Source: an uncultured Blastocatellia bacterium
GTDB taxonomy: Bacteria; Acidobacteriota; Blastocatellia; Chloracidobacteriales; Chloracidobacteriaceae
Assembly (NCBI GenBank): GCA_937934745.1
Contig: CALGZC010000045.1
Location: 1-38,724, forward strand
Reading direction: 5' to 3'
Length of the DNA: 38,724 nucleotides
Under the pieces are notes generated by a model that did not search any database, was not told where the DNA came from, and was given only the letters and a program-made list of their open reading frames with translations. A program made the translations under genes and the position numbers. Positions 1 through 38,724 of this stretch are shown here, in pieces. Numbering within the stretch: the first letter of the stretch is position 1; every line of letters begins with the position of its first letter.

Positions 1-335
1 GCGCCGACCGGGACGGTAGCCGTGATCTGCGTTGAACTGTTGACCGTAAACGTCGCGTTGACGCCGTTAAAGCGAACCGCCTGCGTACCGCCAAAGTTGT
101 CGCCGAAGATGGTGACGCTTGTGCCCACCGGACCCGACGGCGGAGAAAAGCTGCTAATCAACGGCAGTCCAGGCGTTGTGGAGTCAAGCACGACAAACGG
201 CTGCGCACTGGTTGTCACGCCATCATCTGTCTCGACGGTGATCGGGCCCGTCGTCGCGCCGACCGGGACGGTGGCCGTAATCTGCGTTGAACTGTTGACC
301 GTGAACACGGCGTTGACCCCGTTGAAGCGAACCGC
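1..335. repeat. Tandem 255-bp repeat coding for IPT/TIG units
   Basis: The sequence starting at position 1 recurs starting at position 256. In the first 80 bases of the two copies I count about eight differences. The period is exactly 85 codons, so each copy adds one whole immunoglobulin-like domain in frame. The left copy runs off the window, so the number of units is unknown. Confidence 0.85.
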
Positions 336-692
336 TTCCACGTCGTCAAAGCCGGCGCCGAAGATGGCGACGCTTGTGCCTACCGGCCCGGATAACGGAG
401 TGAATTCGATGATTGCCGGCGGGCCGCCCATCACCGATGCCTTGATGCGATAACTCGACGCGGACGCTTTCCCGGCTCGATGGTGTGCGGCGCAGCGTGG
501 CCCGCGACTTCCGGCCTGGCTTGCCACATGCGGATGCTCTAGACCATCTTCAACCGTTAGGGATGCAACAGGTGTTTGCCGCCCGGATGAAGCGTGAATG
601 ACTGGCGACGCAGCGGGCAGGGTCGCGGCAATGAGAAAGGTGACTCCGCAGAAGAACCAGACCATCGCCCATTTGCATAAAGCGTTACGCAT
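1..692 (-). CDS. Secreted IPT/TIG-repeat protein, 5' part (partial)
   Basis: I translated this by hand on the minus strand. The frame is open from ATG at 692 to the left window edge, about 230 codons, so the 3' end is missing. The start follows a GGAG about nine bases upstream. The N-terminus has a Sec-type signal: basic MRNALCK, a hydrophobic stretch (FFCGVTFLIAATL), then small residues near VIHA. After a linker of about 60 residues come IPT/TIG immunoglobulin-like units with the hallmarks PLSGPVGTSVAIFG, VRFNGVNA and STQITATVPVGA. One complete unit and most of a second are visible, with an exact 255-bp (85-residue) period and roughly 90% DNA identity over the stretch compared. TIG domains are common in bacterial surface and adhesion proteins, so an extracellular structural or adhesive role is likely. 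Ligand and total length are unknown. Confidence 0.85.
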   Translation of the reverse strand, partial: MRNALCKWAMVWFFCGVTFLIAATLPAASPVIHASSGRQTPVASLTVEDGLEHPHVASQAGSRGPRCAAHHRAGKASASSYRIKASVMGGPPAIIEFTPLSGPVGTSVAIFGAGFDDVEAVRFNGVNAVFTVNSSTQITATVPVGATTGPITVETDDGVTTSAQPFVVLDSTTPGLPLISSFSPPSGPVGTSVTIFGDNFGGTQAVRFNGVNATFTVNSSTQITATVPVG

Positions 693-990
693 GGGTCTAA
701 TCTCCATTGTCGAATCATCGGGGTGACACAACGTGGATTGTCTGTGGGGTAACAAGCCAAGCACGTTTTGCCGGAGGACGCGAAATAGTTAGGCCAAACC
801 AAAACGCGCTAAGTGAAGATAATTAGCTTAGATCGAGCGTAGCTGAGCTGTCCCAGGTTTGCCAACGGTCGCGTTTCCCAACATCTAAGCTTGTCTTTCG
901 GAGACAGCTCTGGCTTCGCCTGACCGCCTGAGCCGTGAGCAGGTAAATGTCGGCCGGCGCGGCGTGGCATTCAGCCGCAGCGCGGAATTC
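693..990. other. Intergenic stretch upstream of the TIG gene, no gene seen
   Basis: About 300 bases between the 3' end of the UbiB-family gene and the TIG-repeat gene, both on the minus strand. I see no plausible coding sequence. It contains a 9-bp inverted repeat (825-833 with 883-891) and a small hairpin at 888-909 (stem TGTCT/AGACA with a TTCGG loop, extended by AGC/GCT across one bulge). Neither is followed by a T-tract, so I do not call a terminator. A promoter for the TIG gene should lie here but no convincing -35/-10 pair stood out. Confidence 0.5.
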
Positions 991-2532
991 TTAAGAAGGA
1001 AGGGTCAAGCGCGGGGATTGGACATTTTGCGGCGGCGCGCCCTGCCACATCCGCCGGACGAAATCCTTGGCATAGGAAACTTTCTTCCGCTGCATCACAC
1101 GGCTCAGGTAGGCGTCAAACCGCTCGGCGAAGACTTCGGCGGCGTAGCGCAGCGCCGTGGCCGCCGGCACGATGCGGGCGATGAGCTTGAAGCCGACGCG
1201 CTTGGCAATCGGGACGGCGTCCCGGATGCTGTCGAAGTGATTGTCGAAGCGAATGGCCACACCTTCAATAAGTGTTGCCATGCGGAAGAGATACACCATT
1301 TGCCTGGGCATGCGCAGGTGGTGCAGGATGCGCGTCTTTTCAAAGAGCTGCTCAACCGCCAGTTGCACCTGGCGCTGATGCGTGCGCGCCAAGTGCCGCA
1401 GGTTCATGATCGTTTCCGTCACATAGGCGAGCTGCTCTGCCGGCGCGCTTGGATCGACCATTTCCAGCTCATACAGCTTGGCGACGACTTCATCGTATTG
1501 GTTTGCATTCGCCGCCAGGATCAGTCCCAGGAAGCGGTCGCGCGTCACCGGGTCCAGCTCATCCACCATGCCGTAGTCGAGCAGGATGATGTCGCCGCGC
1601 CGGTTGATCAGGATGTTGCCCGGATGCGGGTCGGCGTGAAAAAAGCCGTGCACCAGCAGTTGCGAGAAGACGATTTCTAGCAACGCCTCGACGAGTTCGC
1701 CCAGGTCAAGCCCGTAGCTGCGAATGGTCTCCACCGCGTCAATGCGCACGCCTTCGCAGAATTCCATCACCAGCAGGTCTTCGTGAGTCAACTCATGGAC
1801 AATTGCCGGGATGACAAGCCGTGGGTGCCGTGGCTGCTGGGCGCGCAAGCGTTCGGCGTTCTGCGCCTCAATACGAAAATCCAACTCCCCAACAACAATT
1901 CGTTTGTACTCGGCAAACAACACCTCAAATCCACGGTACAGGTAATGTTCGCCAAAGAGGGGACGCAGCCATTCCAGCAGGGTACTCAAAATGGCGTTGT
2001 CGAGCGTGATCGTTTCCACCACGTTCGGGCGCCGAATTTTGACGACCACATCCACCCCCCTGTAGCGCGCGCGATGCACCTGTCCGACCGAAGCCGAAGC
2101 AATGGCGTTGGGGTCGAAGTCGCTGAACAGCTCGTCCGGAGATTTCCCCGTGCGGCGGCGGATGACCGCACTGACGTAATCCATCCCTGCCGCCGGCGTT
2201 TGGTCGAGCAGCCGGGCGAATTCGCGCGCGTAAATTTTGGGCACCAAGTCCTCGCGCACGGCCAGAATCTGCGACAGCTTGATGTAAGAAGTGCCAAGCC
2301 GGGCAAAGGTGTCCACCAGCTTCTTGGCGCGATGGGCATGTTGGTCGTCGGTCAACTCGCGCGGCGCACCCCACTTGATCCAGCGTCGCCGGTCGCGCAA
2401 AAAGCTCACCAGGAAAGGCAACAGGGCGATGGAAACGACCAGAAAGCGTTGCACATGACGCAGGTTATCGCGAAATGACAGTGCGCGAGAGACAACCGGA
2501 CCATCAAGTGTCAGGGCAGCCATAGCCATCAC
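991..2532 (-). CDS. UbiB/ABC1/ADCK-family atypical protein kinase-like ATPase
   Basis: A 513-residue member of the UbiB (ABC1/COQ8) family, membrane-associated ATPases needed for ubiquinone or related isoprenoid-quinone biosynthesis and lipid homeostasis. Visible landmarks: the N-terminal family helix motif read here as KLSQILAVREDLVP, the Ala-rich nucleotide loop IASASVGQVHRA, the VVVKIRRP lysine strand, the catalytic block HADPHPGN and the metal-binding LLDYG. The family's KxGQ motif is normally glycine at the third position; here it is serine (KLSQ). A hydrophobic stretch (LVVSIALLPFLVSFL) lies near residue 35. Start codons GTG 2532, ATG 2529 and ATG 2523 are all possible; GGGAGG at 2546-2551 favours the first two. 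No quinone biosynthesis genes adjoin it, so its exact substrate pathway is not shown. Confidence 0.9.
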   Translation of the reverse strand: MMAMAALTLDGPVVSRALSFRDNLRHVQRFLVVSIALLPFLVSFLRDRRRWIKWGAPRELTDDQHAHRAKKLVDTFARLGTSYIKLSQILAVREDLVPKIYAREFARLLDQTPAAGMDYVSAVIRRRTGKSPDELFSDFDPNAIASASVGQVHRARYRGVDVVVKIRRPNVVETITLDNAILSTLLEWLRPLFGEHYLYRGFEVLFAEYKRIVVGELDFRIEAQNAERLRAQQPRHPRLVIPAIVHELTHEDLLVMEFCEGVRIDAVETIRSYGLDLGELVEALLEIVFSQLLVHGFFHADPHPGNILINRRGDIILLDYGMVDELDPVTRDRFLGLILAANANQYDEVVAKLYELEMVDPSAPAEQLAYVTETIMNLRHLARTHQRQVQLAVEQLFEKTRILHHLRMPRQMVYLFRMATLIEGVAIRFDNHFDSIRDAVPIAKRVGFKLIARIVPAATALRYAAEVFAERFDAYLSRVMQRKKVSYAKDFVRRMWQGAPPQNVQSPRLTLPS

Positions 2533-2751
2533 AGATAAAGCGAAACCTCCCAGCGCGGCTTATGACGGTTTCGCCGAGTTGAACGTGACGCGGGCTTGCA
2601 CCTTAGCAAACAACAGTTTGCCGATGCATCACGTTCGCGCGCCAATGCGGACGGGGGTAGAGCAAACAACGCATTCATTGCGCACCCGGAGCGTAGCCGG
2701 CACCGGCACACGCGTCAGTTTGCCTGCACACTGTTGCGCACCAAACGCCCC
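2533..2751. other. Divergent intergenic region, 5' half
   Basis: Gap between the minus-strand UbiB-family gene and the plus-strand clp gene train; together with the following bases to 2862 it spans 330 bp. It carries the ribosome-binding site for the UbiB-family gene (2546-2551, minus) and leads into the sigma-54 element at 2752. No coding sequence with family resemblance was found in either strand. Confidence 0.5.
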
Positions 2752-2767
2752 TGGCACACCCCTTGCA
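2752..2767 (+). promoter_or_regulatory. Sigma-54 (-24/-12) promoter upstream of the clpS-clpA gene train
   Basis: The bases read TGGCACACCCCTTGCA, an exact fit to the core consensus TGGCAC-N5-TTGCW, with GG at 2753-2754 and GC at 2765-2766. Transcription would start near 2778, about 85 bases before the ATG at 2863. It points at the small Cys-rich gene, clpS and clpA. An enhancer-binding protein of the sigma-54 class is encoded at 16185-19175. Upstream activator sites were not identified. Confidence 0.75.
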
Positions 2768-2862
2768 GCGTAGGGGTGCGGTTGCGACAGGTGCCGGAAG
2801 TTGCGCTACTATTTACACGGCTGTTGAAGCTCAACCGTTCACCGACGTACGAGGGCACCGCC

Positions 2863-3063
2863 ATGCAGTTCTGGCTCACACTGATCGCCGTTGTCATTGC
2901 CGCCGGTTTCCTGCTCAACCGGGGGTGGCAGGCAGTGCACCGTCTGCTTTCACTAGGCCCTGCCTGCGGTGGTGGGTGCGGCTGTATGCGGTCGGAAAAC
3001 GGCCAGGTTATCCGGCCATCACACGAATCCAAAGCGACCATCGAGCCAATCCAGTTGGGATGA
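2863..3063 (+). CDS. Small Cys-rich single-pass membrane protein (FeoB-associated-like)
   Basis: A 66-residue protein with one N-terminal membrane helix (LTLIAVVIAAGFLL) followed by a short basic stretch and a cysteine cluster ACGGGCGCM. This layout (one helix, then a CxxxCxC-like tail) resembles the FeoB-associated Cys-rich membrane protein family, which accompanies ferrous iron transporters; the metal role is inferred, and no feoA/feoB is nearby. The start ATG 2863 is preceded by GAGGG at 2851-2855 with good spacing. The frame is open further upstream but that part has no signal-like features. It lies directly downstream of the sigma-54 element, and its TGA (3061-3063) touches the start of clpS, so the two are likely cotranscribed and translationally coupled. 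Confidence 0.7.
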   Translation: MQFWLTLIAVVIAAGFLLNRGWQAVHRLLSLGPACGGGCGCMRSENGQVIRPSHESKATIEPIQLG

Positions 3064-3069
3064 TTGCGT

Positions 3070-3390
3070 ATGCCGAACCCTGTACCGGATCGAGATGAAG
3101 GGCTACTCGTCGAAGAACAAACCACGACGAAAGAGCCGCCGATGTATCGCGTTTTGCTCCACAACGATGACTACACGACCATGCCGTTTGTCGTGTACGT
3201 TCTCCAGCACATTTTCCACCATTCAGAGAGCGAAGCGACGCGCATTATGCTCAACGTGCATCGGCGGGGCATTGGCGTTGCCGGCATCTACCCGTACGAG
3301 ATTGCCGAGACCAAAATGATGCAGACCATTCAACTGGCACGCGCCAACGAGTTTCCGCTGTTGTGCACCATTGAGCCAACGGACTCGTGA
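3070..3390 (+). CDS. clpS: ClpS, N-degron adaptor of the Clp protease
   Basis: About 106 residues. ClpS binds proteins with destabilising N-terminal residues (N-degrons) and hands them to ClpA for degradation by ClpAP in the cytoplasm. The family core is clear: YRVLLHNDDYTTMPFVVYVL with the Asp-Asp pair of the N-degron pocket, then HHSESEATRIMLNVHRRG and GIYPYEIAETK. The first 25 or so residues form the variable flexible extension that ClpA engages. I prefer ATG 3070 (GGGA at 3057-3060); TTG 3064, immediately after the previous stop, is an alternative. It overlaps or abuts genes on both sides, and clpA follows one gene later, the usual partnership although most genomes have clpS directly next to clpA. 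Confidence 0.95.
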   Translation: MPNPVPDRDEGLLVEEQTTTKEPPMYRVLLHNDDYTTMPFVVYVLQHIFHHSESEATRIMLNVHRRGIGVAGIYPYEIAETKMMQTIQLARANEFPLLCTIEPTDS

Positions 3391-3842
3391 TGGATCCCGC
3401 CGCGCTCAACTGCCTCCGCTGCCTGGGGTTGGTGCAAATTGCGGTTTGGCTGGTCACGGTCCTTTCGCTGCTTAATGTGGGCATTGACTACGTCAGAACC
3501 GCCTGGAAGCCGCAGGGGGAAGGCGTCGGGGGGCTGTCCGGGCTTTTCGGCGCGCTGGTGCTCATTGCCGGGACGCCCTTGCTCGGCGCCGGTCTGTGGG
3601 TCGACTGGAAGCTGCGCCAAGGCGACTGGCGGACGAAACCCGTCGCCTTTGCGCCGGCGCTGGTCTTGCTGCCGCCGGGCGGCGTTGCCGCTCTGACGGT
3701 TGGTGTCTGGGCGGCCAATGCTGCTGCCCCCTTACCCTGGAGCCCGTGGCTCGGCGTCTCAGTCGCGTATGGACTTTTCTTGGCGGCGCCGATCAATGCC
3801 GGCTATGTCACCGTCGAGACCTTTTCGCGGTCCGGCTCGTGA
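3390..3842 (+). CDS. Unknown integral membrane protein between clpS and clpA
   Basis: A 150-residue protein that I cannot assign to a family. It has about four hydrophobic segments: residues near 10-30 (LVQIAVWLVTVLSLLNVG), near 50-65 (LFGALVLIAGTPLLGAGLWV), near 85-110 (FAPALVLLPPGGVAALTVGVWAA) and near 120-140 (WLGVSVAYGLFLAAPI). A charged loop (DWKLRQGDWRTKP) separates the second and third. Its ATG shares one base with the clpS stop codon (TGATG; an in-frame GTG at 3387 is the alternative), so translation is coupled to clpS. The position between the adaptor and its unfoldase is unusual and suggests cotranscription, but nothing in the sequence shows a link to proteolysis. Confidence 0.75.
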   Translation: MDPAALNCLRCLGLVQIAVWLVTVLSLLNVGIDYVRTAWKPQGEGVGGLSGLFGALVLIAGTPLLGAGLWVDWKLRQGDWRTKPVAFAPALVLLPPGGVAALTVGVWAANAAAPLPWSPWLGVSVAYGLFLAAPINAGYVTVETFSRSGS

Positions 3843-3961
3843 AGGCGCGCGAAAGAGGGCGCTTTGAAAGCGGCGCTTCGCAGCGGCGCAGGTCGCGTCG
3901 AGGGCGATCTGGTGCGCAGGACTTTTACCCCTGCCGGTTGCCGTTCTATGCTGAGGGGCAA

Positions 3962-3977
3962 CGGCCTGACAAGGCCG
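3962..3977 (+). terminator. Small hairpin before clpA, possible weak terminator or attenuator
   Basis: CGGCCT and AGGCCG form a perfect 6-bp stem around the loop GACA, and CTTTT follows about nine bases later. The gap before the T-run is too long for a strong intrinsic terminator. It sits in the 178-base space before clpA, so it could tune readthrough from the clpS segment. Confidence 0.25.
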
Positions 3978-4020
3978 ACTGACTTGCTTTTGCACTTCCA
4001 CGGGGTGGCTTTGATCTACT

Positions 4021-6284
<2,264 letters not shown>

Positions 6285-6288
<4 letters not shown>

Positions 6289-7496
6289 CCAGCGCAGTTG
6301 CGAACGGCACATCGGTGCTCATCATTGGAAGCGGGATTGCCGGGACAACCTTCGCCCACCACTGTGCGCGCCGAGGGATAGCAGTGACCGTCCTGGAGCA
6401 AGATACCGAAGCCGGCGGCGCACTCCGGTCACACCGCTTTGTCAAAGGCAATGGCTTCTGGGCAGAACTCGGCGCGCACACCTGTTACAACAGTTACGGC
6501 ACGCTGCTTTCCTTGATCGAGGACTGCGGACTGCTCCCTTACCTGCGCCCGCGTGCCAAGGTCGGCTTCAAGTTTCTTGTCAGCAACCAGATTAAATCCA
6601 TTTCGTCGCAACTCCACTTCCTAGAGGCCGCTTGGCATCTCCCGTTCGGGCTGCGGACGAAGAAAGCCGGTCGTAGCGTTGCGGATTACTACACCCGTCT
6701 GCTTGGGGCGAACAACTACCGCGATGTGCTGTCACCGGCGTTCAATGCCGTGATGTGTCAGGCAGCAGGGGATTTGCCGGCCGAGATGCTCTTCAAGAAA
6801 CGTCCCCGCCGCACCGATGTCCAACGCACCTATACCCTCCCACAGGGTCTCCAGGGGATCATCACCGCGGCCCTGACGCAACCGGGTGTGCGTTTGGTGA
6901 CGGGCTGTGAGGTCGTTGGCGTGGAACGCGCCGAAGCGGGCTTTGAAGTCTCAACGGCCGGGGGTGACACCTACCAAGCGCGACTGCTAGTTGTTGCGAC
7001 ACCGGCCAACGTCGCTGCCCGGCTCCTGCGGTACGCCTTTCCGTCAGTATCCGAGAAACTGTCCCGCATCCGCGTCGAGACCATTGAAACAGTCGGCATC
7101 CTCGTTCCAAAGGCAGCCCTTCGCGTGCCGCCTGTTGCCGGCTTGATTGCCCGCGATGACTTGTTCTATTCAGCCGTATCACGCGATGTCGTGCCGGATC
7201 AGACCTGGCGGAGTTTTGTGTTCCATTTCAAGCCGGGCAAACTTGACGCGGAAGGCAAGGTACGACGCATTGCCGAGGTCCTCGGCATTGCGCCGGTGGG
7301 CATTGTTGAAACCGTGTTTCGCACCAACATCTTGCCCTCGCCACGGGTCGGCCACGCAGCACTTGTGGAAAGTCTCGACGCTACCCTGGCCGGCATACCG
7401 CTCTTTCTGGTTGGGAACTATTTTGAAGGCGTCTCGATTGAAGACTGCGCGGTGCGTGCCGTGAAAGAGTTCCACCGATTGATCTCGCTCACATGA
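6285..7496 (+). CDS. FAD-dependent amine oxidase/protoporphyrinogen oxidase-like flavoprotein
   Basis: A 403-residue flavoprotein. The N-terminal Rossmann motif VLIIGSGIAGTTFAHHCARR with the following LEQDTEAGGALRS is the dinucleotide-binding signature of the flavin amine oxidase superfamily that includes HemY/CgoX porphyrinogen oxidases, phytoene desaturases and monoamine oxidases. The C-terminal GNYFEGVSIEDCAVRA resembles the FAD-closing segment of porphyrinogen oxidases, whose end typically reads GNxxxGVGixDCI. A protoporphyrinogen or coproporphyrinogen oxidase role is therefore plausible but not proven; at about 400 residues it is shorter than typical HemY (about 450-470). GTG 6285 overlaps the clpA stop by four bases. 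No heme genes adjoin it. Confidence 0.75.
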
Positions 7497-7530
7497 GTTC
7501 TCACGCACCTGAGCGCCGGCACAGGATGGA

Positions 7531-8079
7531 ATGTTTTGGAAACCGTTGCTTCAAGCACTTACCTTCGGTCTCGGTGGGACGGCCCTGGGTGCCACCGTAG
7601 CGTTCATTGCCGGTTATGTGTTTCGAAGCTCCTTTGGCGAGGACAATGTCCCCCTGTTGTGGGTCGTGGGTGGCATCGCCGGTCTTGTCCTAGGCCTGTC
7701 CCAAGTATCCTGGAAGAAGAAACGGCGGCGGCGGCGTCACCGCCCGCAAGTCGTCCTACCGCCAATGCAGCCACCGGGCAAGCACAGTAGCCAGGAAAAG
7801 GACACGGCGGACCACACCCTGACTGTGCAGGGCGACAGCGCGGACAGCAGTTTGTTCTGCCAAGCGACAAATGCCACACTTGAGGAGCTGCGGAACGTGC
7901 GCGTTTGTGACATCCGCCTGGATAGTGACGGGAGACCGCTCAGCATTCGCCTGCGGCAAGGTCAGGAAGAACGGGAAGTATTTCTTGTGCATGACCACCA
8001 CTGCGAGATTGTCGCGAGAGTACTGGCCGAAGCCCTCCGCCGCGAGCCGGGCAACCTGCGGGCCAAACTCTTTGTCTGA
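7531..8079 (+). CDS. Unknown membrane-anchored protein
   Basis: A 182-residue protein of no family I recognise. Two N-terminal hydrophobic helices (LQALTFGLGGTALGATVAFI near residues 8-28 and LLWVVGGIAGLVLGL near 43-57) are followed by a very basic run KKKRRRRRHR, a proline/serine-rich linker and a soluble domain of about 85 residues ending in LFV. The basic run after the second helix predicts that the C-terminal domain is cytoplasmic. ATG 7531 begins 34 bases after the flavoprotein gene, consistent with cotranscription. Confidence 0.7.
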   Translation: MFWKPLLQALTFGLGGTALGATVAFIAGYVFRSSFGEDNVPLLWVVGGIAGLVLGLSQVSWKKKRRRRRHRPQVVLPPMQPPGKHSSQEKDTADHTLTVQGDSADSSLFCQATNATLEELRNVRVCDIRLDSDGRPLSIRLRQGQEEREVFLVHDHHCEIVARVLAEALRREPGNLRAKLFV

Positions 8080-8151
8080 GGCGGCTTTTCCATCCCGATT
8101 TGTGATAGCTTCCGTGGCTGTACGTCTCACTCCTGTTTGAACCAACCGGGT

Positions 8152-10818
8152 ATGCCGACGACCGAAGAGTTACGGCTGGCAGAGTCAGCCGCACGCACGA
8201 AACACTGGAAGCGGTGGGGTCCCTACGTGAGCGAGCGGGCCTGGGGGACGGTACGCGAGGATTACAGTCCGCAGGGTGATGCCTGGAACTATTTTCCCTA
8301 TGAACACAGTCGCTCGAAAGCCTACCGCTGGGGCGAAGACGGTCTGGCCGGGATTTGCGACCGGCGGCAAATTCTCTGCTTCGCACTGGCGCTGTGGAAT
8401 GCACGCGATCCGCACCTGAAGGAACGCCTGTTCGGTCTGACCGGCCCACAGGGCAACCACGGCGAGGATGTCAAAGAGTATTACTTTTACCTCGACTCGA
8501 CGCCGACCCACAGCTACATGAAGTGGCTGTACAAATACCCGCAGGCACGGTTTCCCTACGAAACACTGGTGCACTTTGGACAGGTCCGCTCCCGGCGTGA
8601 ACCCGAATACGAACTGCTCGACACCGGGGTCTTTGATGGTGACCGCTACTTTGATGTGTTTGTCGAGTACGCCAAGGCCGATGTGGACGACATTGTGATC
8701 CGCATCACGGTCGTCAACCGTGGCCCTGACCGCGCCCCGCTCCACGTGCTGCCGACCCTCTGGTTTCGCAACACGTGGTCCTGGTCACCGACAACGGCGG
8801 CTAAGCCGTACATTCAGCAGATTGAAGACCTGGGCCGCACGCGTGTCATGGCCTGTGATCATCCGACGCTGGGGAATCGCTGGCTCTACTGTGCTGACAG
8901 GCCCGACCTGCTCTTCACAGAGAACGAAACCAACCTCGAGCGACTCTATGGTGTGCCGAACCGCACGCCCTACGTCAAAGACGGGGTCAACGACTACCTT
9001 GTCAACGGCCGGACGGAGGCTGTCAATCCGGCGCACACCGGGACAAAAGCGGCTGCCCACTACCGGCTTGAACTTGAAGGCGGCGCTACGGCAACACTCT
9101 GGCTGCGGCTGTGTAACTTCGACCCGGAGACATTGCGCGGCGAGCCATTCGGGCCGGCCGTGCGCATCATGGCAGCGCGGCAGGCGGAAGCCGATGAGTT
9201 CTATGCGACGCGGATTCCCGAAACGCTTTCCAAGGATGCAAAAAACGTGATGCGGCAGGCGTTTGCCGGCTTGCTCTGGACGAAGCAGTTTTATGCCTAT
9301 GAGGTTGATGCCTGGCTGGATGGCGATCCACTCCAACCGCCCCCGCCGGCGGAGCGCCGCCGGGGGCGCAACCACAACTGGCGCCACCTCCACTGTGAGG
9401 ATGTCATCTCCATGCCGGACAAATGGGAATACCCCTGGTTTGCAGCGTGGGACTTGGCTTTTCACTGTGTGCCGCTCGCGCTTGTGGATAGCAATTTTGC
9501 CAAGCAGCAGCTCATCCTTATGTTGCGCGAGTGGTACATGCATCCCAACGGGCAGCTTCCGGCCTACGAGTGGTCGTTTGACGACGTCAATCCTCCGGTG
9601 CATGCCTGGGCCGCCTGGCGCGTTTACAAGATCGAGAAAAAGCGCACCGGCACAGGAGATACGGCGTTTCTAGAACGCATCTTCCACAAGCTGCTCCTGA
9701 ACTTCACCTGGTGGATCAACCGCAAGGACGCCGACGGCAGCAACATCTTTGAGGGAGGTTTCCTTGGGTTGGACAATATCGGCGTCTTCGACCGGAGCGC
9801 CACACTGCCGACCGGCGGCACGCTTCAGCAGTCCGACGCCACAAGCTGGATGGGCATGTACTGCCTCAACATGCTGGCCATTGCGCTGGAACTCGCGCGC
9901 CAGGACATTGTGTATGAGGACGTGGCAAGCAAGTTCTACGAGCATTTCCTCTACATAGCCAATGCGCTGAGCCACCGGGAAGACACGGCCGGTGGCTCGC
10001 TGTGGGACGAACAAGATGGTTTTTACTATGACGCCGTGGCATTTCCGAACGGGCAGCGGCTGCAACTGCGCGTCCGTTCGATGGTGGGGCTAATTCCACT
10101 CTTCGCCGTGCAGATGATGGAGAGTTGGTGGCTGGAGCAGTTGCCCGGTTTCCGGCGGCGCATGGACTGGTTTGTGCGCAACCGCCCTGAACTCGTCAAC
10201 GGCATTGTCTCGGTGGATGCCCAGGGCAATGTTGTCCAGCAGTTGTTGTCGCTGCCGAATACGGCCCAACTGCGGCGCCTCCTGCGTGTCATGCTGGATG
10301 AGAACGAGTTTCTTTCGCCGTACGGCATCCGGTCGGTGTCACGTTACCATCTGGCCAATCCTTATGTCTTGCGCGTGGGCGGGCAGGAATACCGCGTGGA
10401 CTACGACCCGGCGGAGTCTTCGATCCCCATGTTCGGCGGCAACTCGAACTGGCGCGGGCCGATTTGGTTTCCGGTGAATTTTCTCATCATCGAGTCGCTC
10501 CAGAAGTTTCATCACTTCTACGGGGACAGCTTCAAGGTGGAGTGCCCGACCGGTTCGGGCGTCCTCATGACGTTGTGGGAGGTCGCGGCGGAGTTGTCAC
10601 GGCGGTTGTCACGGATTTTTCTCCGTGACCGCGCAGGCAACCGTCCGGTGTATCGCCATCCGGGGATGGAGCGCTTCAACACCGATCCGCACTGGCGCGA
10701 TCTGGTGTTGTTTTATGAATACTTCCACGGCGATACTGGCGCTGGCCTGGGCGCAAGCCACCAGACCGGCTGGACGGGGTTAGTGGCGAAACTCCTCGCC
10801 CAGAGCGGTGAAGGATAG
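8152..10818 (+). CDS. GH63-type glucosidase (mannosyl-oligosaccharide glucosidase-like)
   Basis: About 888 residues from ATG 8152 (TTG 8137 would add five). The sequence resembles the large bacterial glucosidases of glycoside hydrolase clan G (GH63 and MGH1-like). An N-terminal beta-rich part ([20 protein letters not shown]) is followed by a C-terminal (alpha/alpha)6 barrel with the conserved segments [47 protein letters not shown] and [12 protein letters not shown], which carry the acidic residues expected of the active site. No signal peptide is visible, so it probably acts in the cytoplasm, for example on trehalose-like, glucosylglycerate-like or storage oligosaccharides. The natural substrate is not shown. 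It ends three bases before aspS. Confidence 0.85.
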
Positions 10819-10821
10819 ATC

Positions 10822-12627
10822 ATGGTTGAACTAGAGAACCTTGGAGACTGGCAGCGAACGCACCTTGCCGGGCAATTACGTGTCGCTGATGTCGGACAAA
10901 CGGTGACGCTGATGGGGTGGGTCGGCCGCCGGCGCGACCATGCCACGGCGACCTTTGTGGACTTACGCGATTACAGCGGTTTCGTGCAGGTCGTGTTCGA
11001 CAGCGGACGCGGCCAGGGGGCCGCCTACGCAAAGGCGCGCCCCCTGCGCACCGAGTATGTCATCGCCGTGCGTGGCGTCGTGGTGCAGCGCGCGCTGGAG
11101 GCCATCAATCCGAAGATGGCCACCGGCGAGATTGAGATTCACGCCGACGAGTTACGCATTCTCAATGATGCCCAAACCCCACCGTTGCCGCTGGATGAGG
11201 AGAAAACTTCGACGTTGGCCGGTGAGGAAGTACGGTTGAAGTACCGGTATCTGGACTTGCGGCGACCGACCATGCAGGCCAACCTACGCCTGCGCGCACA
11301 GGTGACAGCCACCATTCGCCGCTGGATGGACAGCCACGGCTTTCTCGAAGTGGAAACGCCGTTTCTTATTCGCTCGACGCCCGAAGGAGCGCGGGACTTC
11401 ATCGTGCCGAGCCGACTTCATCCGGGCCATTTCTTTGCCCTGCCCCAATCACCTCAGCTCTTCAAACAACTGTTGATGATCGGCGGCTGCGACCGGTACT
11501 ACCAGATTGCGCGTTGCTTCCGCGACGAAGATCTGCGCGCCGACCGTCAGCCGGAGTTTACGCAGCTCGACGTTGAAATGTCTTTCCCACAAGTTGAGGA
11601 GCTGTTTACCGTCATCGAAGGGTTGATGGCGGAACTCGCCAAGTTACGTGGGATTGAGCTGGCTTTGCCGCTGCCGCGTTTGACCTATGACGAAGCCATG
11701 CGTCGCTTCGGTTCGGACAAGCCGGACATTCGCTTCGGGATGGAGTTGCAGGACATCTCGGACATCGTCCGCACGGCGGACTTTCCACCCTACCAAGCAG
11801 CGCTTGAGGCAGGCGGCTGCGTCAAAGCCATTGTGGCGTCGGGGAAGGCTGACTACAGCCGGAAGGTTCTCGATGATTTCACCGATTGGCTGCGCAAAGA
11901 TTACAAAGCGGGCGGGCTAGGGTATCTGAAAGTCCTCGCCGACGGCATCCAGTCGCCGTTGGTCAAATCCCTGGGCGAGGCGGTCGTGCAGGCGGTGACC
12001 GAGGCGACGCAGGCGCGGCCCGGCGACCTGGTGTTGATCGTTGCGGGAACGCCGCCGGTTGTCGCGGCCAGTCTGGGCGCGTTACGGGTGGAAATTGCCA
12101 GGCGCGAGCGACTGTATGACCCACGTCACTTTGCCTTTCTCTGGGTGACGGACTTCCCAATGTTTGAGTTTGCTCCCGAAGAACGCCGCTGGTACGCCAT
12201 GCACCATCCCTTTACTTCTCCGCGCGAAGAAGATTTGCCGTTGCTGGCGGCTGGTCCCGCGCAGTGGCACCGGGTTCGCGCGCGAGCCTATGATCTCGTC
12301 CTCAACGGTGTCGAAATCGGCGGCGGCTCAATCCGTATTCATCGCGCTGATGTACAACGCACAGTCTTCAGTGCGCTAGGCTTCAGCGAACAGGATGCAC
12401 GGCAACGCTTTGGTTTCTTTATTGACGCGCTCACGTACGGTACACCACCCCACGGCGGCATCGCGCTCGGCCTCGACCGGTTGGTGATGTTGTTGGCAGG
12501 CGTAGACTCCATCCGCGAAGTGATCGCCTTTCCCAAGACGGCACATGCGACCGACCTGATGTGTGAGGCGCCGAATGTCGTTGAGCCGGGCCAACTGCGC
12601 GAGTTGCGCCTGCGGATTGACCTGTGA
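10822..12627 (+). CDS. aspS: Aspartyl-tRNA synthetase, bacterial type
   Basis: A 601-residue class II synthetase that charges tRNA(Asp) with aspartate. An OB-fold anticodon domain is at the N-terminus ([13 protein letters not shown]), the catalytic core has motif 2 ([20 protein letters not shown]), a bacterial GAD insertion lies in between, and motif 3 is [15 protein letters not shown]. The anticodon domain has His40 in the RRRDH position; in Pseudomonas aeruginosa a His at this place helps a nondiscriminating AspRS accept tRNA(Asn) too, whereas E. coli has Leu. The second published determinant (a Gly some 50 residues later) appears to be Glu here, so the specificity is unclear. It lies in the middle of the plus-strand train and overlaps the next gene by four bases (GTGA). 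Confidence 0.97.
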
Positions 12628-13775
12628 GCCGTGTTCCCATGATGCCTGATGGGCCGGATTTGCTGACCATCCCGACGCCGGCGCTGATTCTCGACAACGA
12701 CCGATTGACGCGCAACATCACGCGCATGAACGCCCATGTTGCCCGCCTGCGCGCGCGCCTGCGGCCGCATATCAAGACGCACAAGTGCCTGCCGATTGCC
12801 CAACGTCAGGTTGCCGGTTGGTTCGGCGGCGTGACCGTTTCAACGCTGGCGGAGGGCTTTGCCTGCGCTGCGGCCGGCTTTGAGGACATCCTGTATGCCG
12901 TCCCGCTGGAGCCGGGGAAGTTGGCGCGTGCCTGTGCGTTGGCGCAGCGCGTCCGACGGTTGGCCGTCATTACGGATGATCCCGACCTCCCAAAGTTGCT
13001 CGCCGCCGCCGCTGCGGCGGCGGGCGTCGTGGTGGAGGTCTTGATCGAGATTGACTGCGGCGACGGCCGGACGGGCCTACCGTGGGATGACCCGGTGGGC
13101 ATCGCGCGCGTAGCGCGTGCCATCACGTCGGCGCAGCGGCTGACCCTGGCCGGACTCCTGACACATGCCGGACAGTCGTATGCGGCGCGGAACGCTGCCG
13201 AACGCCGGTCCATCGCCGAGCTGGAACGCGACCGCCTGCAGCAGGCAGCCGCCGGACTGGAGCAAGCAGGGTTTGAGGTCCCCTGCCTCAGCATCGGCTC
13301 AACACCGACCATCACGGCGCTGGACGCTCCGTTGCCGCCCAAGTTTGAGGTTCGACCGGGCAACTATGTGTTCTTCGATGCCTTTCAGGCGCAGTGTGGT
13401 GTCTGTGCATGGGATGACTGCGCCCTAACGGTCCTGGCAGCCGTCGTCCACCGTGGGGACGGCAAGGTTGTCGTGGATGCCGGCGCCATTGCGTTGTCCA
13501 AAGACATCGGCGCGCCTGACTTTTTCTCTGACAGTGGCTATGGCGTCGTGGGCGACTTGGAAGGGCACCCCCTGGGATTGCGTGTAGCAGCCGTGTCACA
13601 GGAGCACGGTCGAATTCCGGTGTCGGAAACAACCCTCCTTGCCCGCCTGCCCGTTGGGACACGTCTGCGCATTGTGCCCAATCATGCCTGTCTGACCGCT
13701 GCCCAGCATGACCACTACTGGGTAGTAGCCGGCAGCCGGGTGATTGACCGGTGGCCGATCATCCGCGGGTGGTGA
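12624..13775 (+). CDS. D-serine dehydratase-like/D-threonine aldolase-like PLP enzyme
   Basis: A 383-residue fold-type III PLP enzyme. The N-terminal alanine-racemase-like barrel has the PLP lysine in RPHIKTHKC (Lys51). The C-terminal D-serine dehydratase-like domain ends with [17 protein letters not shown]. In this family a His-x-Cys or His-x-Asp pair binds the metal: His-x-Cys is the arrangement I recall for eukaryotic-type D-serine dehydratase and His-x-Asp for D-threonine aldolase. The window protein has NHAC, favouring the dehydratase side, that is, conversion of D-serine to pyruvate and ammonia. GTG 12624 overlaps the aspS stop; ATG 12639 is an alternative start. The biological substrate remains uncertain. 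Confidence 0.82.
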
Positions 13776-13904
13776 GGCGCGCTGCTGGGATTGTGCTTCA
13801 AAAAACAGTCACCGCTGCACGCCGGGACTAGATTCCCTGTGCGTTCCCAGCATCAACATCGTCCCAGTGATGCCGACCGGTTTTTGGTCGTTGAAGAGTG
13901 TGCC

Positions 13905-14102
13905 ATGAACTGGAAAGAGATTAGTTGGCGGATGGCAATTATCTACGCCATGCTGACTTATGTGCCGTTGCTCGTCTTCTGGGTGCTCACCGTTGCATTT
14001 GCCGATGCCCTGGGAGGCATCAGCCATTTCATCCTGATCATGGGCATGGTGTTTGCCATTATCCTCGACATCAAACGCCGCTCACCGGGATATTCAATCT
14101 AG
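13905..14102 (+). CDS. Small two-helix membrane protein
   Basis: A 65-residue protein with two hydrophobic helices (MAIIYAMLTYVPLLVFWVLTV and ISHFILIMGMVFAIILDI) and a short basic C-terminal tail (KRRSPGYSI). ATG 13905 is preceded by GAAGAG about eight bases upstream. The frame is open further upstream but the extra residues are not membrane-like. It lies 129 bases after the PLP enzyme and is the last plus-strand gene before a convergent junction. I do not recognise the family. Confidence 0.6.
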   Translation: MNWKEISWRMAIIYAMLTYVPLLVFWVLTVAFADALGGISHFILIMGMVFAIILDIKRRSPGYSI

Positions 14103-14106
14103 AGCC

Positions 14107-14136
14107 GGCGCAATCTGGGCTGGCACAATCTGGGCT
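14107..14136. repeat. Two 15-bp direct repeats
   Basis: GGCGCAATCTGGGCT at 14107-14121 is followed immediately by GGCACAATCTGGGCT, one base different. It lies just after the stop codon of the small membrane gene in the convergent intergenic region (14103-14350). That region otherwise shows no gene to me. Confidence 0.7.
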
Positions 14137-14350
14137 GGTTGTGTAGCGCCAAGCCGTTGCGCGGTTGTTCTCTGCTGGGGAAAACCGGCTTCGCCCGGAA
14201 GACAACAACGATGCACCTAACCAGGGCCAAACCAAACCTTTGTGGCGTGCGCCCGAGGGTTGGCCCGCAGCACCTGGTTGTGCAGTTGCTCAGGGGTGTG
14301 GTCCTGCACTTTCCGGTGCGTTTGCCCATCGGTGGGGTGGTGGTTTGTTC

Positions 14351-15367
14351 CTACAGGGGGCCGGAGTCCGGCCCTATCCTGTTCGCATTGAGGAAGGCGC
14401 AGTACCAAGTAATGGTGGCTCGCAACCCTTCGTCCAGCGTGTAACGCGGCCGCCAATCGAGGATGGCACGCGCCTTTGAGGCATCGAGGTACTGCGCCTG
14501 AATCTCGCCGACGGCCGTATTTCGAATATCCGGCGGAATCGAGCTGCACTGCATCAGGTCTTGGATGTGCCGCACCAGTTCGAGCACCGTCACGGGACGC
14601 TCTGGGCTGAAGTTAAAGGCTTCGCCGGCAACGCCGGGGCGGTCAAGATACATCGCCAGCCGCAGGTAGGCGTCAACAACGTCTTCTACGTAGAGATAAT
14701 CGCGGACAAAGGTGCCATCACTGCGGATTACCGGACGCTCGCCACGCCACAGCGACCGAATCGTGCCGGGGACAATCCGGCTCCAGTTAAGATCGCCCCC
14801 ACCGTAGATGTTGCCGCACCGCGCCACGGCCGCCGGCAGCCCGTATGTGTAGTGGTATGCCGCGGTGATGAGATCGGCGCAGCTTTTGGCAACTTCGTAG
14901 GGATGCCGCCCCTGAAGCGGCATGGTCTCGACGTAGGGCAAGGTCGCCACCGCACCGTATGCCTTATCGCTTGACGCGACGACGACACGCTTGACGAAAG
15001 CCTGGCTACGCCGACAAGCTTCCAGCACGTGGTACGTACCGCGAATGTTCGACTCGAAGTTTTCGAGTGGGTTGCGATAGGCCGCACCGACGATGGTTTG
15101 CGCCGCCAGGTGAAAGACCGTGTCAGGTTCATAGTCGTTGACGGCGCGCTCGATGGTTGCAAAGTCCTCCACGCAGCCGTTGACAACTGTGATGCGCCGA
15201 ATATCGCCCGAGCGAAACAGCTCAGACTGTGGATCGGCATCACGCACCAACGCCAGGACCTGCGCGCCGGCCGCCAGGAGGGCCTTGACCAGCCATGCGC
15301 CGACCAGTCCGGTCGCACCAGTGACGAACACCCGCTTGTCAGACCAGAAGTTTACCAGATTTTCCAT
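14351..15367 (-). CDS. rfbG: CDP-glucose 4,6-dehydratase
   Basis: A 338-residue short-chain dehydrogenase/epimerase that uses NAD to turn CDP-glucose into CDP-4-keto-6-deoxyglucose, the entry to CDP-linked dideoxysugars and some branched sugars. The start [20 protein letters not shown] matches the characteristic FWxGKRVFxTGxTGFxGxW beginning of RfbG with the NAD-binding GxxGxx[10 protein letters not shown] supplies the catalytic Tyr-x3-Lys and [10 protein letters not shown] the preceding Ser. [17 protein letters not shown] and [13 protein letters not shown] are typical of this branch. ATG 15367 has GGAGGA 13 bases upstream and overlaps rfbF by 16 bases; an earlier ATG at 15388 is less natural. 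No dideoxysugar genes beyond rfbF follow. Confidence 0.88.
14358..14374 (-). other. Strong GC hairpin at the 3' end of rfbG
   Basis: GGGCCGG and CCGGCCC pair perfectly around AGT. The hairpin covers the last codons of rfbG on the minus strand, and the TAG stop follows four bases later. There is no U-tract in either direction, so it is not an intrinsic terminator by the usual rule, but it could pause polymerase or protect the 3' end at this convergent junction. Confidence 0.4.
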
Positions 15368-16137
15368 GGGGCGCGGCCGCTCCTCCATAGCTCATTCAGG
15401 AGCTGAAACTCACGTGGTGTATCCATCGGTTGCCAAAAACCCTCATGTTGGAAGGCCATTAGCTCACCGTCGCGGGCCAGGGCCTCGAGCGGCTCTTTCT
15501 CCAGCATGAGATCGTCTCGGTCAGGGAAATACCGCTCGATGACGTCGCGGTGAAAGACAAAAAAGCCGCCGTTGATGTAGCCCCCGCTGACCTGTGGCTT
15601 CTCATTGAAGACACGCACTTGCCCTGCCTCAAGCGCCAACTCACCGAAGCGACCTGGTGGGCGAACTGCCGTCACCGTTGCCAACCGCCCATGGTTGCGG
15701 TGGAAAGCGAGCAGTGCCGTAATGTCAATGTTGCCGACGCCGTCACCGTAGGTCAGACAAAACAACTCATCGGTTTCAAGGTATCGGCGCGCCCGTCGGA
15801 TTCGGGCGCCGGTCAGGGTGTCCTCACCGGTGTTGACCAGGGTTACCTGCCACGGCTCGATCGGCCGGCCGTGGAAGGTCAACCGTTCCTCGCCTGTGGC
15901 GGCCAAGTTCACCGTCACATCGGTTTCATACGCGGCGAAGTTGAGGAAGTACTCCCGAATCACGACACCCTTGTATCCAAGTAGGAGAACAAACTCGGTC
16001 AGGCCATGGGCAGCGTAAAGTTTCATGACATGCCAGAGCACGGGGTGTTCGCCCACCGGCACCATTGGTTTAGGAATGGTTTCGCTCACCTCGCGTAAGC
16101 GCGTCCCGCGTCCACCACACAGAATGGCAACTTTCAT
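15352..16137 (-). CDS. rfbF: Glucose-1-phosphate cytidylyltransferase
   Basis: A 261-residue sugar nucleotidyltransferase that joins CTP and glucose-1-phosphate to give CDP-glucose, the substrate of RfbG. The N-terminal loop [14 protein letters not shown] with [15 protein letters not shown] is the signature of the family, and [17 protein letters not shown] is typical of RfbF. The length agrees with the usual 257 or so. ATG 16137 has GAGG about six bases upstream; a longer reading to 16230 would add a non-homologous basic tail and overlap the gene before it. It starts 47 bases after the sigma-54 activator gene and overlaps rfbG, so the three may be cotranscribed. Confidence 0.92.
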
Positions 16138-16184
16138 GACGGTCCTCAACGTGTTCTTAGGCGTCTTTGAGGGCGTTCCAACGG

Positions 16185-19175
16185 TTATCCTCCGACGGCC
16201 TTGCTGACGGTGATGCCGTAAGCTTTGCATTTGGCGTACAGACTCGGCCGACTGATGCCGAGTTCCTGCGCCGCGCGCGTGACGTTTCCCCCATGACGTT
16301 TGAGGCTCTCGGCGATAAGGTAACGCTCTAAAACGGCGACGGCATCGGCTAATTTCGGCGGAATCTTGCCGTCCGGGAAAATCGCGTACTCCGCCCCAGA
16401 CGCTGAAGTGTTGCTCACTTCGGTCATGACGTTGAAGGCCGCCGGTGTCAGGAGTGCCTGATCGTCGGCCAGAGCAACGACCCGCTCAATTTCGTTTTGC
16501 AGTTGCCGGACGTTGCCTGGCCAGTTGTAGAGCGTCAGTAAAGTGAGCGCCGCTTCTGACAGCCGGACGGTTTTTTGATTGCGCGCCATGGCTTCTTGGA
16601 GGAAGGTCTGGGCGAGGACGGGAATATCGGCGCGCCGTTCCCGGAGGGGAGGCAGGTGGATATTCAGCACATTCAGCCGGTGAAACAAATCCTCGCGAAA
16701 GGTGCGAGCTGCCACTTCCTGCGCAAGGTCGCGGTTGGTTGCTGCAATAATCCGGACGTCAACCGTCACAGCCCGATCGGCTCCGACCGGGTGGACCTCA
16801 CGCTCCTGTAAAAAGCGGAGGAGCTTGGGTTGTAAGTGGAGCGGGAGTTCGCCAATTTCGTCCAGAAACAGCGTCCCGCCGTCGGCGGCGCGAATCACCC
16901 CGAGGGCATCTTTGTCGGCGCCGGTAAAGGCCCCTTTCTTATGGCCGAAGAGTTGACTTTCCAGGAGTTCCGCCGGAACGGCCGCACAGTTGAACGCAAT
17001 GAACGGCTTGTTGCGCCGTGACGAGGCACGGTGAATGGCGCGGGCAACCACTTCCTTCCCCGTGCCGGATTCACCCGTAATCAGCACCGTCACGGAAGCG
17101 TCTCGGATGCGCAAAATGCGTTCTGCAATATCCTGCATGGCCGGCGACGCTGCAACAAGGCCTAGTTCGGCCAGCACGGCGTCATCCACCCGAACCTCAC
17201 CGGTTTTCTGGACCGTAGCGAGTTCTTCCATGACGGCCCGGAGATGGCACAGTTCCAGGGCAATGCCGGCAACCCGCAACAGGGATTGAACCAGCGGTTC
17301 AATGTCCGGCTTGAGGCGACCCAGGTGAATCCATACACTGCGCGGCCGATGGGGCGAAAGGTAGTTCTCGGCGCGCCACAAGCATTCAAAACGGATGGTG
17401 CTGTTCGAGGCAGGATCGGGTTTCTCAAGTCGCCGCCGCAGCAGGGCGGTGAGGTCCTGCACGGTTTCATTCTCAAGGTTGCGCGAAACGATGGTGAGGA
17501 TGTCTCCATCGATGTTTTCGGCGAAAAGCGCGACCGGCACTTTATAACTGTCAATGATCGCTGCCAGCTCACGCGCTACAGACTCTGTGGATGCAACGGC
17601 GGATGTGAGCCGTTCGACCTGGTTCGTGTTCAGACCCGGCAAATCCTGAAGTGTCGCCGGCGTCCGCCGACTGAGTTCGACCAGTGCGGCCTCAGCCGCC
17701 ATGAGGTGGGGTGCGGCGCCAAGGTGACGGAAGATGCTGATGGCGGTTTCCAGCCATTCGCGTTGGCGTGCGTGTGGAATACCATCGCCGGTCGCCATCC
17801 CGGCGTCGAAGTAGGTCAACGCTACCTGCCAAGCAAAGTTCAACGACTCAAAGCAACCGATACTGCGCATCAGCAAGGACAGGCCCGCATTGGCGTCCCC
17901 CTGCGCCAGGGCAAGCTTTCCACCGATGCGCTCCACATGTGCGTCGAGGAGTGGGTTGGATGTGCGTGCGGCTAAATCGCGCGCCACATCAAAGAAGCTC
18001 TGGGCACCGGCCAAGTCGCCTTGCGCCAGGTGAACCTCCGCCAACCGCAAGTTCATGTACGCAACGCGCGTCGGCCGGTTCATTTTGATAAATAAATCAC
18101 GCGCCGCAGCGAAGTTACGTTCTGCATCCCCATAGTTCTGCTCGAGGAAATCGGTTTCGCCCAGCGCATCATAGTATTCGGCAAGCAGACTGCGGCTCTT
18201 GGATTGCGAGGCAAGGATATTGGCGTCAGCCAACGCCAGCCGGGCATCGGAAAACTTGCCGCGCCGCGCAGACAAACGCCCCAGCATCACCAGCGTCGAA
18301 CACCGAATGTTGGGATCGCTATCCCCGATCAAATACGTCACCTGTTCAAGCAGAGCCTCAGCTTGATCCCAGTTGCCGGTCACGAAGTGAATCTCGGCAA
18401 CGTTACGGTAGCCGTTCGACAGCAGCCGTGGGTCGCTGGTGGACATCCAGTGATCCAGCGCCCGCTCATGAATCAAGAGGGCAAGCTCAACGTTGCCACA
18501 CTCAAAGGCAAGAATCGCCTGGCTGGCGCGTAAGTGTCCCAGGAGGGTTTGTCCAAATACAGTGTCGGCTTTGGGTGAGTTGGTGAGTGCGACAATACCG
18601 CGTTCCGACACTTCCTGGGCCTCGGCAATGCGTCCCAGGAGACTGCAAACATACGTCAACGCCCAGCAAGCTTGGGTAAAAGCCCGTAGATTCTTCGTTT
18701 TCCCCAGTATCTCCACCGCCTCCCGCAGGGCTTCATAGGCCATTTCATACTCGTCAAGCAGCCAGTACGCATAGCCAATGACGGACGCGGCTTCACCGGC
18801 ACACTCCTGATCGGCAGCCTGCTTGGCTAACTCAAGCGCCTGCTTCGCGAGGTGGATCGCCTGCGGGGCATCATTCAGCCACCGGCACAAGCTGGCTTTG
18901 CGGAGTAACACTTGGGCGGCGATGTCGTCGGGCAAACCCTCCAGATTGATTTCTGCAAGTTGCTGCTCAGCGGCGCTGTAGTTGCCGAGCACTTCCCACT
19001 GTTCCGCAATTTGACAGCGACGTAGTGAGTCGAGGGGTGGCAGAGAGATCGAAAGCAAATCTTCGAGTTCCTTGAGTGCGGCCAGAGGATCCCGGCCCGA
19101 AACATCACCGATGTCCTGGGTAATCCGCCCAATCGCCGACAGATCATCGGCCGGCTGTGAGTCAAAGTAGCGCAT
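16185..19175 (-). CDS. Sigma-54-dependent enhancer-binding protein with long TPR sensor
   Basis: A 996-residue transcription activator. Residues about 30-510 are helical tetratricopeptide-like repeats (for example NYSAAEQQLAEINLEG, GDLAGAQSFFDVARDLA). About 530-650 is an unassigned, possibly GAF-like region. The AAA+ core follows: Walker A GESGTGKE near residue 700, the sigma-54 contact loop GAFTGAD near 748, Walker B GGTLFLDEIGELPLHLQ, and the arginine finger region REDLFHRLNVLNIHLPPLRER. A Fis-type helix-turn-helix (NVTRAAQELGISRPSLYAKC) closes the protein near 955-985. No receiver domain is present, so it is probably controlled through protein or ligand contacts of the TPR part rather than by phosphorylation. 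It precedes rfbF and faces a sigma-54-like element at 19378. Confidence 0.93.
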   Translation of the reverse strand: MRYFDSQPADDLSAIGRITQDIGDVSGRDPLAALKELEDLLSISLPPLDSLRRCQIAEQWEVLGNYSAAEQQLAEINLEGLPDDIAAQVLLRKASLCRWLNDAPQAIHLAKQALELAKQAADQECAGEAASVIGYAYWLLDEYEMAYEALREAVEILGKTKNLRAFTQACWALTYVCSLLGRIAEAQEVSERGIVALTNSPKADTVFGQTLLGHLRASQAILAFECGNVELALLIHERALDHWMSTSDPRLLSNGYRNVAEIHFVTGNWDQAEALLEQVTYLIGDSDPNIRCSTLVMLGRLSARRGKFSDARLALADANILASQSKSRSLLAEYYDALGETDFLEQNYGDAERNFAAARDLFIKMNRPTRVAYMNLRLAEVHLAQGDLAGAQSFFDVARDLAARTSNPLLDAHVERIGGKLALAQGDANAGLSLLMRSIGCFESLNFAWQVALTYFDAGMATGDGIPHARQREWLETAISIFRHLGAAPHLMAAEAALVELSRRTPATLQDLPGLNTNQVERLTSAVASTESVARELAAIIDSYKVPVALFAENIDGDILTIVSRNLENETVQDLTALLRRRLEKPDPASNSTIRFECLWRAENYLSPHRPRSVWIHLGRLKPDIEPLVQSLLRVAGIALELCHLRAVMEELATVQKTGEVRVDDAVLAELGLVAASPAMQDIAERILRIRDASVTVLITGESGTGKEVVARAIHRASSRRNKPFIAFNCAAVPAELLESQLFGHKKGAFTGADKDALGVIRAADGGTLFLDEIGELPLHLQPKLLRFLQEREVHPVGADRAVTVDVRIIAATNRDLAQEVAARTFREDLFHRLNVLNIHLPPLRERRADIPVLAQTFLQEAMARNQKTVRLSEAALTLLTLYNWPGNVRQLQNEIERVVALADDQALLTPAAFNVMTEVSNTSASGAEYAIFPDGKIPPKLADAVAVLERYLIAESLKRHGGNVTRAAQELGISRPSLYAKCKAYGITVSKAVGG

Positions 19176-19225
19176 AGTTCCTCGATACCTTTGTCAGCCC
19201 AAACCTACATTAGGCATGCTGTCAC

Positions 19226-19245
19226 CCCGACGAACACCTGTCGGG
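19226..19245. other. Hairpin in the leader of the activator gene
   Basis: CCCGAC and GTCGGG pair around the eight-base loop GAACACCT, 50-70 bases upstream of the activator start codon at 19175. It could be a leader structure or an operator half-site arrangement. There is no T-tract. Confidence 0.3.
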
Positions 19246-19377
19246 AAAGTTATCACCCGGTGGCGTACGAATGCTGCCGCCCTGCGTGGAAACACGTTAT
19301 ACACCTTATATCTAACACCTTCTTTGCAAATGCTTTGTCGTTTTCATTCGGAAGCTGTCGGGGTGGCTTCGCAGGCC

Positions 19378-19393
19378 TGGCACAGGATTTGAA
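19378..19393 (+). promoter_or_regulatory. Near-consensus sigma-54 promoter for the divergent secreted protein
   Basis: TGGCACAGGATTTGAA matches TGGCAC-N5-TTGCW except that the -12 C is A. It lies 70 bases before the ATG at 19463 on the plus strand and faces away from the divergent sigma-54 activator gene, the arrangement often seen between an activator and its target. The -12 mismatch affects a well-conserved base, so the call is tentative. Confidence 0.5.
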
Positions 19394-19417
19394 CAGCGAT
19401 CATAGCAGCGTTCCGCC

Positions 19418-19438
19418 GACGTCATTTTCTGACGTCAT
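19418..19438. repeat. GACGTCAT direct repeat / TGACGTCA palindrome
   Basis: GACGTCAT occurs at 19418-19425 and 19431-19438, 13 bases apart. The second copy is part of the palindrome TGACGTCA (19430-19437). The pair lies between the sigma-54-like element and the start of the secreted protein gene, in the expected leader, so it may be an operator. Chance is not excluded. Confidence 0.35.
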
Positions 19439-19462
19439 CTTTTCACGGCCAGAGGCACAACG

Positions 19463-20167
19463 ATGAAGCGGATGAAGCGATTGTTTCACGGCCTGACGCT
19501 ACTTGTCATGCTGGTCTGCTTGGGGCTGTTCGAGGGGAACACCCGCGCCGGTGAAGTCATCGGCGATGCTGTGCCGGCCGGCAGCACGGCCAAATCGCTA
19601 TGGGCAACGCCGGCAAAGTCGGGTCGCTGCACCGGACGCCGTCGAGTGCGGCGGCGAAAGCCCGCTTTCGTCGTCCAGCGTCGGAGCGTTAGACATCAGA
19701 ACGTCAAACATCGGGCGACACGCCGCCCGGTCCAGTCCGAGGTGATGACCCGCCACGCCACCAGGTCTCCACTGTGTCCACCGATGACACCCAATCAGAT
19801 TCCTTCAGGTAACGCGACTCAGACAGCTGAAAGTGTCGCCTATCGGTTGGCTGGCTACACAGCAACGGCCGATGGGGCAACGGCGCGGGTGTGGTACAGC
19901 AGTGCCTACACAGTGACCTCGTCCTACGCTTACATCGGACAGATGAAGGTTGACGGTGAGGAACTTTATGTCTGGCTGGAAACCGATGGGACGGTGCTCG
20001 CCGGTCAAGTCACCGAGCAACAGGCCGCATCGCTGCCCGACATTGCCCACCTGATGGAGCGATTCCCTGACGGCGGCCTTGGCGTTGTTGTCGCCGACCC
20101 AGATGACTTCAGACCGCTCACCGAACCGGCCGTCGAAGTCGTGGAGTGGACCGAGCCGAGTCGGTAG
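19463..20167 (+). CDS. Secreted protein of unknown function
   Basis: A 234-residue protein with a Sec-type signal: basic MKRMKR, a hydrophobic core (LTLLVMLVCLGLFEG) and a cleavage-like TRAGE near residue 30. Residues 50-90 are extremely basic (GRRRVRRRKPAFVVQRR). The C-terminal 110 residues look like a folded domain rich in aromatic and beta-prone segments (RLAGYTATADGATARVWYS, GEELYVWLETDGTVLAGQV). I do not recognise a family. ATG 19463 has AGAGG seven bases upstream. It is transcribed away from the sigma-54 activator behind a sigma-54-like promoter, so it may be that activator's target. Confidence 0.7.
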   Translation: MKRMKRLFHGLTLLVMLVCLGLFEGNTRAGEVIGDAVPAGSTAKSLWATPAKSGRCTGRRRVRRRKPAFVVQRRSVRHQNVKHRATRRPVQSEVMTRHATRSPLCPPMTPNQIPSGNATQTAESVAYRLAGYTATADGATARVWYSSAYTVTSSYAYIGQMKVDGEELYVWLETDGTVLAGQVTEQQAASLPDIAHLMERFPDGGLGVVVADPDDFRPLTEPAVEVVEWTEPSR

Positions 20168-20815
20168 GTGCACGCGTCGGACGGACACGCTGTTCCCCAC
20201 AACGCAACCACCACCCTGGTCTCCGAAACAACTGAGTCGCACAAAAGCCTGAGACGGTCAGGATCGATCAGGCTCTCCCACGGGTGGGGAGTGGGTGTCA
20301 AACTCTGTCACGCTGCGCCACCTCCTCTGGAACTGATGTCGTGTGGACAACCTGGACATCGTGTCCGCTGACCGGCGTGTATGCCGGGGCGCTTCGCCTT
20401 CCGTCTATTCTTGCTGTATCTCGGTTCCGTGGGACTCGGTATGCTCGGCAGCTCTGACGAAGTCTACAGACAGGATCAGAACGCTCTGTCGCCCGGCCTG
20501 CCCCCTATGAAAGCGGGAAGCTGTTGATATGTTTACCCGTACTACACCTGCCGGCTCTGTTTGTCCGGTTCTGTAGCCAGGCCACCGTGAGGGCGGCAAC
20601 GTGCGCAGAAGCCGTGCGCAGAAACAGAGGCTTTCCGCCTGGAGAAGGCAGCGACACCGCGACTGCCAGGCGGGACTGCCCTGAGCACGCGCGCCAAGCC
20701 GATTCGTCAGGTGCCACATAAAGGCCGTTTTTGGAGCACGCCGGTGAACTTACCGAACTTGCTAACCACCAGACGACAGCCGGGGCGCTTCACCTTCAGA
20801 GCGGGGGCACAGACA
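20168..20815. other. Convergent intergenic stretch, no convincing gene
   Basis: About 650 bases between the secreted-protein gene and the end of the polysaccharide cluster. Short open frames exist but none has family-like composition, a good ribosome site or a signal sequence. A small hairpin CCGGC-GTGTAT-GCCGG is present near 20371-20386 and an imperfect CTCCCA/TGGGGAG hairpin near 20274-20290; neither has a T-tract. It may be decayed coding sequence or an undetected RNA. Confidence 0.5.
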
Positions 20816-22108
20816 TCATCCCCGTCCTGTGACGCTCAACAGTGTCCTCCAGTACGCGTCCAGCGCCAGCTCACGGCGGAAGTGGGTTTCAAAGCACGTT
20901 CGGGCGCGCTGCTGCATGGTGGACAGCTCCGTTGGCTCATCTGCCAGGCGACGCAACGCGGCAACAAGCGCCGTGACATCTCCCGGCGCGACACGCACAC
21001 CACACCCATGGCGGGCGATGATGTCAGCGACTTCGGTTGCTTCACCGACCAGGCCCAAAATCGCTTGTCCGGCTGCGAGCGCACCGTAAATCTTGCTCGG
21101 AATGAGCAAACCTTCCGCAGCCGCCTCCATGGTGACGACGGACACATCGCCGCACGTCAGCGACCACGGCAGCCGCTCAAGTGGTTGATAGGGAAGAAAT
21201 TTCACGTTAGGTAGCCGCTTTTCAGCCGCCATCTGCACCAGACGCGCGCGTTTGCCACCGTCACCAATGAAGAGGAAAAGAAAGCGCGGGTCGTTGCGGA
21301 GGCACTCGGCCGCCGCGATGACGGTTTCCAGATCATGCGCCAACCCCATGTTCCCCGAGTACAGCACGGTCAGTTTTTCATGCGTGCCGTGCTCGCGCGC
21401 AAAGGGGTTGTCGGTCTTCGGCAGTGGACGAATCGCGTCGCCGTCCGCCCAGCTTGGGATGATGCGAACGGTGAGCGGGGGTCGGCCGGCGCGTGCGTGG
21501 TTAGCACAGAGCGTCGCACACATCCGTTCACCGAGCGTCACCACGGCAGCCGCATCAGCATAGACGCGCGCATTGAGGACATCCCAGAGGCGACGCACCA
21601 GAGAGCGTTCCCCGATGACGCCGAAGCGCACGGCCAGGTCCGGGTAAATATCCTCAACGATGCACACGTAGGGTCGCCGGCGCACCAACCACCCCAACCA
21701 CCCGGCCATGCCAAGCAGGGGGGCGTTGCACACCATCAGCACATCGTAGCCGCGAAAACCGAGTGTGAGTTCAACGGCCGCTCCGGCAACGAAGGTCGCC
21801 AGATTGGACATTCGCGCCCACAGACGACGCTTATCAAAGGACGTACCAAGCGCACGGCGAATGCGAACCGGGCCGAGCCGGTCGTCGGCCGGGAGGGACG
21901 GTGCATGGCGCTGGTAAGGCGCGCGACTGGTCACAACGGTCACGTCACAACCGCGCCGCGCTAAGTCCTGGGCGATTTCGGTCGTGAACTGCGCGACGGC
22001 TGCCGTTTCCGGGTAGAAGTAGTGCGTCAGAATGAGAACCCTGGGCGGCGCGGCAGCCGCAGCCGCCTGTGTCGCTGTGCGGGCAACGGCAGGAGCAACA
22101 TCGGTCAT
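20816..22108 (-). CDS. GT4 glycosyltransferase, WcaI-like
   Basis: A 430-residue GT-B fold transferase of the GT4 type, resembling the WcaI group of colanic acid-type clusters; it would add a sugar from a nucleotide donor to the lipid-linked repeat unit at the cytoplasmic membrane face. The N-terminal RVLILTHYFYPETAAVAQF and VTSRAPYQRHAP are characteristic of WcaI-like proteins. IVEDIYPDLAVRFGVI follows, and the C-terminal donor site shows VLYSGNMGLAHDLETVI, LFIGDGGKR and EGLLIPSKIYGALAAG. A hydrophobic segment near residues 130-150 could anchor it to the membrane. The start overlaps the WcaF-like gene by four bases. It is the last gene of the long minus-strand train. Donor and acceptor sugars cannot be read from sequence. 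Confidence 0.87.
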   Translation of the reverse strand: MTDVAPAVARTATQAAAAAAPPRVLILTHYFYPETAAVAQFTTEIAQDLARRGCDVTVVTSRAPYQRHAPSLPADDRLGPVRIRRALGTSFDKRRLWARMSNLATFVAGAAVELTLGFRGYDVLMVCNAPLLGMAGWLGWLVRRRPYVCIVEDIYPDLAVRFGVIGERSLVRRLWDVLNARVYADAAAVVTLGERMCATLCANHARAGRPPLTVRIIPSWADGDAIRPLPKTDNPFAREHGTHEKLTVLYSGNMGLAHDLETVIAAAECLRNDPRFLFLFIGDGGKRARLVQMAAEKRLPNVKFLPYQPLERLPWSLTCGDVSVVTMEAAAEGLLIPSKIYGALAAGQAILGLVGEATEVADIIARHGCGVRVAPGDVTALVAALRRLADEPTELSTMQQRARTCFETHFRRELALDAYWRTLLSVTGRG

Positions 22109-22686
22109 GGGGCAGTTTCAGGCAGCGCGTCGGCAGCCGGGCGGATGACCCTCCGGCGCACCCACTGCGCAGGACAGCCGCGATAAATACCGTACGGCTC
22201 GGTTTTTCCTCCAATGACACTGCCGGCAGCAACGACAACATGGCTTTCTAAACGTGTTCCCGGCAGGACGATGCTTTTTGCGCCGACCCAGGCCCCGTCG
22301 CCAATCTCAATCGGCGCGATCATGAGATCAAAGTACGGCGCCGTGTAATCGTGATTACCGGTCAGCAAGTACGCTCCTTGTGAAATACAGACGTGTGCGC
22401 CGATGCTCACGGGAGCAAGGTTGTCAATCCATACGCCTTCGCCAATCCAGGCAAAGTCGCCAACGGTCAGAAACCACGGGTACTTGACGTTGACGTTCGG
22501 CTTGATGACGACGCCACGCCCGACCCGCGCTCCAAACACCCGCAGCAGCGCCGCTTTAAGTAGGGATGGATACGGCAAGTCGGACTTGAGTACCCAAGCG
22601 TTGACCAAAACCCACAGGGTTCGCTTGAGCGTTGCTCCAGGCCGGTACCAGGCATTGTCAAAGCGCGATAAATCAACGGTTGTCAT
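22105..22686 (-). CDS. WcaF-like hexapeptide-repeat acetyltransferase
   Basis: A 193-residue left-handed beta-helix acyltransferase. Hexapeptide-type turns run through IKPNVNVKYPWFLTVGDFAW, IDNLAPVSIGAHVCIS and IEIGDGAWVGAKSIVLPG. The catalytic-type His is in LLTGNHDYTAPYFDL, a segment typical of WcaF-like colanic acid acetyltransferases. It would transfer acetyl from acetyl-CoA to a sugar of the exopolysaccharide. It overlaps both neighbouring glycosyltransferase genes by four bases, so the three are translationally coupled; WcaF-like and WcaI-like genes are frequent companions. Confidence 0.87.
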   Translation of the reverse strand: MTTVDLSRFDNAWYRPGATLKRTLWVLVNAWVLKSDLPYPSLLKAALLRVFGARVGRGVVIKPNVNVKYPWFLTVGDFAWIGEGVWIDNLAPVSIGAHVCISQGAYLLTGNHDYTAPYFDLMIAPIEIGDGAWVGAKSIVLPGTRLESHVVVAAGSVIGGKTEPYGIYRGCPAQWVRRRVIRPAADALPETAP

Positions 22687-23846
22687 GGGGCGAGGATACG
22701 ATCATAGGCCGCCAGGAGTTTCTGCGCTATGCGATCCCACGTGTAGTTATTAAGAATAAAGTCGCGCGCCCGCTCCCCCATGGCGCGCGCCGCGGCCGGG
22801 TTGGACAGCAACCTGTCTAGCGCCTCAGCGATGGCTTCGACCGAGGCTTCCACAATGCACGCAGCGCCGGCGGTGCCGGCTTCCGGGAAGTTGCAGCCCG
22901 TTGTCATGATCGTCGGGGCGCCCGCCGCCAGACACATCAGAATTCCCATACTAAACCCCTCGGAATATGAAGGTGCGACGTGGAGATCGACACTGCGCAG
23001 GAGAGCATAAAGCGGCGGGCCGCTCATCCAACCGATGAATGTCACGGCGTCTCGGCAGCCGGCATCAATAAAAAACTGCTTGGCGCGCGGGAGAAATCCG
23101 ATGTTGTCCTGCCCGACCACAAGTAAGTGTGTTTCCGGATATTTGGCATGGACACGCGCAAAAGCCGGGGCTAACAGATCAAGCCCCTTTTTAGGGTCAA
23201 TCCGCCCAAAAAACAGGATCAGTCGCTTACCGCGCAACACCGGCTGCTCCGTATAGAACACTTCGCGGCCGGGCAAGGTTTCAAACTCCGCACGGTGCAG
23301 ACCGTTAGGGATCAGTTCAATCGGCCGGCCGAGATTGAGTTGGCGAATGTGCTCGGCTTCTTGGGACGCCGTCGCCTGAATCAACTGCGCCCCACACAGG
23401 GCCGGACGTTCGACCAGGTTGTAGTAGATGCGCTTCTTCCACGCCTTATACGCCAGCGCCCAGGGTTCGAGCATACCATGTGGCGTCGTCACATAGGGGA
23501 TGCCTTGCTGGCGGCAAACCCACTGTGCGGCAGCAATCAGCGGTGCAAAAATCGAGTGTGTATGTACCAGATTGTAGTCGCGCCCATGACGCCAGAGCCA
23601 CTGCACCAGTGCCGGGCTGAGAATGAAGTCTTTGCGGTGCCGGCAGGGAAAGTACATTACGCGATGCCCATCTCCGACGAGCCAGACATTGTGCGTCACT
23701 GGCCGGCGTTGGTCTCCATCGGCATCGGTCGTAATAATGTCGGCCGCCACACCGGTGCGCCCGATGGCTTGCGCCAACTCCGTCACGACCTTTGCAATGC
23801 CGCCGTACTTCGCACCCAGGTAAGGCACAACAAACAAGACCCGCAT
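22683..23846 (-). CDS. GT4 glycosyltransferase
   Basis: A 387-residue GT-B glycosyltransferase. The N-terminal VVPYLGAKYGGIAKVVTELA, with its Gly-Gly loop, and LVHTHSIFAPLIAA are typical of GT4. The C-terminal half has LILFFGRIDPKKGLDLLAPA and the EX7E-like segment PSYSEGFSMGILMCLAAGAP, where the second Glu of the usual motif is replaced (EGFSMGILMC). The donor is likely a UDP- or GDP-sugar, not identifiable here. It begins 13 bases after the epimerase gene and overlaps the acetyltransferase gene by four bases. Confidence 0.87.
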   Translation of the reverse strand: MRVLFVVPYLGAKYGGIAKVVTELAQAIGRTGVAADIITTDADGDQRRPVTHNVWLVGDGHRVMYFPCRHRKDFILSPALVQWLWRHGRDYNLVHTHSIFAPLIAAAQWVCRQQGIPYVTTPHGMLEPWALAYKAWKKRIYYNLVERPALCGAQLIQATASQEAEHIRQLNLGRPIELIPNGLHRAEFETLPGREVFYTEQPVLRGKRLILFFGRIDPKKGLDLLAPAFARVHAKYPETHLLVVGQDNIGFLPRAKQFFIDAGCRDAVTFIGWMSGPPLYALLRSVDLHVAPSYSEGFSMGILMCLAAGAPTIMTTGCNFPEAGTAGAACIVEASVEAIAEALDRLLSNPAAARAMGERARDFILNNYTWDRIAQKLLAAYDRILAP

Positions 23847-23859
23847 AGGGCTTTGACCT

Positions 23860-24792
23860 TCAGGGAAGGAGCTTTACCAACTGCATCCACTCGGCTGTTC
23901 GGCGGATCCCCTCTGCCAGCGGCGTGACGGGATGCCAGCCAAAAATCTCCGCTGCGGCCCGGCAGTCGAGATGCAGATGTGGTGCATCAATGCGCCGCGC
24001 CGGCTCATAGCGCACTGTCAACGACCGCCCGGTTATTTCTTCAATTACGGCGACGAGTTCGTTCAACGTGTAACTGCGTTCACCACCCAGGTTGAATATC
24101 TGATTGCTCCCCTGGGTACGTAATGCGGCCTGGGCCAGAGGCTCGATCATGTCGGCTACAAAAAAGAAATCACGCCTTGTCTGACCGTCGCCAAAAATGA
24201 CAATCGGCTGGCCGCACAAGGCACGGTATAAGAAAACCGCCACGGCACCTTGCCGGCCGAGAGGGTTCTGGCGCGGGCCGTAGGGCACCGACGGACGGAA
24301 CACAACATATTCAAGGCCATAGAGATGGTGGTAGACCCTGAGGTACTTCTCAACCGCCAACTTGGTCACACCGTAGGCGTTGATCGGATCTGTCGGATGG
24401 TCTTCGGCCAGGGCGTCAGTCTGCGGCAGGCCATAGACCGTCCCGCCCGATGAAACATAGATCACGCGCCGCACGCCGACCTCCCGGCAGGTCTCAAGCA
24501 GTCCGACTGTCGGCATCAGGTTCGATTCAATATCCGCCACGGGATGGCGCGTTGCGCTTTCATGAATTGAACTCCAGGCAAGGTGATAAATGGTCTCAAT
24601 GCCGAATTCAGTGAGCACATTGCGCACAAGGTCACGGTCGGACAGACTCCCCAGGATGACCCTGACACCCGGCGGCACCGGATCGTAGCGCCGTTCCCGG
24701 CGATCAAGGACAACCACCATAGCCTCCTGCGCCAGCCGGTCAACCAGGTGGGAGCCGATAAACCCGTTGCCGCCGGTGACGAGGATCGTCAT
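23860..24792 (-). CDS. NAD-dependent nucleotide-sugar epimerase/dehydratase
   Basis: A 310-residue extended short-chain dehydrogenase. The NAD loop is TGGNGFIGSHL at the N-terminus; the catalytic Ser/Tyr/Lys are in YVSSGGTVYG and INAYGVTKLAVEKY. It resembles UDP-glucose 4-epimerase (GalE-like) proteins of polysaccharide clusters, and FRPSVPYGPRQNPLGRQGAV supports that group. It probably supplies an activated sugar such as UDP-galactose or UDP-galacturonate for the glycosyltransferases on either side. Its exact substrate is not shown. Spacing to the neighbours is 13 and 24 bases. Confidence 0.85.
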   Translation of the reverse strand: MTILVTGGNGFIGSHLVDRLAQEAMVVVLDRRERRYDPVPPGVRVILGSLSDRDLVRNVLTEFGIETIYHLAWSSIHESATRHPVADIESNLMPTVGLLETCREVGVRRVIYVSSGGTVYGLPQTDALAEDHPTDPINAYGVTKLAVEKYLRVYHHLYGLEYVVFRPSVPYGPRQNPLGRQGAVAVFLYRALCGQPIVIFGDGQTRRDFFFVADMIEPLAQAALRTQGSNQIFNLGGERSYTLNELVAVIEEITGRSLTVRYEPARRIDAPHLHLDCRAAAEIFGWHPVTPLAEGIRRTAEWMQLVKLLP

Positions 24793-24816
24793 GTCGCTCC
24801 GTCCAGGGAGGAGAGT

Positions 24817-26127
24817 CTAAATGTGCACCGAGACGGGCCGCGTCGGGGACAGCACCGCAGGCGGATCGGGTTTCTTGAGCAAGCGCCGATTCGACCAAGC
24901 AAAGACCAACACCGTCAATGAGGACATCCCCAACCAGGCGTAAATCCCCGGCAAGTCGCCGCCACGCAAGAGTGGAATCAGCCAGGCCACAAACAAGCCC
25001 CGCAGCACGGTGTAGACAAACGGATGCAAGCCCACTACCCACTGCGTCAACGCAGCGAGCGCCCATCCGTATATCACGGCAAAGACGGCGATCCCGACGA
25101 CACCACCTTCTCCGTAAAACGAGCCATAAATTGACTGTGAGATACCCAATGTCCCCTGTGATTCATCGCGCAGACCGAGCTTATTGACGTACCCGCCAAC
25201 CGGTTTATCCGGCCATAACGTGCGCGGAATTGGGCGGATGAGGATTTCAAGGTGTTCCATCCCAAGCGTGAAGTCCATGAGTTCGGGGTACACAAACCGG
25301 ACGATCACAAAACCATCCAGCATGTTGGCGTCTTCGCCTGCCAGCAACCGATCCCACGAGCTGTCTGTGTGCTGAAACGCAGCAGTCTTATCCCTCAAAT
25401 TTTCAGACACGCGCATAGCACCACCTAGGCTAAAGGCATATATGGCAAATACAGCGCCAAGCGCCAGTACTGCGGCGCGCTTGCGCGGTGGATAAAAGAC
25501 CGAAAGTGCGACGGCAATCCCGATAGTCAATCCGACAAACTGAAACCGCAGAAACGCATCGAAGTTGTTGTAGGCTGCCGACGCCACAATGATGATGCAC
25601 ACCGCTTTCTGGAAGGGTGTTTCCAGCGCTCCGAAGCGCCAGGCCGCAACCAGGAGCGTCGCCACACCGATCAGCGTCAGAGGAAACAGAAAGAAATAGC
25701 TACTGTTGCTGACGACGAAAGCGGCACTGCGGGCATACTCACTGAGGAAGAAAAACACGATCCCCAACATCAGCAGCGATGACACGGTTTGTGTCGGCAA
25801 ACTGCGCAAGCCCTCCGGGACCACAACCGGCAACTCGCGCCGCATGGTGGCGCAGTAAGCGGCCATCAGCACCGACTCGCCGAAGGCAATGTATGGCAGT
25901 ACCTCCAGGGCATCTTCGTCGGTAATGGGGGGCAGGCCAAAAGTGTGAACGGTCTCCACCCACTCGCCCCACCCCTGCGTGACCGCAAAATACCGATACG
26001 AGCTGAAGAACATCGTCAGTCCGGCAATGAGCAGTGGGGTTTCATCGTTGCGCCGGAAAAACCAAATGACGGCAAACGCCAGCAAGGCGGTTTGGATCAG
26101 GGTAATCAGCGGGAAAAGCGTATCCAT
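24817..26127 (-). CDS. Wzy-like oligosaccharide repeat-unit polymerase
   Basis: A 436-residue polytopic membrane protein with about ten hydrophobic segments and a large polar loop. The loop contains MEHLEILIRPIPRTLWPDKP followed by SQSIYGSFYGEGGVVGIAVF, a pattern characteristic of O-antigen/exopolysaccharide polymerases. These join lipid-linked repeat units on the periplasmic side of the inner membrane. The family is poorly conserved, so the call rests on topology, the RPIPRxLWPDKP block and the neighbourhood. No flippase (wzx), copolymerase (wzz) or export (wza) gene is in the window. ATG 26127 has only a weak ribosome site. Confidence 0.8.
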   Translation of the reverse strand: MDTLFPLITLIQTALLAFAVIWFFRRNDETPLLIAGLTMFFSSYRYFAVTQGWGEWVETVHTFGLPPITDEDALEVLPYIAFGESVLMAAYCATMRRELPVVVPEGLRSLPTQTVSSLLMLGIVFFFLSEYARSAAFVVSNSSYFFLFPLTLIGVATLLVAAWRFGALETPFQKAVCIIIVASAAYNNFDAFLRFQFVGLTIGIAVALSVFYPPRKRAAVLALGAVFAIYAFSLGGAMRVSENLRDKTAAFQHTDSSWDRLLAGEDANMLDGFVIVRFVYPELMDFTLGMEHLEILIRPIPRTLWPDKPVGGYVNKLGLRDESQGTLGISQSIYGSFYGEGGVVGIAVFAVIYGWALAALTQWVVGLHPFVYTVLRGLFVAWLIPLLRGGDLPGIYAWLGMSSLTVLVFAWSNRRLLKKPDPPAVLSPTRPVSVHI

Positions 26128-26154
26128 AGGCTCTGACGGGGGGCCTGCGCGTCC

Positions 26155-27369
26155 TCAAGTGGTTTCAAGCAAGGTCTGCCAGCGTGCGCCGTACGCATCC
26201 CAAGTGTACGCCTCTGCCTTCTGCCGCGCCAGCCGTCCCATTGCAAAGACTTGGTCGGGGCGAGCCAGCGCTGCTTCCATGACAGCTTGTAACCGCACAG
26301 CATCGCCGGCCGCCATCAGCCACCCGTCCACTCCGTCTTCAATCAGTTCCGGCCCCGCCGTCGCATCCGAGGCAATGACCGGGACACCGCAGGCCATGGC
26401 CTCCAGCACCACCAACCCAAAGCCCTCAAAGTAACTCGGAAACACCAGGACATCACAGTTCCGAATAATGCCTGGCAGGTCGCGGTGCGGGCGCTTGCCC
26501 AAGATGCGCAACCCCGGCAAGTCCGGTATCAACCGCCTGACGGGCGGTGACGCCGGCCCAACCAGCCACAGCTCTGCCTGCCGCGACGCCAGCCTGCGCC
26601 AGACTTCCAGTAACAGCGGTACACCCTTGCGCGCCGTTAGTGCGCCGAGAAAGAGAAACCGAAACGGCCGCCGGGTTGCCTCACCTGACGGACGCGGTGC
26701 AAAGGCATCCAAATCGACACCGTAGGGATTGATAACAACCTTTGCTTCCGGCACGCCGTGCGCCAGCAGCGACCGTTTGGTGAAGTTGCTGGCGACGACA
26801 ATGACCTGCGCCAGCTCATGTTCTGCGGCCTCATGCGCCAGCATTTCAGGCAGCGGCGGCGCAAGGCTTTCCTGCCAGTCCGGGTAGCGCGCGGCAACGG
26901 CCTCAAATACCTGTTTTTTCCACAACGGATGGGCGATGCTCTGATCGAGAACAAAGGGGATGCCAAGCTCGCGGCAACGCTCGGCCAGAATCCAGGATGA
27001 GGTGTCAAAGCCGATCACGGCGCTCGCGGCACGCAAGGCCGCTGTTGGAATGTCTGCCTGGAACTGCGCGTTCCGCGCCAGAAACACTTTGAGCGCCGGT
27101 TGCCCGCGGCGGATAGCCCATAATGCCGCCAATTCGCGTTGCAGTTGGGTATGCAATAGGTGCCGGGGCACGCCGGCCAGCAACCGATTGCCCACCAATT
27201 CACGCAGCCAAGCCGAGCGCGTCAGACCACGCACCCACCAGGCTTCCTCCCGGAGCGCCAACCCGGTCCAGAAGCCACCTAGGAGTTCCTGTCGCGCTAA
27301 CTGCCGAGCCAGTTGAAAGGCATGCTGTGTACCGGGATGGACGAGCAAAACGCTCCTGCGATGTGCCAC
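26155..27369 (-). CDS. GT4 glycosyltransferase
   Basis: A 404-residue GT-B transferase. The donor half is very typical: FLFLGALTARKGVPLLLEVW, RILGKRPHRDLPGI and the classic EX7E motif in PSYFEGFGLVVLEAMACGVP. The acceptor half starts with SVLLVHPGTQHAFQLARQLA. It should add one sugar of the repeat unit; donor and linkage are unknown. The gene lies 15 bases after the methyltransferase gene and 27 bases before the polymerase gene. Confidence 0.88.
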   Translation of the reverse strand: MAHRRSVLLVHPGTQHAFQLARQLARQELLGGFWTGLALREEAWWVRGLTRSAWLRELVGNRLLAGVPRHLLHTQLQRELAALWAIRRGQPALKVFLARNAQFQADIPTAALRAASAVIGFDTSSWILAERCRELGIPFVLDQSIAHPLWKKQVFEAVAARYPDWQESLAPPLPEMLAHEAAEHELAQVIVVASNFTKRSLLAHGVPEAKVVINPYGVDLDAFAPRPSGEATRRPFRFLFLGALTARKGVPLLLEVWRRLASRQAELWLVGPASPPVRRLIPDLPGLRILGKRPHRDLPGIIRNCDVLVFPSYFEGFGLVVLEAMACGVPVIASDATAGPELIEDGVDGWLMAAGDAVRLQAVMEAALARPDQVFAMGRLARQKAEAYTWDAYGARWQTLLETT

Positions 27370-27384
27370 GGCGCCGATCGGCTA

Positions 27385-28077
27385 TCAACAAGTTGTGACC
27401 CAACAGGTGGGAATCGTTCGGGCTTCAGATCCGAACAACCAGTGCGGCTGCAACGGATACACCCTGACGGGACGCTGTGCAGCGCGAAAGTAACCGACAA
27501 CCGGTTCAAGCAAATGGTCACCGTGCACTTCGACAACCCACTGCGTCGGTTCCGGCAACAACTGCCGCGCCCCGTCCAAGACATCCACTTCGGCGCCCTC
27601 AACATCCACCTTGACCAACGCGGGACGCCCGGCCAGCGCCGGACGCGCGGCCAGCGCAGTATCCAGTGTGACCGTCATCCCGTCGTCCTTGGCGCCAACA
27701 TACGCCGCAACAAACTCAAACGTTGCACCGTCATAGGCGCGAGGCCAGGTGCGCGCCGGTTGGGTCAACTGCTCGCCCAGGCCCGGATCGGTCTTCAGTC
27801 CCGGCTCAAATGCCACAATGTGTGGCCGGCGCCCCTGCCGGAGGATGGCCGTCGCACAACCATACGTAAAGTAACCGTCGTTAGCGCCGACATCCCAGAT
27901 CACGTCCACCCGCTTGAGCGCCGTCACTAACCACGGGTTGAGCACATGCTCATATGCGCCGAGTATTTTCCGCTTAGAATGTGCCGGATTCAGAATCAGC
28001 CGCGCGCCACGAAACGGCCCGGCCAGGATTCGCACCGGAGATGGGGTCCGCCGCATCAGCAACGCCGCCCAGCTCAT
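27385..28077 (-). CDS. FkbM-type SAM-dependent methyltransferase
   Basis: From ATG 28077 this is 230 residues. FkbM-family enzymes O-methylate sugars or other hydroxyls with SAM and are frequent in polysaccharide clusters. Motif I is IWDVGANDGYFTYG, followed by acidic FEPG. The family's second signature appears as ALVKVDVEGAEVDVLDGA near residue 150. The start overlaps the argB stop in an ATGA arrangement, so translation is coupled to arginine biosynthesis genes. A longer frame reaching 28212 lies inside argB and its extra residues look antisense-like, so I reject it. Confidence 0.83.
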   Translation of the reverse strand: MSWAALLMRRTPSPVRILAGPFRGARLILNPAHSKRKILGAYEHVLNPWLVTALKRVDVIWDVGANDGYFTYGCATAILRQGRRPHIVAFEPGLKTDPGLGEQLTQPARTWPRAYDGATFEFVAAYVGAKDDGMTVTLDTALAARPALAGRPALVKVDVEGAEVDVLDGARQLLPEPTQWVVEVHGDHLLEPVVGYFRAAQRPVRVYPLQPHWLFGSEARTIPTCWVTTC

Positions 28078-28994
28078 GCCCGGCCTCGGACCCGAGGCTT
28101 CACCGAACTGCCGTAGCCGTTGAGAGTGATCATCGTACCGTCTCCTTCTTCGGTGAAAATCTCCCGCAGCAACGCCCCGGACTTCATGCCGTTGATGATG
28201 TGAACTGAGCAAACACCTGCCTGCAGTGCGCGGGCGGCTGCCTCTAGCTTCGGCAGCATGCCACCCCCTACCTGTCCTCCCGTCATCAGCGCGGCCATCT
28301 GGTGCATGGTCATCCGGCTGATGCGTTTCCCGTGCTCATTGAGTACACCGTCCACATTTGTTGCCAAGACCAACTTCTCTGCCCGCATTTCGGCAGCAAT
28401 CGCGGCCGCGACGGTATCGGCATTCACATTGTAAATGTCACCGTCTTCGTCTGCCGCCAATGACGCCATCACCGGCACAAAATCCTTTTCGATCAGGGTA
28501 TCCAACAAGCGCGTATCTACATCGAGGATTTCACCCACGTAGCCGTAGTCCACCGTCTGGGGCTTGCCGGTCTCTAAATTGACGATGACCTGTGGCGGAC
28601 GCTTGCGCGCGGTTAGAATGTTGCCATCCACGCCGCTCAGCCCGACCGCCGGCACGCCGGCCTGCCGCAGGGCACCTAGAATTTCAACGTTAACCTTGCC
28701 GCCAAACACCATCTTGACCACGTCCAGTGTTCGCTCGTCGGTCACACGCCGGCCGTTGATGGTCTTCGGCTTGATGCCCAGTTGTTGGCTGAGTTCGTTG
28801 GCCTGTAGTCCCCCGCCGTGAACTGCCACGACGCGAATACCGATTTGCGCACACAGGGCCAACTCTTCGCAAAATGAATCCAAGGTTGCTTCGTCGGCGG
28901 CCACCTTGCCACCGAATTTCACGACAAAGGTTTTCCCTTTGAAACGGTTGATGTATGGGAGCGCCTCCCGTAGCACATTTGCATCAAACCCCAT
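28074..28994 (-). CDS. argB: Acetylglutamate kinase
   Basis: A 306-residue amino acid kinase that phosphorylates N-acetyl-L-glutamate with ATP, the second step of arginine synthesis. The ATP site is FVVKFGGKVA with the Lys, the substrate loop VVAVHGGGLQANELSQQLG, followed by GRRVTDERTLDVVKMVFGG and the ATP-pocket block YNVNADTVAAAIAAEM. The Gly-rich turn GGQVGGGMLPKLEAAARA is typical for ArgB. Length and motifs are normal. ATG 28994 is six bases after the acylornithine carbamoyltransferase stop; the argB stop overlaps the FkbM gene. Confidence 0.95.
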   Translation of the reverse strand: MGFDANVLREALPYINRFKGKTFVVKFGGKVAADEATLDSFCEELALCAQIGIRVVAVHGGGLQANELSQQLGIKPKTINGRRVTDERTLDVVKMVFGGKVNVEILGALRQAGVPAVGLSGVDGNILTARKRPPQVIVNLETGKPQTVDYGYVGEILDVDTRLLDTLIEKDFVPVMASLAADEDGDIYNVNADTVAAAIAAEMRAEKLVLATNVDGVLNEHGKRISRMTMHQMAALMTGGQVGGGMLPKLEAAARALQAGVCSVHIINGMKSGALLREIFTEEGDGTMITLNGYGSSVKPRVRGRA

Positions 28995-29000
28995 AGCGTT

Positions 29001-29948
29001 TCAGATCACGTGCAGGCAGTGCAACAGAATTGACTTTTGAACGTGCAGCCGGTTCTCAGCCTCGTCGTAACAATCGTTGTGGGCCGATTCAAGCACGGCA
29101 TCTGTGACTTCAACATTGCGGCGTAACGGCATACAGTGCAGAAACCGCGCCCGGCCGAGTTTTTCCGGCGTCACGATCCAACTCCGGTAGTGCGCCGGGG
29201 GCGGTGCGCCGTAGTTTTCAAGTGAAGTCCACGACTTGGCGTACACTACGTCTTGGTCGGCCAGTGCAGCTTGGTCAGCAATCACCTCAACGCCCGGCAA
29301 CCGCGCCATCACCACGTCAGGGAGGCGGAATTCTGGCGGCGCAATAATCGTCAGCCGACAGCCAAACTGTACCGCAGCCAGGGCAAACGAGTTCGGGACG
29401 GCGGTTGGAAGCGCCTTGACGTGCGGCGTCCACGCCAGCGCCACGCGCAGGCCATCGGTTCGACCAAAACGCTCCCGAATGGTCATTATGTCGGCCATAG
29501 CCTGACACGGGTGATAGAGTGCCGATTCCAGGTTGATAACGGGAACGGTCGCGTGCCGGCGAAAAGCCTCAATCACCGGGTCGGCCGCGTCTTCCGTAGC
29601 TTGCTTCAGGGCCGGAAAACACCGCACTGCCAAGACATCAAAATACCGCGAGAGCACACGCACCGCATCGGCAATATGTTCCGGCTTGTCGCCGTCCATG
29701 ACCGCGCCGTCGAGATATTCCAGGTTCCACACACCACGCCCAACGTCGAGCGTCACCGATGTACCGCCGAGTTGGGCAATCCCGACGGCGAAGCTTGTCC
29801 GCGTACGGAGTGAGCTGTCGAAAAAAATCAGAGCCACGGTGCGCCCGGCGAGCGCAGTGCAGCGTTCTCCACGGTGCGTTATAGCATGCGTCAAAATGGC
29901 TTCGAGGGTTGAGCGGTCGTATTCACTCGTGTCAATGAAGTGTCTCAT
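29001..29948 (-). CDS. argF': N-acylornithine carbamoyltransferase (acetyl- or succinyl-ornithine)
   Basis: A 315-residue transcarbamylase. The carbamoyl-phosphate loop is FFDSSLRTRTSF, with HPCQAMADI and HCMPLRRNVEVTD completing the active site. The sequence is closer to the N-acetylornithine/N-succinylornithine transcarbamylases of Xanthomonas and Bacteroides than to ordinary ornithine carbamoyltransferase, as seen in VWNLEYLDGAVMDGDKPEHI and in the C-terminal ENRLHVQKSILL. It would convert acylornithine to acylcitrulline, so a deacylase must act later. Whether the acyl group is acetyl or succinyl cannot be decided here, but the argC and argB neighbours fit acetyl. It overlaps argC by four bases. 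Confidence 0.85.
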   Translation of the reverse strand: MRHFIDTSEYDRSTLEAILTHAITHRGERCTALAGRTVALIFFDSSLRTRTSFAVGIAQLGGTSVTLDVGRGVWNLEYLDGAVMDGDKPEHIADAVRVLSRYFDVLAVRCFPALKQATEDAADPVIEAFRRHATVPVINLESALYHPCQAMADIMTIRERFGRTDGLRVALAWTPHVKALPTAVPNSFALAAVQFGCRLTIIAPPEFRLPDVVMARLPGVEVIADQAALADQDVVYAKSWTSLENYGAPPPAHYRSWIVTPEKLGRARFLHCMPLRRNVEVTDAVLESAHNDCYDEAENRLHVQKSILLHCLHVI

Positions 29949-30982
29949 GGATTCATGGCGAGCTGCGTCAGGCCGGTTGTTTCAGGCAAACCTTGCATGA
30001 GGTTGAAGCACTGGACGGCCTGTCCGGCTCCGCCCTTCACAACATTGTCCAACGCTGCCCAAACGACTGCCTTGCGATCTTGTGCAGACAGCCCAAGGTC
30101 ACAGTAGTTGGTTCCGGCAACCCACTTGATGTTGGGTGGCTCATCCCGCAGCCGAATAAACGGCGCAGTGGCGTAATGTGCGGCGTACACGTCCCGCAGG
30201 GTTGCCGTCTCTGTCGCTCGGCGGAGGCGAACATAGGCCGTTACGAGGATGCCCCGGACAAAAGGCCCTGAGTGCGGCTGAAAGACAAAGGTCACGTCGC
30301 GTCCCGTTGCCAGGCGGAGCGCCTGGGCAATTTCCGGGACGTGCCGGTGGGTAAACGGTTCATAGGCGAAAAAGGCGTCGGCCCGAAAAGGATGGTGGGT
30401 TGTCGCGCGTGGCGCGACCCCGGCTCCGGAAGAGCCGGTGATGCCATTGACAAAGGCTTCTTCGAGGAGATCGGCGGCGACGAGCGGGTATAGCGCCAGC
30501 GTCACTGCGGTTGCAAAACAACCCGGTGCAGCGACATAGCGCGCCCGACGCAGGCTATCTCCGAACAGCTCCGGCAACCCATAGACGAAACGGCCGAGCC
30601 AGGTCGGCGCTTGGTGGGGGCGACCATATGTGGCGGCATACACGGCTGGATCGCAGAGCCTGAAATCGGCCGAAGCATCAATAATGCAGCGCCCGGTCGC
30701 AAGCGCGTCAATGTGCGTCATGGCAACCTGGTTGGGCAATGCCAGAAAGACAACCTCCGCCGCACCGACTTCGGTCAGCGGCGTGATGGTCAGCTTGCAC
30801 CCGGCTAGGTTCGGATGCACATCCGCCAGCGCCTTGCCGGCGGTCTCTCCCCCGGTGACAGCGACAATCGTAACCTTGGGGTGGGCAAGCAAGAGGCGGA
30901 CAATTTCGCCGCCGATGTAACCCGACGCGCCGACCACCGCAACGCGCAGCGGTGCAGCCGGCAGCGCTGACACTGCTGTCAT
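29945..30982 (-). CDS. argC: N-acetyl-gamma-glutamyl-phosphate reductase
   Basis: A 345-residue NADPH-dependent reductase that makes N-acetylglutamate semialdehyde, the third step of arginine synthesis. The nucleotide-binding turn is VVGASGYIGGEIVRLL near residue 16. The catalytic Cys155 sits in VAAPGCFATAVTLAL. Further family segments are GSSGAGVAPRATTHHPFRAD and HRHVPEIAQAL, with the active-site His. NIKWVAGTNYCDLG precedes the C-terminus. Spacing to the upstream P-loop gene is ten bases and the downstream overlap four. Confidence 0.95.
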   Translation of the reverse strand: MTAVSALPAAPLRVAVVGASGYIGGEIVRLLLAHPKVTIVAVTGGETAGKALADVHPNLAGCKLTITPLTEVGAAEVVFLALPNQVAMTHIDALATGRCIIDASADFRLCDPAVYAATYGRPHQAPTWLGRFVYGLPELFGDSLRRARYVAAPGCFATAVTLALYPLVAADLLEEAFVNGITGSSGAGVAPRATTHHPFRADAFFAYEPFTHRHVPEIAQALRLATGRDVTFVFQPHSGPFVRGILVTAYVRLRRATETATLRDVYAAHYATAPFIRLRDEPPNIKWVAGTNYCDLGLSAQDRKAVVWAALDNVVKGGAGQAVQCFNLMQGLPETTGLTQLAMNP

Positions 30983-30992
30983 AGGTCTTTAC

Positions 30993-32039
30993 TCAGGCCA
31001 CGGCCGCATCCGGCGCGTAGCAAATGGTCGGTTGCGCCAGATGCAGGATGTTGCCGACCAAGTTCAGGGTCGTAAAGAGTCTCTCTGGGTACTTCAGGGC
31101 ATTGACGGCCGGAATTCCCAGATGGGTTTCAAGGTAGTCCGAACCGGAGATGTTTTCCGTCGCCAGCCCGCTGAAAGCGGCGATGCGCACGCCGAGCCGG
31201 TCGAGATAAACGCGCGCGCCATACGCCCCCATGAGATCACCTGCGCACACAACCAAGGCGGCAACAGATGCCATAATGTCAGGGTCTGCAATGACTGAAT
31301 CCACTCGGTAGTGGCCGAAAATGCCGTCCCCTAACTCGAAGATCAGCAGATCACCGTCCAGCGCATTGGCAATCGTTTTGACAATTGGCGCCAGATCGTG
31401 CGCATCCACCGTCGAGGGCAAACCGCAATCCAGGAAACTTTTGACATCCACCGCTCCGGCCGCCTCAAACTTCTTGAGGTCGCGGACGGCGCCGACGCCG
31501 GAGAGTTTCGCCGCGCCAACACGAAACCCGTGCGCTGTTGCAACACGGATGAGTTCTGATGCCGTGACGGTTTTGCCGACGTTCATGCACGTTCCGACCA
31601 CCAACACAATTGGACGCTGCCGCAGCAGGTGAGTCGCGGTCGGAAGCGCATCACGCTGAAGATTGACGACGCCGCGTTCATCATGCAACGTGCCGAGGTA
31701 GCGAACCTGGGTTGCCTCCCCGAGGGCCGTCGTCGCGTCGAGAAACTTTCCGATGACACCACCAACGTTGAGGATCGACAGCAGGTCGTTTTCCGCCAGT
31801 GTGCGGGGGACACACCCGACAAACCCGCGCAGCGCCTGGCGTGAGCCGAGAACCCCAATGATGTGCTCGCCGGCGACTAACCGCGTCGTCACCCCATTCA
31901 TCAGCTCGAGATACGGGTAGTGTTCATTGACGCGCAGCACTTCGACGGCCACCACGTCGCCAAGCTGGGCAACCGGACGCGGCTGGATGGCAATCTGTTC
32001 GCCAATGATGACTCGGAGCGTTGAAGAACCTCGTTTCAT
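30993..32039 (-). CDS. Unknown P-loop protein embedded in the arginine operon
   Basis: A 348-residue protein. Residues 1-140 form an unassigned beta-rich domain with the pattern GEHIIGVLGSRQALRGFVG. A P-loop domain follows: Walker A GTCMNVGKT at residues 149-157, a switch-like KLSGVGAVRDLKKFEAAGA, an acidic Walker B-like strand DLLIFELGDGIFG near 230-242, and a strand VAALVVCAGDLMGAYGARV. The architecture recalls the dethiobiotin synthetase/CobQ-like (SIMIBI) NTPases and, loosely, DUF1611/DgcN-type proteins. I cannot name the family. ATG 32039 overlaps the argH stop by four bases and argC follows after ten bases, so it is cotranslated with arginine enzymes and likely functions with them or regulates them. 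Confidence 0.8.
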   Translation of the reverse strand: MKRGSSTLRVIIGEQIAIQPRPVAQLGDVVAVEVLRVNEHYPYLELMNGVTTRLVAGEHIIGVLGSRQALRGFVGCVPRTLAENDLLSILNVGGVIGKFLDATTALGEATQVRYLGTLHDERGVVNLQRDALPTATHLLRQRPIVLVVGTCMNVGKTVTASELIRVATAHGFRVGAAKLSGVGAVRDLKKFEAAGAVDVKSFLDCGLPSTVDAHDLAPIVKTIANALDGDLLIFELGDGIFGHYRVDSVIADPDIMASVAALVVCAGDLMGAYGARVYLDRLGVRIAAFSGLATENISGSDYLETHLGIPAVNALKYPERLFTTLNLVGNILHLAQPTICYAPDAAVA

Positions 32040-33418
32040 GACACGTCCTCCCGGTGTACTGCGCGCGCAATCGTGAGCTGTTCGGCGACTCGCGCCGGGG
32101 CCGTTCCGCCGTGCGAGACGCGACTGGCAATGGATTGTTCTGGGGTGAAGGTTTCAGGCGTCACACGCAAACCGAGCGCCGCCCACTCGTTTGTCGGTAC
32201 TTGAGAAAAAGGTACGCCGTGACGCACCAAATTGCCAATGATTGCGTAAGCCGTGCGGAACGGGACACCCTGGGCCACAAGTTTTTCAACCAAGTCTGTG
32301 GCGTACAGCCGCTCATCTGCCGCGGCCTGACGCAGGACTTCACGCTGTACCGTCATCCGCTGCACGGCCAGCGTACAAACGTTGATTGAAGCCAGCGTCG
32401 TGTCCGCAACGCGCACCACCGGCGGTTTCGTTTCTTGCAGGTCGCGATTGTAGCCGACCGGCAAACCCTTGAGCGTCGTGAGCAAGTTGACCAGTTCACC
32501 GATACACTGCCCCGCCCGCCCTCGAACCAGCTCCAGACAATCCGGGTTTTTCTTCTGCGGCATGACACTGGAGCCGGTTGTCAGCTCGTCGGGTAGGCGA
32601 ATGAAGTTGAACTCCTGCGAACACCAAAGAATGAGCGTCTCGGCCAACTGTGACAAGTGAACGGCAAGCAGGGCACAGGCAAAGACAAACGCTGCGGCAA
32701 AATCGCGGTCCGTTACCGCGTCGAGTGCATTCGTGAAAACGCCATCGGCGCCGAGCAACTGCGCTGTCAGTTGGGGGTTAATCGGGACCGCCGTTCCGGC
32801 CAGCGCACACGCCCCCAACGGTGAAATCAACGGCTGACGCAGTCGTTCCGCATCGCGGGTCAGGGCAGCGTGATAGGCGAGCAACACATGCGCAAATGAC
32901 ACCGGCTGCGCCCGCTGAAGGTGGGTGTAACCGGGCATGACCACATCGGCGCAGGCTTCCGCCTGCGTTGCCAGAGCCGTCGTCAGTTCGGCCAGGGCGA
33001 CACGCAGCTTGGTTTCGCAGTCGCGCACATAAAGCCGCAAATCAAGCGCCACTTGGTCATTCCGGCTGCGCGCCGTGTGCAACAAGTGCGCCTCCGGGCC
33101 GATCAGCTCTTCTAACCGCCGCTCAACATTCATGTGAACGTCTTCATACGCCGGATCGAGCGTTAGTCCCTCGGCGCGAATCTGTTCCAGTCCCGCCAGC
33201 AAGCGTGCCGCCTGTTCCGCAGACAACACACCGCAGGCCTCAAGCATGGCGACATGCGCCGCCGAACCCCGTAGATCGGCTTCAAGCAAATGGCGGTCGG
33301 TCTCCACAGAAGCCACAAAGTGAGCGATGAAAGCCTCCGGCGGGCCGCTAAAGGCAGCCCGTAGGGTCTGCGTTGCGGTGGCCGGCGGAGGCCCGGAACA
33401 AGTGGATTTGCGCGTCAT
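32036..33418 (-). CDS. argH: Argininosuccinate lyase
   Basis: A 460-residue fumarase/aspartase superfamily enzyme that splits argininosuccinate into arginine and fumarate, the last step of the pathway. The signature loop is TGSSVMPQKKNPD near residue 283. The substrate block HTARSRNDQVALDLRLYVRD and MPGYTHLQRAQPVSFAHVLL with the catalytic His are intact. Length is standard (about 460). The start at 33418 overlaps the preceding small membrane protein gene by four bases, and the stop overlaps the P-loop gene. Confidence 0.96.
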   Translation of the reverse strand: MTRKSTCSGPPPATATQTLRAAFSGPPEAFIAHFVASVETDRHLLEADLRGSAAHVAMLEACGVLSAEQAARLLAGLEQIRAEGLTLDPAYEDVHMNVERRLEELIGPEAHLLHTARSRNDQVALDLRLYVRDCETKLRVALAELTTALATQAEACADVVMPGYTHLQRAQPVSFAHVLLAYHAALTRDAERLRQPLISPLGACALAGTAVPINPQLTAQLLGADGVFTNALDAVTDRDFAAAFVFACALLAVHLSQLAETLILWCSQEFNFIRLPDELTTGSSVMPQKKNPDCLELVRGRAGQCIGELVNLLTTLKGLPVGYNRDLQETKPPVVRVADTTLASINVCTLAVQRMTVQREVLRQAAADERLYATDLVEKLVAQGVPFRTAYAIIGNLVRHGVPFSQVPTNEWAALGLRVTPETFTPEQSIASRVSHGGTAPARVAEQLTIARAVHREDVS

Positions 33419-33681
33419 TTGTAATCCTCTGGAGGCTCAGAATGCCAATGCCGGTAAAACGTCACCTCAAAGCCGAAGAGCGCTACGGTCAACAGGGCAA
33501 ACGAGACGTGGGTCAACAGATTGATGCGCTCCGACTCGATAGTTCCGAACACCACAATGAGCGCCGTCATCAACGCGGCCGTAAAGCCTACGGTCGCCAG
33601 CACCTCTTCCCAGAACAAGCGCCGGTGACGGGCAGCGCCAATGACAGCACGCGCAGAAACATCAAAGGGGAACATTGGCAT
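33415..33681 (-). CDS. Small two-helix membrane protein in the arginine operon
   Basis: An 88-residue protein with two hydrophobic helices (VLATVGFTAALMTALIVVFG and LLTHVSFALLTVALFGFEVT) and a polar C-terminal tail. I do not recognise a family. I choose ATG 33681 because GGAGG lies eight bases upstream; a GTG at 33696 would lie on top of that ribosome site. It overlaps argH by four bases and follows argG after 129 bases, the only sizeable gap in the arg genes. A transport or membrane-recruitment role in arginine metabolism would be speculation. Confidence 0.7.
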   Translation of the reverse strand: MPMFPFDVSARAVIGAARHRRLFWEEVLATVGFTAALMTALIVVFGTIESERINLLTHVSFALLTVALFGFEVTFYRHWHSEPPEDYK

Positions 33682-33745
33682 GATGAAAACCTCCACAGGC
33701 AGTGTTGTCGGCCGCGTGCATCAAAGCGTGCGCGATACGATGGGG

Positions 33746-33781
33746 GCGATGTGTAACGTGAGTCTTTCAGCAACACATCGC
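33746..33781. repeat. 9-bp perfect inverted repeat between argG and the small membrane gene
   Basis: GCGATGTGT (33746-33754) and ACACATCGC (33773-33781) pair perfectly around an 18-base spacer. It fills part of the 129-base gap after argG. No T-run follows on the minus strand, so an intrinsic terminator is unlikely. An mRNA processing or translational control element, or a protein-binding site, is possible. Confidence 0.45.
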
Positions 33782-33810
33782 GCAGATGAACACCTACTCG
33801 CCGGTCATGT

Positions 33811-35001
<1,191 letters not shown>

Positions 35002-35007
35002 CACCCG

Positions 35008-35538
35008 TCACTTCCCTTTCTTACCGGCCTTAGCGCCGGCCTTCGCACGTGGTTCGTTCTGAACGTTCGACCCGGCCAGGCGCTCAAGCTGCTCGACCAC
35101 TTGCCGCGCCTTAGACTTGGTCTTGGCAACGACCAACACCGTGTTGTCGCCGGCCACAGTCCCGATCACTTCAGGAAATGCCAATCGGTCAATGGCTTCG
35201 GCGACCGGGTGCGCATTGGCAGCGTCGGTATGCACAACAACCAGGTTTTCTGCTGCCTGCACACGGCGCACCAGACGCGACAGCACAAACGCTTCATCAG
35301 AGGCGGGCAACACGGCCGGCGTCCGACCGTAGTAAAGCCCATCGGCGTCGGAAAGCCTGACCAGCCCTAGCTCCTTGATGTCGCGTGAGATCGTCCCCTG
35401 ATCGCAGGTGATGCCGTAGTGTCCGGCCAGAGCAGCACAGAGTTCCTCCTGGGTACGCAACCGCTTGGTGTCCACAAGCTCCAGCAGCGCACGGTGGCGT
35501 TCAGCCTTACCCTTCCCCTCGACAAAGCTCTTTCCCAC
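35008..35538 (-). CDS. argR: Arginine repressor ArgR
   Basis: A 176-residue transcription regulator that senses arginine as a hexamer and binds ARG boxes. The winged-helix N-terminus has TQEELCAALAGHYGITCDQG and TISRDIKELGLVRL, the recognition part. The C-terminal oligomerisation/arginine domain contains VVHTDAANAHPVAEAIDRL and VIGTVAGDNTVLVV with the Gly-Asp-Asn that contact arginine. After the usual end near 150 there is a basic tail (RAKAGAKAGKKGK). GTG 35538 is the start because AAGGAGG lies just upstream; the frame continues to 35673 but that part covers the operator region and is not ArgR-like. It heads the long minus-strand gene train. Confidence 0.93.
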   Translation of the reverse strand: MGKSFVEGKGKAERHRALLELVDTKRLRTQEELCAALAGHYGITCDQGTISRDIKELGLVRLSDADGLYYGRTPAVLPASDEAFVLSRLVRRVQAAENLVVVHTDAANAHPVAEAIDRLAFPEVIGTVAGDNTVLVVAKTKSKARQVVEQLERLAGSNVQNEPRAKAGAKAGKKGK

Positions 35539-35572
35539 CGTTTCCCTCCTTGTCAAGCAGCGCAAGCAGCGG

Positions 35573-35600
35573 ATACTACGCATAACTATGTATCTGTCAA
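35573..35600 (-). promoter_or_regulatory. Predicted argR operon promoter
   Basis: On the minus strand TTGACA (35600-35595) is a perfect -35 box, followed after 16 bases by TAGTAT (35578-35573). It lies 35-60 bases upstream of the argR GTG. The two ARG-box-like palindromes flank and overlap the -35, so bound ArgR would block polymerase. Confidence 0.6.
35579..35592. promoter_or_regulatory. ARG-box-like operator, proximal
   Basis: CGCATAACTATGTA matches the symmetrical pattern TGCATAAYTATGCA in 12 of 14 positions. It lies between the -35 and -10 of the predicted argR promoter. Confidence 0.6.
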
Positions 35601-35613
35601 GCATAATTATGCA
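35600..35613. promoter_or_regulatory. ARG-box-like operator, distal
   Basis: AGCATAATTATGCA contains the perfect 12-bp palindrome GCATAATTATGC (35601-35612). Its centre is 21 bp from the centre of the proximal box, two helical turns, the same spacing as tandem ARG boxes in enteric bacteria. It abuts the -35 element. Confidence 0.65.
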
Positions 35614-36263
35614 CCGGTTTTCGGTCAGGTCCGACGCGCAAAGCATGGAGCTTAGTGCCTGAAAGCGTGGCACCTGGACGGTGATGCTTCCCGGCCTGGG
35701 CGGCGCGGCTGTGGATGCTGTAACCCACCTTCAGGTCAACAACTGAGTTCGTCGCGCCTAGACGCTTGATTGTTGGCGTTTTGACTTGATCCTTTGCGTT
35801 TGAATCGGCTGCGGCTTGAATGAAGAGGCCGGTTGCGCTCAAGCGCGGCGCTTTCCGGCCCGTGCAGAACAGGACTCGGCTGCCTCGTGGTCAGTTGTCC
35901 CGCCACGCCTGACGCAAGGTTGAACGTGAGATTGTCCGCCGGCGCAACAATTGCCGGCAGCAACAGCCCGTCAGAGATGTCAACACCCGTCAGGGACATC
36001 AACTGTGATCGCCGGCTTGTGTCAAGGGCCGAGGTCTTCGCTGCCGTCAGATGCGAAGCGGCCGGGACACAGCTAGCACGTCGCACCGCAGAAACGGCGC
36101 TCAGGGTAAAGAATGAGCAAAAGGCGACTTACCAAACCACGAATTCTGAGCCGACAGCCGAGATGGCGCAGGGCAAGATGCCGCGCGACTCGGCCAATGC
36201 AGCGCGCCGTCGCGGTTGTCGCCCTTACATCGTTTAAATGGCTGAGCGTAACGTTGATCAACG
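35614..36263. other. Stretch without a confident gene, possible decayed remnant
   Basis: About 650 bases upstream of argR. On the minus strand, one frame (about 36086-35850) reads like protein (SLTGVDISDGLLLPAIVAPA), and another frame overlapping its end (35842-35597) also looks protein-like (GLFIQAAADSNAKDQVKTPT, LGATNSVVDLKVGYSIHSRA). This could be one frameshifted secreted-protein remnant, but no start codon with a ribosome site is visible and the case is weak. Nothing else stands out. Confidence 0.3.
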
Positions 36264-36890
36264 CTACCGCAGCTTAACTCGATAGGGCTTTTTGACATTG
36301 CCTTTGTCCGAGCCAATTAAGATTGCGTTTTCCGCCGGCTCAAGCTTTATTGTTCCAGAATACCTGTCGCCGAGCGCAAATTCCCCCCTGCGCTTTATCA
36401 CAAGCAGGCTTCGGCGGCTTCCATCATTTTTATATTCAAAATCAATCAGACACTCGACCAACAACAAGCTTTGGAAGACGCCCGTCCCGCCGCTATTAGC
36501 AAATGTTCGTAAGACATGCAATCCATTTGCGAGCTTACCTAAGCGCTCGTACGCGAATGAGCCTTCTTGATCAAGAGGATTTTGGCTTAAATCTATAAAA
36601 ACTAATCCGTCTTTCTTTAGCTCATAGTCGCCGAAATAACGATTATTTCTGTAAGCTCCTTCAACATCAACGGCAACCGGTCCCGGCAAAGCGTCAGAAA
36701 CCCAAGCGACTAAATCTTGTATTGCCCTGGGATGGATTGGTTTTCCTTGATAGGTGAAACTTCTGTTGAGTTCCTCCAATTGTCGGCGAAGTGTCGAGGA
36801 GTCCGCTTCGCTTTGTCTTTCCTGAGCATTCAAAGCGAACGATGCGTTGAAAATCATGAGAACTACGAATGCATTTATTAGATGTTTCAT
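36264..36890 (-). CDS. AT-rich secreted protein of unknown function
   Basis: A 208-residue protein. ATG 36890 has AGG nine bases upstream and gives a signal peptide: MKHLINAFVVLMIFNASFAL then NAQE. The mature part begins with a charged helix (STLRRQLEELNRSF), then QGKPIHPRAIQDLVAWVSDA and a beta-rich body (GDYELKKDGLVFIDLSQNPL, GDRYSGTIKLEPAENAILIG). I do not recognise the family. A longer frame to 37151 is open but its extra part looks like noncoding sequence. One 60-base line inside the gene (36601-36660) is only about 38% GC, against roughly 60% in the neighbouring clusters, pointing to recent acquisition. Confidence 0.75.
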   Translation of the reverse strand: MKHLINAFVVLMIFNASFALNAQERQSEADSSTLRRQLEELNRSFTYQGKPIHPRAIQDLVAWVSDALPGPVAVDVEGAYRNNRYFGDYELKKDGLVFIDLSQNPLDQEGSFAYERLGKLANGLHVLRTFANSGGTGVFQSLLLVECLIDFEYKNDGSRRSLLVIKRRGEFALGDRYSGTIKLEPAENAILIGSDKGNVKKPYRVKLR

Positions 36891-37263
36891 ATTGATCAAC
36901 CTAATGATGGGGATACTTTGCCACTCCGATCGTTTTCCAAGTTCCTCTGCCGGCGATTGAGCTTTTGGAAAAGCGCGGAAACTTAAGTCGCCCTGATTTC
37001 GAGAGCCGCCATTGCCTGCTTCCGGCAAGTCAGTCGACTTGGGCGCCGCTCTGCGCGCGACTGCCCGGCGACAACATACTCGACTCAGCAATCGTGGTAG
37101 CCGCAATCTACACGCAAAACAGGCGAGCCGACAAGCAAGCGCGACCGACACTGATTCAAAACATAGTCGGTGAAATCCTAGTCTGGTCGCTATATTCGAT
37201 GATTGTCGCCTAAATAAACGACTCTCAAGAGCTTAGCAATCATGAGGAATGGCGACCGATGAG
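36891..37263. other. Intergenic stretch between accessory genes
   Basis: About 370 bases. A plus-strand frame from a TTG at 36965 to 37213 is open but has no ribosome site or recognisable features. The half near 37200 is fairly AT-rich. I see no RNA gene or clear repeat. Confidence 0.4.
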
Positions 37264-37920
37264 CTATGTCTGTGGGAGGGGATTGTCAGACCCTGGGACT
37301 TGTTTCAGGAGGATGTCTTGAATCTCGCCCGGATGACGCACGACCGCCCAACGACAGCGACCAAAGCCGCCATGGGCATTGACCGCGTTTACCCATTCCC
37401 CTAAACAGCGACGTTTGACTTGGTCTTGCTCGCTCTCCTCGCCTTTGGTTTCGAGGATGAGCATCTCGCCACTGACAAGCCGCGCGAGAAAATCGGGACG
37501 ATACTTGCGCACCACGCCCTGATACAAATAGGGGATTTCAAAGCCGATATGGTCGTTTTTGACCCAGGCCGCCACGGCCTCGCTGTTTTCCAGGGCAAAG
37601 GCGTCGGAGGCTTCCCAGGCGCTGTCATAGACGCAGACGTTGATATGGGACTTGCGGGTGACATGGCAGGGCCTGCCCGTGTACCAGATGCGCATTTCGC
37701 CGGTGGAGCGGATGGGATGATCGCGGTCGAAGACCGGTTCGAGGCGCTCGGCGTTCTCTTGGTGGACGGCACCCAGCACCTGCTGAATGACGCGGCTCAT
37801 GTTGAGCGTGATGATGAGCCGGCGGCGTAGGTCGTCTTGGTAGAAGAGCGGCGGGGTGATGCGGATGCGGTCGGAGCGGATGAACTGCTCCACAATGCGG
37901 AATCGAGGGGGCGCTACGAC
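37264..37920 (-). pseudogene. 5'-truncated restriction endonuclease (C-terminal fragment of a large helicase-nuclease)
   Basis: About 218 codons are open from just after a TGA at 37923 to a natural stop at 37264. The text resembles the C-terminus of large DEAD/DEAH-helicase restriction enzymes of the type III-like group (about 1000 residues, named BPTD_3080 family in current annotations, from memory): SDRIRITPPLFYQDDLRRRL, DHPIRSTGEMRIWYTGRPC, SHINVCVYDSAWEASDAF and AWVKNDHIGFEIPYLYQG. A PD-(D/E)xK nuclease core is visible as YRPDFLARL followed by EMLILETKG. The helicase part is missing and no start with a ribosome site exists, so it is probably a remnant. The gene before it on this strand is a likely defence ATPase. 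Confidence 0.75.
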
Positions 37921-37959
37921 TCACATTCATGAAACTGGTCCATTGGCCTTAAGCCTAAC

Positions 37960-38724
37960 CTACGCCGCATCAATGCGTACTTTGTCTGCAAGCCCTAGGT
38001 CCTCCAGAGTCTGGCGCAGATTCGATGTCAGGCTCCCTACCACATCAGAGTTGACCGTCACCGAGAGATCAACGCTGACTTTGAGATCGGAGCCCGACCG
38101 AAGTTTGGGCAGGAGCTTCGTCCCTAGCCGATTCCACAGCTCGGGTGGAACGGAGCCGACAAGACGGATAGTCTTCGTCTGGATTCCAGGGGTGGGTGCC
38201 GGTTGAGGCTCGGGTTCGCCTGCCTGTGTCGTACTCGGCTCAGCAGACAGGGGACCTGGCCCAGCAACCAGCACCGGAGGACTTGGTTGCGGTTGCGGTG
38301 CCGAAGCCGGCTCGAAAACACCCGCCTTGAGCGCCTGCGCCTTGGCCTTGGTGAGAAGAAAGACTCCTGACTCGAAGGCGATCTCGTCGGTAGGGACCGG
38401 CTCTTTGAACCACAGCCGCTCGTAGGTTCCATCGGCTTTCTCGCCCGAGGCAAGCCCGAAGTCGCCATGCTCCACGAACTCGACGATCTTCCCCCGCAGG
38501 GTCGTGTCGGGGTCGAGCAGCCGCGTGAGCGAGCCGTTCAGGAAACTCTGCCGCAGGCTGCCCAACGGCCAAGCCCCGGATTCCTTCAGCGCGGGCGGCC
38601 AGTTCCGCTCGAGATAGCCTGCGCCAACCGAGTCGCTGAGTAACGCCTCGGACTTAAGGACGGCAATGACCCTGCCGCACAGCGTCTCGCCGCTCGAGGC
38701 GTGCGCGGCGCCGAGGTCAATCAC
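37960..38724 (-). CDS. C-terminal part of a probable defence-island ATPase (DUF499-like), partial
   Basis: The frame is open from the right edge to TAG at 37960, 254 codons; the first codon in the window is GTG but probably internal. The visible part starts with ALLSDSVGAGYLERNWPPAL and SLRQSFLNGSLTRLLDPDTT, then a Pro/Glu-rich linker (PQPQPSPPVLVAGPG) and a terminal domain with VPPELWNRLGTKLLPKLRSG and SLTSNLRQTLEDLGLADKVR. From memory this ending belongs to large AAA ATPases of the DUF499 type found beside DUF1156 methyltransferases and type III-like nucleases. I cannot see the ATPase motifs themselves, which would lie to the right. It ends 39 bases before the truncated nuclease. Confidence 0.6.
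   Translation of the reverse strand: MIDLGAAHASSGETLCGRVIAVLKSEALLSDSVGAGYLERNWPPALKESGAWPLGSLRQSFLNGSLTRLLDPDTTLRGKIVEFVEHGDFGLASGEKADGTYERLWFKEPVPTDEIAFESGVFLLTKAKAQALKAGVFEPASAPQPQPSPPVLVAGPGPLSAEPSTTQAGEPEPQPAPTPGIQTKTIRLVGSVPPELWNRLGTKLLPKLRSGSDLKVSVDLSVTVNSDVVGSLTSNLRQTLEDLGLADKVRIDAA

Follow-up and report, generated by a model that had tools for sequence, protein, structure and literature searches.

The first step of arginine biosynthesis is a known gap in genome annotation; Holophagaceae, for instance, have been reported to lack an N-acetylglutamate synthase (PMC11561045), and automated pathway tools flag first-step gaps of this kind as possible missing capabilities (PMC7311316). Enzymes known for this step include ArgJ (PF01960), the NAT domain fused to ArgB in NAGS/K proteins (PF04768), and the GNAT-type ArgA proteins of about 200 to 250 aa; GNAT proteins of the BT3761 type from Bacteroidetes and Cabys_1732 from Caldithrix have been described as N-acylglutamate synthases (PMC7311316, PMC5317091). 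Acylation of D-glutamate is assigned to DgcN, a P-loop protein of the DUF1611 group reported as a D-glutamate N-acetyltransferase (EC 2.3.1.312, PMC11747546; PDB entry 7xrj).

We propose that a 348-aa P-loop protein encoded in the arginine operon of a photosynthetic, Chloracidobacterium-like acidobacterium is a nonorthologous N-acyl-L-glutamate synthase, i.e., a first arginine enzyme unrelated to the known ones, and we place the probability of this reading, based on gene order and genome comparisons, at about 0.74. It draws directly on the position of the gene in the operon, its co-occurrence with genes of the early arginine steps, its alternation with first-step enzymes, the absence of these enzymes from the genome, and the predicted fold of the protein, from which we infer that the P-loop protein itself is the catalyst.

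The window, i.e., the whole 38,724-nucleotide stretch of DNA that was analyzed, belongs to a Chloracidobacterium-like genome of 3.29 Mb that is 99.9% complete. Its arginine genes all lie on the minus strand and are transcribed in the order argR, argG, a gene for a 93-aa hydrophobic protein, argH, the P-loop gene, argC, a carbamoyltransferase gene, and argB. They encode an ArgR-type arginine repressor (positions 35008 to 35673; Pfam Arg_repressor and Arg_repressor_C), argininosuccinate synthase (33811 to 35004; NF001770, 572 bits), the 93-aa protein, probably a membrane protein (33415 to 33696; sequence, Pfam search, and genus comparison), argininosuccinate lyase (32036 to 33418; TIGR00838, 481 bits), the putative N-acyl-L-glutamate synthase (30993 to 32039; sequence, Pfam, predicted structure, and gene context), N-acyl-gamma-glutamyl-phosphate reductase (29945 to 30982; TIGR01850, 361.9 bits), an N-acyl-ornithine carbamoyltransferase of the AOTC/SOTC family that is predicted to be of the succinyl type (29001 to 29948; NF003384, 352.8 bits, and residue comparison), and N-acylglutamate kinase devoid of an acetyltransferase domain (28074 to 28994; TIGR00761, 233.8 bits, and Pfam). 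The gene for the 93-aa protein shares 4 bp with argH. Within the genus, its conservation is 62 to 64%, and as far as seen it is confined there; no copy was seen in the arginine operon of L103, a genome from the same family.

The P-loop gene runs from an ATG at positions 32039 to 32037 to a stop codon whose last base is 30993, and it shares the 4 bp ATGA with argH, the TGA stop codon of which occupies 32038 to 32036. Ten base pairs separate it from the start of argC at 30982. The Walker A motif, GTCMNVGKT (residues 149 to 157; 31569 to 31595), was found in the sequence and is conserved in the family alignment. The first-pass annotation had already described the 348-aa open reading frame (ORF), its Walker A motif, the 4-base overlap with argH, and the 10-base gap to argC, all of which we confirmed, on the minus strand. 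The protein is intact in all other Chloracidobacterium genomes seen, a comparison that took in two assemblies of two contigs each, with 82 to 85% identity and each time between argH and argC. Its homologues span several phyla and share about 60 invariant alignment columns. Since it is intact, kept at one place across the genus, and has homologues in several phyla, the ORF is not a chance ORF.

The observation that the window contains neither argA nor argJ, and no argD or deacylase gene, was also correct for the window. Over the whole genome, ArgJ was again not found, but argD is present outside the window (G000:C42; TIGR00707, 437.5 bits versus a cutoff of 410). A GNAT ArgA of the N-acetylglutamate synthase type was not found in the genome either; its only GNAT stretches are three in number, two of them RimI-like and one ElaA-like, an assignment that we take from PRK10314. 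We therefore rejected the idea of a first enzyme hidden among the GNAT proteins of this genome. In pure culture, Chloracidobacterium thermophilum is reported to need no amino acids other than Ile, Leu, Val, and Lys and to make all the rest (PMC4376005). With a genus member self-sufficient for arginine and no recognized first enzyme, the P-loop protein is the natural candidate.

We then looked into the homologues and their gene contexts. Relatives occur widely in Acidobacteriota, in Balneolales and related Bacteroidota (Balneolota/Rhodothermota-like), and in Peregrinibacteria/Peribacteria of the CPR, and their genes almost always adjoin argC. In the first Acidobacteriota loci fetched, the P-loop gene adjoins argC in 20 of 20 cases, with argG, argH, or argR nearly always ahead of it. 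Two loci (L004 and L015) have the order argG-[P-loop]-argC-argD-AOTC-argB-deacylase-argH, which covers every arginine step but the first, and three others (L005, L008, and L020) hold a similar near-complete set; the deacylases of such loci are of the M20 type or, in CPR, AstE/AspA-like. Five Acidobacteriota genomes have a P-loop-argC-argD-argB arrangement and no AOTC, so that the P-loop gene goes with the early steps rather than with the special carbamoyltransferase. In a tree, the arginine-linked sequences all fall on one side of a branch and the distant sequences without arginine neighbors fall on the other. One Acidobacteriota operon (L071) carries a gene for a PLP enzyme of the Cys/Met metabolism type (7051 to 8385) between argD and the carbamoyltransferase gene.

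The first-pass annotation had tied its proposal to homologues neighboring arginine genes, and in our first scan this held for 18 of 21 loci; the 3 without arginine genes beside the P-loop gene (L007, L013, and L016) are all from CPR genomes (G005, G009, and G011) that contain no argC. These three copies are of the arginine type and fall inside the arginine-linked CPR clade of the tree, so that the rest of the pathway may have been lost or the assemblies may be incomplete. The genes around the copies at L007 and L013 resemble each other.

Where the P-loop gene is missing from otherwise similar operons, a known first-step enzyme often stands in the arginine locus. Three Bacteroidota loci (L084 to L086) have the same layout without the P-loop gene and with a GNAT gene immediately before argG, which fits the BT3761/Cabys_1732 type as described; other Bacteroidota operons without it contain argC-argJ. 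An AOTC operon of an acidobacterium (G079) without the P-loop gene has an argB fused to a NAT domain (PF04768; E value, 1e-37). The GNAT-type ArgA thus occupies a similar place, for the same inferred step, in an otherwise matching operon, but its gene precedes argG whereas the P-loop gene lies between argG and argC, and the P-loop protein gives no GNAT signal. Likewise, ArgJ and the NAT-fused ArgB, to which the same step is ascribed, are found in arginine loci without the P-loop gene and belong to families unrelated to the P-loop protein.

Counts over genomes agree with this alternation. Among 149 Acidobacteriota genomes, 35 have the P-loop protein (counted above 280 bits), 34 have AOTC (over its cutoff), and 30 have both. 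ArgJ was never found in the same genome as the P-loop protein (0/35 versus 47/114 of the genomes without it; Fisher's exact P of 2e-7, which ignores kinship and is descriptive only), and the GNAT ArgA profile gave one weak fragment and nothing else in the 149 genomes. In the Bacteroidota sample, of 198 genomes, the P-loop protein occurs in 16, GNAT ArgA in 82, and ArgJ in 83; GNAT ArgA and ArgJ never occur together, and the P-loop protein overlaps once with each of them. Neither ArgJ nor GNAT ArgA is present in 14 of the 16 genomes with the P-loop protein, versus 19 of the 182 without it (Fisher's exact P of 8e-11 for the P-loop protein against ArgJ or GNAT ArgA, again descriptive only, as kinship is ignored). 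The expectation that genomes with a homologue would lack argA and argJ was thus borne out nearly always, the exceptions being the ArgJ of Balneolales and one genome (G193) with the P-loop protein and a GNAT ArgA elsewhere. In Balneolales (L022 to L025), ArgJ lies beside a second argC, apart from the P-loop operon, which suggests two parallel routes. In two AOTC operons (G156 and G146), argR directly precedes argC, and neither the P-loop gene nor another first-step enzyme was found. A search for remnants of the P-loop gene in the four genomes that have AOTC but not this gene found none; one of them (G097) is noninformative, as its contig starts inside argC.

The CPR copies in genomes without argC, the two AOTC operons without a substitute, the ArgJ of Balneolales, and the GNAT ArgA of G193 count against a synthase role. 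Some of these cases bear on another reading, in which the protein would have a different enzymatic role near the pathway, e.g., acyl transfer to ornithine or acyl recycling, with the first step performed by an unrecognized enzyme elsewhere. The orphan CPR copies, the joint presence of ArgJ and the P-loop gene in Balneolales, and the existence of relatives outside arginine operons, one of them in a cluster of the phosphonate type that also holds genes for an M20 peptidase and an ornithine carbamoyltransferase, are in its favor. We nevertheless consider it unlikely, as the co-occurrence with argC, argD, and argB and the exclusion of ArgJ, GNAT ArgA, and NAT-fused argB are most readily explained by replacement of the first-step enzyme.

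We then analyzed the sequence of the P-loop protein, which no curated family of Pfam or NCBIfam claims. The Pfam profile of DUF1611 (PF07755) matched only residues 142 to 176, around the Walker A motif, with 19.8 bits versus a gathering cutoff of 25, and we did not accept membership on a score under the cutoff; a search with the profile of the DUF1611 N-terminal domain (PF17396) gave zero matches at E values up to 1. NCBIfam yielded only weak BioD and MobB matches, and identity with dethiobiotin synthetase was rejected at 14.6 bits versus a cutoff of 83.3 (TIGR00347). In a profile search of solved structures, dethiobiotin synthetases were the closest matches, with an E value of about 0.006, and DgcN (7xrj) was absent from the matches at E values up to 10. 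Neither Pfam nor NCBIfam detected a GNAT, ArgJ, or NAT domain, and a PHROGs search, for a phage family, was without match. The family signature comprises YxxxE, LGxRxALxGxxGxxP, LNxGGxxG, the Walker A motif GxxMxxGKT, and ExGDGxxGxY. The Walker A lysine and threonine are intact across the family alignment; the cysteine of the loop was rejected as an acyl carrier, being replaced by Ala or Ser in Rhodothermia-like homologues.

The predicted structure (pLDDT, 88; pTM, 0.87) consists of an all-beta N-terminal domain (residues 1 to 136) and a P-loop domain (residues 140 to 333). The P-loop domain matches the DUF1611 proteins 2g0t (Z score, 16.2) and 2obn (16.1), DgcN (15.1; rmsd, 3.1 over 177 residues, with 19% identity), and dethiobiotin synthetases (BioD; about 16). 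In this model, DgcN fits no better than BioD, CTP synthase, or SRP GTPases do, and the fold is therefore no guide to the reaction. Residues 1 to 120 are modeled nearly entirely as strand and loop, and a fold search of the N-terminal domain against the PDB gave nothing with an E value under 0.001 (best Z score, 3.3). The N-terminal domain of DUF1611 proteins is Rossmann-like. The distant likeness to DUF1611/DgcN named in the first-pass annotation is seen in the C-terminal fold, whereas the Pfam score stays below the DUF1611 cutoff. DgcN also resembles the proposed enzyme in that its name denotes glutamate N-acetylation, but it acts on D-glutamate in degradation and not, as proposed here, on L-glutamate in biosynthesis, and the N-terminal domain of the window protein is predicted to be all-beta. 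With BioD, the protein shares the fold of the P-loop domain and a Walker A motif in the style of GTxxxVGKT, but it has no biotin genes nearby and carries an additional N-terminal domain.

These likenesses leave two candidate acyl donors. As a variant of the synthase reading that differs in the donor alone, N-acylglutamate could be formed with ATP by activation of a free acid or a carbamate-like adduct, in the manner of dethiobiotin synthetase. The closest sequence matches among solved structures, the fold score of about 16 to BioD, and the Walker A lysine and threonine kept family-wide would suit such a reaction; DgcN, however, the relative with a P-loop for which glutamate acylation has been reported, is filed as an N-acetyltransferase, and we regard the ATP-dependent variant as improbable. 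By analogy with DgcN, acyl-CoA is the more likely donor.

Still less probable is the regulatory alternative of the first-pass annotation, in which the protein would be a regulator or assembly factor, an NTP-binding switch sensing arginine, ATP, or an intermediate and controlling argC, argB, or the carbamoyltransferase: its P-loop belongs to the BioD/SRP/HypB class, some members of which are maturation factors or switches, and its gene is tightly packed between argH and argC, but alternation with catalytic first-step enzymes is unexpected for a regulator, the gene accompanies argC-argD-argB even where AOTC, the special carbamoyltransferase, is absent, and the first step would be left without an enzyme in an arginine-making genus.

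As an N-acyl-L-glutamate synthase, the P-loop protein would acylate the amino group of L-glutamate with acyl-CoA as the donor. The products of argB, argC, and argD would take the resulting N-acyl-glutamate to N-acyl-ornithine, the carbamoyltransferase would convert the latter into N-acyl-citrulline, a deacylase would free citrulline, and the argG and argH products would convert citrulline to arginine. The protein would thus carry out a known step in a new way.

The carbamoyltransferase may tell which acyl group is used. At the position of Glu92 in Xanthomonas AOTC (Glu in 3kzc), the window enzyme (29001 to 29948) has a Pro and so lacks the Glu of the acetyl type; the PDB variants 3l04, 3l05, and 3l02 have Pro, Ser, and Ala there. 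Ser, Pro, Ala, or Val at this position has been reported to favor the succinyl substrate (PMC7311316), and from its Pro the window enzyme would be a succinyl-specific SOTC. The carbamoyltransferases of operons with the P-loop gene have Pro, Ala, Ser, Thr, or Gln and never Glu, and that of the operon with the NAT fusion has Glu; as the published rule does not include Thr and Gln, the succinyl type in P-loop operons is a prediction. On account of the Pro found where the acetyl-specific enzyme has Glu92, the acyl group in the lineage of the window may be succinyl, which we rank somewhat above acetyl. The speculation in the first-pass annotation of a nonorthologous role in acetylation therefore carries over as glutamate N-acylation, which the adjacency to argC and the missing first-step enzymes support, but with an acyl group that is perhaps succinyl. 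More tentatively, and with the odds leaning slightly against it, the new family, defined by an all-beta N-terminal domain and a BioD/DUF1611-like P-loop domain, could be an N-succinyl-L-glutamate synthase at the head of a succinylated arginine pathway in Acidobacteriota, in Rhodothermota/Balneolota-like lineages, and in some CPR.

In the open-access literature, we found no paper assigning this P-loop family to arginine synthesis. If the synthase assignment is true, the family would close the first-step gap for every genome with a member and correct false predictions of auxotrophy, and it would add a further unrelated solution to one reaction. The recruitment of the P-loop fold, known mainly from NTPases, to glutamate acylation would then not be limited to DgcN, and a succinyl group would extend succinylated arginine pathways outside Bacteroidetes.

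Several further relatives lie outside arginine operons. A plasmid of Priestia megaterium (NZ_CP085446.1, 88630 to 89691; 5905 to 6966 of locus L122) encodes a relative with 33% identity to the type found in P-loop-argC-argD-argB arrangements. Also in its cluster are genes for a PEP mutase, an M20 peptidase, an ornithine carbamoyltransferase, a pair of LAL-type ATP-grasp ligases, and two subunits of a TPP enzyme. The set resembles a pathway for a phosphonate peptide, in which an acyl group may be protective or the ornithine carbamoyltransferase may be a resistant copy. Two distant relatives away from arginine genes (L067 and L101) lie beside an M20 peptidase, with a flavin-reductase-like protein also present at L101, and another (L099) lies beside Asparaginase_2. 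On three Rhodobacterales plasmids (L121, L123, and L124), distant relatives are part of a small unit with an ABC transporter, which on the two Paracoccus plasmids among them also includes an alpha/beta hydrolase.
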